A stretch of DNA of 64,000 nucleotides, from contig NZ_AP027736.1 in the NCBI RefSeq assembly GCF_030296675.1, forward strand, positions 434,001-498,000, given 5' to 3'. Below the pieces are notes generated by a model. The model was not told where the DNA came from. It saw nothing but the letters and a program-made list of their open reading frames with translations, and searched no databases. This DNA is from Demequina sediminis. GTDB taxonomy: Bacteria > Actinomycetota > Actinomycetes > Actinomycetales > Demequinaceae. Of this stretch, positions 1 through 64,000 are shown one piece after another; position 1 is the stretch's first letter, and each line of letters begins with the position of its first letter. A program made the position numbers and the translations under genes.

Positions 1-979
1 TGGTGACGATGCTCGACGGCGGCCGGGTGCGTGAGGCCTCCGGTGTGACCGCGGTGCTGGTGGTGGCGGTGACCGTGGGCGCCGCCGCGGCCTCGTATCG
101 ATGGCTGGAGATGCCCGTCAGACGGGCGGGCTTCCGCGCGTCCCTGCGCGCGCTGCTTGAGTGGCTGTACCCGGTGGCGGAGGACCCCGAGGCCGTGCGG
201 GTCACCAGGCGTCGCCGCGCCGCCGCCTTTGGCGGAGCCGTCGCCGCGGTGCTCGCTCTCGCGGGCTCGGCCGTCGCCTCCGCACCCGAGCAGACCTCGC
301 TCGAGCGACAGCTCGACTCCGGCGCGTTCGCGGCGGCAGGGGGACGGCGGCTGGGCCGCAGGAGTCGTCGCCGTCGGCATCGTCACTCCCGGACGCGGCG
401 CCTCAGGCGCCCGTCATCGCCGCGGTGCCGTCCGCGGTGCCGTCGATGCTGCCCACCGCCGCGCCCGCGGTGGAGGTGCGCGAGCCCGCCGTGCCGGACG
501 GCAGGGACATCGTGATGATCGGCGACTCGGTGACGCTGGGCTCCGCCCCGGAGCTGGTCGAGGCGATGCCGGGGATCGCGGTCGAGGCCGAGGTCGGCAA
601 GCAGTTCGGTGCCGGCGTCGACCGCGTCGAGCGACTCGCGCGCGCGGGCGACCTGCGCGACTACGTGGTCGTGGCGCTGGGCACCAATGGCGCGGTGCGG
701 GACGAGGACGTCGAGAGGCTCGTGGCCGCGGCGGGTGACCGGCCGCTCGTGCTCGTCACCCCCTACGGCGACCGGCCGTGGATGCGCGGGGCCCAGGAGG
801 CGCTGCGCCGCGCGGCCGAGCGACACCCGTCCGTGGTCATCGCCGACTGGCAGGTCGCGGTGAATCGAGACCCCGGCGTCGTGGGCAGCGACGGCATCCA
901 CCCGCGGCCCTCGGGAGTGGGCACGTTCGTCGCCGTGGTCGAGGACGCGTTGCTGCGCGCGTCGACGCTCTCCCCGTAG
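1..979 (+). CDS. C-terminal part of a membrane acyltransferase with SGNH hydrolase domain (5' partial, frameshifted)
   Basis: Probable surface polysaccharide/peptidoglycan O-acyltransferase of the OafA/YrhL type; only the C-terminal part lies in the window. The 5' part reads in frame 3 and shows the last acyltransferase-3 transmembrane segment with the YRWLEMPVRR signature (about 96-126) and a further membrane helix (about 225-285). The rest reads in frame 2: an Ala/Pro/Ser linker, then an SGNH domain with the GDSV nucleophile block (about 520-535), a GTNG block (about 682-693) and the catalytic DGIHPRP block (about 891-911). The frame changes at the G5 run at 339-343; one added G joins the halves as an AAAGGTAAG linker. 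The gene ends before a bidirectional terminator. Domain order is typical of fused OafA-SGNH proteins; the substrate cannot be told. Confidence 0.75.
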
Positions 980-991
980 CCGTCCCGACAA

Positions 992-1036
992 CGCGACGAG
1001 CCCCCGCGCCGCGGAGGGCACGAGGGGCTCGTCGCG
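992..1036. terminator. Bidirectional hairpin terminator
   Basis: A perfect 13-bp inverted repeat, CGCGACGAGCCCC (992-1004) with GGGGCTCGTCGCG (1024-1036), and a 19-nt loop. It sits between the acyltransferase gene on the plus strand and the DUF4870 gene on the minus strand, so it can end both transcripts. There is no T tract, as is common in high-GC actinobacteria. Confidence 0.75.
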
Positions 1037-1044
1037 TGTCAGCG

Positions 1045-1521
1045 CTACTTGATGAAGGGGATCACCAGCGGGATGCGGTAGTACTCGCCGTTGTTGGCGC
1101 GCACCCCCGCGATGATCGACACCACGAGCGCGTAGATGCCGTAGGCCAGCATCGCGGGCCCGGTGAGTAGGAATCCGAACAGGAACGTCACGAGCCCGAG
1201 GACCACTCCGCCCACCATCACCACGAGCACGGTGAGCTGCAGGTTGAGGTTCATCTTGCCGTGGAAGTCGATGAGTGCGCTGCGCTCACGGTAGATGAGC
1301 CACATCACGAGCGGGACCACGAACGCGAGCGTGCCTGCGGACAGCACGATCGCGACGGCGGCGAGGATGTGGACCAGCATGGCGATGGTCCTGGCGTCGC
1401 GCTCGAGCATGGGAGCGGGGGCGACGTAGGCGGGCGGTGCGCCCGCGGGCTGAGCCGGCTGGGCCTGCGGCTGCGGCTGCGGTTCCGGCTGGGGCGAGGC
1501 GGTGTCGGTCGTGTCGTTCAT
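1045..1521 (-). CDS. DUF4870 (Tic20-like) membrane protein
   Basis: About 158 residues. The N-terminus is a proline/glutamine/alanine-rich cytoplasmic tail of about 55 residues, followed by three or four membrane helices. The LVMWLIYRERSALID motif between helices 1 and 2 is typical of DUF4870/Tic20-like proteins. Their function is unknown. The ATG at 1521 is chosen over one 36 bases upstream because a GGGAGCCTGGGGG ribosome site lies just before it. A paralogue sits directly upstream at 1605-1988, with a hairpin between the two. Confidence 0.8.
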   Translation of the reverse strand: MNDTTDTASPQPEPQPQPQAQPAQPAGAPPAYVAPAPMLERDARTIAMLVHILAAVAIVLSAGTLAFVVPLVMWLIYRERSALIDFHGKMNLNLQLTVLVVMVGGVVLGLVTFLFGFLLTGPAMLAYGIYALVVSIIAGVRANNGEYYRIPLVIPFIK

Positions 1522-1544
1522 GCCCCCAGGCTCCCAGAACGCGG

Positions 1545-1583
1545 CAGGGCCCCGCATCCGCCAGGAGGCGGAGCGGGGCCCTG
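1545..1583 (-). terminator. Hairpin between the two DUF4870 genes
   Basis: An 11-bp inverted repeat, CAGGGCCCCGC (1545-1555) with GCGGGGCCCTG (1573-1583), with a smaller CCGCC/GGCGG stem in the loop. It follows the stop codon of the upstream DUF4870 gene (minus strand) and precedes the start of the downstream one, so it is probably a terminator or partial attenuator between the paralogues. Confidence 0.6.
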
Positions 1584-1604
1584 ATGTTCGTCGGGGTGAG
1601 ACCC

Positions 1605-1988
1605 CTACTTGATGATGCGCCAGTTGAAGGGGTAGCGGTACTGCTCACCCTTGTTGGCGGCGATCGCCGCGAGGATGCCGAACACCAGGACGGCGATGCC
1701 CACGAGCGGCAGGATCACGAAGCCGATGATGGCGATCGTGGTGATCGCGCCGACGAAGGACGCGATCGCCATGAGGATCGACCAGTTGAGGGCCTCCTTG
1801 GCCTGGTCGTTGACGAACGCGCTGCGCTCGCGGAAGACCAGCCAGATGATCAGCGGCGGGATGAAGCCGAACAGGATCACGCCCGCGTGCGCGAGCGTGG
1901 CCCAGAGGCGCTCATCGCTCTGGCTCATCGGCTGCGGCGCGTAGGGCGGCTGGGGCGACTGCGGCGGGGGCGGCGGGTACTCGGTCAT
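1605..1988 (-). CDS. DUF4870 (Tic20-like) membrane protein, second copy
   Basis: About 127 residues with a poly-proline N-terminus (five prolines), then DERLWATLAHAG and the family motif IIWLVFRERSAFVNDQAKEALNW, followed by two or three hydrophobic helices. A small integral membrane protein of unknown function. A GTG at 1997 is possible, but it lies only 2 bases after the AAGGAG ribosome site, so the ATG at 1988 is preferred. It is a diverged paralogue of the next gene downstream. Confidence 0.8.
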   Translation of the reverse strand: MTEYPPPPPQSPQPPYAPQPMSQSDERLWATLAHAGVILFGFIPPLIIWLVFRERSAFVNDQAKEALNWSILMAIASFVGAITTIAIIGFVILPLVGIAVLVFGILAAIAANKGEQYRYPFNWRIIK

Positions 1989-2162
1989 ATCGGTCACGTC
2001 TCCTTCGATTGGTCGCCGGCTGCCACCGGCGGTGGGCGTGCATGCCCGACGGGCCGATGCTACCGAGACATCCCCGGTACGTCACGGGATACGGGCGAAC
2101 AGTGCGTGATCACCGCGCGGCGGGACCCCCGCAGCCCTCGAGGGGGCGCGGGCGAGCCGCGC

Positions 2163-2194
2163 TAGGATTAGCACTCAACGAGTCCGAGTGCCAG
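2163..2194 (+). promoter_or_regulatory. hrcA promoter -10 with CIRCE operator
   Basis: CIRCE is the inverted repeat bound by HrcA. TTAGCACTC (2168-2176), nine bases, then GAGTGCCAG (2186-2194) matches the consensus TTAGCACTC-N9-GAGTGCTAA, with the left arm perfect and the right arm differing at two positions. A TAGGAT -10 box ends where CIRCE begins, so the operator covers the expected transcription start. HrcA should therefore repress its own operon. Confidence 0.9.
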
Positions 2195-2225
2195 TGCCAA
2201 TCCGATCCCCAGGCGAGGAGAAAAC

Positions 2226-3233
2226 GTGAGCGAGGAACGCCGTCACGCCGTGCTCCGTGCGATCGTCGAGGGCTACGTCGCGACCCACGAGCCGGTCGGG
2301 TCCAAGGCACTCGCCGAGACCCGCGCGCTCGGGGTGTCCTCCGCGACCATTCGCAATGACATGGCGATCCTCGAGGAGGAGGGCTTCATCGCGCAGCCCC
2401 ACACCTCGGCCGGGCGCATCCCCACGGACAAGGGCTATCGCCTCTTCGTCGACCACCTTGCGGCGTCCGCGCTGCCCGAGGCGCACAAGCGCGCGATCGG
2501 CACGTTCCTCTCGGACGCCGTCGATCTCAACGATGTCGTCGAGCGTTCCGTGCGCCTGCTGAGCCAGCTCACGCGACAGGTCGCGGTGGTGCAGTACCCG
2601 TCGCTGCGCGAGTCCGCGGTGCGGCGCGTCGAGCTGGTGCGCCTGGGAGCCGAGCACGCCCTCGTCGTGGTGGTCTCCGCGGACGCGCGTGTGGACCAGC
2701 AGACCATTCCGCTGGGCGAGGCCACCCCCGACGAGGCCTTCGAACGCGCGGTGCGCGACATCAACGAGGCAGCGCAGGGCCGCACCGGCGCGGCCCTCGA
2801 GAAGGCGCTGGAGGCCTGGGCCGGCTCTCCCGGCCAGGTGCCGTGGGCGGCCGCGGTCGCGAGCATCGTGGTCACCGCCGCGCGCGGCGGAACGGTCGAG
2901 CGCGTGGTCTTCGCCGGCACGTCGAACCTGGCGCGCGCCGGGTCGGGACTCGAGGCCGACACGATCGCGCCCGTGCTCGACGCGCTCGAGGAACAAGTGG
3001 TGCTGTTGCGGCTGTTGCATGAGATGGCCGCAGGCGGAGACGATGTCTCGGTTCGGATCGGCGCGGAGACGCACCACGAGGCGCTGTCCCGCACGTCGAT
3101 CGTGGCCGCGGCGTATGGCAGGGACGCGTCCTCCCTGGTGGGCGCGCTCGGGCCCACGCGCATGGACTACCCGGGGACGATGGCCGCCGTGCGCGCCGTC
3201 GCCCGTTACCTTTCGAGAGTGGTGGAGCTTTAG
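2226..3233 (+). CDS. hrcA: Heat-inducible transcriptional repressor HrcA
   Basis: Represses heat-shock genes by binding CIRCE when GroEL activity is sufficient. 335 residues, the usual length. The N-terminal winged helix contains SSATIRNDM (about residues 38-46) and the family motif PHTSAGRIPTDKGYR (about 58-72), followed by the GAF-like HrcA domain. It starts at GTG, 5 bases after a GGAG site. A CIRCE element lies in its promoter. Its stop codon is directly followed by the dnaJ start codon, the usual actinobacterial hrcA-dnaJ pair. Confidence 0.97.
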   Translation: MSEERRHAVLRAIVEGYVATHEPVGSKALAETRALGVSSATIRNDMAILEEEGFIAQPHTSAGRIPTDKGYRLFVDHLAASALPEAHKRAIGTFLSDAVDLNDVVERSVRLLSQLTRQVAVVQYPSLRESAVRRVELVRLGAEHALVVVVSADARVDQQTIPLGEATPDEAFERAVRDINEAAQGRTGAALEKALEAWAGSPGQVPWAAAVASIVVTAARGGTVERVVFAGTSNLARAGSGLEADTIAPVLDALEEQVVLLRLLHEMAAGGDDVSVRIGAETHHEALSRTSIVAAAYGRDASSLVGALGPTRMDYPGTMAAVRAVARYLSRVVEL

Positions 3234-4372
3234 GTGAAGGATTACTACGGCGTGCTGGGTGTCCAGCGCAACGCGACCGAGTCCGAGATCAAGAAGGCGT
3301 ACCGCAAGCTCGCCCGCGAACTGCACCCCGATGTGGCGGGGGCCGAGGGCGAGGAGCGCTTCAAGGAGGTCGCCGCCGCCTACGAGGTGCTGGGAAACGC
3401 GGACAAGCGTGCGCAGTACGACCGCGGCGTCGACCCGCGTGCGGCGTCGGGCTCCGCGGGAGGCGCGCAGGGGTTCGGCTTCGAGGACATCTTCGAGACG
3501 TTCTTCGGCGGCGGTGCCGGTCCCTTCGGCTCCGCGCAGCGCGGTCCCGCGTCGCGCACTCAGCGCGGCGGCGACACGCTCGTGCAGACCGAGGTCACGC
3601 TCGAGGAGGCCGTATTCGGCGTCACCCGCGAGATCCAGGTGGACCTTGCCGACGTGTGCGGGACGTGTCACGGATCGTGCTGCGCACCGGGCACCTCTCC
3701 CACCACGTGCCGCCAGTGCAACGGCTCGGGATCGGTCCAGCGCGTCGCGCGTTCGCTGCTCGGACAGGTGATGACCACCGCGCCCTGCCCCACGTGTGGC
3801 GGCTACGGCTCGACGATCGAGTCGCCGTGCACCGACTGCGCCGGCCAGGGACGCACGCACTCGCGTCACACCGTGAGCGTCGACATCCCGGCGGGTGTCG
3901 AGACCGGCACGCGCATCCGCATGTCGGGCGTGGGTGACGCCGGCGTCGCGGGCGGACAGAAGGGCGACCTCTACATCGAGATTCGCCAGCGCGCGCACCA
4001 GGCCTTCGAGCGCAGGGGGACGACCTTCACTGCACGCTCGAGGTGCCGATGACCGCCGCGGCGCTCGGGACCGTGATGACGGTCGAGACGTTCGACGGGC
4101 CGCAGGAGGTCGACGTCCGTCCCGGCACCCACTCCGGCTCGACGGTGCGTCTCAAGGGCCTCGGCGTGGGCCGGCTGCAGCGGGCCGGACGCGGCGACCT
4201 CCACGTCCACCTCGACATCGTCACTCCGACCGATCTCACGGACGAGCAGGCCGACCTGCTGCGTCAGCTCGCCGCACTGCGCGGCGAGGAGATCCCCGAG
4301 GCCAGGCTCGCGCCCATCGGTGGCGGCGTGTTCTCGCGCCTCAGGGACGCCTTCATGGGCCGGGAGCGGTGA
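3234..4372 (+). CDS. dnaJ: Molecular chaperone DnaJ (frameshifted in this sequence)
   Basis: Co-chaperone that delivers substrates to DnaK and stimulates its ATPase. In order: J domain with HPD (ELHPDVAG, about residues 30-37), a Gly/Phe-rich stretch (about 75-105), the zinc-binding CxxCxG repeats (about 140-205), and the C-terminal substrate-binding domains. The frame breaks at the G5 run 4015-4019; one added G gives [14 protein letters not shown] and rejoins the C-terminal half, which runs to 4372. One zinc repeat reads CHGSCC rather than CxGxG. The GTG start abuts the hrcA stop. The stop overlaps rsmE. Confidence 0.93.
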
Positions 4373-5136
4373 CCGCACCCGTCTTTGTCGATCCGGGCGC
4401 GGCGACCGCGACCGCGGGCGACACGCTGCGCGTCGAGGGGGATGAGGCGCGCCACGCCGTGACGGTCCAGCGCCGCCGCGTGGGCGAGGCGGTCGACATC
4501 GTCGATGGCGCGGGCGTGCGCGCGAGCGGCGCGATCACCGCGACGGGCGACCGCTGGTTCGAGATCTTGGTCGCGCGCGTGACACGCGAGAGCGATCCCC
4601 GCGTGACGCTCGTCCAGGCGCTCGCCAAGGGCGGCAGGGACGAGCAGGCCGTCGAGGCGGCCGTCGAGTTGGGCGTCACCGGGGTGATCCCGTGGGCCTC
4701 GGACCGCGCAATCGTCCAGTGGCGCGGCCCCAAGGCCGACAAGGGGCGCGCAGCCTGGCAGGCGCTCGCGCTTGCGGCGGCCAAGCAGAGCAGGCGCGCC
4801 GTGGTGCCCGAGGTCTCCGGCGTGATGACCACGCGCGCCCTCGCGGCGGCGGTCGCCGACGCGGCGGCCGCGGGGACACGCGTGCTGGTGCTCCACGAGT
4901 CCGCGCGGCTGGGACTCGCCGCGCTCGACTGGGAGGATCGCGAGCAGCCCACCTGGGTGATCGTGGGGCCTGAGGGCGGAATCGCGGACTCCGAGCTCGA
5001 GGCGCTCGCCGCCGCGGGTGCGACCGCCGTGGTGCTGGGCCCGCACGTGCTGCGGGCCTCGTCGGCGGGACCCGCGGCTCTCGCCGCTCTCGCGGCGCTT
5101 CGTGGCCACTGGGCGGTCACTACGCTAGGGGGATGA
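4369..5136 (+). CDS. rsmE: 16S rRNA (uracil-1498-N3)-methyltransferase RsmE
   Basis: SAM-dependent SPOUT methyltransferase that makes m3U1498 in 16S rRNA. About 255 residues: an N-terminal PUA-like RNA-binding domain containing DEARHAVTVQRRRVG, then the SPOUT knot with QALAKGGRDEQAVEAAVELG and the SAM-binding loop VGPEGGI (about residues 198-204). The C-terminus has LGPHVLRASSAGPAAL, typical of the knot. The GTG start at 4369 overlaps the dnaJ stop (GTGA). Its own stop overlaps the ATG of the HIT gene. Confidence 0.95.
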   Translation: MTAPVFVDPGAATATAGDTLRVEGDEARHAVTVQRRRVGEAVDIVDGAGVRASGAITATGDRWFEILVARVTRESDPRVTLVQALAKGGRDEQAVEAAVELGVTGVIPWASDRAIVQWRGPKADKGRAAWQALALAAAKQSRRAVVPEVSGVMTTRALAAAVADAAAAGTRVLVLHESARLGLAALDWEDREQPTWVIVGPEGGIADSELEALAAAGATAVVLGPHVLRASSAGPAALAALAALRGHWAVTTLGG

Positions 5137-5474
5137 GCACCACGGACTGCATCTTCTGCGCCATCATCGCGGGCGACATCCCGTCGGAGCGCGTCGCCGA
5201 GACCGACACTGTGGTCGCGTTCCGCGACATCTCCCCCCAGGCACCGGTTCACGTGCTGGTGGCGCCCAAGCATCACGTGCCCAACGTCGCCGCCGCGGCG
5301 CGCGAGATCCCCGAGGTGCTCGCGGAGATGGCGATCGTCGCGCAGCAGGTCGCCGACGCCGAATGCGGGGGCGAGTTCAGGTGGATCTTCAACACCGGCC
5401 CCTCGGCGGGCCAGACGGTGTTTCACGTCCACGGTCACGTCATGAACGGCGGCACCCTGGGGTGGAACGCGTGA
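5133..5474 (+). CDS. HIT family (histidine triad) nucleotide hydrolase
   Basis: 113-residue HIT protein of the HINT type, which hydrolyses nucleoside phosphoramidates or AMP-lysine. It starts with the usual DCIFCAIIAGDIPSERV block, whose two Cys match the zinc pair of many actinobacterial HITs. The active-site triad HVHGHV is at about residues 98-103. Besides read-through from rsmE, TACGCT at 5121-5126 is followed by 6 bases and the ATG, so it may have a leaderless promoter inside rsmE. Confidence 0.93.
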   Translation: MSTTDCIFCAIIAGDIPSERVAETDTVVAFRDISPQAPVHVLVAPKHHVPNVAAAAREIPEVLAEMAIVAQQVADAECGGEFRWIFNTGPSAGQTVFHVHGHVMNGGTLGWNA

Positions 5475-6511
5475 GCGTCACGCGGGTGGTGGTGATCGAC
5501 GACGCCGCGAGCATGCCCGAGCTGCTGGGCTCGGGCGACGGCGTGCTGCGCGAGGTCGAGCGCGCGTTCCCCGCGGTCGACATCCTCGTGAGGGGCAATC
5601 GCATCACGCTGACCGGCGAGGAGTCCGACGTCGACGCGGCCGCGACCGCCGTCGAGGAGCTGCGTGACGTGCTGGGGGCCGGCGTGCCGCTGACCCCGGA
5701 CGTGGCGCGCGAGTCCGTGCGCATGCTGCGATCGACCCCGACCGCCGAGGCGCAGGGTGCGCCCGAGGAGCGTCCCGCCGGCGTCCTCAGCCGCTCGATC
5801 CTGTCCACGCGCGGACGCACGATCCGGCCCAAGACCCAGGGCCAGGCATCGTACGTTCACGCGATCGAGACGCACACGGTGACCTTCGGCATCGGCCCCG
5901 CCGGAACCGGCAAGACCTACCTCGCGATGGCCCAGGCCGTGGCCGCGCTGCAGGGCAAGCGGGTCAACCGCATCGTCCTCACGCGTCCCGCGGTCGAGGC
6001 GGGCGAGCGGCTCGGCTTCCTGCCCGGCTCGCTCAGCGAGAAGATCGACCCGTACCTGCGGCCGCTGTACGACGCGCTGCACGACATGGTCGACCCCGAG
6101 TCGATCCCCAAGCTCATGGAGGCGGGCACCATCGAGGTCGCGCCCCTCGCGTACATGCGTGGGCGCACGCTCAACGACGCGTTCGTGATCCTCGACGAGG
6201 CTCAGAACACCACGCGCGAGCAGATGAAGATGTTCCTCACGCGTCTCGGCTTCGGGACCACGATGGTGGTCACGGGCGACGTCACGCAGGTGGACCTGCC
6301 GGGCGGGACGCAGTCCGGGCTGAGGTCGGCCGCCGAGATCCTCAGCGGGGTCGAGGACATCGCGTTCTGCCACCTGGGCGCGCAGGACGTGGTGCGTCAC
6401 CGACTCGTGAGCGACATCATCACCGCCTACGCCGAGAGCGACGAGAACAGGGCGCAGACGCCGCGCCCCACCGGCCAGCGCCGCCGGTTCGACCGGGAGG
6501 AGCGTCCATGA
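5471..6511 (+). CDS. phoH: PhoH family ATPase
   Basis: 346-residue PhoH-like P-loop ATPase, linked to RNA metabolism in many bacteria and often next to ybeY. The N-terminal domain (about residues 1-110) is KH-like. The ATPase has Walker A GPAGTGKT (about 142-149) and Walker B VILDEAQN (about 239-246), with the PhoH motif [17 protein letters not shown] between them. The GTG at 5471 overlaps the HIT stop. The 3' end overlaps ybeY by ATGA, so the genes are translationally coupled. Confidence 0.95.
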
Positions 6512-6957
6512 TCGACGTCAACAACGAGACCGATGCCGAGGTCGACGAGGTCGAGTTCGCGGAGCTCGCCCGCTACGTCCTGGGACAGATGCACGTCGCC
6601 GACGGCGCCGAGCTCGCGATCCTCTTCGTGGACGAGGAGGCGATGACACAGCTGCACGTGCAGTGGATGGACGAGCCCGGCCCCACGGACGTGCTGAGCT
6701 TCCCGATGGACGAGCTGCGCCCCGGCACGCCCGACAACCCCACGCCTCCCGGCCTGCTCGGCGATATCGTGGTGTGCCCGAGCGTTGCGGCGCGGCAGGC
6801 GGCGGCGGCCGGCCACAGCGCCGAGGAGGAGATGCTGCTCCTCACCACGCACGGGATCCTTCACCTCTTGGGCTACGACCACGTCGAGCCCGAGGAGGAG
6901 AAGGAGATGTTCGCGCTGCAGCGCCATCTCTTGCTCACCTTCCTCGCGCGCCGATGA
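6508..6957 (+). CDS. ybeY: Endoribonuclease YbeY
   Basis: Zinc-dependent endoribonuclease for 16S rRNA 3' maturation and ribosome quality control. 149 residues. The metal site [11 protein letters not shown] (about residues 114-124) has the three His of the family, and TDVLSFP is at about 60-66. It starts by ATGA overlap with phoH and ends by overlap with the corC-like gene, the usual phoH-ybeY-corC-era order. Confidence 0.97.
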
Positions 6958-8261
6958 GCTCGTCCGCGGTCTCGCTGCTCGTGGCCGTCGCGGTCGCGGG
7001 GCTCGCGGGAGCCGCGGTGTTGCACGCGATCGTCGCCGCGTTTGAGCAGATCCCCTACGCCGACGAGCGCCGCATCGCGGCCCTGGTCCGCCCCGACGGC
7101 AGACCCACGCGTGCCGCGCGGCTCGCGGTGCTTCCGGATCATGCCGACAACGCCGCCTCGGTCGGCTACGCGATGCTCGAGTCTCTCGCGCTGGTCGCAT
7201 GGACCGTGCTCGCCCTCGAGTTGGGCGACGTGCTCGGGTGGGACGGCTGGGCGACGCTCGCGCTCGCGGCGGGCGTGGCCGCGTTCCTCTCGGTCATCGT
7301 GGTGCGTGCCTGGCCTCGCGGCGTCGCCCGCAGCCATCCGGAGGCGGCCATCCGCGCGCTCGCGCCGGTGGGCTGGGCGATCGTGCGCCTCACGACCCCC
7401 ATCCGCGCCGTGGTGCCCGCGCTGCAGATGCGCGAGCTGTCCGAGCCGGAGGACCTCGTCGAGCAGGCCGGTGATGCCCTCGAGGAGGAGGATGCGGAGC
7501 TGCTGCGCTCCGTCGTGGGGCTCGGCGACACGCTCACGCGCGAGGTGATGGTGCCGCGCACGGACATGATCACGATCGACGCCGGCACTCCCGCGCGCAA
7601 GGCGATGCTGCTGTTCATGAGGTCGGGTTTCTCGCGCGTGCCGGTCATCGGCGACGGGGTCGACGACACCGTGGGCGTGCTCTATCTCAAGGACGTGGTG
7701 CGCGCGACGTGGGACCACCCCGAGCGACTCGACGAACCGATCGACGCGCTCATGCGCGAGCCGGTCTTCGTGCCCGAGTCGGTGCCGGCCGATGACCTCC
7801 TGCGCCGCATGCAGGACGAGGTCTTCCACATGGCGGTGGTCGTGGACGAGTACGGCGGCGTCGCAGGACTGGTCACCATCGAGGATGCGCTCGAGGAGAT
7901 CGTGGGCGAGATGGTCGACGAGCACGATCGGCTCGCGCCCGAGGTCGAGGACCTGGGGGACGGGCGCTATCGTGTGCCCGCGCGGTGCTCTCTCGACGAG
8001 CTCGCCGAACTCTTCGACGTCGAGATCGACGACGAGGACGTGGAGACCGTCGCGGGACTGCTCGCGAAGGCCTTGGGCAAGGTGCCCATCCCCGGGTCGC
8101 GCGCGAGCGTGCATGGGCTCGACCTGCTGGCCGAGCGTGCCGAGGGCCGCCGCCGGCGGCTCGTGTCGGTGGTGGTGACCCGCGTCGAGCCCGAGCCCGC
8201 CGCCGACGAGAATGTGACCGCGCCACGCAGGCGCGGACGGAAGGACGATGACCATGAGTGA
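6954..8261 (+). CDS. Hemolysin-family/CorC transporter-associated protein with CBS pair
   Basis: 435 residues. An N-terminal CNNM/DUF21-like part has three or four membrane segments (about residues 1-25 and 65-145). A CBS pair starts near MVPRTDM (about 198) and includes [23 protein letters not shown] (about 300-323). A C-terminal CorC_HlyC domain is followed by a charged tail. Such proteins are proposed to take part in Mg2+/Co2+ efflux or homeostasis; the name hemolysin is historical. It overlaps both ybeY and era. Confidence 0.92.
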
Positions 8262-9153
8262 GTTCCGATCGGGCTTTGTGGCCTTTGTGGGCCGGCCCAA
8301 TGCGGGCAAGTCGACCCTGATGAACGCCCTGGTGGGCGAGAAGGTCGCCATCATGTCCTCGCGCCCTCAGACCACCCGGCGCGCGATTCGTGGCATCATT
8401 ACCAGGGACGATTCCCAGGTGGTGGTCGTCGATACCCCGGGACTGCATCGTCCCCGCACGCTGTTGGGCGAGCGCCTCAACGACCTCGTGCGCGAGACCC
8501 TCGCCGAGGTCGACGTGATCGGCTTCTGCCTGCCCGCCGACGAGAAGGTGGGACCTGGCGACCAGTGGATCGCGCGCGAGCTGTCCGCCGCGCGGGCACC
8601 CGTCATCGCGATCGTCACCAAGGTGGACAAGGTCGCGCGGGAGCGCGTCGCGCAGCACCTCATGGACGTCCAGCAGCTGGGGGAGTGGGCCGAGATCGTG
8701 CCCGTGAGCTCGATCAAGGACATCCAGATCGACACGCTGCTCGACCTGATCGTCGGGTACCTGCCCGAGGGGCCCGCCCTCTACCCGGACGGCGAGCTGA
8801 CCGACGAGCCCGAGGAGATGCGGATCGCGGAGCTCATCCGCGAGGCGGCGCTCGAGGGCGTGCGGGACGAGCTTCCTCACTCGCTCGCCGTGGTGATCGA
8901 GGAGATGGTCGAACCCGACTCCGAGGATGCCCACCGCGAGGTGCTCGAGATCCGCGCCCACGTCTTCGTGGAGCGGGACTCGCAGAAGGGCATCATCATC
9001 GGCAAGGGCGGGTCGCGGCTCAAGGAGGTCGGAGCGACGTCGCGAGCCGGCATCGAGCGGCTGCTGGGGCGCAAGGTGTTCCTCGACCTGCACGTCAAGG
9101 TCGCCAAGGACTGGCAGCGCGACCCCAAGCAGCTGGGTCGGCTGGGGTTCTAG
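8254..9153 (+). CDS. era: GTPase Era
   Basis: Ribosome-assembly GTPase that binds the 3' end of 16S rRNA. About 299 residues. GTPase motifs: G1 GRPNAGKST (near residue 13), G3 DTPGL (near 58) and G4 TKVD. The C-terminal KH domain has IIIGKGGSRLKEVG (about 244-257). The ATG at 8254 is preferred over 8248 because the AAGGA site is only 2 bases from the first but 8 from the second. It overlaps the upstream gene and is the last gene of the hrcA-era run; repeat hairpins follow its stop. Confidence 0.96.
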   Translation: MSEFRSGFVAFVGRPNAGKSTLMNALVGEKVAIMSSRPQTTRRAIRGIITRDDSQVVVVDTPGLHRPRTLLGERLNDLVRETLAEVDVIGFCLPADEKVGPGDQWIARELSAARAPVIAIVTKVDKVARERVAQHLMDVQQLGEWAEIVPVSSIKDIQIDTLLDLIVGYLPEGPALYPDGELTDEPEEMRIAELIREAALEGVRDELPHSLAVVIEEMVEPDSEDAHREVLEIRAHVFVERDSQKGIIIGKGGSRLKEVGATSRAGIERLLGRKVFLDLHVKVAKDWQRDPKQLGRLGF

Positions 9154-9186
9154 CCGCTCGCCGGATGCGGGTGCTGAGTTCGGGGG

Positions 9187-9270
9187 CCCGAAACGCGGGC
9201 GAATTCCGGTTGCGCCCGCGAATGCGGCGTGCGCAGCCCGAAACGCGGGCGAATCCACGAGTCGCCCGCG
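9187..9270. repeat. Two tandem hairpin repeats after era
   Basis: The 18-base word CCCGAAACGCGGGCGAAT occurs at 9187-9204 and again at 9237-9254, exactly 50 bases apart. In each copy CGCGGGCG pairs with a downstream CGCCCGCG (9194-9201 with 9213-9220; 9244-9251 with 9263-9270), giving two like hairpins with 11-base loops of different sequence. This may be the era terminator or two units of a dispersed palindromic repeat. The loops vary while the stems are kept. Confidence 0.7.
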
Positions 9271-9348
9271 TCACAGGAGGTGCTGATCCCGGACGATGCC
9301 GTGGTCGCCGTGGTCGTGCGGGGCACCGCGGCGGTCGGGAAGTCCAGT

Positions 9349-9379
9349 TTGCCGCGCGGCGCGGGGCGTCGGCTATGGT
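9349..9379 (+). promoter_or_regulatory. Predicted leuA leader promoter
   Basis: TTGCCG (9349-9354), a 19-base spacer, then TATGGT (9374-9379). The ATG of the leader peptide starts 6 bases after the -10 box, so the transcript is predicted to begin at or next to that ATG (leaderless). Confidence 0.5.
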
Positions 9380-9385
9380 GGTCGC

Positions 9386-9427
9386 ATGCGTGCACCCTCG
9401 CTGCTTACGTGCCGCGACGAGGCCTAG
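9386..9427 (+). CDS. Putative leuA leader peptide (13 residues)
   Basis: A short frame, M-R-A-P-S-L-L-T-C-R-D-E-A-stop, lies between a predicted promoter and leuA and holds two adjacent leucine codons (CTG CTT). Its end runs into an 11-bp stem. Actinobacterial leuA genes are known to be controlled by leader peptides and RNA structure, so slow leucine decoding could change folding of the leader. That is inference; only two Leu codons are present. Confidence 0.5.
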   Translation: MRAPSLLTCRDEA

Positions 9428-9450
9428 GCCAGGCCGGTCCCTCGTCGCGG
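9412..9450 (+). promoter_or_regulatory. leuA leader stem-loop (candidate attenuator)
   Basis: A perfect 11-bp stem, CCGCGACGAGG (9412-9422) with CCTCGTCGCGG (9440-9450). The left arm overlaps the last codons of the leader peptide, so a ribosome stalled on the Leu codons or released at the stop would affect whether it forms. No T tract follows; control of translation or Rho-dependent termination is as likely as intrinsic attenuation. Confidence 0.5.
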
Positions 9451-9478
9451 AGGTTGGTGTGCCGGCCCCCAGCCATAG

Positions 9479-11244
<1,766 letters not shown>

Positions 11245-11285
11245 GCCGCGGCCGCGCTCGGTCAGGAGGAAATCGACACGCCGAC

Positions 11286-11756
11286 GTGCGTCTTCGCGCT
11301 TACACCCTTCCCGTGGCCCTCGCGTCCACCTTGATGGTCTCGGCCTGCATCGGTCCGGCCGGCGCCGACGGGTTCCAGGGCTTGCATGGCATCCAGGGCC
11401 CCGTCGGCCCGGCGGACCCCATCGGCGCGACGGGTCCGCAGGGTCCCGCAGGTCCGCAGGGGTCCGCAGGAACGGTCGAGTGGCTGGGGTACCGGACGGG
11501 AGAGGTCGCGTCCGGTCGTGGGGCGGACTGCATGCTCGGTGAGATCCTGCTGACCGCGAGCACCGTGGACAATCGCCTCCCCGCGAACGGTCAGTTTCTT
11601 CCGATCCAGCAGTTCACGGCGCTGTTCAGCCTGTACGGCACGCGCTACGGAGGCGACGGCATCACCACCTTCGCCCTGCCGGACCTGCGTCCGCTGACGC
11701 CGGACTACATGGCGTACTCCGTGTGCATGGCTGGCGTCTACGCTGCCCGCGACTAG
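11286..11756 (+). CDS. Secreted lipoprotein with collagen-like repeat and phage tail-collar-like domain
   Basis: About 156 residues. A signal peptide with a lipobox-like end (TLMVSAC, Cys near residue 21) is followed by about 14 Gly-X-Y triplets (residues 23-65), one interrupted by DPI. The C-terminal part contains GEILLTAST, FLPIQQFTALFSLYGTRYGGDG and TTFALPDLRP, the pattern of the phage tail-collar (microcystin-dependent protein) fold. Predicted to be a lipid-anchored surface protein; its role is unknown. The GTG start is 16 bases from an AGGAGG, longer than usual, so the start or the spacing is uncertain. It is not clearly co-transcribed with leuA. Confidence 0.65.
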   Translation: MRLRAYTLPVALASTLMVSACIGPAGADGFQGLHGIQGPVGPADPIGATGPQGPAGPQGSAGTVEWLGYRTGEVASGRGADCMLGEILLTASTVDNRLPANGQFLPIQQFTALFSLYGTRYGGDGITTFALPDLRPLTPDYMAYSVCMAGVYAARD

Positions 11757-11844
11757 TCACACCGACGTCATCCCCCTGACCAGGGAGCTCGCGGCGGCTG
11801 ATCGGCCGCGCCGCGGGGCTCGGCCCCGACCTCGGGCGCGCCCC

Positions 11845-11895
11845 GCGAGGTGCTCAGTGCCCGAATCGACGGATTTTGGGCACTGAGCACCTCGC
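11845..11895. repeat. Perfect 18-bp inverted repeat upstream of recO
   Basis: GCGAGGTGCTCAGTGCCC (11845-11862) is the exact reverse complement of 11878-11895, with a 15-base loop. Flanking GCGCCC (11838-11843) and GGGCGC (11897-11902) extend it past one unpaired base per side. The stem is too long and the loop too odd for a simple terminator. It lies about 100 bases before recO and about 90 after the lipoprotein gene. Confidence 0.75.
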
Positions 11896-11997
11896 AGGGC
11901 GCAGCGGCAGGCCGAGTGCGCTGAAGCGCAGGCCGGGGGCGCTCGGACGGCGTCGCGCCTGCGGCCTCGCCACCCTCGCCCGGGGGACAATGGCGGC

Positions 11998-12729
11998 GTG
12001 CCTCTCTACCGTGACGATGCGATCGTCCTCCGCACCCACAAGCTGGGGGAGGCCGATCGCATCGTCACGATGCTCACGCGACGTCACGGCAAGGTACGCG
12101 CCGTCGCCAAGGGCGTGCGCCGGACCTCGAGCAGGATCGGCTCGCGCATGGAGCCCTTCATGCTGGTCGACGTGCAGTTGTACGAGGGACGCAACCTCGA
12201 CATCGTGAGCCAGGTCGAGACCCGCGAGCCCTATGCGCGCAGGATCGCCGAGGACTACGCGAAGTTCACGGCGGCCACCGCGATGGTCGAGACCGCCGAC
12301 AAGCTGGTCGACCACGAGCGCGAACCCGCCTGGGATCACTACCGCCTCCTGCATGGCGCGCTGGGGTCGCTCAGCCGGGGCGAGCACGACGCTGGCATGG
12401 TGCTCGACGCCTTCCTGCTGAGGTCGCTCTCGCTCGCGGGCTACGAGCCGAGCTTCACCGACTGCGCGAGCTGCGGCAGGCCCGGTCCGCACCGCGCCTT
12501 CGTGGTGGGCGGCGGAGGCGCCGTGTGCGAGTCGTGCAGGCCTCCCGGCGCCGCGGCTCCCGCCCCCGAGACCTTCTCCCTGCTCGAGGCGTTGCTCGCC
12601 GGGGATTGGCGCACGGCGGATGCCTCGGAGGCGCGCCACCGCCGCGACGCCGCGGGCCTCATCGCCGCGTATACCCAGTTCCACCTCGAGCGCAAGGTAC
12701 GCAGCCTGGGGCACGTCGACCGGTCCTGA
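11998..12729 (+). CDS. recO: DNA repair protein RecO
   Basis: Loads RecA on SSB-coated DNA with RecR in the RecF pathway. 243 residues. An N-terminal OB fold begins [22 protein letters not shown]; a helical domain follows, with a four-Cys zinc motif (CASC about 155-158, CESC about 176-179). The GTG start is 6 bases after GACAAT (11986-11991) with no ribosome site, so leaderless. The order recO-uppS is conserved in actinobacteria. Confidence 0.95.
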
Positions 12730-12773
12730 CGGCGCTCCCTGCCCCGGCATCGTCCGCCGCTAGGCTGGCGGTT

Positions 12774-13531
12774 GTGAGCCCCGAGCGACCCACCCCCATC
12801 CGTCAGGCGCGACGCCGCCCGACCTCCCGCGCGAGGCCGTGCCGCGCCACGTCGCGGTCGTCATGGACGGCAATGGCCGGTGGGCCAAGGAGCGTGGATT
12901 GCCGCGCACCGCCGGTCACGAGCGTGGCGAGGCCGCGCTGCTCGACGTGGTTGCCGGCGCGATCGAGGCCGGCGTGACCCACCTCAGCGCGTACGCGTTC
13001 AGCACCGAAAACTGGAAGCGCAGCCCCGACGAGGTCCGCTTCCTCATGGGCTTCAATCGCGACGTCATCCGGCGCCGGCGCGACGAGATGCACAGCTGGG
13101 GCGTGCGCGTGCGCTGGGCGGGTCGCCGTCCGCGGCTGTGGAAGTCCGTGGTGAACGAGCTCGAACGCGCGGAGGAGCTCACGCGCGACAACGACGTCCT
13201 CACCCTCACGATGTGCGTGAACTACGGCGGCCGAGCGGAGATCGCCGATGCCGCCAAGGCGATCGCGCTCAAGGTCGCGGCGGGGGAGCTGGACCCGTCG
13301 AAGGTGACGGAGAAGACGCTCGCGGCCCACCTCGACGAGCCCGACATGCCGGACGTCGACCTGTTCTGGCGGTCGAGCGGAGAGCAGCGCAGCTCGAACT
13401 TCCTGCCCTGGCAGGCCGCCTATGCCGAGTACGTCTTCAGCGACGTGCTGTGGCCCGACGTCAACCGCACGCACCTGTGGGCCGCGATCGACGAGTACGC
13501 GCGGCGCAACCGCCGCTTCGGGGCCGCCTAA
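12774..13531 (+). CDS. uppS: Isoprenyl (undecaprenyl/decaprenyl) diphosphate synthase (frameshifted near its start)
   Basis: cis-Prenyltransferase that makes the C50/C55 diphosphate carrier for cell wall synthesis. Contains [13 protein letters not shown] with the catalytic Asp, [13 protein letters not shown], and the C-terminal [16 protein letters not shown] and [11 protein letters not shown] blocks. The frame from the GTG at 12774 breaks at the C5 run 12793-12797; one added C gives [27 protein letters not shown], the usual N-terminus. An internal GTG at 12839 gives an intact 230-residue core. TAGGCT (12761-12766) lies 7 bases before the GTG. It converges with, and slightly overlaps, the dedA-like gene. 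Confidence 0.93.
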
Positions 13532-14073
13532 GCGTCGGAGGGCGTGGTCGCGGACGATGCCGTCGCCGGGTGCGCGGGCGCGGCACGCCTACGCCATCGT
13601 GACAGCCCCCAGCCGGCCGTGATCAAGGCGACGATCGCAGCGGCGAGCAACCAGGGGGACGTCGCCCACGCCTCCCACAGCGACAACGCGATGAGCGTGT
13701 AGATCGTGGCCCAGATGAGGCTGCCGGGAATCAGCGCGAGTGTGTAGAGGTCAAAGCGCATGCGGGTGTAGCCCGCGGTGGCGTTGACCATGGTTTGGAA
13801 GCCCACGGTGAGGAAGGACATCGGGATCGCAAGCCAGCCCCAGCGCTCGATGAAGGAGCGCGCGCGTTCCGTCCCCGGCCCCGCCAGTCGTTGCGCGAGG
13901 CGTGCCCGACGCCCGTCGCCGGCCTGTGTCCTGCCCGCCACGGCATCGGCCCCCGTGCGCGCCCATCGCGCGATCCAGTAGGTGCCCTGGGTGCGCAGGA
14001 ACACCACGCAGAACAGGAAGAGCGACAGCCACCACCAGGGGCCGTCGGCGACGAAGGCCGGAACGCCGGGCAT
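13528..14073 (-). CDS. DedA/VTT-like small membrane protein
   Basis: 181 residues with four or five hydrophobic segments. [32 protein letters not shown] resembles the core of the VTT (SNARE-associated Golgi/DedA) domain, in which a membrane-re-entrant loop carries a G-FxP-G-like motif; here the motif is degenerate. DedA proteins act in lipid flippase activity and envelope homeostasis. It starts by ATGA overlap with zur and is thus the last gene of the zinc operon. The C-terminal tail is Ala/Ser/Thr-rich. Confidence 0.7.
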
Positions 14074-14474
14074 CAGCCGCGGTCGCGCGCGGCGCACGCG
14101 GGGCACACGCCGGTGAGTTCGATCGTGTGGCTGATCTCGGCGTAGCCATGCTCCGTCGCGATCGCGGCGGCGTAACTCTCGAAGGACGGCACGTCGATCT
14201 CGACCGCGCGTCCGCACACGCGGCAGCGGAGGTGATGGTGGTGCTCCTCGCCCGCCTCGCATCGGCGATAGAGGGTCTCGCCCGACTCAGACACGACCGA
14301 GTCGACCTCGCCCGCATCCGCGAGGGCGGTCAGCGCGCGGTACACCGTCGCGAGGCCCACGGTCGAGCCCTCCGAGCGCAGGTGCTCGTGCCACGACTGC
14401 GCGGAACGGAAGTCGCGGGTGTCGAGCGCGTCGAGGATCTCGCGGCGTTGGCGGGTCATGCGGGTCGCGGTCAT
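14073..14474 (-). CDS. zur: Fur-family zinc uptake regulator Zur
   Basis: 133-residue Fur-family repressor. Winged-helix part: RQRREILDALDTRDFRSAQ with GLATVYRALTALADAG. The metal sites are EEHHHHLRCRVCG (about residues 86-98) and a C-terminal CPAC. Its place in an overlapping operon with znuA, znuC and znuB, and a Zur-like box at the operon start, favour zinc over iron. It overlaps both znuB and the dedA-like gene by ATGA and should be autoregulated. Confidence 0.9.
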   Translation of the reverse strand: MTATRMTRQRREILDALDTRDFRSAQSWHEHLRSEGSTVGLATVYRALTALADAGEVDSVVSESGETLYRRCEAGEEHHHHLRCRVCGRAVEIDVPSFESYAAAIATEHGYAEISHTIELTGVCPACAARDRG

Positions 14475-15307
14475 GCGCGTACCCTCTCACGCGCGGCGGT
14501 GACCGCGGCAACGATCACGTAGAGCGCGACGCCGAGGACCACGATGAGTGCGCCCGGCTGGAGGTTGTGGAACAGCGTGATCCAGATGCCGGTGACCGTG
14601 AGCACCGCGCCGAGCCCCATGGCCACGTGCATGGTGCGCGCGAAGGACCGCGTCATTAGCTGAGCGATCGCCACGGGCACGATCATCAGCGCGCTCACCA
14701 GGAGCACGCCCACCACGCGCATCGCGACCGTGATGGTGATCGCGGCCAGGACGGCGACCACCATGTTGAGGACCGCGACGGGCAGACCCGTCGAGCGCGC
14801 GAACTCTTGGTCGTGGGTGACCGCGAACAGCGACGAGCGCAGCCCGAGCCCGATGATCAGGATGAGCGCGGCGAGCGCGACGCTCACCCACACGTCTCCC
14901 CAGGTCACCGTCGAGATCGAGCCGAAGAGGTAGCCCAGCAGGTTCGCGTTCGAGCCGCCCGCGAGGCCGATGAGCAGCACGCCTCCCGCGATTCCGCCGT
15001 AGAACAGGATCGCCATCACGACGTCCGCCGCGGTGCCGCGCGCGCGCATGCGCTCGATCACGACCGCCCCGGCGATCGCGAAGACCACGGCGCCGGGGAT
15101 CGCGAGGGCGTCGCGCTGCGCGAGCCCGGCGGCGGAACCCGCGAGCCAGCCCGCGGCCACTCCGGCGAGCGCGACGTGGCCGATGCCGTCGCCCAGCAGC
15201 GCCATGCGGCGCTGCACGAGGTAGGTGCCCATGACGGGCGCGGCGAGTCCCACGAGCAGGCCGACGAGCAGCATGCGCTGCACCAGGGGATCGGTGAGCA
15301 GGGTCAT
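14471..15307 (-). CDS. znuB: Zinc ABC transporter permease ZnuB
   Basis: 278-residue ABC-3 family permease with eight or nine membrane helices. It begins LLTDPLVQRMLLVGLLVGLAAPVMGTYLVQRRMALLGDGIGHVALAGVAAG, where the GDGIGHVALAGVA stretch is the family signature. It partners ZnuA and ZnuC in Zn2+ import. The ATG overlaps the end of znuC and the stop overlaps zur. Confidence 0.93.
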   Translation of the reverse strand: MTLLTDPLVQRMLLVGLLVGLAAPVMGTYLVQRRMALLGDGIGHVALAGVAAGWLAGSAAGLAQRDALAIPGAVVFAIAGAVVIERMRARGTAADVVMAILFYGGIAGGVLLIGLAGGSNANLLGYLFGSISTVTWGDVWVSVALAALILIIGLGLRSSLFAVTHDQEFARSTGLPVAVLNMVVAVLAAITITVAMRVVGVLLVSALMIVPVAIAQLMTRSFARTMHVAMGLGAVLTVTGIWITLFHNLQPGALIVVLGVALYVIVAAVTAARERVRA

Positions 15308-16122
15308 GGCCCCTCCAGTCCCAGCGCGCCGCCGGTGGGCTGCGCGCCCTCGTGGGCGTGTTCGTGCTCGTGGCCAGGCAGCGCGTGGACACCCAGGTCC
15401 TTGGGCGGAGCGCCCACGTACGTGACGCAGCCCTGCTCGAGCACCACGGCGTGATCGATGTGGCGCGCGATCGAGCCGAGCTCGTGCAGGACCACCACGA
15501 CCGCCACGCCGTCGTGCTTGAGGTGGCCGAGCGTGTGGGCGAAGGAGACCTGCGACTGCAGGTCCACCCCCGCCATCGGCTCATCGAGGATCAAGAGGTC
15601 CGGGCGGCGCACGAGCGCGCGCGCGATGAGCACGCGCTGCTGCTGCCCTCCCGAGAGCCGCAACACGTCGCGCCGGGCGAGGTCCTCGATCGCGACCGAC
15701 CGTAGCGCGTCGATCGCGCGTCGCTTGGCGTCGCGCGGCGGGATCAGGCCGCGCAGGCCTCCGGCCGCCCCACGTCCGTCCTCGCGGCTGCCCAGCAGCC
15801 CCGACATCACGACCTCGAGAGCCGTGGCGGACACGCCGCCACCGGCGCCGATGCGTTGCGGCACGTAGCCGAGTCGCGCGCGCGCCGCGGGCGTCGAGGG
15901 GGAGCCGAAGAGCGAGACGGAGCCGCCCGCGAGCGGCACCGCGCCCACCATGGCACGCACGAAGGTCGACTTGCCCGAGCCGTTGCCGCCCATGAGCGCG
16001 ACGACCTCGCCCGCGGAGACCTCGAGGTCGACGCCATGCAGGATCTCGGTGGTCCCGAGCACGACTCGAACGCCGCTGGCGACCAGCGGCGTTCGAGTGC
16101 GATCGAGATCAGGCGCAGCCAA
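15304..16122 (-). CDS. znuC: Zinc ABC transporter ATP-binding protein ZnuC
   Basis: 272 residues. Walker A GGNGSGKST (about 45-53), signature LSGGQQQR (about 157-164), Walker B LLILDEPMAGVD. The His-rich C-terminus (GHEHEHAHEG) could bind zinc. The apparent start is TTG at 16122, overlapping the znuA stop; an internal GTG is an alternative, so the exact N-terminus is uncertain. Confidence 0.93.
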   Translation of the reverse strand: MAAPDLDRTRTPLVASGVRVVLGTTEILHGVDLEVSAGEVVALMGGNGSGKSTFVRAMVGAVPLAGGSVSLFGSPSTPAARARLGYVPQRIGAGGGVSATALEVVMSGLLGSREDGRGAAGGLRGLIPPRDAKRRAIDALRSVAIEDLARRDVLRLSGGQQQRVLIARALVRRPDLLILDEPMAGVDLQSQVSFAHTLGHLKHDGVAVVVVLHELGSIARHIDHAVVLEQGCVTYVGAPPKDLGVHALPGHEHEHAHEGAQPTGGALGLEGP

Positions 16123-17062
16123 GCGCGCCCCGGATTTCCTCGAGGTTGCGGGTCATGGTCGAAGCGTAGTCCTCGCCGTCGGCCACGGTCTCAACCGGGC
16201 TCAGCACCGCGGTGGCGACCCCGGCATCGTTCGCGAGCGACTCGGCGACAGAGGCGGAGACGGTGTCCTCGGTGAAGATCACCGTCGCGCCGGTGTCGGC
16301 CACCCGCTCCTTGATCTCGAGCAGACGCGCGGGGGAGGGCTCGGACTCGGGGTCGAGGCCCGCGAAACCCTCCTGGTGAATGCCGTAGCGCTCCGTGAGG
16401 TAGCCGAAGGCCTCGTGCGCCACGAAGATGGTGTCGCGCTCGCACTGCGCGAGGCCGGTCGCGTAGGCCTCGTCGATGCCGGTGAGCGTCTCCGTCAGGG
16501 AGGCGGCGTTGGCCGCGTAGGAGTCGGCGTTGTCGGGGTCGAGTTCCGAGAGCTCGGCGGCGACGGAGTCGGCGTAGGCCGCGAGCAGCGTGGGGTCGAG
16601 CCAGAAGTGGGGGTCCGACGTGCCGTGCTCGTGCTCGTCCTCGGCGTCGTGGGCCTCACCCTCCTCTTCGGCGTGCTCCTCGGCGTCGTGGAGCTCCACG
16701 ACCGCGGCGGCGTCGAGGGAACGCACCCCGGTGCTGTCGATCGCGTCGTCGACGGCGGGCTGGAAGTCGCTCAGGAAGAGCACCAGGTCCGCACCCTGCA
16801 TCTCTCGCACCGAGGCGGGAGAGAGCTCGAGGTCGTGGGCGTCGACGCCGGGCTGCGCGAGCGCCACCACGGTGGTGTCCGCGCCCGCGACGCCGCGCGC
16901 GACGTACTCAAGCGGGTAGAAGGCCGCCGCGACCGTGAGGCCGTCGGCGGGAGCGGACGATGCGCTGGCCCCGGTCTCGGCGGGGGCCGAGCAGGCGGCA
17001 AGGGTGAGCGTCGTCGCCGCGGCGGCGGCGACGAGCAGCGAGGGTCGCAGAGTCGAGGTCAT
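16109..17062 (-). CDS. znuA: Zinc-binding lipoprotein ZnuA
   Basis: 317-residue cluster A-I substrate-binding protein. A signal peptide ends in the lipobox LAAC. Metal ligands are visible: His in DAHDLELSP, DPHFWLDP, FVAHEAFGYL and the C-terminal Asp region FTEDT. A His/Asp/Glu-rich loop (about residues 133-153) is typical of zinc rather than manganese proteins. First gene of the operon; the ATG lies 6 bases after TAGGCT, so translation is probably leaderless from a Zur-repressed promoter. Confidence 0.94.
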   Translation of the reverse strand: MTSTLRPSLLVAAAAATTLTLAACSAPAETGASASSAPADGLTVAAAFYPLEYVARGVAGADTTVVALAQPGVDAHDLELSPASVREMQGADLVLFLSDFQPAVDDAIDSTGVRSLDAAAVVELHDAEEHAEEEGEAHDAEDEHEHGTSDPHFWLDPTLLAAYADSVAAELSELDPDNADSYAANAASLTETLTGIDEAYATGLAQCERDTIFVAHEAFGYLTERYGIHQEGFAGLDPESEPSPARLLEIKERVADTGATVIFTEDTVSASVAESLANDAGVATAVLSPVETVADGEDYASTMTRNLEEIRGALGCA

Positions 17063-17068
17063 GGTGCC

Positions 17069-17097
17069 AGCCTAGCGTGACTGATAATCATTGTCAA
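17069..17097 (-). promoter_or_regulatory. znuA promoter with overlapping Zur box
   Basis: On the minus strand TTGACA (17097-17092), a 17-base spacer and TAGGCT (17074-17069) form a near-consensus promoter. An imperfect 7-1-7 inverted repeat TGATAATCATTGTCA (17082-17096, read on the plus strand) resembles Fur/Zur boxes and covers the -35 box and the spacer. Zinc-loaded Zur bound here would block RNA polymerase. Confidence 0.8.
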
Positions 17098-17236
17098 TAA
17101 GGACCAATGTCCCGTCCGTCGGCTCGCGACGCCCCGCAAGCGCCGTGCCGTCGTCGGGGGTCTGGAGCCCAGCATCGTCCCTCAGTGCGCGCCTATAGAC
17201 TGACCCGAGCAATCCGACCCCCGCAAGGAGCACCAC

Positions 17237-18621
17237 GTGGCCGTTACCAGCCGTCTCGACAACGTCATCTCGCTCGCGAAGCGCCGTGGCTTCGTGTTCC
17301 CCTGCGGCGAGATCTACGGAGGCACCCGTTCCGCATGGGACTACGGGCCGCTCGGCGTGGAGCTCAAGGAGAACATCAAGCGCCAGTGGTGGCGGTCGAT
17401 GGTCACCAGCCGTGACGACATCGTGGGGCTCGACTCGTCGGTGATCCTGCCCCCGCAGGTGTGGGAGGCCTCCGGCCACATCGCGGCCTTCGTTGACCCA
17501 CTCGTCGAGTGCCTCAGTTGCCACAAGCGCTACCGCGAGGACCACCTGCTCGAGGAGTTCGAGGAGAAGAAGGGGCGCGCTCCCGAGGGTGGCCTGGCCG
17601 AGATCGCATGCGCCGCATGCGGCACCCGCGGCCAGTGGACCGAGCCCAAGATGTTCAACGGTCTCCTGCGCACCTACCTGGGCGCGGCTCAGGACGAGTC
17701 CGGCCTGCACTACCTGCGCCCCGAGACCGCGCAGGGCATCTTCGTGAACTTCGAGAACGTCATGCGTACGTCGCGCCAGAAGCCCCCGTTCGGCATCGCG
17801 CAGGTGGGCAAGTCCTTCCGCAACGAGATCACGCCGGGCAACTTCATCTTCCGCACGCGCGAGTTCGAGCAGATGGAGATGGAGTTCTTCGTGGTGCCTG
17901 GCACCGACGAGGAGTGGCACCAGCACTGGATCGACACCCGCAAGGCCTGGTACGAGGACCTGGGCATCGCGGCGGACAACCTGCGCCTCTACGAGCACCC
18001 GCTCGAGAAGCTGTCGCACTACTCCAAGGGCACCACCGACATCGAGTACCGGTTCGGCTTCCAGGGCTCGGAGTGGGGAGAGCTCGAGGGCATCGCCAAC
18101 CGCACGGACTTCGACCTCACGACCCACGCGAAGCACTCGGGCAAGGACCTCAGCTACCTTGACCCCGCGACCAACGAGCGGTTCGTGCCGTACGTCATCG
18201 AGCCCGCGGCGGGCCTCTCGCGCTCGCTCATGGCCTTCCTGGTCGAGGCCTACACCGAGGAGGAGGTGGCCACCGCGAAGGGGGCACCGAGTCCCGCACG
18301 GTGCTGCGCCTCGACCACCGCCTCGCCCCCATCAAGGCCGCGGTGCTGCCGCTGTCGAAGTCCGCTGACCTGGTCCCGACCGCCGAGGCGCTCGCGAAGG
18401 AACTGCGTGGCGCGTGGAACATCGACGTCGACGTCACCCAGTCGATCGGCAAGCGCTACCGCCGTCAGGACGAGGTGGGCACGCCGTTCTGCATCACGAT
18501 CGACTTCGACACGCTCGACGACCAGGCGGTGACCATCCGCGACCGCGACACGATGCAGCAGGAGCGCGTGGCGCTCGCTCAGGTCCAGGGCTATCTCGCG
18601 CAGCGCCTGATCGGCGCGTAG
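17237..18621 (+). CDS. glyS: Glycine--tRNA ligase (frameshifted in this sequence)
   Basis: Class II, alpha2-type glycyl-tRNA synthetase, about 461 residues when repaired. It starts [19 protein letters not shown], contains [20 protein letters not shown], the motif 2 region [26 protein letters not shown], and motif 3 [14 protein letters not shown]. The frame breaks at the G5 run 18280-18284; one added G gives [14 protein letters not shown] and joins the anticodon-binding domain, which ends at 18621. The GTG follows AAGGAG by 6 bases; TAGACT at 17196-17201 is a likely -10. Confidence 0.95.
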
Positions 18622-18628
18622 GCAGGGC

Positions 18629-19888
18629 ATGGGAGCCGGTCACTCTCACGCCGAGACCCGGCCGCGCGCGACGCCGGGCGCCACGCGCGTCCTGTGGGCG
18701 CTCGTGATAGGCGTGCTCGGCGGCGTGCTCGTGGGCGCCATGGTGACGTGGCCGTCGAGTTGGGACATGCTCGGCTCTCAGCAGTTTCTCTACGAGGACG
18801 CGCGCCGGCTCGACGCCGAGGTCGTGTCCTTCGACGAGTCCACGGGCGAGTCCGTGGTGCGTGTCACGACCCCGGGCGCCGAGGGCGAGAGGGAGATGGC
18901 GCCCACGGGCGTGGGCTCGCTGGTGCTCGAACCCGGCGACCAGGTGCGCGTGGTCGAGCTCGACGAGGGGCCGCTCGTGTTCTCGGACTTCGAGCGCGGG
19001 ACGCCCATTCTCGCCCTCCTCATCGTCTACGTGGTGCTCGTCATCGCGGTCGCCTGGTGGCGCGGGCTGGGCGCCCTGCTGGGCCTGGCCGCGGCGTTCG
19101 GGATCGTCGCGTTCTACACCGTGCCCGCGCTGCTCGACGGCGCGAGCCCGCCCCTCGTGGGCCTGGTCACGGCGGCCGGCGCGCTCTTCGTGCTGCTCTA
19201 TGTCGCCCATGGGCCCAACGCGCGCACGACCACGGCGTACCTGGGCACCATCGCGGGTCTCGCGGTGACGGCGGCGCTCGGCACGTGGGCGGTGACCGCG
19301 GCCAAGATCCCCGGCGTGCCGTCCGAGGCGGAGATCAACATCGCGTTCGTCGAGGGGAGGCTGTCGCTCCAGGGGCTCGCGCTGTGCGGCCTCATGATCG
19401 CGGGACTGGGCGTGCTCAACGACGTCACCATCACGCAGGCCTCGGCGGTGTGGGAGCTGGGCGCGGCACGGCCCGACCTGGGTCCGTGGCAGCTCTTCTC
19501 GCGCGGCATGAGGATTGGCCGCGACCACATCGCGTCGACCGTCTACACGATCGCCTTCGCGTACGTGGGAGCCTCGCTGCCGCTCATCATGCTGGTCGCG
19601 GTCTACGACAATCCGCTGTCGGGCGCCATCACGTCCTCCGAGATCGCCGGCGAGGTGGTGCGCACCCTGGTCGGGTCGATCGGCCTCGTGCTCGCGGTGC
19701 CGCTGACGACCGCGATCGGCGCGCTGATCGTGGGACTGGCGGGGGAGAAGCGGGACGACATCGAGCCTGGTGCGCCTGGCGATGTGGATCCCGAGAGGGA
19801 CGATGCCGCGGCCGGGGTCGCCGCGCGCGACGCCTCCGCGCCGCATGAGGCGGGCGACGGCACGGGATCTCCCGCGCGGGATTCGTGA
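18629..19888 (+). CDS. YibE/F family membrane protein
   Basis: 419 residues. One N-terminal membrane helix (about 20-40), an extracytoplasmic beta-rich domain of about 80 residues containing GDQVRVVELDEGPLVFSDF, then seven or eight membrane helices. MIAGLGVLNDVTITQASAVWEL and MRIGRDHIASTVYTIAFAYVG match YibE/F proteins. Members are transporter-like with no firm substrate. The C-terminal tail is acidic and disordered. The gene starts 8 bases after the glyS stop. Confidence 0.88.
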   Translation: MGAGHSHAETRPRATPGATRVLWALVIGVLGGVLVGAMVTWPSSWDMLGSQQFLYEDARRLDAEVVSFDESTGESVVRVTTPGAEGEREMAPTGVGSLVLEPGDQVRVVELDEGPLVFSDFERGTPILALLIVYVVLVIAVAWWRGLGALLGLAAAFGIVAFYTVPALLDGASPPLVGLVTAAGALFVLLYVAHGPNARTTTAYLGTIAGLAVTAALGTWAVTAAKIPGVPSEAEINIAFVEGRLSLQGLALCGLMIAGLGVLNDVTITQASAVWELGAARPDLGPWQLFSRGMRIGRDHIASTVYTIAFAYVGASLPLIMLVAVYDNPLSGAITSSEIAGEVVRTLVGSIGLVLAVPLTTAIGALIVGLAGEKRDDIEPGAPGDVDPERDDAAAGVAARDASAPHEAGDGTGSPARDS

Positions 19889-20053
19889 CTGTTTTTCCCT
19901 CATTGTGCGGATTTGCTTGACGCGGGGCCCGCGGCACTCCACTCTGGTCCTGACGGGCATTCCGGGGGCGCGGCCAGTGTTTCCGAGGGGGAGGCCGGGT
20001 GCCGTCCCCGCACATACGTTGCGGCAGCGCGCTGGTTCGCTGCGCCGTGACGC

Positions 20054-20091
20054 CTCGCGCCCGGGCTATCCCTCAGCGGCCCGGGCGCGAG
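20054..20091. terminator. 12-bp GC-rich hairpin between yibE/F and dusB
   Basis: CTCGCGCCCGGG (20054-20065) pairs perfectly with CCCGGGCGCGAG (20080-20091), with a 14-base loop. The 313-base gap 19889-20201 also holds a TTGACG at 19917-19922 with no good -10, and one copy of the GGCATCGTC word at 20155-20163. No convincing reading frame was seen in the gap. Probably the yibE/F terminator. Confidence 0.55.
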
Positions 20092-20201
20092 TGTGCCCGA
20101 CGTCAGTGAGGCTGTGGCGAGACCGCCGCGGAACCGGGGCGCCCACCCGGCCACGGCATCGTCCCGCGGGGCACCCCACGACGCCTGAGACAATGGATGC
20201 C

Positions 20202-21365
20202 ATGACCCCCGCGACTCGTGTCCTGCAGCCGCTGCGCCTTGGCCCGCTCGAGGTCGACACTCCCGTGGTGCTCGCCCCGATGGCCGGCATCACCAACGCC
20301 GCGTTCCGGCGACTGTGCCGCGAGCACGGCGGCGGTCTGTACGTGGCCGAGATGGTGACCTCGCGCGCGCTCGTCGAGCGCACCCCCGAGTCGCTGCGCA
20401 TCATCGCTCACGACCCCGACGAGACGCCCCGGTCGGTGCAGGTCTACGGGGTGGACCCGGCGACGGTCGGCGCTGCGGTGCGCATGATCTGCGAGGAGGA
20501 CCGCGCGGATCACATCGACATGAATTTTGGCTGCCCGGTGCCCAAGGTGACGCGCAAGGGTGGCGGCGCGGTGCTGCCGTGGAAGCGGGACCTCTTCAAG
20601 GAGATCGTGCGTGCCGCGGTGCGCGAGGCCTCGCGCTTCGACATCCCCGTCACCGTCAAGATGCGCAAGGGGGTCGACGACGACCACCTCACGTACCTCG
20701 ACGCGGGACGCACCGCGGAGAAGGAGGGCGTCGCGGCCGTGGCGCTGCACGCGCGCACCGCGGCGGAGTACTACTCGGGGACCGCGGACTGGGACGCGAT
20801 CGCACGGCTCAAGGAGGCCGTCACGAGCATCCCCGTGCTGGGCAACGGGGACATCTGGCAGGCCGAGGACGCGGTGCGCATGGTCGAGCAGACCGGGTGT
20901 GACGGCGTGGTCGTGGGACGCGGCTGCATGGGGCGCCCGTGGCTGTTTGCCGATCTGCAGGCTGCGTTCGAGGGACGGCCCGAGCGGGTGCGGCCGGGGC
21001 TGCGCGTGGTCGCGGACACGATCTACCGCCACGGCGAGCTCATGGTGACGCACTTCGGCGCCGACGAGAACAAGGCGATGCGCGAGATCCGCAAGCACAT
21101 GTCCTGGTATCTCAAGGGTTACCCGGTCGGAGGAGAGGTGCGCCGCGCCTTGGGACTGGTCGAGACGCTCGCCGAGCTGCGCGGGCTGCTCGACTCGCTC
21201 GCGCTCGACACCGGGTATCCGGGCGAGGAGGCCGAGGGTCCGCGCGGCCGGCAGGGCTCGCCGCGCGTGCCCGCGTGTCCCGACGGATGGCTCGACACGC
21301 AGGACATCACTCCGGACCTCGAGGCCAGGCTGCGGGAGGCGGAGCTCAGCGTCTCGGGCGGGTAG
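20202..21365 (+). CDS. dusB: tRNA dihydrouridine synthase DusB
   Basis: FMN-dependent reduction of tRNA uridines. About 387 residues with the barrel start VVLAPMAGITNAAFRRLCREHG, the catalytic-Cys block MNFGCPVPKVTRKGGGAVL, TVKMRKG, ALHARTA and GNGDIW. The ATG at 20202 is 7 bases after GACAAT (20189-20194) with no ribosome site, so leaderless; an ATG at 20193 lies inside that box and is less likely. The stop codon lies inside a 16-bp tandem repeat. Confidence 0.95.
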   Translation: MTPATRVLQPLRLGPLEVDTPVVLAPMAGITNAAFRRLCREHGGGLYVAEMVTSRALVERTPESLRIIAHDPDETPRSVQVYGVDPATVGAAVRMICEEDRADHIDMNFGCPVPKVTRKGGGAVLPWKRDLFKEIVRAAVREASRFDIPVTVKMRKGVDDDHLTYLDAGRTAEKEGVAAVALHARTAAEYYSGTADWDAIARLKEAVTSIPVLGNGDIWQAEDAVRMVEQTGCDGVVVGRGCMGRPWLFADLQAAFEGRPERVRPGLRVVADTIYRHGELMVTHFGADENKAMREIRKHMSWYLKGYPVGGEVRRALGLVETLAELRGLLDSLALDTGYPGEEAEGPRGRQGSPRVPACPDGWLDTQDITPDLEARLREAELSVSGG

Positions 21366-21398
21366 GGGGTAGCGCGGGTAGGGGGTAGCGCGGGTAGG
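21360..21398. repeat. 16-bp tandem repeat over the dusB stop codon
   Basis: The unit GGGTAGGGGGTAGCGC is at 21360-21375 and 21376-21391, with a third partial copy to 21398. The first unit supplies the TAG stop of dusB, and later units repeat TAG in the same or another frame. A simple slippage-type repeat. Confidence 0.75.
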
Positions 21399-21453
21399 TC
21401 AGGTGGCGCGGGTGGCGGTTCCTGCTGTCGCACGCGCACGTTAGCGTGGACGC

Positions 21454-22026
21454 ATGAGCCGCATCCGCGCGTACCTGGCCGCCTCGCTCGACGGATTCGT
21501 CGCGGGACCTCATGACGAACTCGCGTGGCTCGAGGGTCGCGCTCCGGACGCGCCGCCGTTCGCCGTCGCGCCGTGGCGCGACACGAGCGACGAGGGCGTG
21601 CTCGAGTTCAGCGCCTTCCTCACGGGGGTCGGGTGCATCCTCATGGGCAGGCGGACGTATGACATCGTCGAGGGCTTCCCGGAGTGGCCGTACGGCGACG
21701 TGCCGATGCGCATCGCGACGCACCGGCCGCTCGACGCGCCCCACGCATGGGTCGAGCCGATCGAGGGCGACATCGCCGACCTCATCGCGCGCGCGAGCGA
21801 GGTTGCGGGGGAGGGCGATGTCTATGTCGACGGGGCCGCGCTGGTGCGCGAGACGCTCGAGGCGGGGCTGCTCGATCATCTGGTGCTGACGCTCGTGCCC
21901 ACGGTACTGGGGGACGGGATTTCGCTCTTCGGGGGGCTGACGGTGCCGGCCGAGATGACGGTCGAGCGGGTTGCGCGCTACGGCGACGGGCTGGTGCAGC
22001 TCCACCTCAGGCCGCGCGCCGACTAA
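21454..22026 (+). CDS. Dihydrofolate reductase-like (RibD C-terminal) family protein
   Basis: 190 residues. It begins SRIRAYLAASLDGFVAG, has GCILMGRRTYDIV (about 56-68), then DVYVDGAALVRETLEAGLLDHLVLTLVPTVLGDGISLFGG: the RibD C-terminal/DHFR-like fold, with an NADPH site near MGRRTY. Homologues are oxidoreductases of undefined substrate; a role as folate reductase is not implied. ATG is 6 bases after TAGCGT (21442-21447), a leaderless arrangement. Confidence 0.88.
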   Translation: MSRIRAYLAASLDGFVAGPHDELAWLEGRAPDAPPFAVAPWRDTSDEGVLEFSAFLTGVGCILMGRRTYDIVEGFPEWPYGDVPMRIATHRPLDAPHAWVEPIEGDIADLIARASEVAGEGDVYVDGAALVRETLEAGLLDHLVLTLVPTVLGDGISLFGGLTVPAEMTVERVARYGDGLVQLHLRPRAD

Positions 22027-22082
22027 CCCGCGGAGGGAGGCAGGGGCAGGGAGGTGGCCGGCGTCGCCGCTAGAGTCGGAGT

Positions 22083-23360
22083 GTGAGCGCCCTTCCCGAC
22101 GGCTATGCCGCATCCGATGTGGAGCGCTACGTGCAGGAGCCTCCCAAGCAGGCGCAACGCACGCCGTTCGAACGCGACCGCGCGCGCATCGTTCATGCGA
22201 GTGCGCTGCGCAGGCTCGGTGCCAAGACGCAGGTGCTGGGCGCGGGCACGGGCGACTTCGTTCGGACGCGTCTCACGCACACGCTCGAGGTGGCCCAGGT
22301 GGGGCGGAGCCTCGGCAAGATCCTGGGCTGCGACCCCGACGTGGTCGACGCCGCGTGCCTCGCCCATGACCTGGGACACCCGCCCTTCGGGCACAACGGG
22401 GAGCGCGCTCTCGACGAGGTGTCCCGGGAGATCGGCGGCTTCGAGGGCAACGCGCAGACCCTGCGCCTGCTCACGCGGCTCGAGCCCAAGTCCTTCGACC
22501 CCGTCACGGGGGAGAGCGTGGGGCTCAACCTCACGCGCGCCACGCTCGACGCGAGCGTCAAGTATCCGTGGACCGAGGACGCGACGCCCACGCGCCCCGA
22601 CGGCAGCCCCACGCGCAAGTTCGGCGTCTACGACGACGACCTGCCGGTGTTCCGCTGGCTGCGTGAGGGCGCCCCCGAGCGGGCGCAGAGCTTCGAGGCG
22701 CAGGTCATGGACCTCGCCGACGACATCTCGTACTCCGTGCACGACGTCGAGGACTCGGTGGTGCATCACACGGTGTCGCTCGGGGTGCTGCGCGACCATG
22801 GCAGGGCGCGCGAGATCGCGGCCCACGCGCGCCAGTGGTACGGGCGAGGGGAGCCGGAGGCGCTCATCGCCGCGCTCGACCGCCTGCGTGCGGAGCCGTG
22901 GTGGATGGACGAGTACGACGGCTCACACCGGGACCTCGCGCGGCTCAAGGACATGACGAGCCAGCTCATCGGGAGGCTCGTGGGCCGGATCGCCTCCGCG
23001 ACCCGCGAACGCTACGGCGACGGGCCGCTCACGCGACACCACGCGAGCCTCGTGATCCCCGAAGAGACCGCCGACGAGATCCTCATGCTCAAGGGCATCG
23101 CGGTGCACTTCCTCATGGCGCCGCGCGAGCGCAAGCACGCGTATCGCCAGCAGCGCCAGCGGCTCGCGGATCTGGTGGGTGCGCTGGTCGAGTTGGGCGA
23201 CGTCGCGCTCGAGCCTCACTTCGCGGCGATGTATCGGGAGGCGGCGGACGATGCCGCGCGCACCAGGGTGGTGATCGACCAGGTGGCGTCGCTCACCGAT
23301 AAGTCGGCATACGACTGGCACCACAGGTACGTGGCGCGGTCTCGCTCTCCACGGTCGTAG
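22083..23360 (+). CDS. dgt: Deoxyguanosinetriphosphate triphosphohydrolase-like protein
   Basis: 425-residue HD-domain dNTPase. The metal site is split between FVRTRLTHTLEVAQVGR and AHDLGHPPFGHNGE (HD at about residues 98-99), with LADDISYSVHDVED further on. It hydrolyses dNTPs to nucleoside and triphosphate. The order dusB-dgt-dnaG is common in actinobacteria; here five other genes lie before dnaG. GTG is 6 bases after TAGAGT (22071-22076). Confidence 0.95.
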   Translation: MSALPDGYAASDVERYVQEPPKQAQRTPFERDRARIVHASALRRLGAKTQVLGAGTGDFVRTRLTHTLEVAQVGRSLGKILGCDPDVVDAACLAHDLGHPPFGHNGERALDEVSREIGGFEGNAQTLRLLTRLEPKSFDPVTGESVGLNLTRATLDASVKYPWTEDATPTRPDGSPTRKFGVYDDDLPVFRWLREGAPERAQSFEAQVMDLADDISYSVHDVEDSVVHHTVSLGVLRDHGRAREIAAHARQWYGRGEPEALIAALDRLRAEPWWMDEYDGSHRDLARLKDMTSQLIGRLVGRIASATRERYGDGPLTRHHASLVIPEETADEILMLKGIAVHFLMAPRERKHAYRQQRQRLADLVGALVELGDVALEPHFAAMYREAADDAARTRVVIDQVASLTDKSAYDWHHRYVARSRSPRS

Positions 23361-23375
23361 CTGCCGCCCGAGGTC

Positions 23376-24404
23376 CTAGGAGCCGTCGGCCGCGTCGGCG
23401 GCGGAGTCGGCGGCCTGAGCGACCTCCTCGATCGCGGCGCGGCGCAGCAGGAAGCGGTGTTCCGCGAGCAGGGTGAGGACCACGATGCCGGCACCGACAA
23501 GGAGGGCGATCAGGGGTGCGGCGATCGACCCGGTGGGTGCGATCCTCGCCCCGTCCGCGTCCTGCCACGGCCACAGCGCGACCAGGCTGCCCGCCATGAC
23601 GCCGGTGAGGACCACGAGGGTGACACGGCGGTGGTGCTCCAGTAGCCACTGGAGTGCCTTGACGATGCTCACGAGACCGATCGCGCAGCCGAGCGCGAAC
23701 CACGCGAGGTAGCCCAGGTCGCGGTCGTTGACGGCCGCGAGGGTCGGCTCATACAGCCCGAAGGTGAGGAGCAGGAAGGACCCCGACAGTCCGGGCAGCA
23801 CGAGCGCCGAGACCGCGATCGCGGCCGCGGGCACCAGCACCAGTGGGGTGGGCTCGAGGCTTCCGCCCGGCAGCGAGACGATCACCGCGGTCGCGAGCGT
23901 GGCGATCACGGCGATCACCCACTCACGCGCCCTCCACGACCCGTCACGGCCGCGGCGGTCCTCGGAGGCGATCGCGTGGCGGTAGGGCACCGCGAGCGAG
24001 GCGAGTACGAGGCCGAGGAAGAGTCCCCTCATGGTCTCGGGGTGCTCGGTGATGAGGTCCTCCATGACGCGCGCCATGGTGACGAGCGCGATGACCATGC
24101 CGATGCCGATCGGCACGATGATCCCCCAGCGCACCCGCGAGAACTCGCGACCCGCCCGCGTCAGGCCCTTGCCGCGCAGGCCGTCCGTGACGGAGGTGCG
24201 GATGCCCGCGATGAGGTGTCCCGCGGAGGTCAGCAGCGTCTCGTAGACGCCAGTCATGAGCGCGATGGTGCCGCCGGAGACGCCGGGTACGGTCTCCGCA
24301 GTGCCGATCAGGCCTCCGCGCAGGAGGTCGAGCGCCACCAAGGCGGGGGTGCGGCGCGGAGTCGGCTCGCCTGCCTCGATGTCCGCGGTGTGAGGGGTTG
24401 TCAT
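23376..24404 (-). CDS. DUF368 family membrane protein
   Basis: About 342 residues with eight or nine predicted membrane helices. It has GLIGTAETVPGVSGGTIALMTGVYETLL (about 30-57) and a second inverted-topology copy VLPGLSGSFLLLTFGLYEPTL, the duplicated signature of DUF368. Some members have been proposed as undecaprenyl-phosphate flippases (PopT); that is family knowledge, not shown here. ATG overlaps the stop of the preceding membrane gene. Confidence 0.9.
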   Translation of the reverse strand: MTTPHTADIEAGEPTPRRTPALVALDLLRGGLIGTAETVPGVSGGTIALMTGVYETLLTSAGHLIAGIRTSVTDGLRGKGLTRAGREFSRVRWGIIVPIGIGMVIALVTMARVMEDLITEHPETMRGLFLGLVLASLAVPYRHAIASEDRRGRDGSWRAREWVIAVIATLATAVIVSLPGGSLEPTPLVLVPAAAIAVSALVLPGLSGSFLLLTFGLYEPTLAAVNDRDLGYLAWFALGCAIGLVSIVKALQWLLEHHRRVTLVVLTGVMAGSLVALWPWQDADGARIAPTGSIAAPLIALLVGAGIVVLTLLAEHRFLLRRAAIEEVAQAADSAADAADGS

Positions 24405-24805
24405 GACGGGTCCTTCCTGGCCGTGCGGGTGGCGTGTGCCGTGCGTTCGCGCACCAGCAGCACTAGGGCGATGATCGGCAGGAGCAGCGGCACCCAGCCA
24501 TAGGCCGAGCCGTAGCCGGTCCACACCGTCTCGTCGGGCCACCAGGACGGTTCCACGTAGCCGAGCGTGCCGACGATCACGACGCCGGCGAGCTCGACCA
24601 CGGTGCCCACCAACGCGACCCCCGCCCACCGCTTCCATAGCGCGAGCGCGATGACCGTGTAGAGCAGTGCTGACAGTCCTGACACGAGATAGGGGACGGG
24701 CGCGTCGGCGAGCTTGGTGGTGATCTGGACCGTCGACCGGCCGAGCGCCGCGAGGCCAAGCACCGAGTATGCGACGACCAGCGCGATGCGTGCGACGTAG
24801 TTCAC
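24401..24805 (-). CDS. Small integral membrane protein, unknown
   Basis: 134 residues with four predicted membrane helices (about residues 5-25, 40-60, 65-85 and 100-122), and a short basic C-terminus. No family recognised with confidence. GTG start overlaps the (repaired) stop of the upstream membrane gene, and its stop overlaps the DUF368 start, so it belongs to a four-gene minus-strand operon. Confidence 0.8.
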   Translation of the reverse strand: MNYVARIALVVAYSVLGLAALGRSTVQITTKLADAPVPYLVSGLSALLYTVIALALWKRWAGVALVGTVVELAGVVIVGTLGYVEPSWWPDETVWTGYGSAYGWVPLLLPIIALVLLVRERTAHATRTARKDPS

Positions 24806-25223
24806 GCGCCCCCTCGACGATGATGATGACGCGCCACACCACGACGGCGAGGGCGATCGCGACGATCACCGCCGAGGCGGCATCGACGCGGGCGATCTGG
24901 TCGGGCGCGAGGACGGGCCGGGTGGGATCGGGATCCGCGGCGGCGGCCTCGGGTGTGCCTAGCCGGCCGATTCCCAGCAGGGCGAGCAGCGCGAGCGACG
25001 CCATCAGGTAGCCGAGCGTGAGCACGAGCCCAGCGTCGACGCCCGTGAGGAGCAGCACGACGACTGCGATGAGGTGGATGACCGTGGCCGCATAGGTCGC
25101 CGGGATGGCAAGGAGCACCGCCCGGTGAGCATTCGGCCAGATCAGCGTGACGATGCCTGCCAGTGCGAGCGCGGCGCAGACCACGAGCACCAGCGGGACG
25201 ATCACCGCGGTGTAGACACCCAC
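24802..25223 (-). CDS. Integral membrane protein, unknown (frameshift at its 3' end)
   Basis: About 139 residues with four membrane helices: residues 5-28, 35-55, 62-85 and, after a soluble stretch with DPTRPVLAPDQIARVDAASA, 113-135. As given, the frame runs on past its proper end. Adding one C to the C5 run at 24809-24813 (G on the coding strand) makes it finish VEGGA-stop, with TGA overlapping the next GTG start, as with its operon neighbours. Function unknown. Confidence 0.75.
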
Positions 25224-25227
25224 GTGA

Positions 25228-25682
25228 TCAGCCCTGCTGCGCCGCCTGCTGCACGCGCATCGGCAGTCGCGTCATCTCTTCGCCGTCGACGCTGATGACC
25301 CACGAGAACAGGCGGGGCTTGTCGAAGCGGAGCCCGTCGATGGTGAACGCGAAGCTCGCGACCTGCTCGTCGCCGTCCACGAGGTGCGGGGGCGACCCAC
25401 CGTGAACTCGCCACCCATGGCGCGCACGGGGGCGGGCTTGCCGTCCTCGTCGGGACGGATCCCGATCGGGTACTCGACGCCGTCCTCGGTGAGCAGCTTG
25501 AGCTCGAACTGGTGCGCACGGTTGGTCTCGGTGAAGGGCACGTGCACGATCGCGCCGACCGAAAGGCGGCGGTGCACGGCAGGGAAGCCGCGCACAAAGA
25601 TGATGTTCCACCCCGCGCCCAGCGCGTAGATCTTGTTCTGCACGACCTCAGCCGAGTCGGCGAGGAATGCGTCCACTCTCAC
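25228..25682 (-). CDS. DUF6941-like protein (frameshifted in this sequence)
   Basis: About 151 residues, soluble, beta-rich. RVDAFLADSAEVVQNKIYALGAGWN and VGAIVHVPFTETNRAHQFELKLLTEDG resemble DUF6941 proteins, recalled from memory only. The frame breaks at the G5 run 25388-25392; adding one base gives EFTVGRPPHLVDGDEQVASFAF and continues to the stop at 25228. GTG start follows an AAAGGA site. First gene of the operon with two membrane proteins and DUF368. Function unknown. Confidence 0.7.
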
Positions 25683-25770
25683 AGCAGCCAGTCCTTTCGT
25701 GGGGGGCGGGTCCAGCCTAGCGCGCGCCGCGCGGGCGGCCCGCGCGAGGGGGCGGGGAGGCGCGGCTCGA

Positions 25771-27312
25771 CTACGCGTACGCAGGCGCATGGGCGACGAT
25801 GCCTGGCGAACCTGGCTGAGTGAGGTGGCGGGGTGCGTGGAAGCGGGCGCGGCCTCCTTGGCGGGGTGTCTGGAGCGGGTCGATGCTTGCGGGTGGGGTG
25901 AACCAGACTTCGGTGGTGGTGGCGTGGATGGTCCAGCCTTGGTGGTGGATCGTGTGGTGGCAGTGGCGGCACAGCAGGACGCCGTTGGCGATGGAGGTGA
26001 TCCCGAGGTCGCGGCTCCACCATTCGATGTGGTGGACCTCTGCCCAGCCTGGTGGAGCTCCGCAGAAGGCGCAGCCGCCGTCGCGTTCGATGAGGGCGAG
26101 CCGTTGAGCCGTGGTGAACAGGCGGCGTTTGCGTCCCCAGTCGAGCAGTTCGCTGTGGGAGCCCAGCACGGCGGGGATGACGTGAGCATTGGCGGCCATG
26201 CGGCGTGCGGTGGAGATGTCGATCGCGTGAGAGGTGCCGTCGATCTCGGCGTTGCCCAGCCCGGTGTGGAGGTCTGTCTCATGGACGCGGACGACGACCG
26301 TAGTCGACGCGAGCGGGAGGTCGGTGGCGGTGCAGGCGAGCGCGTGGCGGGCGAGGTCCGCGAGGGCATCGGCGCGCATCTGGGCGGCTGTTCTGGTCGT
26401 GGCTGTTGTGGTGGCGGCTGTCTTGGTGGCGGGTGTTCCTGCGCGGGCGGTGGTGTCGGCACTGGTGTCGCTGGTGGTGTCGGTGGCGATGTTGTCGCGG
26501 GCGCGGCGCATCGCGTCGCTGACGAGGGCGTCGAGGGCGGCGCGGACGGGGGCGGCGGTTTCGGGGTCGAGGCGTGCGTCGATGGCGAGCATGCCGTCGC
26601 GGTCCTCCCACAGGTGGAGGTAGCGGTTCGCGCGCAGGCGTTCGAGGGTGGCGGGAGTCGTGTCGACCGTGAGCGCGGTGCGGAAGTGGGTGACGATGCG
26701 GCCGAACGTGGTCGCTGTCAGCCCGGGCGCGCGAGAGACGAGGTCGCGTTCGGCGCTCCGAAGACGCTCGGTGGGGATGGTCTCGGGCAGGGCGTCGAGC
26801 ATGGACGTGATGGTGCTCGCGCAGTCGACGGAGAGTTCGCGAGAGTTCAGCGCCTCCGCCACGTGTGGATGGTGGCCGAGTTCACCGTCGGACGCGGGCT
26901 CATGGGTGAGCACCCGTCCCACGTCGAGCAGCCGGCCGGCGTGGGCGCGCGTGGAGCCCAGGACGGAGGCGATCATGTCGACGGTCCCGCGGTGTCCCAG
27001 GCGGCGCGCCACACCGCCATCGGGCTCGGTGTCGCCGTGGCGTTCGATCGCGCACGCTACCTCGGCCAGGAGGAGGTCGACCTCCCGGGCGAGTTGCCCG
27101 GCGATCTGAGCCCGCGCCGCGAGCACCGCCGCATCCACGCCCACGCCGTTGTGCCCGTCCCGCCCGTCCCGCCCGTCAGGCCCGCCAGACCCCCGCGCGG
27201 CATCCCGCACCCCGGCCACCGCCGCGATCGCCACCGCGCACGCGGCCGAGAACGCATCCACCACGACGGCAGCGCCGCCGGGTTCGCGATCGAGAAGGCC
27301 CGAAATGTCCAT
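25771..27312 (-). CDS. DUF222 domain protein with HNH endonuclease domain
   Basis: 513 residues. The N-terminal DUF222 region (about 1-330) includes a helical LARHLGHRGTVDM-like stretch. A Thr/Ala low-complexity run lies at about 285-315. The C-terminal HNH motif has CAFCGAPPGWAEVHHIEWWS, GITSIANGVLLCRHCHHTIHH. Such proteins are abundant, multi-copy and mobile-like in actinobacteria; their targets are unknown. ATG at 27312 is preferred to earlier in-frame starts because DUF222 proteins begin about here. Divergent from dnaG. Confidence 0.88.
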   Translation of the reverse strand: MDISGLLDREPGGAAVVVDAFSAACAVAIAAVAGVRDAARGSGGPDGRDGRDGHNGVGVDAAVLAARAQIAGQLAREVDLLLAEVACAIERHGDTEPDGGVARRLGHRGTVDMIASVLGSTRAHAGRLLDVGRVLTHEPASDGELGHHPHVAEALNSRELSVDCASTITSMLDALPETIPTERLRSAERDLVSRAPGLTATTFGRIVTHFRTALTVDTTPATLERLRANRYLHLWEDRDGMLAIDARLDPETAAPVRAALDALVSDAMRRARDNIATDTTSDTSADTTARAGTPATKTAATTTATTRTAAQMRADALADLARHALACTATDLPLASTTVVVRVHETDLHTGLGNAEIDGTSHAIDISTARRMAANAHVIPAVLGSHSELLDWGRKRRLFTTAQRLALIERDGGCAFCGAPPGWAEVHHIEWWSRDLGITSIANGVLLCRHCHHTIHHQGWTIHATTTEVWFTPPASIDPLQTPRQGGRARFHAPRHLTQPGSPGIVAHAPAYA

Positions 27313-27482
27313 GGCTTCATCCCACCACCAGGGTCCGACAATCGGGACAAAAGGGACCCAAGGAGCCTGTGGAAAGTCATAATGGGACCCGCATACCTGG
27401 GAGAACGTCGCGAAGTCCCGCCCGGACCCGGCCCCCTCCACCGCGCCACGGCATCGTCCCCACGCCCGAGTAGTCTGAGCCC

Positions 27483-29469
27483 GTGGCAGGGACGATCAAT
27501 AGGGATGACATCGCGGCGGTCCGCGAACGCGCCCCGATCGAGGAGATCGTGGGCCAGCACGTCTCGCTCAAGTCTGCCGGCGTGGGCTCGCTCAAGGGCC
27601 TGTGCCCGTTCCACGACGAGCGCTCGCCGTCCTTCCACGTGCGCCCCGCCGCGGGCCGCTGGCACTGCTTCGGATGCGGCGAGGGCGGCGACGTCATCGA
27701 GTTCGTCATGCGCATGGACGGCCTGCCGTTCGCGGAGGCGGTCGAATACCTCGCGGAACGCGCCGGAGTGACCCTGCGCTATGAGTCCGGCGCCCCCGCG
27801 GATCCGAGTCGGGCGCGGGCATGCGCCGCCGCCTGCTCGAGGCCCACAGGATCGCCGCCGAGTACTTCGCCGAGCAGCTCGCGAGCCCCGAGGCCCGCAT
27901 CGCGCGCGACTTCCTGCGCGAGCGCGGCTTCGACCGCGAGGCCGCGCAGATGTTCGGCTGCGGATACGCACCGCAGGGCTGGTCGCACCTCACGGAGCAC
28001 CTGCGCGGCAAGAACTTTACGGAGGCCGAGCTCAAGGCATCGGGCCTGGTGTCCGAGGGTCAGCGCGGCATCTACGACCGCTTCCGCGGGCGCCTTGTAT
28101 GGCCCATCAGGGAGGTCACGGGCGACGTCATCGGCTTCGGGGCGCGCCGCCTGCACGAGGACGACCAAGGCCCCAAGTACCTCAACACCCCCGAGACGCA
28201 GCTCTACAAGAAGGCGCACGTCCTGTACGGCCTCGACCTCGCGAAGGGCACGATCCGCTCGGAGCGCACCGCGGTGGTGGTTGAGGGCTACACCGATGTC
28301 ATGGCCTGCCACCTCGCGGGCGTCACCAATGCCGTCGCGACGTGCGGCACCGCGTTCGGCGAGGACCACGTCAAGGTGGTGCGACGCCTCATGGGCGACA
28401 CGGGCCAGGCGCAGCTCAAGGTCGGCTCGACCGGCGCCAAGGTGATCTTCACGTTCGATGGCGACGAGGCCGGCCAGAACGCCGCGCTCAAGTCCTTCGC
28501 GCTCGACCAGCAATTCCTCGCGCAGACCTTTGTCGCGGTCGATCCCGAGGGCCTGGACCCGTGCGACATTCGTCAGCGCGATGGCGACGATGCCGTGCGT
28601 CGTCTCATGGACCGTCGCGTCCCGCTGTTCGAGTTTGTGATTCGCGCCGCGCTCGCGCAGCACGACCTCGAGACCCCCGAGGGGCGGGTGGCGGCGCTGC
28701 GCACCGCGGTGCCGATCGTGTCGCAGATTCGCGACCGCGCGCTGCGGCCCGAGTACGCGCGGCGCCTCGCGGGATGGCTGGGCATGGAACCGGCCGATGT
28801 CGTGGGCGCCGTCTCGCGTGCCAGCCGCCAGTCCGGTGGCCGGGCGGGCGGATCCTCGGGCGGGCCCGGTGGCGCGCAGGGCCAGCCCGGCGGCCCCCAG
28901 GGGCGTCAGGGCGGCCCGCCGCCCCAGCATCGTTCCGACGAACCCCCGCCGATCGACCCGGAGACCGGCCAGATCGCGACCGTGGTCGCGTCGCGGCCCA
29001 ACCCTCGCGACCCGGTCGTGCGCGCGGAGGCGCTCGCGTTGGGTGCGCTGTTGCAGGCCCAGCGGGCGATCGCGGGTGACGGCCCGGCGATGCAGATCGT
29101 GAGCGAGTTGTCGCGCGCGGCCTTCACCGCGCCGCAGTATGCGCAGATCTTCGACGCGATGGTCGCGGTCGGGGGACCGGGGAGGCCCCGGCGGACTGGG
29201 TGGGCGCGGTGATCGAGCAGGTGGGTCCCGAGCTCGCCTCGCTGGTCTCGCAGCTCGCCGTCACGCCGCTGCCGCACGACAAACTGGCGGAGGAGGCCGC
29301 GTATGCGCGGTCCGTGCTCGCGCGGCTCCTGGACCTGAGCCTGACGCGCCAGGCTGCGGACCTGCGCGGCCGCATGCAGCGCGCAGGCGAGGGGACTCCC
29401 GCGGCGCAGGAGGCGTTCGCGGAGATGATCCGGCTGGAGACGCGCAGGCGGCAGCTCCGCGAGGGCTGA
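27483..29469 (+). CDS. dnaG: DNA primase DnaG (two frameshifts in this sequence)
   Basis: Synthesises RNA primers for replication. About 662 residues when repaired. CHC2 zinc finger CPFH ... CFGC (about residues 40-65), TOPRIM domain with VVVEGYTDVMACHLAGV and FTFDGDEAGQNAALK, then a Gly/Gln/Pro-rich linker and the C-terminal DnaB-binding region. The first break is at C5 27793-27797 (repair gives SGAPRGSESGAGMRRRLLEAH); the second at G5 29171-29175 (repair gives VGGTGEAPADWVGAVIEQ). GTG lies 6 bases after TAGTCT (27471-27476), leaderless. Confidence 0.95.
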
Positions 29470-29490
29470 CGAGCGGGAGAGGGGTGCGCG

Positions 29491-29870
29491 ATGTCGCAAC
29501 GAGTCTCGGTGGTGACGCTCGGGGTCGCGGATCTCGGCCGGTCGAGGCGCTTCTACGAGGCCTGGGGCTGGACGGCGCGGCAGATTTGGCGGCTGACCAG
29601 GCGCGACCCGGCGCGGCGCTGGGCACGGGCGCGATCGCGCTCGCGCAGAACTACCCCTCGGAGGCGGAGGTGGATCGTGTCTTCGAGGCTGCTCTCGCGG
29701 CCGGAGGGACGATGCTTAAGCGGCCTCAGGCGGCCGAGTGGGGTGGGTACTCGGGCTACGTCGCGGACCCCGACGGGCACCCGTGGGAGCTGGCGGTCAA
29801 TCCGTTCGGGGATCTCGAGGCAGATGGATCGGTGACCATTCCGGTGGATGCGGGACCGGTGGGAGAGTAG
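29491..29870 (+). pseudogene. VOC/glyoxalase-family protein with internal deletion
   Basis: The start (SVVTLGVADLGRSRRFYEAWGW, from the ATG at 29491) and the end (GAIALAQNYPSEAEVDRVFEAALAAGG ... WGGYSGYVADPDGHPWELAVNPFGD, to 29870) are in different frames, and both are typical of VOC-superfamily glyoxalase-like proteins. Between them roughly 30 residues that normally hold the first metal-ligand strand (the FFQAGG-like part) are missing, near 29575-29600. A one-base repair cannot restore it. Either a true pseudogene or a larger assembly deletion. Confidence 0.65.
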
Positions 29871-29938
29871 GGCCGCTGGGCGTCACGCCCGGTGCCGTGA
29901 TGCGCGTCTCCGCGGGGCGATGCTGCCCGGACATGCGA

Positions 29939-29964
29939 AGAGCCGGCCCCGAAGGACCGGCTCT
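29939..29964 (-). terminator. Terminator of tRNA-Asn
   Basis: AGAGCCGG (29939-29946) pairs with CCGGCTCT (29957-29964) around a 10-base loop. On the minus strand it begins 4 bases after the 3' end of tRNA-Asn and is followed by TTC, so it is well placed to end that transcript. Confidence 0.75.
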
Positions 29965-29968
29965 CAAG

Positions 29969-30040
29969 CTCCCCGGCTGGACTCGAACCAGCAACCTGCC
30001 GATTAACAGTCGGCTGCTCTGCCAATTGAGCTACGGAGGA
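29969..30040 (-). tRNA. tRNA-Asn (GTT)
   Basis: The minus strand has TAGCTCAATTGGCAGAGC (D arm), the anticodon stem GCCGA/TCGGC around CTGTTAA (anticodon GTT) and GCTGGTTCGAGTCCAGC (T arm). The acceptor 5' arm TCCTCCG pairs well only if the 3' arm is CGGGGGA-G; the sequence has CGGGGAG. One G is therefore missing from the run at 29971-29974 (C4 on the plus strand), leaving 72 rather than 73 bases. Confidence 0.93.
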
Positions 30041-30159
30041 TCGCGCTCGAATACTCTAGCGGATCCCTGAGGCTGCCGGTGACCATCCTGGGGGTGCTGG
30101 TGGTCGCGACTCGGGCGGGGAACGCCCCGCTAGACTGACGCGCGGCCTCTCGGGGTCAC

Positions 30160-30233
30160 GGGCCAGTAGCTCAGCAGGTCAGAGCAGTGGACTCATAATC
30201 CATCGGTCGCGGGTTCGAGCCCCGCCTGGCCCA
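30160..30233 (+). tRNA. tRNA with CAT anticodon, probably tRNA-Ile2
   Basis: 74 bases. Acceptor GGGCCAG/CTGGCCC, D arm AGCTCAGCAGGTCAGAGC, anticodon loop CTCATAA (CAT), T arm CGCGGGTTCGAGCCCCGC (with one terminal pair), discriminator A. The GAGCAG...ACTCATAATC...GGTCG pattern resembles bacterial tRNA-Ile2, in which lysidine at C34 reads AUA, more than elongator Met, but identity needs a model search. A TAGACT -10 is at 30131-30136. Confidence 0.88.
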
Positions 30234-30415
30234 CGCGTGACTCGTATTCGATGTCGGTGCGCGCACCTGCGAAGGTCGGGGCGGTTCATCCGCGCGCCGC
30301 CGCCGGGTTCTGCCTCGATACTGGCTGACGTCAACCAATACCGGGGAGCACCCATGCGGTGTCGGACGCAGGTGAGACCATTCCCGAAAGAGCGTGTGGT
30401 GGCGGGAGGTCGGAG

Positions 30416-31611
30416 ATGCGCGGCGAAGCGACGGTGCTCCACGCCGACCTTGATGCGTTCTACGCCTCGGTCGAGCAGCGGGACGACTCTGCACTGCGCG
30501 GACGGCCGATCATTGTGGGCGGCGGCGTGGTGGTGGCCGCGAGTTATGAAGCAAAGGCCCGGGGCGTCCGCACCGCGATGGGGGTGCAGCGCGCGCGTGC
30601 GCTCTGTCCCGACGCCATCATCGTCCCTCCCCGTATGGAGGCTTACTCGGCAGCGAGTCGCGCAGTGTTTGCGATCTTCCACGACACCACGCCGCACGTG
30701 GAAGGCGTCTCGATCGACGAGGCGTTCCTCGAGGTTGGGGGCTTCGCCGCCTTGCCGGGACTCCCGAGGAGATTGCCGTGCGCCTGCGGGAGCGTGTGCG
30801 TGCCGAAGCCGGGCTCCCGATTTCGGTGGGCGTCGCGAGAACAAAGTTCCTTGCGAAGGTGGCGAGCGCGGTCAGCAAGCCCGACGGGCTCCTCCTGGTG
30901 AGGCCGGATCACGAAGAGGCGTTCCTTCATCCGCTCCCCGTCGAACGGCTTTGGGGCGTGGGCGCGGTGACCGCGGAGAAGTTGCACAGCAACGGCGTCT
31001 ACACGGTCGGGCAGTTGGCCGAACTCGAAGCGGCGACCGCCGAGCGATGGCTCGGAAAGGCGGCCGGTGCGCATCTGCACGCGCTGGCGAGGCTTCGGGA
31101 CCCGCGGCCGGTCGCGACGACCAAGCGCCACGGATCCATCGGCTCGCAGCGCGCGCTTGGCAATCGGTCGTACACCGCTGGTGAGCTTGGGCTGATCCTC
31201 ACTCAGATCGTCGACGGCCTCGCGAAGCGCCTGCGCGATCGCGGATCGTCGTGCGCGACCGTCGTGTTGAGGCTTCGCTATGGCGACTTCACCAAAGCGA
31301 CCCGATCGCGCACGCTCGCCGCGCCCACCGATCGCACCGAGGTCTTGCTCGGCGTCGCTCAGCAATTGCTCGATGCAGCGGGTCCTGATATCTCCGGCCG
31401 GGGCGTGACCCTCATCGGCGTCTCTCTCGCGCAACTGACCAGCGCAGGCAGGATGCAGCTCGAGCTTCCGATCGACTGGCACGACGGGGCGCGCATCGAC
31501 ACTGCCCTCGATGCGGTCCGCGATCGGTTCGGCTCCGCCGCCGTCACGCGCGCCGCACTGATCGGCCGTGATCCTGGTTGGTCGGCGCCGCGGCTGCCTG
31601 AACACGAGTAG
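30416..31611 (+). CDS. dinB: DNA polymerase IV (DinB) (frameshifted in this sequence)
   Basis: Y-family translesion polymerase. About 399 residues when repaired. Catalytic DLDAFYASVEQ (about 12-22), AASYEAKARGVRTAMG, SIDEAFLEVGG (about 100-110), then PISVGVARTKFLAKVAS, the HhH region with WGVGAVTAEKL, and the little-finger domain. The frame breaks at the G5 run 30737-30741; one added G gives EVGGLRRLAGTPEEIAVRLRE. ATG follows GGGAGG by 7 bases. Codon use is less GC-biased than in neighbours, and the gene sits beside a tRNA, so transfer is possible. Confidence 0.93.
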
Positions 31612-31640
31612 ACACATTCGGGACCCGCGTGGTGAGCGCG

Positions 31641-32060
31641 CTACCAGGGCCGCATTGCGACTCGCGTGCCAGCGCCGCGACCGCTGGGGGCCTTCTGCCA
31701 GTTTCTGTCGTCCCTGGCCAGGGACAAGTCGCCGACGTAGACCGCCACCAGCTCCCACAACCGCAGCAGACGAGGCGGCGCTCCACGGTGCCATCGAGTC
31801 GTCGCCAATGGCTCGTCACGGCGCTGGTGCCACATCGGCCACCAGTCCGTGCCGTCGTCCTCGTCGGCAAACGCAATGCGGATGTACCACTCGTTGAGCG
31901 CGTCCAGGCTCTCGAACGAGCCATCGAGCTCCGGTCCACAGGTTTCGGCGAGCCGGGCCCGCAGCTGCTCGCGTCGCACGGGGAGTGCCTCGATGAATGA
32001 GGCGAAGGCCAAGTCGGCGTCGTTCCATGACGCGTGAAAGCCGGGAACGAGGCGCCTCAT
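31641..32060 (-). CDS. Hypothetical protein, unknown
   Basis: 139 residues, soluble. N-terminus RRLVPGFHASWNDADLAFASFIEALPVRR; the middle has TDWWPMWHQ and RLLRLWELVAVYVGDLSLARDD. It vaguely recalls small immunity-like proteins with a WELVAVYVGDL stretch, but no family is claimed. The last 25 residues look poor and might be shifted by another base error. Next to dinB on the opposite strand. Confidence 0.5.
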   Translation of the reverse strand: MRRLVPGFHASWNDADLAFASFIEALPVRREQLRARLAETCGPELDGSFESLDALNEWYIRIAFADEDDGTDWWPMWHQRRDEPLATTRWHRGAPPRLLRLWELVAVYVGDLSLARDDRNWQKAPSGRGAGTRVAMRPW

Positions 32061-32394
32061 ACCTGCCAGATCGTAGCGGGGACCTTGTCGCCGGCGGCGA
32101 GGATCGGCCACGTCTCGCCGGGACCGGCGATGCTCCACGGTGAGGTTGGCACGGGCCAGCCCGCTACCCCCGACTCACGACAACCGCCCCGCACCCAGGA
32201 GCACAACACCGATGCGGGTGACGGGGAAGACCGGGGCGACCGCGCGGCCCTCGACGGGGTTCGTCAGCCTGACGCCCACGGTCTCGCCCGTCGAGAGCCG
32301 TGCATGGGCGTCAGGACACGGGAGAGCGGAAGTCGTGACGCGAGTTCGCGCGCCGTAGGGTGACACGCAGAGGAACCTGCGAAGGGGGAGGTAC
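32061..32394. other. Intergenic stretch with no clear gene
   Basis: 334 bases between the hypothetical gene and a small lipoprotein gene. Both strands carry short frames with high GC3 (plus 32212-32358; minus 32175-32414), but neither has a ribosome site, a family motif or a sensible start, so none is called. CACGGGCCAG at 32150-32159 repeats the 10 bases at the 5' edge of the CAT tRNA (30157-30166). TAGGGT at 32356-32361 is a likely -10 for the gene downstream. Confidence 0.5.
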
Positions 32395-32637
32395 ATGGCT
32401 CGCGGCACGCTCACGGTCGCGCTGATCGCACTGATCGCCGCGACCGCCGCCGCCTGCGCGGGCGAGGTTCACGACGTGCGCGGGGACCTCAAGCGGCCGT
32501 ATGCCGCGCTCGTGATCGCCGATGCCGTGGTCGCGTCCAGCGCGGACGTGGCGGGGGAGGAGGGCGTGACTCTCACTCTGGTGGCGGCCGAAGCCGTCGC
32601 CTACGACGTGCGCCTTGAGCGCCTCCAGGAGTGGTGA
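32395..32637 (+). CDS. Small secreted protein or lipoprotein, unknown
   Basis: 80 residues. N-terminal signal peptide MARGTLTVALIALIAATAAAC with a possible lipobox (TAAAC, Cys near residue 21), then about 58 polar residues. Strong GGGGGAGG ribosome site 5 bases before ATG, and a TAGGGT -10 at 32356-32361, support expression. Unknown function. Convergent with mrpG, with 7 bases between them. Confidence 0.6.
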   Translation: MARGTLTVALIALIAATAAACAGEVHDVRGDLKRPYAALVIADAVVASSADVAGEEGVTLTLVAAEAVAYDVRLERLQEW

Positions 32638-32644
32638 GCGCCGC

Positions 32645-33040
32645 TTACTCCACGTCGCGCGGCGTCTCGCGCTCCTCGCGCGCCAGGCGCGCCTCCTCGC
32701 GCTCGTCCGGGTCGGACTCCTCCGCGAGCTCGTCGAAGCGCGGCTCATACAGCGGAGTGCCCGTCAGATATGCGGAGCGCGCGATCGCGATCGATCCCAC
32801 CGCGGACGTGGCCAACTGGAGCGCGATGATCGCGACCGCCTTGAAGGCATCGGGCACGGTGGGCTGCAGCGACAGCGCTCCCACGATGACCAGCGCCATG
32901 CCCACGCCGCCCGCGGTGCCCACCGCGGAGATGCGCGTGTACGTGTCGGGGAAGCGCAACAGCCCGAGCGCCGCGCTCGCGAATACGAGCGCACCCAGGA
33001 CCACGAACACCGATCCCACGACCTCGAAGACCTGGCTCAT
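32645..33040 (-). CDS. mrpG: Na+/H+ antiporter subunit G (MrpG)
   Basis: 131 residues, three membrane helices, with SAALGLLRFPDTYTRISAVGTAGGVGMALV, the PhaG/MnhG signature. Small subunit of the multi-subunit Mrp cation/proton antiporter. The Glu/Arg-rich cytoplasmic C-terminus (about residues 105-131) is longer than usual. ATG overlaps the mrpF stop; last gene of the operon. Confidence 0.93.
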   Translation of the reverse strand: MSQVFEVVGSVFVVLGALVFASAALGLLRFPDTYTRISAVGTAGGVGMALVIVGALSLQPTVPDAFKAVAIIALQLATSAVGSIAIARSAYLTGTPLYEPRFDELAEESDPDEREEARLAREERETPRDVE

Positions 33041-33294
33041 CGCTTCCCCCTCGTCAGCGCACGGGCGAGCGACAGCGCGCCCAGGAACCCCAGTAGCGAG
33101 GAGATCAGCACGATGTCGAACGTGTAGGAGTTCGCGAGCCGCACGCCCATGAGCGCGACGAGCCCCACCACCCCGAAGAGCAGCAGGTCGGCCGCGACCG
33201 CCCGGTCCGCCTCGGCGGGACCACGTAGCATGCGGTAGGTCGCCGCGAAGCATGCCACCACGATGATGACGATTCCGATGTCGAGCGCGATCAT
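33037..33294 (-). CDS. mrpF: Na+/H+ antiporter subunit F (MrpF)
   Basis: 85 residues with three membrane helices. CFAATYRMLRGPAEADRAVAADLL and YTFDIVLISSLLGFLGALSLAR match MnhF/MrpF. Overlaps mrpE upstream and mrpG downstream by ATGA. Confidence 0.93.
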   Translation of the reverse strand: MIALDIGIVIIVVACFAATYRMLRGPAEADRAVAADLLLFGVVGLVALMGVRLANSYTFDIVLISSLLGFLGALSLARALTRGKR

Positions 33295-33653
33295 GAGCGT
33301 GCCCCCTCGCGCCGCACCGCATGCAGCACCTTGTTCTCCATGACGCGCAGCTCCGCGCGCAGCGCGTCCGCATCGGCGGCGTACATCCCGTGGACGTACA
33401 GCACGCGCGTCTGCTCGTCTCCCACCACGTCCGTGCCGAGCGTGAGCGTGCCGGGCGTGATGGTGATCATCGACGCGAAGAGCGTGATCTCGAGGTCCGT
33501 CCTGCAGCGGGTCTCGAGTCGCGCGATGCCCGGCGTGGAGTTCTGTCCGGGTGTGAAGTTGTCGCGCAACACGGCGGCACTCGACACCACGATCTCCTTG
33601 GCGAACCACAGCGCCAGTCCCACGATCCTCACCGGCCACGTCACCCAGCTCAT
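33291..33653 (-). CDS. mrpE: Na+/H+ antiporter subunit E (MrpE)
   Basis: 120 residues. Short for the family: the N-terminal helices are reduced to one (VRIVGLALWFAKEIVVSS), followed by the soluble MrpE core with FASMITITPGTLTLGTD and LYVHGMYAADADALR. Overlaps mrpD (upstream) and mrpF (downstream). Confidence 0.92.
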   Translation of the reverse strand: MSWVTWPVRIVGLALWFAKEIVVSSAAVLRDNFTPGQNSTPGIARLETRCRTDLEITLFASMITITPGTLTLGTDVVGDEQTRVLYVHGMYAADADALRAELRVMENKVLHAVRREGARS

Positions 33654-35197
33654 GGCGTGCTCACCGCCTCCACATACGCGCTCGTATCGAGCAGCCCCGT
33701 CGCCGCCGTCTGCGACAACGCGAGCAGCGGCTCGGCGGCCAGGCCCAGCACCACCGTGAGCGCGGCAAGCACCACCGCCGGCGCCGCGAGCGCGGCACGC
33801 ACCCGGGTGCGGGTGGACGATGCCGGGGCAAGGGCGACCCGGCCGCCCGAGGGCGTCCCCGGAGTCCCCGCGACGGGCTCGAGGTCCGGTCCGGGCGGGG
33901 TCGACCAGAACAGCGCGGCCCAGATCCGCAGCATGGCGACCAGCGTCACGAGGCTCGCGACAATGATGAGCGCCGCGATGAGGCCCTGACCCGCGTCGAG
34001 CGACGCCCACACCAGCGCGACCTTGGCCACGAATCCCGAGAACGGCGGCAGGCCGGCGAGCGACAATGCCGCGACAAGGAACGCCGCGGCCAAGACCGGC
34101 TCGCGCTTCGCGAGACCCGTCACCCGACCCAACACGCCCGTGCCGTAGCGGACCTCGATCGCGCCCGTGGACAGGAACAGCGAGGTCTTCACGATCATGT
34201 GGTGCACCAGGTAGAAGATGGCCGCCGCGAGACCCGCCTGGGTGAACAGCGCCATTCCCAGCAGGATGGTTCCGATGCCGCTCACCATCGAGAACGTCAG
34301 GCTCTCGCGCAACGTCGAGGCGCCCGCCGCGGCCACGGCGCCCACGAGCATCGTCACGCCAAAGACGACCGCGCCCACCCACAGGTAGCGCGTGTCGCCG
34401 TCGAAGACCACCGCGTAGATGCGCACGATCGCGTAGATCGCGACCTTGGTGTGTAGCCCCGAGAAGAGCGCGGTGATCGCGGGCGAGGTCGCCGGATAGG
34501 CCCGCGCGATCCAGCCATGGACCGGCACCACGGCGGCCTTGATGCCCAGCGCGATGAGGCACACCGCGACCGCGAGGGCGACGCGGGAGTCCTCCTGCGC
34601 GGCCCCCGCGAGGTCCGCGAGGTTGACGCTGCCCGCCGTGCCATACACGAACGCGACGCCGATGAGGAAGATCGTCGAGGTCAGCAGATTGACCACGACG
34701 TACAGCCGCGCCCCTGCCACCTGTCGCAGCGATGCCGCCCCGGGTCCCGCGAGCACGAACAGCCCATACGAGGGCACCAGCATGACCTCGACGAAGACGA
34801 AGAGGTTGAAGAGGTCGGCCGTGAGTAGCGCGCCGTTGACGCCCGCGATCAGCACGAGCATGAGCGGCGCGAAGTAGCGCGTCGAGGCGCGGTCGCTCGC
34901 GACGGCGAACGCGACGCTCGCGAGTGACAGGAGGGACGTGATGGCAAGCATGATCGCGGTGAGAGCATCCGCCGCGAACGGGATCGCGATCCCCACGGGC
35001 CACTGGCCCACGCCGGTCGCCAGCGGAGCGGCGCCCGAGCCGAAGTGCACCGCGAGCGCGACCGCCGCGACGAACGTGGCACTCAGCACCGCGACCAGCG
35101 TTGCGGTGTGCGCGCGGCGCCGCTCTCCCACGACGACGAGCGCGCCGGCCGTGAGGAGCGGGACCGCGACCAGCAGCGGCAAGAGGGTGGCGGTCAT
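33650..35197 (-). CDS. mrpD: Na+/H+ antiporter subunit D (MrpD)
   Basis: 515 residues, about 14 membrane helices, ND4/NuoM-like proton-translocating subunit. Key blocks: FVFVEVMLVPSYGLFVLAG (conserved Glu), CLIALGIKAAVVPVHGWIARAYP (conserved Lys and His), LFSGLHTKVAIYAIVR, and LSLAGLPPFSGFVAK. Intact, unlike mrpA and mrpC. ATG overlaps the mrpC stop. It carries one copy of the GACGATGCC word at 33816-33824. Confidence 0.94.
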   Translation of the reverse strand: MTATLLPLLVAVPLLTAGALVVVGERRRAHTATLVAVLSATFVAAVALAVHFGSGAAPLATGVGQWPVGIAIPFAADALTAIMLAITSLLSLASVAFAVASDRASTRYFAPLMLVLIAGVNGALLTADLFNLFVFVEVMLVPSYGLFVLAGPGAASLRQVAGARLYVVVNLLTSTIFLIGVAFVYGTAGSVNLADLAGAAQEDSRVALAVAVCLIALGIKAAVVPVHGWIARAYPATSPAITALFSGLHTKVAIYAIVRIYAVVFDGDTRYLWVGAVVFGVTMLVGAVAAAGASTLRESLTFSMVSGIGTILLGMALFTQAGLAAAIFYLVHHMIVKTSLFLSTGAIEVRYGTGVLGRVTGLAKREPVLAAAFLVAALSLAGLPPFSGFVAKVALVWASLDAGQGLIAALIIVASLVTLVAMLRIWAALFWSTPPGPDLEPVAGTPGTPSGGRVALAPASSTRTRVRAALAAPAVVLAALTVVLGLAAEPLLALSQTAATGLLDTSAYVEAVSTP

Positions 35198-35564
35198 CGG
35201 GTCACCTCCGGGTCGGGGCGATCATCGTCATCCTCGGACACGGCGTCCTCGTCGGTGTCGTGCGGCGTGAACGAGTCATCCTCGCGCCCCGTCACGGTGA
35301 ACACGAGCATCACGATCGTGATCGCGAACGCGATGACGATCGCGGTGAGCACGAAGGCCTGCGGGAGGGGGTCGGCGACCCCCGCGAGGTCTTCCGGGCT
35401 GCCGAAGGGGCCTCGCGACGCGACGTTCCTCCCGCGGCCATGATGATGAGGTTCGCGGCGTGGCCCAGCAGCACGAAGCCCAGGATCACCCGCAGCATCT
35501 CCCGCTTGAGCAGCAGGTACACGGCGCCCGCGACGAGCAGGCCGGCGGTCAGCGCGACGGTCAT
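35194..35564 (-). CDS. mrpC: Na+/H+ antiporter subunit C (MrpC) (frameshifted in this sequence)
   Basis: About 123 residues once repaired; NuoK-like subunit with three helices. The start TVALTAGLLVAGAVYLLLKREMLRVILGFVLLGHAANL is clear. The frame breaks at 35407-35410 (G4, plus strand); adding one base gives REAPFGSPEDLAGVADPLPQAFVLTAIVI and the acidic tail, ending in a TGA that overlaps the mrpD ATG as expected. ATG at 35564 overlaps the mrpA stop. Confidence 0.9.
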
Positions 35565-38308
35565 CGTGCCCCCACCTCCTCGCGCCGGCGATCTCGCGGG
35601 AGACGATGCTGGCGGCCCAGCAGGTTGTAGGCGGCGAGGATGACGCCGATCACCGCGAGGTACACGCCGACGTCGAAGACGAGCGACGAGGTGAGCTTGT
35701 AGCCGAGGATGTACGTGCTCATCGGTGCGAGGAACGAGCCGTCGAAGTAGCCCACGAAGCCGGCACCGGCGCCCACCACGATTCCCGCGCCGATCAGTGT
35801 GAGATAGGGCCAGCGAATCCGCGCGGTCGTATCGCTCGGCGCCGCCATGTACGCAAGGGCGAAGCCCGCGCCGCCCACGAGCGCCGCGATGAAGCCACCG
35901 CCCGGCTCCTGGTGCCCGCGCAGCAGCAGCACCACGGACATGACGACGATCAGCGGCGCGAGGATGCGCGCGACGGTGCGCACGAAGACCGTGTTGCTGC
36001 GGGCGTCCGCCAGCGGAGAGGACTCGTCGATGTGGGCGGACCTCACCGGCACGGCGCGCCTCGAATGCAGCAGCGCCGCAATGGTGAGCCCCGCCATGCC
36101 CAGCACGGTGAGCTCCCCCAGGGTGTCGAGCGCGCGGAACTCGACCAGCACGGTGTTGACGATGTTCGCCCCGCCCGTCTCCGCCTCGCCCTCGGTGAGG
36201 AGGTAGGTCGCGGCGGGGGAGAGTTCGCGCCGCCCCGTGAGTGCCCATACGCCCAGCACCGTCGCGACTCCCGCGCCGACCGCGACCACGCCGGCGGCGA
36301 TGCGCGGGCGGCCCCGCTCGCGCACGAACCGTGACGGCAGGCGACGCAGCAGCAGCACGAAGACGGTGACGGTGAGGATCTCGACCAACAGCTGAGTGAT
36401 CGCGACGTCGACGGCGCCGAGCGCCAGGAACCACAGCGTCATCGCGAAGCCCACCACGCCGGCGACCACCACGGCAGCGATGCGCGTGCGCGCCCGCACC
36501 ATCGCGACCACGCCGCCGGCCACGAGCACCACGAGCGCCCAGTCCAGGGGCCGCGAGGTGTCGCCGATCACGGGCGGCAGGCCGTCGAGGCGGAAAGCGG
36601 CGCCGATCGCGAGGGCGGTGAGGACGATCGCGGGAATGGCGAGGTGCCTGCGGGGCGACGCGGTGCCAGCCCAGCGAGCGACGGCGGCGCCGCCGTGCAC
36701 CACGCCGTGGAGCGTCGCGTCGACCACATCGAGCGCGCGGAACGGGAACGCGAGCGGCTCGAGCGCGCGCGACACGCGCGTCCTCGCGAGGATCAGCGCG
36801 GTTCCGGTGGCGATCACCGCAATGGACACCGCGAGCGGGGCGTTGAACCCATGCCACAGCGCGAGGTGCTTGTCGATCTCCTCGCCCGCCGCGCCCGACG
36901 CCCCGCCGGACACCAGCCCGTCGAGCACGAACGGCGCGACGCCCAGCACGAGTCCCGCGAGGGCGCCCGTCGCGGGTACGCCCCACAGCAGGGGGAGGCC
37001 TCGCGCACGACGCGGCCCGTGCGGCCGCCGAGCGCACCCAGCACGATCCGCCCGGAGTAGGCGAAGGTCAGCACAGATGCCGCCGCGGCGGCGCCCGTGA
37101 CGACCCAGGGCACCCACGCCGGTCCCGGCGCGTGAAGGAACGCCTCGAGCATCGTCTCCTTGCTCACAAAGCCCAGCAGCAGTGGCACCCCCGCCATCGA
37201 GGCCGCGGCGAGAGCGATCGCGGCCGCGGTGACGGGCATTCGTGGCTGGAGGTCGGCCAGGTGACTGATGCGGCGCGTTCCCGCCTCGTGGTCGATCACG
37301 CCGACCAGCATGAACAGCGACGCCTTGAACAGCGCGTGCGCGACGGTGTGGACCACCGCGGCCGTCAGCGCCTCGGGGGTGCCGATGCCGATCATGGCGA
37401 CGAGCAGGCCGAGCTGGCTGATGGTCGAGTACGCGAGCAGTTCCTTGAGGTCGTCGCGACGCAGTGCGGCGATGGCCCCCAGCAGCGCGGTGATGAGGCC
37501 CGCGGTCACGAGCATGACCGTCCACACCTGCTCGCCCGCGAGGGCGGGGAGAAGCGCAGCAGGAGGTAGATGCCAGCCTTCACCATCGCCGCTGCGTGCA
37601 GGTACGCGGAGACGGGGGTGATCGCGACCATCGAGTCGGGAAGCCACGCGTGGAACGGGAACTGTGCGGACTTGGTGAACGCGGCGATCGCGATGAGGAC
37701 CGCGACGGAGGTGGTGAAGCCGGCGTCCTCTCCCCAGATGGGGTGAGAGAGCGCCTCGCCGATGCGCGTGGTGCCGGTGCCGATCGCGACGGTCACGACC
37801 GCGGCGAGCAGCGCGAGCCCTCCCGCGGCGGTCACCAGCACCGTGCGGATCGCGGACTCGCGCGCCGCGCCGCCCGGCCGCGCGATGAGGAAGAACGAGC
37901 ACAGCGTGGTGGCCTCCCACGCGACGAACAGCACCACGAGGTCGTCGGTGAGGACCAGCACCAGCATGGCGGCGGCGAAGGCCGTCATGAGCAGGTAGAA
38001 GACGCCGTGCTTGCCGCGTCCCAGGTAGCGGCCCGAGTAGATGAGGATCGCGGCGCCGATCACGAGCACGAGCATCGCGAAGACGAGCGCGAGGCCGTCG
38101 AGGCGCAGCGCGAACTCGATGCCGAGTGTGGGCATCCACGCGAGCGACTCGGTGACGACCTCCCCGGCGCCGCCGCCGTTCCCACGATCGCGGCGGCGAT
38201 GAGCAGGGGCACGGCGAGCGCCCAGCCCGCGGTGCGGCCCAGGGCGCGGTTGAGCGCCGGGGCGGCGGCGCAGGCGACCAGGACGGTCGCGACGGCGGTT
38301 AGGAGCAC
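35561..38308 (-). CDS. mrpA: Na+/H+ antiporter MrpA fused to MrpB (three frameshifts in this sequence)
   Basis: About 917 residues when repaired. ND5-like proton channel: FYLLMTAFAAAMLVLVLTDDLVVLFVAWEATTL, FTKSAQFPFHAWLPDSMVAITPVSAYLHAAAMVKAG (conserved Lys/His), LAYSTISQLGLLVAMIG. The C-terminal 150 residues are MrpB-like (LLRGHQEPGGGFIAALVGG, KLTSSLVFDVGVYLAVIG), so no separate mrpB is present. Breaks: near 38162-38165 (C4), 37546-37549 (G4) and 36991-36995 (G5); each is repaired by one base. GTG start at 38308 follows GAGGTGG. Heads the mrp operon for Na+/pH homeostasis. Confidence 0.92.
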
Positions 38309-38356
38309 GGTTCCACCTCGGTCGGGGCAGGGAGGGACGGGGAACCGGCGGGGGAG

Positions 38357-38533
38357 TCACTCGCTCGCGGAGCGAGGGCAACACCCGGGCCGGCGTTCAC
38401 GCGCCGAGGGTGGGGGAGCGGTGCCCGCGAGGCTCGCGCCCCAGCTCGACACCTGTCCGTTGGTGCCCACGTGCATCCCCAGCGACAGTCCGCCGGCGAA
38501 CGCCGTGCGGGTGTTGGGGTAGTGGGGGATCAC
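38357..38533 (-). CDS. Possible small protein upstream of mrpA
   Basis: 58 residues from GTG at 38533. The first 40 (IPHYPNTRTAFAGGLSLGM, HVGTNGQVSSWGASLAG) have high GC3, and a TAAGAT box (38541-38546) ends 7 bases before the GTG, the same leaderless layout as many genes here. The C-terminus is Cys/Arg-rich and less convincing. Unknown function; could be a leader for the mrp operon or chance. Confidence 0.4.
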   Translation of the reverse strand: MIPHYPNTRTAFAGGLSLGMHVGTNGQVSSWGASLAGTAPPPSARERRPGCCPRSASE

Positions 38534-38651
38534 CGTCCTGATCTTACCCGGTGCGGCGCCCCTGCCAGGAGAGCCACCCCCGCGACGATGCCCGCGGCGC
38601 CGAGCCCGATCCCGATAGGGTCGTGGCCATCCCCACACGAAGGGCGGTGCC

Positions 38652-39173
38652 GTGACGTCGCACGCGATCCCGCGCATCGTCGTCATGGGCCCGTCCGCGA
38701 CGGGAAAGTCGACGGTGGGTGCCGCGCTCGCGGCCGCCCTCGCGGTCCCCTTTGTCGATGCGGACGACCTTCACCCGGACACGAACCTGGCCAAGATGGC
38801 CGCGGGCACTCCGCTCGACGATGCGGACCGCTGGCCGTGGCTCGACCGCGTGGGCGGCGTGCTCGCGGACGCCGCGTCCACCGGGGGCGTAGTGGTTGCG
38901 TGCAGCGCGCTGCGACGCGAGTACCGCGACCGCTTGCGGGCGAACGCGCCGGGCGCTTGGTGCGTCGAGCTGACGATCTCCGAGGAGGAGGCGACCCGCC
39001 GCTGCGCGGCGCGCGATGGACACTTCATGCCGGCCGCGCTGGTCGCCTCGCAGTTCGCGATCCTGGAGGGTCTCGGGGTCGATGAGCCGGGCGTGCGCGT
39101 GGATGCCACCGCGGCCACCGCAGACATCGTGGCGCGAGCCCTCAAGGCGCTGACGGCGGAGGCGGCGAGGTGA
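38652..39173 (+). CDS. gntK: Gluconokinase, GntK family
   Basis: 173 residues, carbohydrate kinase that phosphorylates gluconate to 6-phosphogluconate. P-loop GPSATGKST (about 12-20), DADDLHPDTNLAKMAAGTPLDDADRWPWL (about 37-65), then ACSALRREYRDRLR. GTG start after GGGCGG. Ends by GTGA overlap with the DUF1905 gene. Confidence 0.92.
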   Translation: MTSHAIPRIVVMGPSATGKSTVGAALAAALAVPFVDADDLHPDTNLAKMAAGTPLDDADRWPWLDRVGGVLADAASTGGVVVACSALRREYRDRLRANAPGAWCVELTISEEEATRRCAARDGHFMPAALVASQFAILEGLGVDEPGVRVDATAATADIVARALKALTAEAAR

Positions 39174-39469
39174 CCGCGCACGAGTTCGACGCCGAGCTCT
39201 ACCTCTGGGACGCGCGCAGCGACTCGTGGGTGTTCGCGGACCTGCCCTTCGACATCGCCGACGAGATCGAGGATGCGCAGACGGGTCCGCGCCGCGGATT
39301 CGGCGCCGTGCGCGTCGAGGTGAGCGTGGGCGCGACCACGTGGCGCACCAGCATCTTCCCGTCGAAGGAGCGGCGCACGTTTGTCCTGCCCGTTAAGCGC
39401 GCTGTCCTCAAGGCCGAGCGCCTCGCGCCGGGGCAGACCGTCACGGTTCGCGTCACTCCCCTCCTGTAG
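39170..39469 (+). CDS. DUF1905 domain protein
   Basis: 99 residues; single DUF1905 beta-barrel with FDAELYLWDARSDSWVFADLP, GFGAVRVEVSVGATTWRTSIFP and the end YVLPVK-like (FVLPVKRAVLKAERLAPGQ). No YdeI-like partner domain. Function unknown. Translationally coupled to gntK. Confidence 0.88.
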   Translation: MTAHEFDAELYLWDARSDSWVFADLPFDIADEIEDAQTGPRRGFGAVRVEVSVGATTWRTSIFPSKERRTFVLPVKRAVLKAERLAPGQTVTVRVTPLL

Positions 39470-39530
39470 CGGCACCCCGGTGAGACACTGAGGCCAGGGC
39501 GTCGAGCGCGACGCCGGAGCGGAGGGGCTC

Positions 39531-40103
39531 ATGTCCGAGGACCGTGCCAGCGAGGCCCCGGTGGCCGAGCCCCTCGACCCGCGGCGTGCCGCATGGCTCG
39601 CGACCGCGATCGGCATCCCGATCTACGGCGCGCTGTCCCTCCTCATGGCGGTTGCCGCGGCGCCCGTGGTGGAGGCTCTCGCCCCCGATCGCAGTGAGGT
39701 CGACGACGCCGCGATCTTCGTCGGGGTTGGCATCCTCAACACCGCGATCGCGGTGCTGGGCATCCTGCTCATCGCCCACACGATCGGCAGGCTCGTGTTC
39801 TCCGCGACCCGCAACGGCGGCGACCGCCGCGCGAGCATCGTCTTCGCGGTGATGGGAGCGCTGCTCGCCGCGCCGGTCGTGACGCTGGTGGCGCTGGGTC
39901 AGTCCGAGACCGCCGCGGGCGCCGCGTACGCGATCCTCGCGGTCGCGATGCCGGCCTCCGTGACGTCCGGCCTCACGCGAGCGGTGCTGCCGACCGTCGC
40001 CGCCTCGCGCGCCGCGGGCCGCGCCGCCGCGGTGGTCGCCGTGCTCGCGGTGGTGATCGTGCTCGCGTGGGCCTCGATCACGCTGTTCGGCGCTGCCAAC
40101 TGA
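39531..40103 (+). CDS. Four-helix membrane protein, unknown
   Basis: 190 residues with four or five membrane helices (about 20-45, 62-85, 103-123, 130-150 and 168-186). The N-terminus is acidic and Pro-rich. No family recognised. ATG follows a GGAGGGG site by 4-5 bases. Convergent with the NAD(P)HX dehydratase gene. Confidence 0.8.
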   Translation: MSEDRASEAPVAEPLDPRRAAWLATAIGIPIYGALSLLMAVAAAPVVEALAPDRSEVDDAAIFVGVGILNTAIAVLGILLIAHTIGRLVFSATRNGGDRRASIVFAVMGALLAAPVVTLVALGQSETAAGAAYAILAVAMPASVTSGLTRAVLPTVAASRAAGRAAAVVAVLAVVIVLAWASITLFGAAN

Positions 40104-40120
40104 GGTGCCGCGAGCTGAAC

Positions 40121-40971
40121 TCAGCCGGCCAGCACGGCGGCCACCGCGCCGGGGAGGGCCGTCGCCACGTCGAGCGCCGCGATCGGCCCGCCACGCGACG
40201 CGTCCTCGGCGGCGCGCGCGTGGATCCACGCCGCGCTCGCGCCGGCCGCGTCCGCGCTGAGTCCCGCGGCGAGGAGCGCACCCGCGATGCCGGCGAGCAC
40301 GTCGCCCGCGCCCGCGGTCGCGAGCCACGCGGGGGCCTCGGGCAGCTCGATGGTCGCGCCGCCGGGCGAGACCACGAGCGTCACGGCGCCCTTGAGAAGC
40401 ACCGTCGCGCGTGCGGTCTCGGCCAGCAGCCGCGCGTGGCCCACGCGATCGCGCTCAACGTCAGCGAGCGTGACGTCGTGGCGGAGCGCCCCGAGCGTGC
40501 GCACCAGTTCACCCGCGTGGGGGTGAGAAGCACGCGCTCGGACCCCACCGCACGCGCACCTGCGGCGCGTGCACGCGCCACGGTCTCGAGCGCCCCTGCG
40601 TCGACGACCATTGCGACCGACTGCGCGATCACGGCCCCGATCGCCGCGTCCTGCTCGGGATAGTCCGCGACCCCCGGGCCGACCACCCAGGCCTGCGCAC
40701 GCGGCAGGCGTTCGGCGGCGTCGACGGGGTGGTGCACCACGGCCTCGGGACGATGAGCGAGGACCAGATCCTGCGCGCGCGGCGGCCCGACGTAGCGCAC
40801 CATCCCCGCGCCGGCGCGCACCGCGGCGGACACGACCAGGGCCGCCGCACCCGGATAGGCCTCGGATCCCGCGATCACCCCGACGACTCCGCGCGAGTAC
40901 TTGTCGTCGGCCGCGCCGGGCCTCGGCCAGGACGCGGCCACGTCCGCGCGTTCCCAGCGGCGCATCGGCAT
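40121..40971 (-). CDS. nnrD: ADP-dependent NAD(P)H-hydrate dehydratase (frameshifted in this sequence)
   Basis: Repairs hydrated NAD(P)H. About 283 residues when repaired; YjeF C-terminal (ribokinase-like) domain only, no epimerase part. VIAGSEAYPGAAALVVSAAVRAGAGMVRYVGP near the start, LLTPHAGEL, and TAGAGDVLAGIAGALLAAG near the end. The frame breaks at the G5 run 40519-40523; one added base gives LLTPHAGELVRTLG. Starts 13 bases after the acetyltransferase stop. Confidence 0.92.
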
Positions 40972-40984
40972 CAGGCCGCGACCA

Positions 40985-41540
40985 TCAGGAGGCGACGCGC
41001 CGCACGTACACGTCGGAGTGCATCCAGGCGCCGTCGCGCTCGATGTCGTTGTCGATGCGCCGCGCGAGGGCGAGGCCCAGGTGCTCCATGACTTTGGCGG
41101 AGGCGCGATGCTCGGGCCGGCAGCGCGCGTGAATCTCCGCGACGGCGGGGTCCTCGAGAAGGGCCGTGATCACCGCGCTCACCGCCTCGGTCGCGATGCC
41201 GCGGCCCCACAGGTCGCGTCGCACCACCCACCCGAGCTCCCGCACCGCGGGGAGTCCTCGAGGCGGCCGCGATTCTCGCCATACACGCCCACCCGCCCAC
41301 GACGGTAGCTGCCGCGATGCGCCCTGCCGTGCCCACGGCATCGTCCCTCAGCGTGATCGCCCAGTGGGAGGGAACCCCCGCCGCGACGGCCTCCTCGAGC
41401 CAGCCCTGGGTGTCCTCGAGGCTGTTGGGGCCCCAGTCCGTGAAGCGGCACACGGCGGGGTCCGACGCATAGACGTGGACGTCCCCGGCGTCCTCACGAG
41501 CGAACGGCCGTAGCAGGAGTCTCGCGGTCTCGAGCGTCAT
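40985..41540 (-). CDS. GNAT family N-acetyltransferase (two frameshifts in this sequence)
   Basis: About 186 residues when repaired; RimJ/RimL-type acetyltransferase. Start [27 protein letters not shown], then [17 protein letters not shown], and the acetyl-CoA loop region [20 protein letters not shown] (R-x-x-G-x-A). Frame changes near 41288-41296 and at G4 41249-41252; each is explained by one lost base. On the minus strand TATCGT (41552-41547) is 6 bases before ATG, back to back with def. Confidence 0.85.
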
Positions 41541-41583
41541 AAGCCGACGATACGCCCCCTCGCGGCCGTGGAAGAATACGCGC

Positions 41584-42084
41584 ATGGCAATGCGCGACAT
41601 TCGAGTGATTGGGGACCCGGTCCTCCGCACCCCTTGTGAACCGATCGGCGAGATCGACGACCGCGTGCGGCAACTGATCGAGGACCTTGTTGAGACGGTC
41701 GATCACGACGGTCGCGCGGGACTCGCCGCCAATCAAATCGGTGTGTCGCTGAGGGCGTTCTCGTGGAACATCGACGGGGACATCGGCTACATCATCAATC
41801 CCGAGATCGTCGAGGTGAGCGACGAGTTCCAGGAGATCGGCGAGGAGGGCTGTCTCTCGGTCCCCGGCCTCTGGTACCCGTGCGAGCGGGCGGCCTATGC
41901 GCGTGCCGTGGGCACCGACCTCAACGGCGACAAGGTCGAGGTCGAGGGCGAGGAGATCTGGGCCCGCCTCATCAACCACGAGGTCGACCACCTCGACGGC
42001 AAGCTCTACCTCGATCGGCTCAAGCGAGACGTGCGCAAGAAGGCCATGCGCGAGCTCCGCGAGTCCCTCGAGCAGGCCGACTGA
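41584..42084 (+). CDS. def: Peptide deformylase
   Basis: Removes N-formyl from nascent proteins. 166 residues. Motif 1 GLAANQIGV (about 45-53; G instead of the first G-x-G-L), motif 2 EEGCLSVPG (about 87-95) with the metal Cys, motif 3 NHEVDHLDG (about 131-139) with HExxH. AAGAAT (41572-41577) is 6 bases before the ATG, suggesting a leaderless transcript. Confidence 0.96.
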
Positions 42085-42210
42085 CGCGACTCGCGGTCAC
42101 GCGCGCTGGACCATCCGCCCCGCGTGAGGCATGATCGGACTACACCCGGTGCAGCCGTGGGGTTCCTTCGAGGTCGTAGGGGAAGACGCACCTCTCAGGA
42201 AGGAAGAGTC

Positions 42211-42708
42211 ATGGCCGCCATCACCCGTGGTGTTCTTTTCGTGCACTCCGCCACCCGCGCGATGTCTCCGCACATCGAGTGGGCGGCGCAGGGAGTGCTC
42301 GGTTCGCGCGCCACGCTCGAGTGGACCGACCAGCCGGCAGGCACCGGTCTGTTGCGCGCCGAACTCTCGTGGCAGGGCCAGCAGGGGACCGGCGCGCGCC
42401 TCGCGTCCGCCCTGCGTGGCTGGGAGCACGTGCGGTACGAGGTCACCGAGGAGGCGTCGTTCGGCTCGGACGGCGGGCGGTGGTCGCACACGCCCTCGCT
42501 GGGCATCTTCCACGCCGTGATCGACGTCCACGGCAACATCGTGGTGCCCGAGGACCGCATCCGCGCGGCACTCGAGGCGGGCTCCACGGTGTCGGACTTC
42601 AAGCGCGCGATGGACCTCGCGCTGGGCACCGCGTGGGACGAGGAGCTCGAGCCGTTCCGCTACGCGGGCCATGGCGCGCCGGTGCGCTGGCTTCACCGCG
42701 TCGGTTGA
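42211..42708 (+). CDS. DUF3145 domain protein
   Basis: 165 residues; actinobacteria-specific family of unknown function. AAITRGVLFVHSATRAMSPHIEWAAQGVLG, LRGWEHVRYEVTEEAS and GRWSHTPSLGIFHAVIDVHGNIVVPEDRIRAAL match the family. ATG at 42211 follows AGGAAGGAAG; upstream in-frame starts lack a site. Often found beside the fatty-acid operon, as here. Confidence 0.93.
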   Translation: MAAITRGVLFVHSATRAMSPHIEWAAQGVLGSRATLEWTDQPAGTGLLRAELSWQGQQGTGARLASALRGWEHVRYEVTEEASFGSDGGRWSHTPSLGIFHAVIDVHGNIVVPEDRIRAALEAGSTVSDFKRAMDLALGTAWDEELEPFRYAGHGAPVRWLHRVG

Positions 42709-42746
42709 ACGTCTCGCCTGGAACCGGTGCGCGCTAGGGTGAGAGG

Positions 42747-43328
42747 GTGAACGACCACAGGCGCCCCGGCCGACCTCAGATTGCCGATCCCGTCGAGATT
42801 GGGAAGGCGGCGGTCGCGCTGTTCCATGAGCACGGCTATGCGGCGGTGTCGATGGACGACGTCGCCGCCCGCACCGGCGTCTCCCGCAGGACCCTGTTCC
42901 GCCACTTCGCGAACAAGGCGGACCTGGTCTGGCACGAGTTCTTCGCGACCTACCGGCGGCTCGACGAGGCGCTCACGCGCGACTCGGCCCAGCCGGGCAT
43001 GACCGGCCTGCGCGCCGCGATGCGCGAGGTACTTGCGCCCGATGCCGTGGCCGAGGAGGCCGCGCGCGTGCGCCTGCGCATCATCGGGGAGTCGCCCGAG
43101 GTGTTCGCGGCGGGGATGCTCGGGCTCGTGGACATCACGGACCGCCTGGCCCGCCACCTCGCGCGCGCGGATGGCCTCGAGGAGGGCGGCCTCGACGCTC
43201 ATGTCGCGGGACAGGCCGCGACCGGGGCGATCCTGTCCGCCTCCGTGTGGTGGGCACAGCACTCGAATGAGCCGGTCTCCGAGGTCGTCGACCGCGCGCT
43301 CGCCCGCCTGGAGGCCGGCATCCCGTGA
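42747..43328 (+). CDS. TetR family transcriptional regulator
   Basis: 193 residues. N-terminal HTH: IGKAAVALFHEHGYAAVSMDDVAARTGVSRRTLFRHFANKADLVWHEF (about 17-64). The C-terminal ligand domain is unassigned. GTG 6 bases after TAGGGT (42735-42740). Convergent with fabF, 34 bases apart; no target can be named. Confidence 0.93.
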   Translation: MNDHRRPGRPQIADPVEIGKAAVALFHEHGYAAVSMDDVAARTGVSRRTLFRHFANKADLVWHEFFATYRRLDEALTRDSAQPGMTGLRAAMREVLAPDAVAEEAARVRLRIIGESPEVFAAGMLGLVDITDRLARHLARADGLEEGGLDAHVAGQAATGAILSASVWWAQHSNEPVSEVVDRALARLEAGIP

Positions 43329-43362
43329 TCGAATGCCGGCCGGCGCGGGGGAAGGGCCTCGG

Positions 43363-44595
43363 TTAGGCCGTGCCGAACACGAGCGCCACGTTGTGCCCGC
43401 CGAATCCGAACGAGTTGTTGATCGCCGCGATCTGACCCTCGGGAAGGGCGCGCGGCGTGTCGCGGACCAGGTCCACCTCGAGCTCCGGGTCCGGCTCCGT
43501 GACGTTGATGGTCGGGGGAGCCGTGCGCGTCTCGAGGGCCTTGATCGTGAAGACCGACTCGAGCGCCCCCGCGCCACCGAGCAGGTGACCGGTCATCGAC
43601 TTGGTCGCGGAGAGCAGCACCTGGTCCGCGTGGGCGCCCAGTAGCGCGCGGATGCCGCGCGCCTCGATCATGTCGCCCACCGGGGTCGACGTGGCGTGGG
43701 CGTTGACGTGGACGACGTCCGCGGTGGACAGGCCCGCGCGCTCGAGCGCGAGCTCCATCGCGCGCGTCTGACCCGCGCCATTGGGCTCGGGTGCCGCGAT
43801 GTGGTGGGCGTCGCCCGTCATGCCGAGACCCAGCAGACGAGCGTGGATGCGCGCGCCGCGCGCGAGCGCGTACTCCTCGGACTCGAGGATGACGACTCCG
43901 GCGCCCTCGCCGAGCACGAAGCCGTCGCGGCTGACGTCGTACGGGCGCGACGCACCCGCGGGGTCGTCGTTGCGCTTGGACAGCGCCTGCATCGCGGCGA
44001 AGGCCGAGATCGGCAGCGGGTGGATCGCGGCCTCGGTGCCTCCGCAGATCACGACATCGGCCCGGCCGGACTGGATCATCTCGAAGCCCATGCCGATCGC
44101 CTCGGCGCCCGACGCGCAGGCCGACACGGGCGCGTGTGCGCCCGCACGCGCCTTGAACTCGAGGGAGATGTAGGCGGTGGGGGAGTTGGGCATCAGCATG
44201 GGCACGGTGAGGGGCAGGACGCGCGAGGCGCCCCGCTCCTTCACCGTGTCCCACGCCGTGAGCAGCGTCCACACGCCGCCGATGCCCGACGACACCACGC
44301 TCCCCAGGCGCTCCGGCTCGACCTCGGGCAACCCGGCATCGGCCCACGCCTCGCGCGCGGCGACGAGCGCCATCTGCGCGGACGGGTCCATGCGCTTGGT
44401 CTCGGGGCGCGAGAGCACCTCCTCGGGCCGCACGGCGAGCTGACCGGCGAAGGTCACGGGCACGCCGTAGAGCTCCGCCCAGTCGTTGTCGAGCGTGCGC
44501 ACGCCGGAGCGGCCCGCGAGGGCGCCCTCCCACGTGCTCGCGACGTCCCCGCCAAGGGGCGAGGTGGTGCCGAGTCCGGTGACAACGACGTTCAT
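43363..44595 (-). CDS. fabF: Beta-ketoacyl-ACP synthase II (FabF)
   Basis: Elongating condensing enzyme of type II fatty-acid synthesis. 410 residues with the active-site Cys in VSACASGAEAIGMG (about 162), His in NAHATSTPVGD (about 300) and His in NNSFGFGGHN (about 338-ish). Last gene of the minus-strand fabD-fabH-acpP-fabF operon, 52 bases after acpP. Confidence 0.96.
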   Translation of the reverse strand: MNVVVTGLGTTSPLGGDVASTWEGALAGRSGVRTLDNDWAELYGVPVTFAGQLAVRPEEVLSRPETKRMDPSAQMALVAAREAWADAGLPEVEPERLGSVVSSGIGGVWTLLTAWDTVKERGASRVLPLTVPMLMPNSPTAYISLEFKARAGAHAPVSACASGAEAIGMGFEMIQSGRADVVICGGTEAAIHPLPISAFAAMQALSKRNDDPAGASRPYDVSRDGFVLGEGAGVVILESEEYALARGARIHARLLGLGMTGDAHHIAAPEPNGAGQTRAMELALERAGLSTADVVHVNAHATSTPVGDMIEARGIRALLGAHADQVLLSATKSMTGHLLGGAGALESVFTIKALETRTAPPTINVTEPDPELEVDLVRDTPRALPEGQIAAINNSFGFGGHNVALVFGTA

Positions 44596-44647
44596 GGGCG
44601 TGGCTCCGTGGGGTGAGGAGGGATGGGGAGGGATCGGGAAGGGAGGG

Positions 44648-44896
44648 TTAGGCCTGTGCGGCCGTGATGTAGTCGACGGCGTCGCCGACGGTCACGAGGT
44701 CCTTGACCTTCTCGTCGGGGATGCGGACGTCGAACTTCTCCTCCGCGAGGGTGACGATCGTCATCATCGACAGCGAGTCGATGTCGAGGTCGTCGGTGAA
44801 GGACTTGTCTGCGGTCACCTCGGCGGTGTCGATGTCCGTCTCCTCGGAGACGATCTCGGCCAGGCCGGCGAGGACCTCGTCGTTGGACAGTGCCAT
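44648..44896 (-). CDS. acpP: Acyl carrier protein
   Basis: 82 residues, acidic. Phosphopantetheine site DIDSLSMM (Ser about residue 41). Carries acyl chains between FabD, FabH and FabF, whose genes flank it. AAGGAG site before the ATG. Confidence 0.96.
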   Translation of the reverse strand: MALSNDEVLAGLAEIVSEETDIDTAEVTADKSFTDDLDIDSLSMMTIVTLAEEKFDVRIPDEKVKDLVTVGDAVDYITAAQA

Positions 44897-44977
44897 GTGC
44901 TGCTCCTTTGTGGGTGATGCGGCGCCGGGGCGCCGTGTTCGTTGCGAACGCTTGGAAACTCTACGCGGGGCCCCGCG

Positions 44978-45979
44978 TCAGGGCAGGACCACCACCTGCG
45001 CGGCGTACACGAGTCCGGCGCCGAACCCGATCTGCAGCGCGAGGTCTCCCGACTTCGCATCGCCGTCGCGCAGCAGGCGCTCGGTCGCGAGCGGGATCGA
45101 CGCGGCCGACGTATTGCCGGAATCCACGATGTCCTTGCCGACCGCGACGTGCGCGGGCAGCCCGATCTGCTTGACGAGTTGGTCGATGATCCTGGTGTTG
45201 GCCTGGTGAGGGATGAAGGCCTGAATGTCCTCCGGGGTGACCCCGGCCGCCTCGATGGCCTGGAGCGCGACCGGGGCCATCTTGAACGAGGCCCACTTGA
45301 ACACGCTGGGACCCTCCTGACGCAGGGTCGGGAAGGGCAGGTCGCGGTTGTCGCGGATGTCGAGCCACGAGGACGTCTGACGGATGAGCTCTGCGCCGCC
45401 GCCGTCCGATCCCCACACGGTGGGGCCGATTCCCGCGGTGTCGGAGGCGCCGATCACGACCGCACCGGCGGCATCGCCCAGCAGGTAGGAGATCGACCGG
45501 TCCTCGGGGTCGACGAAGTCGCTCAGCTTCTCGGCCCCCACGACGAGGACGTTGCGGGCCGCGCCCGACCTGACCAGGGCATCGGCCTGACCGATGCCGT
45601 AGCAATAGCCCGCGCATGCCGCGGAGATGTCGTAGGCGGCCGCGGGGGTCGCGCCCAGGCGCTCGGCCAGCACGGGCGCGCCGCCCGGCGTGATGTGCGG
45701 GAACGAGATGGTCGACAGGATGACCGCGTCGATCTCGGACGGGTCGATTCCCGCCTGTGCGATCGCGCCGAGCGCCGCGCGCTCGGACAGGTCGATCACG
45801 GACGTGTCGCGGTTGGCGCGCACGCGCGTGACGATTCCGGTCATCTTGCGGATCCACTCGTCCGACGAGTTGATCGGCTCGATGAGGTCCTCGTTCGGCA
45901 CCGCGTTCTCGCCCCGGGCGACGCCCAGGCCGAGGATGCGCGTGAACTCGGGACCGCGGCGAACGGTGAGCGTGGTCAT
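44978..45979 (-). CDS. fabH: Beta-ketoacyl-ACP synthase III (FabH)
   Basis: Starts fatty-acid synthesis from an acyl-CoA and malonyl-ACP. 333 residues with SSDEWIRKMTGIVTR, the Cys block YDISAACAGYCYGIG (Cys about 122), GDAAGAVVIGAS, HQANTRIIDQ (His about 255) and VDSGNTSAASIP (Asn). ATG overlaps the fabD stop (TGATG). Confidence 0.96.
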   Translation of the reverse strand: MTTLTVRRGPEFTRILGLGVARGENAVPNEDLIEPINSSDEWIRKMTGIVTRVRANRDTSVIDLSERAALGAIAQAGIDPSEIDAVILSTISFPHITPGGAPVLAERLGATPAAAYDISAACAGYCYGIGQADALVRSGAARNVLVVGAEKLSDFVDPEDRSISYLLGDAAGAVVIGASDTAGIGPTVWGSDGGGAELIRQTSSWLDIRDNRDLPFPTLRQEGPSVFKWASFKMAPVALQAIEAAGVTPEDIQAFIPHQANTRIIDQLVKQIGLPAHVAVGKDIVDSGNTSAASIPLATERLLRDGDAKSGDLALQIGFGAGLVYAAQVVVLP

Positions 45980-46885
45980 CAGGCCTCCAGGAGGTCGCGC
46001 GCGGCGGCCAGGTCGTCGGGGGACTTCAGCGCGACGGAGGGGATTCCCTTCATCGCACGCTTGGCAAGCCCGGTGAGGACGCCACCGGGCGCGAGCTCGA
46101 CGATACCGGTCACACCCAGCTCGAGCATCGTCTCCATGCACAGGTCCCATCGCACGGGGTTAGCGACCTGGCGGACGATGCGCGCGAGGGCATCGGCGCC
46201 GTCCGTCACCTGGGCGCCGTCGGCGTTGGAGAGCAGGATGCCGCCTGGGGCGGCGGGGAGACGGCCGCAGCGGCCGCCTCGAGGTCCGCGACCGCGGGAG
46301 CCATGTACGTCGTGTGGAAGGCGCCCGCCACCTGGAGCTCGATGACGCGCACGCGGGCGGGCGGCTCCGCGACGAGCGCGACGATCGCGTCCTTGGCACC
46401 CGCGGCGACCACCTGGCCGCCGCCGTTGACGTTCGCAGCCGTGAGGCCTCGCTGGGCGAGCGCGGCCGCGACTTCCTCGGGGTCGCCGCCCAGAACCGCC
46501 GCCATCGACGTGGGCTCGCTCGCGGCCGCCGCGCGGGCCATCGCCGCGCCGCGCACCGCGACCAGGGACATCGCCTCGCGGTCCGTGAAGACGCCCGCGA
46601 GGGCGGCGGCGCCCAGCTCGCCCACGGAGTGACCCGCGGCGAGGGCGGGGACCGCGTCGCCGAGCAGCTCACGGCCGGTCGCGATCGCGGTCGCGACCAG
46701 CAACGGCTGAGCGATCGCGGTGTCGCGAATCGTGTCCGCGTCCGAGGTGGTGCCGTGACCGACGATGTCGATGCCGGCCGCCTCCGACAGCGCGCCAAGA
46801 CGCTCAGCGACGGCGGGGATGTCGAGCCACGGAGCGAGCATCCCGGGGTCTGCGCGCCCTGTCCCGGGCAGAGAATGGCAATCAC
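45979..46885 (-). CDS. fabD: Malonyl-CoA:ACP transacylase FabD (two frameshifts in this sequence)
   Basis: Loads malonyl on ACP. About 302 residues when repaired. IAILCPGQGAQTPGML at the start, AAGHSVGELGAAALAGV (catalytic Ser), GAFHTTYMAPA (catalytic His), and SNADGAQVTDGADALARIVRQV. The first break is near 46845-46848 (C4/G4 run), repaired to TPGMLAPWLD; the second is at G4 46255-46258, repaired to VSPAAPGGILLSNADG. GTG start; a TATAAC box (46893-46888) just upstream suggests its own promoter. Confidence 0.93.
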
Positions 46886-46963
46886 GGGTTATAGCCTGCC
46901 TCACATGGTGGAACCCCTACCGGCATCCTGGTACCGATTCGGGCCCGAGTTCTTGTTGGTTTC

Positions 46964-48131
46964 CTACAAAGACAGCGCGGCCGCGTCGCGCAGCCTGCCG
47001 AGCGCGAACGCGGTCTCGAGGACGTGGGCGTCGCGCGTGGAGAGCACGTCCCAACCTGTGAGGTCCGCGACCTTGCGCAGCCGGTAGCGCACGGTGTTGG
47101 CGTGGACGAACATGGTGCGGCTCGCGAGTTCGAGCGAGCGGCCGCAGTCCAGAAACGTCGCGACCGTCTCCTTGAGCGAGCCTCCTGCCGAGGCGATGGG
47201 GTCGTAGGCGACGGCGATGAGGCGCTCGGCCGCCGAGGAGTCGCCAATCAGCACGCGTTCGGGGAGGAGGTCGTCCGCGTTGACCGGGCGCGGGGCGAGG
47301 GCCCACGCGGGGGCTGCGCTCGCGCCGTTGATCGCGGCGCGCGTGGAGCGGGCCACCTCGACGAGCGTGATCGCCGGCGGACCGACGACGACCGGGCCGC
47401 TGCCGAAGGTGGGCAGCAGCGCCTTGGTGACCTCGTCGAGCGCGGAATCGGAACGGGCGATTACCACCAGGTCCTCGCCGTGGATGCCGGCGAGCGCTCC
47501 GTGCGCCGCGCGGCGGATCGTGCGCCGCAACTCCGCAGACTGGACCTCGCCCAGCGGGCCTTCCGTGCGTCCGACCATGACAAGCGTGGGGCCGGGCTTC
47601 CAGCCGAGCGCGGCGGCGCGCGAGGAGATCGTCGTCGACCTGCCCGCGCACCAGCGCATCGACCACGAGCGCCTCGAGCCGGGCGTCCCACGCGCCGCGT
47701 GACTCCGCGGCACGCGCGTAGACCTCGGCGGCGGAGAAGGCGATCTCGCGCGAGTACCTCAGGATCGACTCGCGCAGGTGGGCCTCGGCTCCGGGGGCGG
47801 CGAACTCGTCGGAGTGGTTCTCGACGATCGCGACGAAGGTGCGCACGATCGTCAGCGTGTGCTGGAGCGAGATCGAGCGGGTGAGCTCGGGAGGAGCGGA
47901 CGCGAACATCTCGAGGGCGCCGCGGTGGCCGGCGGAGGTATCGGCGAAGTACGTGACGAACGACGCGATGCCCGCCTGCGCCACCGTGCCCACCCACGAG
48001 CGCTCCTGCGCGGGCAGCTCCCTGAACCATGGGTACTCGGAGTCGAGGGTCTTCAGTGCGATCGTGGCGAGGCGGCCGGTGCCGGCCCGGAGGCGGCGGA
48101 GGGTCTCGGCGCGCATCTCGGGGGTGACCAT
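46964..48131 (-). CDS. PucR/CdaR-type regulator, FasR-like (frameshifted in this sequence)
   Basis: About 389 residues when repaired. N-terminal helical and GGDEF-like regions and a C-terminal PucR HTH with TMFVHANTVRYRLRKVADLTGW. Directly upstream of fabD, the place of FasR, an activator of fatty-acid synthesis in streptomycetes and mycobacteria. The lesion near 47608-47622 needs two bases: a GC pair lost in a GCGCGC tract; repair gives DLLARAAALGWKPGPTLVMVG. ATG 6 bases after TAGCCT (48143-48138, minus). Confidence 0.88.
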
Positions 48132-48148
48132 TCACTCAGGCTAGTGCG

Positions 48149-48171
48149 CGATTGTAGGGAGAGCACAATCG
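48149..48171. promoter_or_regulatory. Inverted repeat upstream of the fasR-like promoter
   Basis: CGATTGT (48149-48155) and ACAATCG (48165-48171), 9 bases apart, lie just upstream of the minus-strand -10 (48143-48138), about where the -35 would be. A candidate operator, perhaps for autoregulation. Confidence 0.45.
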
Positions 48172-48264
48172 GTGCCCTGGGCGAGACGGTGGCTCGGGTG
48201 TGGCGGCGGTGCGGTGAGGCGGGCGCGGTTGGTGGAATCCGACATGAGGGCGGGGTGGGTGGAC

Positions 48265-48392
48265 TCTCGCGGCTCCGCCACACGGGTGGACTCTCGCGGC
48301 TCCGCCACACGCGCGTGCTCTCGCGGCTCCGCCACACGAACGCTGTCTCGCGGCTCCGCCACACGAACGCTGTCTCGCGGCTCCGCCACACG
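48265..48392. repeat. Five tandem 27-bp repeats, with inverted copies downstream
   Basis: The 20-base core TCTCGCGGCTCCGCCACACG starts at 48265, 48292, 48319, 48346 and 48373, a perfect 27-bp period. The 7-base spacers vary (GGTGGAC, CGCGTGC, AACGCTG twice). The reverse complement CGTGTGGCGGAGCC recurs at 48467-48480 and 48512-48525, so the array can fold back on these. A palindrome CCATGGG-TGT-CCCATGG lies between, at 48400-48416. No gene is called in 48132-48616; a minus-strand frame over the array is only a nonapeptide repeat. Confidence 0.85.
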
Positions 48393-48616
48393 CAATCGAC
48401 CATGGGTGTCCCATGGCGCGCCTCAACCTGCCAGAAGCGACCATGAGTGCCCCACTGTGCATTCGGCGTGTGGCGGAGCCGTGGGGTGGGGGCCGCGGCT
48501 GGCGCGCTCGGCGTGTGGCGGAGCCGCGCCAGGCCTTGCACGTCAACCACGACGAAGGGCCGGGACCCCACCCGAAGGCGAGGATCCCGGCCCTGAGCCG
48601 TGATCGAATGCGCGGC

Positions 48617-51331
48617 TCAGGCGTCGCCGCCCGCGTTGCCCGACGTGCCCTTGCGGACGTCGTGGAGTTCGTAGCGACGGATCGCCTCGGCGAACGTGCC
48701 GGGCTGGACCTCACCACGGCGCTCGAGCAGCTGGAGCACGCGCACCGCGGTCGAGGGGCCGTCGATGTGGAAGAAACGGCGCGCAGCGGCGCGGGTGTCG
48801 GAGAAGCCGAAGCCGTCCGCACCGAGCGTCGCGTAGTCGCCGGGGACCCACGCCCGGATCTGGTCGGCCACCAGGTGGTCGTAGTCCGAGGTCGCGACGA
48901 ACGGTCCCGCTGCTCCCTGCAGCTTCTGCGTGAGGTACGGCGTGCGGAAGCCCTCCTCGGGGCGGAGGAAGTTAGCCTCCTCGCACGCGAGTGCCTCGCG
49001 ACGTAGCTCGTTCCACGAGGTCACGGACCAGATGGCGGCCCGGACTCCGTAGTCGCGCAGCAACAGCGCCTGAGCCTCATAGGCCCACGGCACTCCGACG
49101 CCGGAGGCGAGGATCTGCGCCTCCGGGCCGTGGCCCTCGGGAGCGGCAGAGACGCGGTGGATGCCCTTGAGGATTCCCTCGACGTCCACGTCCTCGGGCT
49201 CGGCCGGCTGGACGATCGGCTCGTTGTAGACCGTGAGGTAGTACATGACGTTCCGGTCGCGTCCCGAGTCCGGTCCGTACCAGCGCTCGAGCGCGTCCTT
49301 GACGATGTGCCTGATCTCGTAGCCGTACGCGGGGTCGTACTGGACCACCGCGGTGTTGGTGCCCGCGATCAGCGGCGAGTGGCCGTCGCCGTGCTGGAGA
49401 CCCTCGCCGGCCAGCGTCGTGCGGCCTGCGGTCGCACCCACGATGAAGCCGCGCGTGAGCTGGTCGCCCGCCGCCCAAAACTGGTCGCCGGTGCGCTGGA
49501 AGCCGAACATCGAGTAGAAGATGTAGAACGGCACCAGGGGCTCGCCGTGCGTCGCATACGACGTGCCGACGGCCTGGAACGCGGCAGCGGATCCGGCCTC
49601 GTTGATTCCCGTGTGCATGATCTGGCCCGACTCGGACTCCTTGTAGGAGAGCATGAGCTCGCGGTCGACCGGCAGGTAGTTCTGTCCCTGCGTGTTGAAG
49701 ATCCTGGCGCTCGGGAAGATCGCGTCGAGGCCGAACGTGCGCGCCTCATCGGGGATGATCGGCACCAGCCGGTGGCCGAACTCCTTGTCGCGCACCAGGT
49801 CCTTGAACAGGCGCACGAAGGCCATCGTGGTGGCGACCTCCTGCTTGCCCGATCCCTTGGCGAGCAGCTCGTATGCCTTGTCGCCGGGGAGGCTGATCTC
49901 CTTGCGGTTGTCGCGACGCTCGGGCACGAAGCCGCCGAGCTCCTGGCGACGCTTCAGCATGTACTGAATGGCCGGGTCGTCGAAGCCGGGGTGGTAGTAC
50001 GGCGGGTGGTACGGGTCGGCCTCGAGCTGCTCGTCGGTGAACGGGATGTCGAAGGTGTCGCGCAGCACCTTGAGGTCGGCCGCCGCGAGCTTCTTCATCT
50101 GGTGCGTCGAGTTGCGCGCCGCGAAGTTGGCACCCAGTCCGTAGCCCTTGATGGTCTTCGCGAGGATGACCGTCGGCTTGCCGTTCTTCTGGGTGGTGGC
50201 GCGAGCGTACGCGGCGTACAGCTTGCGGTAGTCGTGTCCGCCGCGCTTGAGCGCCCAGATCTCGTCGTCGGTCATGTCCTTGACGAGCTCCTTGGCGCGC
50301 GGGTCGCCGCCAAAGAACTGGTCGCGGATGAACGCTCCGGACTCGGCGCGGAAGGTCTGGAAGTCGCCGTCCGGCACGGTGTTCATGAGGTTGACGAGAG
50401 CGCCGTCCTCATCGCGGGCGAGCAGCGGGTCCCAGTTGCGGCCCCACACGACCTTGAGCACGTTCCAGCCGGCGCCGCGGAAGAACGCCTCCAGCTCCTG
50501 GATGATCTTGCCGTTGCCGCGCACCGGTCCGTCGAGGCGCTGCAGGTTGCAGTTGACCACGAACGTGAGGTTGTCGAGCTGCTGGTTCGCGGCGAGCTGG
50601 AGCATGCCGCGGCTCTCGGGCTCGTCCATCTCGCCGTCGCCGAGGAACGCCCACACGTGCTGCTGTGAGGTGTCCTTGATGCCTCGCAGGTGCAGGTAGC
50701 GGTTGGTCCAGGCCTGGTAGATGGCCGATGCCGGGCCGAGTCCCATGGACACGGTGGGGAACTCCCACAGGTCGGGCATGAGACGCGGGTGCGGGTACGA
50801 GGACAGGCCGCGGCCGAGGCCGGACTTCTCCTGGCGGAACGAGTCGAGGTCCTCCTCGCTGAAGCGGCCCTCGACATAGCCACGGGCGTATACGCCGGGC
50901 GCGGCGTGGCCCTGGTAGTAGACCTGGTCGCCGCCGCCGGGGTGGTCCTTGCCGCGGAAGAAGTGGTTGAGGCCCACCTCATACAGGGTCGCCACGGAGG
51001 CGTACGAGGAGATGTGTCCGCCCACGCCCTTGCCGCCCGCCTGCGCGCGCGTCACCATGACGGCGGCGTTCCAGCGGATCCAGCCGCGGTAGCGGCGCTC
51101 GATCTCCTCGTCGCCGGGGAAGTCGGGCTCGTCGTCGGCGTGAATGGTGTTGACGTACGGCGTGTTCAGGCTGAGCGGGACGCTCAACTGCTTCTTGGCC
51201 GCGTGCTCCACGAGCTGGTCCACGATGTACTCTGCGCGGCTTTCCCCGCCCGCATCGATGAGGCCGTCGAGCGACTCGAGCCACTCCTGCGTCTCGCCTG
51301 GGTCCTTGTCAACCTCGCCGTGATGTGCCAC
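48617..51331 (-). CDS. aceE: Pyruvate dehydrogenase E1 component, homodimeric
   Basis: Decarboxylates pyruvate and acetylates E2 lipoyl groups, feeding acetyl-CoA to the adjacent fatty-acid operon. 904 residues, usual for the E. coli-like AceE used by actinobacteria. TPP/Mg motif [12 protein letters not shown] (about 230), [25 protein letters not shown]-free N-terminus, and [19 protein letters not shown] (about 640-660). GTG at 51331 follows GGAAGG by 7 bases. Intact despite its length. Confidence 0.96.
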
Positions 51332-51546
51332 AGGGGGACCTTCCTCTCGGGCGCGCGGTGGCGCGCCAGTGGGTGGGAGTTCGCGCGGCGGGTAAGCCGC
51401 CATCCCCCACATTGTTCCCACAAGTTTCGGGAATGTCACGCCAGCCTGGGACCGTGGCCGATTGCACCGTCACGCGCCGTGCCTCTACTGTGGACGCGAG
51501 GCTCGCGTTGGTGCGAGCAGAACCGTACGAAGGGGGTTCCGCCGAC

Positions 51547-51975
51547 GTGGCGACACAGGAGGACGCGAAGGCAGCGGTTGACAATGTCATCGCGAGGCTT
51601 GGGCTGAAGCCCGGGCAGATCATCCAGGAGTTTGGCTACGACACGGACACGGACGCGGACTTCCGCGCCGCGTTCGAGGAGGCGACCGGCGAAGCGCTGG
51701 TGGACGAGGACTACGGCGACGTCACCGACGGCACGCTCGTGTGGTTCAGGGACGGCGACGACGATCTTGCCGACCTCTTGATGGACGCACAGAGCCTGCT
51801 CGACGACGGCGCGTCCGTGTGGGTGTGCACGCCCAAGGCCGGCCAGCCCGGTCACGTGCAGCCGCGCGAGGTGCAGGAGGGCGCATCGGTCGCCGGCCTG
51901 CACGCGACCTCGACGTTTGTGATTGGTGGCGGCTGGACCGCCACGCATTTGGTGGAGAAGGGTCGCAGCAAGTGA
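51547..51975 (+). CDS. DUF3052 domain protein
   Basis: 142 residues; actinobacterial family of unknown function. LGLKPGQIIQEFGYDTDTDADFRAAFEEATGE, acidic middle VWFRDGDDDLADLLMDA and AGLHATSTFVIGGGWTATHLVEK. It lies divergent from aceE, the usual place for this family. GTG follows AAGGGGG. Overlaps the peroxiredoxin gene (GTGA). Confidence 0.93.
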   Translation: MATQEDAKAAVDNVIARLGLKPGQIIQEFGYDTDTDADFRAAFEEATGEALVDEDYGDVTDGTLVWFRDGDDDLADLLMDAQSLLDDGASVWVCTPKAGQPGHVQPREVQEGASVAGLHATSTFVIGGGWTATHLVEKGRSK

Positions 51976-52436
51976 CCCACCCCATGGTCGGCAGGCCCGC
52001 GCCCGCCTTCCAGATGACCGACACCCACGGCAGGACGGTGACGTCCGAGTCGCTGCTCGGCACGGCGTATCTGCTGGTGTTCGTGCCGTTTGCGTTCTCC
52101 GACACGTGCACCAACGAGCTCATCGACCTGCGCGCGGCCGATGACCTCCTGAACCGCGATGGCTTCAAGGTGATCGTGGTGAGCTGCGACTCGGTCTACA
52201 CGCTCAAGGCGTGGGCCGACACCCACAGCTACAAGGCGGACCTGTTGTCCGACTTCTGGCCGCACGGAGACGTGTCGCGCCACTTCGGCGTCTTCAATGC
52301 GCGCAAGGGCCTCGCGACGCGGGGCAGCTTCCTCGTCGACGCTGAGGGCGTGGTGCGATGGGCGATCGTCAACCCGGAGGGTGAGGCGCGCGACGTCGCC
52401 GAGTACCGCGGAGCCGTGGAGACGCTGCTGGGCTGA
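51972..52436 (+). CDS. Peroxiredoxin, AhpE-like (1-Cys)
   Basis: 154 residues, thioredoxin fold. Peroxidatic Cys in VPFAFSDTCTNEL (about 45), family sequence LIDLRAADDLL, SCDSVYTLKAWAD and FWPHGDVSRHFGVFN. No clear resolving Cys near the C-terminus; a 1-Cys AhpE/BCP-type enzyme that reduces peroxides. GTG at 51972 overlaps the DUF3052 stop; ATG at 51984 is an alternative. Confidence 0.92.
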   Translation: MTHPMVGRPAPAFQMTDTHGRTVTSESLLGTAYLLVFVPFAFSDTCTNELIDLRAADDLLNRDGFKVIVVSCDSVYTLKAWADTHSYKADLLSDFWPHGDVSRHFGVFNARKGLATRGSFLVDAEGVVRWAIVNPEGEARDVAEYRGAVETLLG

Positions 52437-52483
52437 CGTGCGAGGGCCGCGGCGACCCGCGCGGAACCAGATCCGCGAAAACA

Positions 52484-52513
52484 CTTATATCTCTCGCTTA
52501 TAAGCGTTAGTGT
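52484..52513 (+). promoter_or_regulatory. AT-rich repeat and -10 box upstream of satD-like gene
   Basis: CTTATA (52484-52489) and the palindrome CTTATAAG (52497-52504) sit 13 bases apart, in an AT-rich island unlike the surrounding 70% GC. TAGTGT (52508-52513) lies 6 bases before the ATG at 52520. The repeats span the promoter core and are a candidate operator, perhaps for the SatD protein itself. Confidence 0.55.
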
Positions 52514-52519
52514 GGGCTC

Positions 52520-53146
52520 ATGGAACACGTCGCCGCGGTCATCGTCGACATCGTGCGCTCGCGCGCGCTTCCCGATCGCGCCTTGGCGCAGTCCCAGGTG
52601 CTCGAGGCCTTCGCGCGGGCCGAGCGCGATGCCCACGCCGTCCGCCCGCTCGCGGCGACGGTGGGAGACGAGTTCCAGGGCGTCTACCGCACGCTCGCCG
52701 ATGCGCTGCGCGTCACGACTCTCGCCGCACTCGTGCTCCCCGATGGACTCGAGGTGCGCTCCGGGATCGGTTTGGGCGAGGTGGTCGAGGTCGAGGGCGA
52801 CATCTCGGACGGCTCCGCGTGGTGGCGTGCGCGCGAGGCGATCGACGAGGCGCACCGCCGCGAGGATGCGGGGGAGTCCGCGGTTCGCGCCTGGTGTGTC
52901 GGAGGCGACGGGCAGGATGGTCCCATGGCCTCCGCCGTCCTGCTCCTTCGCGACCACGTGCTCGCGCGCATGAAGGCGCGCGAGCGCAGGATCGCCGCCG
53001 CCTTGCTCGAGGGTGAGCCGCAGGCGGCGATCGCGACGCGCGAGTCGATCACGCAGGCCGCCGTGTCGCAGAACGCTCACCGCTCCGGCGCGGTCGCGCT
53101 GCGCGAGGCGCTTGCGGCTCTCGAGGCGCGGGCCGGGACCGCCTGA
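52520..53146 (+). CDS. SatD family protein
   Basis: 208 residues. N-terminal VAAVIVDIVRSRALPDR, VGDEFQGVYRTLADALR and VRSGIGLGEV match SatD proteins, which in streptococci accompany the regulator SatR. The C-terminus (TRESITQAAVSQNAHRSGAVALREAL) reads as an HTH, so this protein may also bind DNA. It overlaps a membrane gene (TGATG), giving a two-gene operon of unknown role. Confidence 0.8.
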   Translation: MEHVAAVIVDIVRSRALPDRALAQSQVLEAFARAERDAHAVRPLAATVGDEFQGVYRTLADALRVTTLAALVLPDGLEVRSGIGLGEVVEVEGDISDGSAWWRAREAIDEAHRREDAGESAVRAWCVGGDGQDGPMASAVLLLRDHVLARMKARERRIAAALLEGEPQAAIATRESITQAAVSQNAHRSGAVALREALAALEARAGTA

Positions 53147-53802
53147 TGGCCGCCGCGATGCTGGTCGCCATGGTCGCGGGGGTTGACCTCGCGATGTGGC
53201 AGTTGCGCGGGGGAGCACGTGCGCTCGCCGTCGCAGCGTGGCTCGCCGCCGTGCTCGCGAGCGGCGTGATCCTGGGCGACGTGGCCCCGTGGTGGGCGGC
53301 AGGCGCCTCCCTGGGCGCCGCGCTGTGGGTCGCGGTGCGCACCTCGGTAGGGGCCGATGCCGCGGCGGGCGTCCTCCTCGCGGGCACCGCGGTCCTGCTC
53401 CTGGCGGGCGACGGGCCGGACCGTGCGGCGGCAATCGTCGCCACCGTCGCGGTGGCCGCCTTCCTCGCCCACGGGGCCAATGACGTGTGCCGCGACGTGA
53501 TCCGGCGCGCGCGGGCGGCCCCTGAAGAGTCCGACGAGCCGGGCGACCCGCCGGCCGACCCGTCGCGGCTGCGCGGTGGCCGGTTCATCGGGCCGCTCGA
53601 GCGATGGCTGATCGTCGCGCTTGCGCTCGTAGGTGCGGAGGGCGTGATCGTGGGCCTCATGGCGGCCAAGGGAATCGGCCGCTTCCCCGAGATCTCGGGC
53701 GACAGGGCACGGGGCTCCGCCGCCGAGGAGTTCCTGGTGGGAAGCCTGGTCAGCTGGGCGCTCGCCGGCGCGGGCGCGCTGCTCATCGCGACGCTGCGGT
53801 AG
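53146..53802 (+). CDS. Integral membrane protein coupled to SatD
   Basis: 218 residues with seven or eight short membrane helices. The middle has a cytoplasmic acidic Pro-rich stretch (EESDEPGDPPADPSRL). ERWLIVALALVGAEGVIVGLMAAKGIGRFPEI is near the end. This partner membrane protein is usual for actinobacterial SatD genes; function unknown. Confidence 0.78.
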   Translation: MAAAMLVAMVAGVDLAMWQLRGGARALAVAAWLAAVLASGVILGDVAPWWAAGASLGAALWVAVRTSVGADAAAGVLLAGTAVLLLAGDGPDRAAAIVATVAVAAFLAHGANDVCRDVIRRARAAPEESDEPGDPPADPSRLRGGRFIGPLERWLIVALALVGAEGVIVGLMAAKGIGRFPEISGDRARGSAAEEFLVGSLVSWALAGAGALLIATLR

Positions 53803-53858
53803 CCCTACGACGCCGCGCCTGAACCCGACCACGGCATCGTCCTGCCACAATGGTCCGC

Positions 53859-53932
53859 GGGCCCTTAGCTCAGTTGGTTAGAGCACTGCGTTTACACCGC
53901 AGGTGTCGTCGGTTCGAGTCCGGCAGGGCCCA
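53859..53932 (+). tRNA. tRNA-Val (TAC)
   Basis: 74 bases. Acceptor GGGCCCT/AGGGCCC, D arm AGCTCAGTTGGTTAGAGC, anticodon stem CTGCG/CGCAG around TTTACAC (TAC), T arm GTCGGTTCGAGTCCGGC, discriminator A. A GGCATCGTC word (53833-53841) lies 17 bases before it. Confidence 0.95.
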
Positions 53933-53950
53933 CGCAGAGCAAGGTTGCTG

Positions 53951-54321
53951 TCATGCCCGCGCGTGGTCGGCGGAGGGGTAGAACACGTCCTCGGTGAGCA
54001 TGAGCCGCTCGCAATAGCTGTACCGGGCGGGCACACCCAGGCACGTGGCGATGGCGCGCGCGAGCACGCGGAGGTCTCGCTCCGCGGGCAAGGCGCCGTC
54101 GGAACGGCGCAGCACCCATCGTGCGGGGGCCTCGTCGTCGGACGCCCAGGGGACCGAGGCGAAGATGCGCTCCCACCCGTACTCGCGGGCGACGGAGTAC
54201 GCGGCGTCCTCGAGGTGCGAGCCGTCGAGCACGTCCTCGACGTTGAGGCAGGGCGCGTCGAGCTGCGCGTGGAGCGTGCCGGCGTTCGCGGTGAGGGTGA
54301 CGATCGCGCCCGCATCGCCAC
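53951..54321 (-). CDS. Hypothetical protein (frameshifted near its start)
   Basis: About 123 residues after repair. GAIVTLTANAGTLHAQLDAPCLN near the start, LEDAAYSVAREYGWERIFASVP, WVLRRSDGALP and CLGVPARYSYCERLMLTEDVFYPS. No family recognised. The frame shifts near 54309-54311; one added base joins the two halves. Start uncertain: GTG at 54321 or ATG at 54315. Downstream of a small membrane gene, same strand. Confidence 0.6.
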
Positions 54322-54343
54322 GCGCGTGAAGCCCTCGAAGAGC

Positions 54344-54505
54344 TCAGTCCTCCTCGTCGTTGAGAGGAGCATCCGCGCGCCAGTCGATGCGGCCGATCAA
54401 CCCGCTCACGATCCACACCACCGCGGCGGCTACCGCGACCCTCAGCACAAAGGCCAACACCTTGCGGCGCGCGGGCGTCAGCGCTGGAATCTCGGGTACG
54501 GGCAC
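54344..54505 (-). CDS. Small single-helix membrane protein
   Basis: 53 residues from GTG at 54505. One membrane helix (VLAFVLRVAVAAAVVWIVSGLIG), then the acidic tail DWRADAPLNDEED. No family. Divergent from the Nif3 gene and just before the hypothetical gene. Called on codon use and the clear hydrophobic segment; the start has a weak ribosome site. Confidence 0.55.
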   Translation of the reverse strand: MPVPEIPALTPARRKVLAFVLRVAVAAAVVWIVSGLIGRIDWRADAPLNDEED

Positions 54506-54578
54506 GCCGTCATGCCAGCTGTGCGGGCGTGCGCCATACCGGCATCGCCGGCGGGCGCGCAGCGAGTAGCCTGAGCGC

Positions 54579-55391
54579 ATGACCTCTGTGGCCGACGTGA
54601 TGGACGCGCTTGAGAGTCGCTTCCCCCTCGACCTCGCGGAGGACTGGGACGTCAACGGCCTGTGCGTGGGCAGGCCCGACGCCGCCGTGACGCGCGCGCT
54701 CTTCGCCGTCGACCCCACCCTCGCGGTGGTCGACGAGGCCGTCGAGGCCGGTTGCGACCTCATCGTGACGCACCACCCGCTGTTGCTGCGCGGGGTGACC
54801 ACGGTCAACGCGGCGACGCCCAAGGGAGCCGTCATCCATGCGCTCATCGAGCACGGGATCGCGCTGTACAACGCGCACACCAACGCCGACCACGCGGGCA
54901 GCGGGGTTGCGGAGGCGCTCGCCGAGGTCCTGGGGGTGTCGGGCGCGTTGCCGCTCGTGCCGCTGAGGGACGATGCCGAACAAGGCACCGGGCGCATCGG
55001 TCGCCTGGATGCGCCGATCACCTTGCGTGCTTTCGCCGAGCGTGCGGCCGCGGTGCTCCCGCAGACCGCACACGGCGTGCGCGTCGCGGGCGACCTCGAC
55101 GCGACCGTCCAGACCGTGGCCGTCGTGGGCGGCGCGGGAGACTCGTTCCTCGAGGCCGCCAGAGTCGCCGGCGCCGACGTCTACCTCACGTCCGACCTGC
55201 GTCACCACCCCGCGTCGGATGCGCGCGAGGCCGCGCTCCTCGCCGGCGGCACGCCCTTCCTCGTCGACGTCGCTCACTACGCGTCCGAGTGGACGTGGCT
55301 CGAGGCGGCCGCCGAGTACCTCGGCGACGCCACCGGCATCGACACCATCGTTTCGACCCTCATCACCGACCCCTGGACCGCGCGCTTCTAG
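54579..55391 (+). CDS. Nif3-like dinuclear metal center protein
   Basis: 270 residues, NIF3/DUF34 (GTP cyclohydrolase I type 2-like). Metal ligands in LIVTHHPLLLRG (about 62-73), NAHTNADHAGSGV (about 100-112), and the C-terminal DVAHYASEWTWLEAAAEYL. No extra domain. Actinobacteria pair it with a zinc-ribbon coiled-coil protein, as here. ATG is 6 bases after TAGCCT (54567-54572). Confidence 0.94.
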   Translation: MTSVADVMDALESRFPLDLAEDWDVNGLCVGRPDAAVTRALFAVDPTLAVVDEAVEAGCDLIVTHHPLLLRGVTTVNAATPKGAVIHALIEHGIALYNAHTNADHAGSGVAEALAEVLGVSGALPLVPLRDDAEQGTGRIGRLDAPITLRAFAERAAAVLPQTAHGVRVAGDLDATVQTVAVVGGAGDSFLEAARVAGADVYLTSDLRHHPASDAREAALLAGGTPFLVDVAHYASEWTWLEAAAEYLGDATGIDTIVSTLITDPWTARF

Positions 55392-55407
55392 CGCGAAGGA
55401 GTACTAC

Positions 55408-56145
55408 GTGCCCTCAGCACCCGCAGCAGACCAGATCCGCCTCCTCGACGTGCAGGCCCTCGACCTGCGCGCGCAGCAGGCGCGCCACCGCCGCGACCAC
55501 CTCCCGGTGCTCGAGCAGATCGCGGAACTCACCGCGCGGCTGGTCGACCTCGACGAGGCACGCGTGGCGAGCGCGACCCGGGCCTCCGACCTGCGCCGCG
55601 CGGTGCAGAAGGCCGAGGATGACGTGCAGTCGGTGCGCGACCGCGCCGCCCGCGACAGTGCTCGCCTCGCGTCCGGCACCGGATCGCCCAAGGACCTGCA
55701 GGCGCTGCAGGCGGAGCTCGAGATCCTGGTCCGCCGTCAGGCAGAACTCGAGGACGTCGAGCTCGAGGCGATGGAGTCGCTCGAGCAGGCGGAGTCGGAG
55801 CATGCCTCCGCCAAGGAGCAGGTCGATGCCATCACCGCGCAGATCGCGGAGCTCGCCGTCGAGCGCGACGCGGCGTGGGCCCAGATCGATGCCGAGCTGG
55901 CCGGGCTGGCCGCCGAGCGTGAGGCGGCCGCGGCTGGCCTCGACGCAGGCCTGCTCGCGCTCTACGTCAAGTTGCGCGATGCGCACGGTGGAATCGGCGC
56001 CGCTGCGCTCGCGCAGGGCCAGTGCCTCGGATGCCGCATGCCGATGAACCCCGGCGACCTGCGCGACATCGAGGCGAAGTCGCCCGACACGATTGTGCGC
56101 TGCGAGGAGTGTGGCCGCATCCTCGTGCGCGGCGCGGGCAAGTAG
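55408..56145 (+). CDS. C4-type zinc ribbon coiled-coil protein
   Basis: 245 residues. A long coiled coil (about 10-185), rich in Glu/Ala/Arg, then CLGCRMPMNPGD and CEECGRILVR, a four-Cys zinc ribbon (zf-RING_7). Family function not firmly known; the partner of Nif3. GTG follows AAGGAG by 7 bases. Confidence 0.93.
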   Translation: MPSAPAADQIRLLDVQALDLRAQQARHRRDHLPVLEQIAELTARLVDLDEARVASATRASDLRRAVQKAEDDVQSVRDRAARDSARLASGTGSPKDLQALQAELEILVRRQAELEDVELEAMESLEQAESEHASAKEQVDAITAQIAELAVERDAAWAQIDAELAGLAAEREAAAAGLDAGLLALYVKLRDAHGGIGAAALAQGQCLGCRMPMNPGDLRDIEAKSPDTIVRCEECGRILVRGAGK

Positions 56146-56156
56146 GCGGCACAGCG

Positions 56157-56984
56157 ATGACGGACACGCACGTCGAGCCGCCGGTGCCCCACCGGCCCCA
56201 TCCACTGCCCGAGGGAACGGACCTGGACGCCGACTCTCCGGCGACCCCGGCATCGTCCTCTCAGGCGCGCGTTCAGTCGCCGTTCTCTCCCCACGAGGAC
56301 GACCTGGTCGCACCCCTCACGCTCGTGTTGGTGCGCCACGGCGTCACGGAGATGACCACGTCGCGGCGCATGTCGGGTGGGGGAGTGCCTGGCCCGCCGC
56401 TCAGCGCCCCGGGCCGCGTGCAGGCCGCGAAGGCCGCCGACCTCGCGTACGGGATCGGTAGACGCACGTGGATGAACCTTCCGCATGTGACGCGCGTGCT
56501 CGCGTCGCCGCTGGTGAGGACGCAGGAGACCGCCGCGGCGATCGGCCGCAGGGTGGGTGCACACGTCGAGACGGAGGAGCGGCTGCGCGAGGTCGTGTTC
56601 GGGGACTGGGAGGGTCTCACGGTCCCCGAGATCGTCGAGCGCGACGGCGACGCGATCCACCACTGGAGGCGTGCGGAGACGCTCGCGCCCGGCGGGGAGT
56701 CGATCACCCAGGTGGGCGAGCGGGGCTACGCGCTCGTCGAGGAGCTCGCGCGTGACCACGCGGCGGAGTGCATGGCGGGCCGCGACGTGGCACGGGGCAT
56801 CGCGCTCGTCTCGCATGCGGTGGCGATCAAGTCGATCGTGGGCACCGCGCTCGGGATGCCGGCCTCGCACTGGGGCGCCATCTGGCCGTCGCCCGCGTCG
56901 ATCACGATCCTGCAGGTGCGTGCGCGGCGCGATGGGACGATCGCCGAGCAGCACGTGCTGTGCGTGGGTGCGCCGGTCGAGTGA
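56157..56984 (+). CDS. Histidine phosphatase family protein
   Basis: 275 residues. A disordered Pro/His/Ser-rich N-terminus of about 50 residues, then the phosphoglycerate-mutase-like domain: VLVRHGVTEMT (catalytic His about 62), LASPLVRTQETAAAIG (Arg), REVVFGDWEGL (Glu) and LVSHAVAIKSIVG (His). Homologues in this position are often RNase HI-phosphatase fusions; here there is no RNase H part. ATG at 56157, 11 bases after the zinc-ribbon gene. Confidence 0.9.
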   Translation: MTDTHVEPPVPHRPHPLPEGTDLDADSPATPASSSQARVQSPFSPHEDDLVAPLTLVLVRHGVTEMTTSRRMSGGGVPGPPLSAPGRVQAAKAADLAYGIGRRTWMNLPHVTRVLASPLVRTQETAAAIGRRVGAHVETEERLREVVFGDWEGLTVPEIVERDGDAIHHWRRAETLAPGGESITQVGERGYALVEELARDHAAECMAGRDVARGIALVSHAVAIKSIVGTALGMPASHWGAIWPSPASITILQVRARRDGTIAEQHVLCVGAPVE

Positions 56985-57080
56985 CGCGCGGCGACCGACG
57001 CCCGCCGCGTGAGGGCGCTTCGTCAGCGGGGTACCGGCAGGGACTCCCAAGTGTGGGGGAGCGCTCTTAGCCTGGGAGAC

Positions 57081-57959
57081 ATGACCGTTTCCCGCGAGGA
57101 TGTCCGCGAGTTCCTCGTGACGCGCCGTGCGCGCGTCACTCCCGCCATGGTGGGCCTGCCCGAGGGCGGTGCGCGCCGCGTTCCTGGGCTGCGCCGCGGC
57201 GAGGTCGCGATCCTCGCCGGCGTGAGCGTCGAGTACTACACGAAGGTCGAGCGCGGGGACCTGCGCGGGGTCTCCGACGAGGTGCTGGAGGCGATCGCCT
57301 CCGCACTGCGCATGGACGATGCCGAGCGCGCCCACCTCTTCGACCTCGCCAGGGTGGCGAATGCGGGCGCGCGCGCCAGACGGCGCGCCGCGCCACGCCC
57401 CCGGATGCGCGAGGGGCTGCGCCACCTGTTGGACGCGACCACGGATGCCGCGGGCGTGGTCGGCAACGCGCGCGGGGAGATTGTCGCGACCAACGCGCTC
57501 GCGCGGGCGCTCTACGACCCCCTCTTCAGGGCTCAGGGTGACGCTGTGAGCTACCCGCGATTCGTCTTTCTCGATCCCGCCTCACGCGTGTTCTACCCCG
57601 ACTGGGAGGACATCGCCGACGGCTCCGTCGCGAGCCTGCGGACCGCGGCCGGGCGCGACCCGTTCGACCGGGCGATCTCCGACCTCGTGGGAGAGCTGTC
57701 GACGCGATCCGACGAATTCCGCGTGCGCTGGGCTCGTCACGACGTGCGCCTCCACATTCAGGGGCTCAAGCGACTTGTCCATCCTGTTGTCGGCATGCTT
57801 GAACTCGAGTACAACGTGCTCGAGCTTCCGGCGGACCCCGGGCTTGGACTGACCTTCTACACCGCCGCCCCAGGATCGGACTCCGCCGAGCGGCTGCGTC
57901 TGCTCGCGAGCTGGTGGGCGACTCAGCAGGCCGCGAGTCGTGACGCCCCTGCGATCTAG
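57081..57959 (+). CDS. XRE-type regulator with MmyB-like ligand domain
   Basis: 292 residues. HTH: PGLRRGEVAILAGVSVEYYTKVERGDL (about 34-60). C-terminal MmyB-like domain with GNARGEIVATNALARALYDPLF, FLDPASRVFYPDWE and ELSTRSDEFRVRWARHDVRLH. Homologues repress a neighbouring oxidoreductase gene and bind an unknown, perhaps fatty-acid-like, ligand. The alcohol dehydrogenase gene follows. ATG 7 bases after TAGCCT (57068-57073). Confidence 0.93.
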   Translation: MTVSREDVREFLVTRRARVTPAMVGLPEGGARRVPGLRRGEVAILAGVSVEYYTKVERGDLRGVSDEVLEAIASALRMDDAERAHLFDLARVANAGARARRRAAPRPRMREGLRHLLDATTDAAGVVGNARGEIVATNALARALYDPLFRAQGDAVSYPRFVFLDPASRVFYPDWEDIADGSVASLRTAAGRDPFDRAISDLVGELSTRSDEFRVRWARHDVRLHIQGLKRLVHPVVGMLELEYNVLELPADPGLGLTFYTAAPGSDSAERLRLLASWWATQQAASRDAPAI

Positions 57960-57978
57960 GGGTACCGCCGGTACCCCT
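57958..57978. promoter_or_regulatory. 9-bp inverted repeat, candidate operator for the dehydrogenase
   Basis: AGGGGTACC (57958-57966), GCC, GGTACCCCT (57970-57978). It overlaps the last base of the regulator stop and lies about 80 bases before the dehydrogenase ATG. Its tight 3-base loop fits a dimer-binding site as well as a short terminator. Confidence 0.55.
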
Positions 57979-58055
57979 GTCGAGCGAGACTCCCGCCACC
58001 CCGGCATCGTCGCGATGCTTGAGCCGTTCCCTCCATCCCTGACACAAGGAGAACC

Positions 58056-59096
58056 ATGCGAGCCACCTTTATGTTCGGTGCGGGCGACGTCCGCGTCATC
58101 GAGGTCCCCGACCCGCGGATCGAGGCGCCCACCGACGCGGTCATCCGCGTGGTGCGCGGCTGCATCTGCGGCTCCGACCTCCACCCGTTCCACTCGATGC
58201 CCGCGTCGGAGACAGGCAGGCACATGGGGCACGAGGCGATCGGCGTGGTCGAGGAGATCGGCTCCGAGGTCCGCACGCTGACCAAGGGCGACTTCGTCAT
58301 CGTGCCGTTCGGCATCCAGGACAACACCTGTGTGTTCTGCCGCGAGGGCTTCCCCACGTCGTGCGTGCACGGCTCGTGGCTGAGCGGCGGGCAGGGCGAG
58401 GCGCTCCGCCTGGCGCAGGCCGACGGCACCGCGGTTAAGGTCCCCGGCGTCGACCCGGACACCGCCGACGACGCGCTGCTGGCGTCGCTGCTCACGCTGT
58501 CCGACGTCTACCTGACCGGATGGCACGCCGCCCACATGGGCCGCGTCGCTCCGGGCAAGACCGTCACCGTGATCGGTGACGGCGCGGTGGGACTGTCCGC
58601 GGTGCTGTCTGCCCGGGAGAAGGGCGCCGAGCGCATCATCCTCATGGGTCGCCACGCGTCGCGCACCACCCTCGGCCGCGAATGGGGCGCCACGGACGTG
58701 GTGTCCGCGCGCGGCGCCGAGGGCATCGCGGAGGTCATGGAGCTCACGGGTGGCGAGGGTAGCCATGTGGTACTCGAAGCCGTGGGGCACATGCCCGCGT
58801 ACGAGCAGTCGTACGGCGTGGTGCGGCCCGGCGGCGTGATCTCCCGCGTGGGCGTGCCGCAGTACGAGGACGCTCCCGTGGGATTCGGTTCGCTGTTCGG
58901 CAAGAACGTGACGCTGACCGGCGGCCCGGCGCCCGTGCGCGCCTACATCGAGGCTGCCATCCCGGAGGTTCTCGAGGGTCGCATCGAGCCGGGCAGGGTC
59001 TTCGACATGACGGTCGGCCTCGACGGGGTGCCCGCGGGCTACGCGGCGATGGACGCGCGTGAGGCCCTCAAGGTCATGATCGACCCGCGCGCATAG
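58056..59096 (+). CDS. Zinc-dependent alcohol dehydrogenase family protein
   Basis: 346 residues, MDR superfamily. Catalytic zinc: C in GCICGSDLHPF and H/E in GHEAIGVVEEIG. CVFCREGFPTSC (about 90-101) has Cys of the structural zinc site, but fewer than four. NAD(P) site VIGDGAVGLSAV. AAGGAG before ATG. Probably under the XRE regulator upstream. Substrate unknown. Confidence 0.92.
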   Translation: MRATFMFGAGDVRVIEVPDPRIEAPTDAVIRVVRGCICGSDLHPFHSMPASETGRHMGHEAIGVVEEIGSEVRTLTKGDFVIVPFGIQDNTCVFCREGFPTSCVHGSWLSGGQGEALRLAQADGTAVKVPGVDPDTADDALLASLLTLSDVYLTGWHAAHMGRVAPGKTVTVIGDGAVGLSAVLSAREKGAERIILMGRHASRTTLGREWGATDVVSARGAEGIAEVMELTGGEGSHVVLEAVGHMPAYEQSYGVVRPGGVISRVGVPQYEDAPVGFGSLFGKNVTLTGGPAPVRAYIEAAIPEVLEGRIEPGRVFDMTVGLDGVPAGYAAMDAREALKVMIDPRA

Positions 59097-59119
59097 CGAA
59101 CGCGCCTGGCCCCCGGTCG

Positions 59120-59970
59120 CTACTCGCTGGGGGTCAGGCCGCGGCGCAGCAGGTGCTTGCGGTCGTCGTTGGCGTACGCGTAGTAGTAGCCGATCAACAG
59201 TCCGCCGCCCACGAAGTTGCCGGCGAGCACGATCGCGAGGTTGCCCAGCGCGAGACCCACATCGATGCCATCGTGAAGACCGACGATCGTGAACAGCACC
59301 GTGTTGGCGACGGAGTGCTCAAAGCCCAGGAACGCGAACACGAACACGCTCATGATCATCGCGAGCGACTTCATAAAGTCGTCCTTGATCATGCCGTTGT
59401 AGACCAGCAGCATCGCGAGGTTGATCATGAAGTTACAGAGCACCGCGCGCACAAACAGGTCCGACCAGCCCGCGAGGCCCTCCGCGACGAGACCCACCTT
59501 GTGATCAACGGAGTGCGCCATCTGCTCACCGATCGCACCGTCCGCGAGGCTCGAGCCCAGCACGAGGAGCGCGACGGCGAGGCCGCCCACGAAGTTGCCG
59601 CCGTAACACAGGAGGAGGATGCGCAGGGACTTGAGGGGGTGGTGCGCCGGTAGTACGCGCCGATCGACACGATCATCATGTTCGACGTCAGGAGTTCGGA
59701 CTTGCTGTAGTAGATGAACACCAGCGCGAAGCCGAACACCAGTCCGCCGACCATCTTGCCGAGTCCCAGCGAGTCGTCGCCGAGAGCGCCAAACGTCGAC
59801 ACCACGGTGTAGTACGCCAGGTACATGACGCCAATCAGGCCGCCGGCCATGGCCGCACGCATGAGGTAGACGCGCGCCAGGGTCCCGCTCATGGCGGTCT
59901 TGGTATCGAGCGCGTCCAGCACCGTCGAGATGAAGTACTTGCCAGGAAACAGCTGGCTTTGATCGGTCAT
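59120..59970 (-). CDS. Formate/nitrite transporter family protein (frameshifted in this sequence)
   Basis: About 284 residues, six membrane helices of the FNT pore. MRAAMAGGLIGVMYLAYYTV, the second-repeat LGFEHSVANTVLF and NFVGGGLLIGYYYAY are family blocks (the EHSVAN site holds the central His). The frame breaks at the G5 run 59635-59639; one added base gives RRTTPLKSLRILLLCYGGNFVGG. Transports formate, nitrite or a similar small anion; which one is unclear. Convergent with the dehydrogenase gene. Confidence 0.93.
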
Positions 59971-60011
59971 GGGCCTAGGTTCTCACGGCGCGCTGCGCGT
60001 CGGTCGGGACC

Positions 60012-60785
60012 TCAGCCCGCGATGACCAGAGTGAGCTCGTCCGGGCCCTTGGCTCGCGGGGTCAGCGCCACGTCCACGAGCGCGTCTCCGATCATCCCTG
60101 CCGCGGCATCGGCGAGGTCCTGCGCGGTCTCGGGCAGGGCATCGTCCCTCAGCAGGTGTGCCGTGAGTAGTCCGCGCGTGTGCTTGGCCATGTGGCTCAC
60201 GACCGCGCGCTTGCCCGCCAGCTCGCGCTGGACGCCCACGGAGACCCACGGGGAGGCGGCGGGCCGGAAGGCCGCGACGTAGCTCGCGCTGCGGCAGTCG
60301 ATCACGAGGCGGCCGTCCGCGACGGCGTCGAGCTCGCGGGGGAGATGGCGTCGCCACAGCGCCGCGAGCGGGCCGATGCGACCCAGGCTCGTGCCCATCG
60401 ACAGGCGGTAGGCGGGGATGGGGTCGGCGGGGGAGACGGCGCCCCACAGCGCGGAGACGATGCGCACGTGAGCCCGCGCGCGCTCAAGGGTGGGCGCGTC
60501 CCACGTCGCCATGCCTGCCGCGTCGTACAGGACGCCGGAGTAGACGGTGGCGGCCCGTGCAGCGGGGTTGTCCCACAGGGTGCGGTTGCGCTCGATCTCG
60601 GGGCTCAGACTGGGTCCGACGCCGAGCACCTCGCTCGCGTTGCGCTGGCCGCTCACCCTGACGAGGGCGTCGCCCACGCGGCGTCGGTGATCCTCGAGCG
60701 CGGGGTGGGACAGGGACGAAAGGTCCACGGGGGCGCCGGAGGCGGGGGCGGTCTTGCCCTCGGAGGGCGGGAGCAGGATCAGCAC
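60012..60785 (-). CDS. yaaA: YaaA family (DUF328) protein
   Basis: 257 residues. LILLPPSEGKTAP at the start, LYDAAGMATWDAPTLERA, AYRLSMGTSLGRIG, LVIDCRSASYVAAF and VVSHMAKHTRGLLTAHLL. In E. coli YaaA lowers intracellular iron under peroxide stress and has a DNA-binding fold. GTG at 60785, chosen because the conserved N-terminus begins there. Divergent from rnpB. Confidence 0.92.
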   Translation of the reverse strand: MLILLPPSEGKTAPASGAPVDLSSLSHPALEDHRRRVGDALVRVSGQRNASEVLGVGPSLSPEIERNRTLWDNPAARAATVYSGVLYDAAGMATWDAPTLERARAHVRIVSALWGAVSPADPIPAYRLSMGTSLGRIGPLAALWRRHLPRELDAVADGRLVIDCRSASYVAAFRPAASPWVSVGVQRELAGKRAVVSHMAKHTRGLLTAHLLRDDALPETAQDLADAAAGMIGDALVDVALTPRAKGPDELTLVIAG

Positions 60786-60875
60786 GGGGACCAGGGTAGG
60801 GGCTGCGTGCACGTGTCGCGGTTCGTGCGTGCGGAGACGATGCGGTGGCAGGGTCGCGCCCGGTACGCTGGGCAT

Positions 60876-61264
60876 GCGGATGAGTTGGCCAGGCGACCGC
60901 GCGGTCCTTCGGGGTCTCGAGGAACGTCCGGGCTCCGCAGGGCAGGGTGATGGCTAACGGCCACCCGGGGTAACCCGCGGGACAGTGCCACAGAAAGGAA
61001 ACCGCCTCTCGGCGCCTTCGGGCACGGGGAGGTAAGGGTGAAAGGGTGAGGTAAGAGCTCACCGCGCTGCCGGTGACGGGAGCGGCACGGTAAACCCCAC
61101 CCGGAGCAAGGCCAGACAGGATGCGTTCGAGGGCTGCCCGCCCGAGCATCCGGGTAGGCTGCTTGAGCCCTGGAGCAATCCAGGGCCTAGATGGATGGTC
61201 GCCCCTCGCGCTGCGGCAACGCGGCGTGAGTGACAGAACCCGGCGTATCGGCCAGCTCATCCGC
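60876..61264 (+). ncRNA. rnpB: RNase P RNA, bacterial class A
   Basis: Catalytic RNA of RNase P. The ends pair as helix P1 (GCGGATGAGTTGGCC at 60876-60890 with GGCCAGCTCATCCGC at 61250-61264, one wobble). Conserved core: GAGGAACGTCCGGGCTCC and AGGGTGATGGCTAACGGCC near 60918-60965, GGACAGTGCCACAGAAA near 60980-60996, and CAGAACCCGGCGTATCGGCC at the end. TACGCT (60864-60869) is 6 bases before the start, a fitting -10. Confidence 0.95.
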
Positions 61265-61383
61265 ATTGAGGCGATGACCCGGGGCACCGTGACGGTGCCC
61301 CCGGGTGTGCGAGGCGAAGGCCGGCGCATCCCCGTGAGAAGTGGCGCGGCGCACGTGCGACGCGCAGGACAGCAGGAGGCAAG

Positions 61384-63540
61384 GTGTCACGACCAGGCCA
61401 GTCGGGCCAGCGGCGCAGCCGCGCGCGCACCGATGCCGGGACCTCACGCCGTCGCGCCACGCGCGCGGCCGACCAGGACCTCATCGCGATCCTCGCGGGG
61501 ATCGCCAGAGACGTCGACCGCGTCGTGCAGCGCCCGCCGACGCGTCCCGCGCTACGGACCAAGTTCCAGGTCGTGGCGCTCTTGGCGCGCGAGGAGCGCG
61601 CACGCGTCAAGGCGGACGAGGCCATGTCCGTATCGCGTCGCGGCGAGGAGCTCAAGCGACTCGACGGCGTGGCCACGCTGCTGGCCAAGATCGCCGCGCG
61701 TGACACGTCGCTCCTGGCGCTGCTGGCCGAGGACGCGCGCGTGTCCGACGCCGCGCGCGCCTACAAGGCCACGGTGCTGGGTGCCGCCGGACGGGAGGCT
61801 CCCGAGGAGCCCGAGCCGCCGGCGCCGAGCGAACCGACTCCCGCGCAGGAGAAGCGCGTGGTGCCGCAGTCCGCGATCTCTCGCCAGCTCGCCAACCCCT
61901 TCCTTGCCCCCGATTTCTCGGCGGCCAGCGAGCGCGTGACGGCACGGCCGCGGCGACTCGCCGGGTGGGAGCTGCTCGAGCCGCTGTTCAGGTCCTTCGA
62001 GCACGACACCAACGGGGTGCGCGCGTGCATGGAGCTGCCCGAGCCGGACTCGCTCACGGCGCGGTCGATCCCCGTCCCGCTCGGCCGCGCGCTCATGCCG
62101 CACCAGGCCCAGGTCGTGGCGGCGTCGTCGCGCGGTCACCGTACCTTCCTGCTCGCGGACGAGCCCGGCCTGGGCAAGACCGCGCAGGCGCTGCTCGCCG
62201 CCGAGGCGGCCGATGCCTACCCGCTGCTCGTCGTGGTCCCCAACGTCGTCAAGACCAACTGGGCGCACGAGGTCTCGCTGTGGACCCCGCATCGGCGCGC
62301 GAGCGTGGTCCATGGCGACGGCGAGGACGTCGACGCCTTCGCCGACGTGGTGATCGTCAACTACGACATCCTCGATCGGCACGTGGGCTGGTTCGGCGAC
62401 CTGGGCTTCCGCGGCATGGTGGTCGACGAGGCACACTTCATCAAGAATCGGTCCTCGCAGCGCTCGCAGCACGTGCTCGCGCTCGCGCAGCGGATCCGCG
62501 AGCGCGCTGCGCGCCCGCTGCTCATGGCCCTCACGGGTACGCCGCTCATCAACGACATCGAGGACTTCCGGGCGATCTGGCAGTTCCTGGGCTGGATCGA
62601 CGACGACAAGCCGCTCGGCGCGCTGATGGCGGCCCTCGAGGACACGGGACTCATCCCCACCGACCGTGGTTTCTACGCCGCGGCGCGCGCGGCCGTGATC
62701 GACATGGGAATCGTGCGCCGCCGCAAGGCCGACGTCGCCGCCGACATCCCCGCACGCCGCGTCGCCGACCTTCCCGTCGAGCTCGACGGACCCGTGGGAC
62801 GGTCGATTCGCGCCGCCGAGGCCGCCCTCGCGAGCCGCATGGTCGACAGCTACCGCCGGGCCGTCGCCGCGCGCCCGGACCACGCCGACGACGGCGGGAT
62901 CGACCTCGAGCTGGCGCGCCGCGTCGCGGCGGCGGAGCTCAAGGACGCGAGCTCGAAGACCTCGGGCGAGAACGTCTTCACGATGGTCCGGCGCATCGGC
63001 CAGGCGAAGGCTGGACTTGCGGCCGACTACGCCGTCCAGTTGGTGCGCAACGTGGGCAAGGTGGTGTTCTTTGCCAAGCACATCGACGTCATGGACCAGG
63101 CGGAGCAGATCTTTGCCGACCGCGGCATCCGGTTCGCCTCGATCAGGGGCGACCAGACCGCCAAGGTGCGCGAGAAGAACGTCACCGCGTTCACCGAGGA
63201 CCCCGAGGTGTCGATCGTGGTGTGCTCGCTGATGGCGGCGGGAGTGGGGCTCAACCTGCAGGTGGCCTCGAACCTGGTCCTCGCGGAGCTGTCGTGGACC
63301 GATGCCGAGCAGACCCAGGCGATCGACCGCATCCACAGGATCGGCCAGTCCGAGCCCGTCACCGCGTGGCGCATCATCGCCGCGCAGACCATCGACGCGA
63401 AGATTGCCGAGCTCATCGACGCCAAGTCCGGGCTCGCCGCTCAGGCGCTCGACGGCGTCGCTGTCGAGGAGGGCGACTCGTCGACGGACGTGCAACTCGA
63501 GGCGCTCGTCGCGCTCCTCGTGGAGGCCCTGGAGGACTGA
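61384..63540 (+). CDS. SNF2-family DEAD/DEAH ATPase (SMARCAL1-like)
   Basis: 718 residues. Basic N-terminus, helical region to about 180, then the Swi2/Snf2 motor: Walker A DEPGLGKT (about 258-265), motif II DEAHFIKN (about 349), motif III TGTPL, motif V-VI with ASNLVLAELSW and QAIDRIHRIGQ (about 645-656). RIGQ and the overall layout resemble annealing-helicase/SMARCAL1-type proteins; no HNH or SWIM domain is fused. GTG follows AGGAGG by 4-5 bases. Role likely in DNA remodelling or repair, not defined. Intact. Confidence 0.9.
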   Translation: MSRPGQSGQRRSRARTDAGTSRRRATRAADQDLIAILAGIARDVDRVVQRPPTRPALRTKFQVVALLAREERARVKADEAMSVSRRGEELKRLDGVATLLAKIAARDTSLLALLAEDARVSDAARAYKATVLGAAGREAPEEPEPPAPSEPTPAQEKRVVPQSAISRQLANPFLAPDFSAASERVTARPRRLAGWELLEPLFRSFEHDTNGVRACMELPEPDSLTARSIPVPLGRALMPHQAQVVAASSRGHRTFLLADEPGLGKTAQALLAAEAADAYPLLVVVPNVVKTNWAHEVSLWTPHRRASVVHGDGEDVDAFADVVIVNYDILDRHVGWFGDLGFRGMVVDEAHFIKNRSSQRSQHVLALAQRIRERAARPLLMALTGTPLINDIEDFRAIWQFLGWIDDDKPLGALMAALEDTGLIPTDRGFYAAARAAVIDMGIVRRRKADVAADIPARRVADLPVELDGPVGRSIRAAEAALASRMVDSYRRAVAARPDHADDGGIDLELARRVAAAELKDASSKTSGENVFTMVRRIGQAKAGLAADYAVQLVRNVGKVVFFAKHIDVMDQAEQIFADRGIRFASIRGDQTAKVREKNVTAFTEDPEVSIVVCSLMAAGVGLNLQVASNLVLAELSWTDAEQTQAIDRIHRIGQSEPVTAWRIIAAQTIDAKIAELIDAKSGLAAQALDGVAVEEGDSSTDVQLEALVALLVEALED

Positions 63541-63542
63541 GG

Positions 63543-64000
63543 CTAGGCCTGCGGGAACGCCGCGAGGTGCGCCTCGACCCACGCCTCGAATGACTCGGGG
63601 TCGAGTGGTCGCGAGAAGTGGTAACCCTGGGCGAGGTCCGCTCCCAGGTCGGTGAGCAGATCGACCTCGGCCTGTGACTCGACGCCCTCCGCGACGGTCC
63701 GCAGGCCGAAGTTGCGGGCGAGCTGGGCGATGGTCGCCACCAGGTCGCGGTCACGGGCGTGGTGGGTGCTCTGGCTCACGAATCCGCGATCGATCTTCAG
63801 ATAGTCGAGAGGAAAGTCGCGCAGGTACTGCAGCGAGCTGTAGCCGGTGCCGAAGTCGTCGATCGCGATCTGTACGCCTAGCTCCCTCAACTGGTGGAGG
63901 CGCGCGACGGCGATGTCGACGCGGCTCGCGATCGATTCCGTGATCTCGAGCACCAGCAGGTGGGGGTCGATGCCGGTTGTCGCGAGGGTGCGCTCAAGGT
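63543..64000 (-). CDS. EAL-domain cyclic-di-GMP phosphodiesterase, C-terminal part
   Basis: The window ends inside the gene; about 152 C-terminal residues are present. LEITES, then IAIDDFGTGYSSLQYLRDFP (catalytic Asp pair), LKIDRGFV, VAEGVESQ and the end QGYHFSRPL are EAL motifs and look active. The EAL motif itself and any GGDEF or sensor domain lie beyond 64000. Ends 3 bases after the SNF2 stop, convergent. Confidence 0.93.
   Translation of the reverse strand, partial: LERTLATTGIDPHLLVLEITESIASRVDIAVARLHQLRELGVQIAIDDFGTGYSSLQYLRDFPLDYLKIDRGFVSQSTHHARDRDLVATIAQLARNFGLRTVAEGVESQAEVDLLTDLGADLAQGYHFSRPLDPESFEAWVEAHLAAFPQA

Follow-up and report, generated by a model that had tools for sequence, protein, structure and literature searches.

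An enlarged copy of a modular intergenic repeat element between aceE and a PucR-type regulator gene in Demequina sediminis

The gap between a FasR-like regulator gene and aceE in the D. sediminis genome holds a striking array of direct and inverted repeats, which raises the question of whether the array serves the two genes beside it or belongs to something more widespread. A preliminary description, made from the sequence alone, had proposed that a binding platform or an RNA element might connect the fatty-acid regulator with pyruvate dehydrogenase or, alternatively, that the array may be a variable-number tandem repeat (VNTR). The array is presented here within a window of 64,000 nucleotides (contig NZ_AP027736.1, positions 434,001 to 498,000), to which coordinates refer unless stated otherwise. 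Comparison with the rest of the genome shows that the array represents an enlarged copy of a modular repeat element of about 106 bases, which is scattered in intergenic regions.

Anatomy of the array and of the repeat element

Five identical 20-mers (TCTCGCGGCTCCGCCACACG) start at positions 48265, 48292, 48319, 48346 and 48373, with a period of exactly 27 bp, and together span 48265 to 48392. The 7-base spacers between them read, in order, GGTGGAC, CGCGTGC, AACGCTG and AACGCTG. With a TRF score of 176, compared to 82 for the runner-up, this is the strongest tandem repeat of the window. A palindrome (CCATGGGtgtCCCATGG) follows at 48400-48416, and two inverted copies of the 14-base core lie at 48467-48480 and 48512-48525; the TCTC portion of the 20-mer is missing from both, and they pair with the direct copies over 15-18 complementary bases, according to the pair. 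All of these components had been described correctly, as had the strong and potentially branched folding of the region (z -5.4 for RNA folding of the array, z -5.3 for DNA folding of the inner unit), which is explained by the presence of the inverted copies. Spacers of 7 bases, two of the four identical, and inverted copies likewise bear out the earlier view that this is not a CRISPR array, in which unique spacers of about 25-40 bp are expected. The seven exact matches to the core in the window all lie inside the array; with up to two mismatches there are 10 matches versus 3.2 expected, a number reached by none of 100 shuffles.

Read against the other copies in the genome, the site resolves into a single rigid element of 106 bp (48377-48482) with extra arms. 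On the forward strand, the element begins with an inner left arm, X (GCGGCTCCGCCACACG; 48377..48392), at a fixed gap from the next box that is common to 10 other copies. Two core boxes follow on the same strand, Y1 (TCGACCATGGGTGTCCCATG; 48396..48415) and, 41 bp from it, Y2 (GCGACCATGAGTGCCCCACT; 48437..48456), and the unit is closed by an inner right arm, X', which is an inverted X on the reverse strand (48467..48482). The small palindrome of the preliminary description corresponds to the Y1 box and is missing from most other Y boxes. Beyond the 106-bp unit, the site carries four additional left arms (48265..48365, forward strand), which are the first four exact 20-mers of the 27-bp series, and a second, outer right arm (48512..48527, reverse strand).

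The layout of this Y-Y type is therefore arm X(16)-3-Y(20)-21-Y(20)-10-inverted arm X'(16). A search for Y-Y pairs within 40-42 bp identified 25 in the genome, spaced 40-41 bp; 15 of them possess both arms, 10 possess neither, and none has a single arm. Whole elements are oriented X+ ... X-. Counted from the CACAC/GTGTG edge, the left gap of the 15 two-armed units is either 4 (n=11) or 14 (n=4), and the right gap is 10-11. Left arms placed one helical turn apart (4 or 14 bp) are suggestive of double-stranded recognition, in a set of 15 copies that possibly share common descent. A sister type, likewise rigid but 118 bp long, contains a different core, Z (GGCGTGTCGNCGGCGTGTCGC), and has the layout X1(16)-5-X2(16)-6-Z(21)-38-X'(16). 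Among 64 copies from seven species, the 38-nt gap is kept to within 1 nt in about nine-tenths; the stretch that fills it is barely conserved between species, and in D. subtropica it varies between copies as well.

By inspection, the sole self-complementary segment of the X arm is GCGG-CT-CCGC, with a 2-nt loop. The match between X1 and X' inside elements was not higher than under shuffled pairing in D. pelophila, D. sediminis or D. subtropica (in D. pelophila 13.65 versus 13.46, with 1070 of 5000 shuffles as high), and RNAalifold detected no common structure over seven Demequina genomes; a hairpin kept by compensatory change was therefore rejected. In two other Demequina genomes (G004 and G060) and across genera, arms match within an element and differ between elements, such that the inverted repeat as such is still favoured.

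Distribution in the genome and position relative to genes

The 14-base core occurs in 114 exact copies in the 2,705,399-bp assembly (65 forward, 49 reverse; none for the reversed control), at least three of them counted twice because the contig ends appear to overlap, so it is not specific to this locus. Near these ends at least 10.6 kb is repeated (10,613 bp at 99.97% identity; L041 20391-31000 and L038 2653000-2663600), and the offset fits a circular overlap of about 73 kb that was left untrimmed. About ten elements lie within about 40 kb (G000:C1 1661915-1703000), and by hand count copies are more numerous in the half of the chromosome around dnaA (2073304).

Among 36 genomes of the genus, only that of D. 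subtropica (G011) shares the D. sediminis arm, in 33 copies. Most Demequina contain few or no copies of the element, and the distribution is patchy, with large gaps in copy number between related species. A search for the Y core with two mismatches exceeded its control in D. sediminis (G000), D. pelophila (G022), G002, G023, G059 and others of the genus; across the order, matches outside the genus were no better than the control. No plasmid relatives of the region were found, and a literature search on the motif and on Demequina repeats yielded nothing about this element. The curated covariance models of Rfam gave no match, and a known RNA family was accordingly rejected as its identity.

These distributions bear on the proposal that the copies are chromosomal binding sites of a nucleoid or segregation protein, arising by selection. 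Rigid spacing and phasing by one helical turn would suit such sites, as would the apparent excess in the dnaA half (2.07 Mb). However, that excess is a hand count that includes one 40-kb cluster, and patchiness within the genus, with copy numbers that differ widely between related species, speaks against a chromosomal role of this kind, which we regard as distinctly unlikely.

Examination of the gaps in which elements lie reveals a clear preference. With genes called by a simple codon model, and with the other gaps of the same stretches around element copies serving as comparison, 23 of 47 element gaps are convergent, compared to 29 of 217 (enriched 6-fold, p 4e-7), and only two are divergent, compared to 66 (depleted 10-fold, p 7e-5); the remaining 22 and 122, respectively, are co-directional. 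The median distance of elements from a stop codon is 46.5 bp, and that from a start is 114.5 bp. Both types, Y-Y and Z, sit behind genes and often fill most of the gap.

The two genes at this locus are both on the reverse strand. The regulator (46967..48131) is a FasR-like protein of the PucR/CdaR family with GGDEF_2 and HTH_30 domains; it reads in two frames near 47629-47637, which may reflect a real frameshift or an assembly error, and its relative in G036 is intact (389 aa). The aceE gene (48617..51331; start uncertain, possibly 51439) codes for a homodimeric pyruvate dehydrogenase E1 (TIGR00759). We read 30 Demequina aceE loci, and the relatives used for comparison share 76-83% aceE identity. 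The gap between the two genes is 485 bp here, compared to about 170-207 bp, with no element, in three relatives of the same gene order (G036, G003 and G012). A terminator-like hairpin behind aceE (GGGCCGGGATCC...GGGGTCCCGGCCC; 48557..48593, reverse strand) lies outside the element, and most relatives have a comparable hairpin after aceE. An operator-like palindrome upstream of the regulator (CGATTGTGCTCTCCCTACAATCG; 48149..48171, no strand assigned) is also outside the element, and by eye it has comparable counterparts in G036 and G012.

A local cis-regulator of the fatty-acid regulator and aceE, whether as an operator platform or as an RNA element, would accord with the position of the array between both genes and with its good folding. 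The same element, however, occurs between dozens of unrelated gene pairs, is absent from the three relatives that share this gene order, and is depleted from divergent gaps, where promoter faces promoter; moreover, the regulator's own operator-like palindrome is outside the array. Scatter of this kind, with no link to promoters and no conservation at the locus, is the outcome that the preliminary description had itself set against its proposal, and it leaves local regulation highly improbable. We infer that the array has no specific local role and is no switch for either gene, and it should not be taken as a regulator of aceE or of fatty-acid genes. In the general sense, a sequence-specific binding platform is possible for the family as a whole.

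A second functional proposal is that the element is a host-functional 3'-end element (a bidirectional terminator, a stabiliser of mRNA 3' ends or a gyrase site for supercoil relief) selected behind genes. Enrichment in convergent gaps, nearness to stop codons, the filling of most of the gap, strong hairpin potential and sites common to different species (see below) would all fit. Yet aceE already has a terminator-like hairpin of its own beyond the array, and a search of 48100-48700 for a stem-loop followed by a T run, a type of terminator distinct from possible T-less ones, found no match. In addition, copies are few or lacking in most Demequina, and the arm covariation within D. pelophila elements is no more than chance. 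On balance, we judge a host function of this sort to be unlikely.

The outer arms of the array find a parallel at other sites. Other short tandem repeats occur in 26 of 94 element flanks, compared to 20 of 217 stretches of other intergenic DNA (p 8e-5), an excess to which degenerate arm copies may contribute. Tandem growth thus seems to be a habit of element sites, and the 27-bp array to be one outcome of it. The closely related species G011 and G020 differ by the presence of a single 26-bp arm unit, and the idea of a VNTR is accordingly borne out for the outer copies. At base resolution, three sites aligned between these two species included none that was empty for the whole element.

Arms and cores in other genomes

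D. pelophila possesses an arm of its own (TCACNNNTCCACAC) in 93 copies (none for the reversed control), which surrounds both Z cores and Y-type cores of altered sequence (GCGACCA...TACCCAT); each element type thus carries the arm of its own species. A Z variant in G060 and G004 is enclosed by still other arms, of which G004 has two families. By hand count, four of eight element sites of G006, G023 and G026 are also occupied in D. sediminis, between the same gene pairs but with different arms, which suggests either that the sites were inherited while their arms changed in concert, or that certain sites are preferred for insertion.

The Z core extends beyond the genus. An exact scan for its 22-base form returned many Actinomycetota among the matches listed, and in a sample of the class it was found in 4 of 394 other genomes. 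Z has inverted arms of unrelated sequence on both sides in Agromyces, Georgenia, Actinomyces/Schaalia, Arthrobacter and Nocardioides, and these arms surpass 99% of mismatched-flank controls in strength. No such arms accompany Z in Microbacterium or at three Propionibacteriales-type sites. In Microbacterium (L123, L127, L140, L150, L174, L194), a single Z occupies what is apparently a common site; the gene downstream of it (about 388-405 aa) looks transporter-like by eye, and here the motif is possibly a regulator site. That Z may be a binding site of a known regulator, e.g., WhiA (GACAC), is treated as a lead only.

Six viral contigs also contain the Z core. In four of them (L263-L265 and L267, about 48% G+C), the exact GC-rich motif is in an intergenic gap, and in the three contigs inspected for genes a conserved gene, whose product begins MDKPTLKELTGRNHVSYSSFDTYQQCGEKF, starts about 50-70 nt downstream of it. 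The viral contig L266 (4744-5160) shows direct and inverted copies of GGCGTGTCGC amid GTGTCTAC/GTAGACAC repeats.

Taken together, we consider it probable that the site is a copy of a dispersed, non-autonomous, REPIN/BIME-like family of Demequina repeats whose arms have grown locally in tandem. Each unit consists of a core, which is either a single Z or two Y boxes at a distance of 41 bp, enclosed by X and its inverted counterpart X'. The fixed spacings and the 4/14-bp left arms would reflect recognition of double-stranded DNA by a putative arm-binding protein that would be responsible for spreading the unit, the arms in each species being matched to it. The outer 27-bp arm copies would have arisen later by local tandem duplication, presumably through slippage. 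The persistence of copies mainly behind genes may be due to harmful effects of insertions at other positions, or else to the palindrome forming a barrier at 3' ends that is tolerated there and has a mild, terminator-like effect. Several observations count against this reading: searches and inspection yielded no Y1 transposase in 41 Demequina genomes, no target-site duplication or autonomous copy, and no site empty of a whole element at base resolution; the co-occupied sites with different arms are not predicted by simple fresh insertion; and the 3'-end bias would be explained equally well by a host function, e.g., bidirectional termination.

Relation to known repeat families

Short repeats of palindromic type for which no transposase is known constitute an open problem, of which the CGTC REPs, likewise devoid of a dedicated transposase, are a published case (PMC3733652). 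The Y1_Tnp domain of the REP-associated transposase (RAYT) was found in none of 41 Demequina genomes, although positive controls were detected, and a RAYT-driven REP was rejected as such. Tentatively, and with more doubt than assent, we propose a RAYT-independent class of palindromic mobile repeat, characterized by Z or Y-Y cores in rigid frames, by concerted, genome-wide divergence of the arms as species split, and by a putative arm-binding protein; the class would include the Z cores between unrelated arms in the genera named above and those in phage contigs. A single arm set per species for two cores, placed with a precision of 1-2 bases, provides a defined DNA probe for the missing protein.

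With terminal inverted repeats of 16 bp on units of 106 and 118 bp, the element resembles a MITE (about 100-400 bp); neither a target-site duplication nor an autonomous copy was seen in the copies and the one species pair inspected. In BOX elements the layout is also modular, with an internal box in variable number. In the Demequina element it is the arms that vary in number, and lineage and sequence differ. Like BOX, RUP and SPRITE of Streptococcus pneumoniae, which have been interpreted as parasitic, the element is an interspersed intergenic repeat with strong secondary structure, mostly limited to one species and its close relatives (PMC3049150).

Like REPINs, which are inverted doublets of a short REP repeat in extragenic space, the element forms short inverted pairs in scattered copies, with a spacer of fixed length and weak conservation and with some tandem arrays (Bertels and Rainey 2011, PMC3116915). 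Unlike in REPINs, its arm is no hairpin ending in a tetranucleotide (X has no GTAG or CGTC tag), its cores are larger and defined (Y-Y or Z), and its arms show no clear compensatory changes. It shares with BIMEs and the tagged REP families a preference for convergent and co-directional gaps near 3' ends, rarely divergent ones, and the opposed arrangement of units (PMC3733652), but it differs in sequence and size, and possesses two interchangeable cores per arm set and species-specific arms. We have therefore filed it as a variant of interspersed palindromic repeats rather than as a REP, since it is associated neither with a RAYT nor with a tagged palindrome. What is new is the rigid frame, the species-specific arms shared by both cores, and the recurrence of the Z core between unrelated arms elsewhere in the Actinomycetota.
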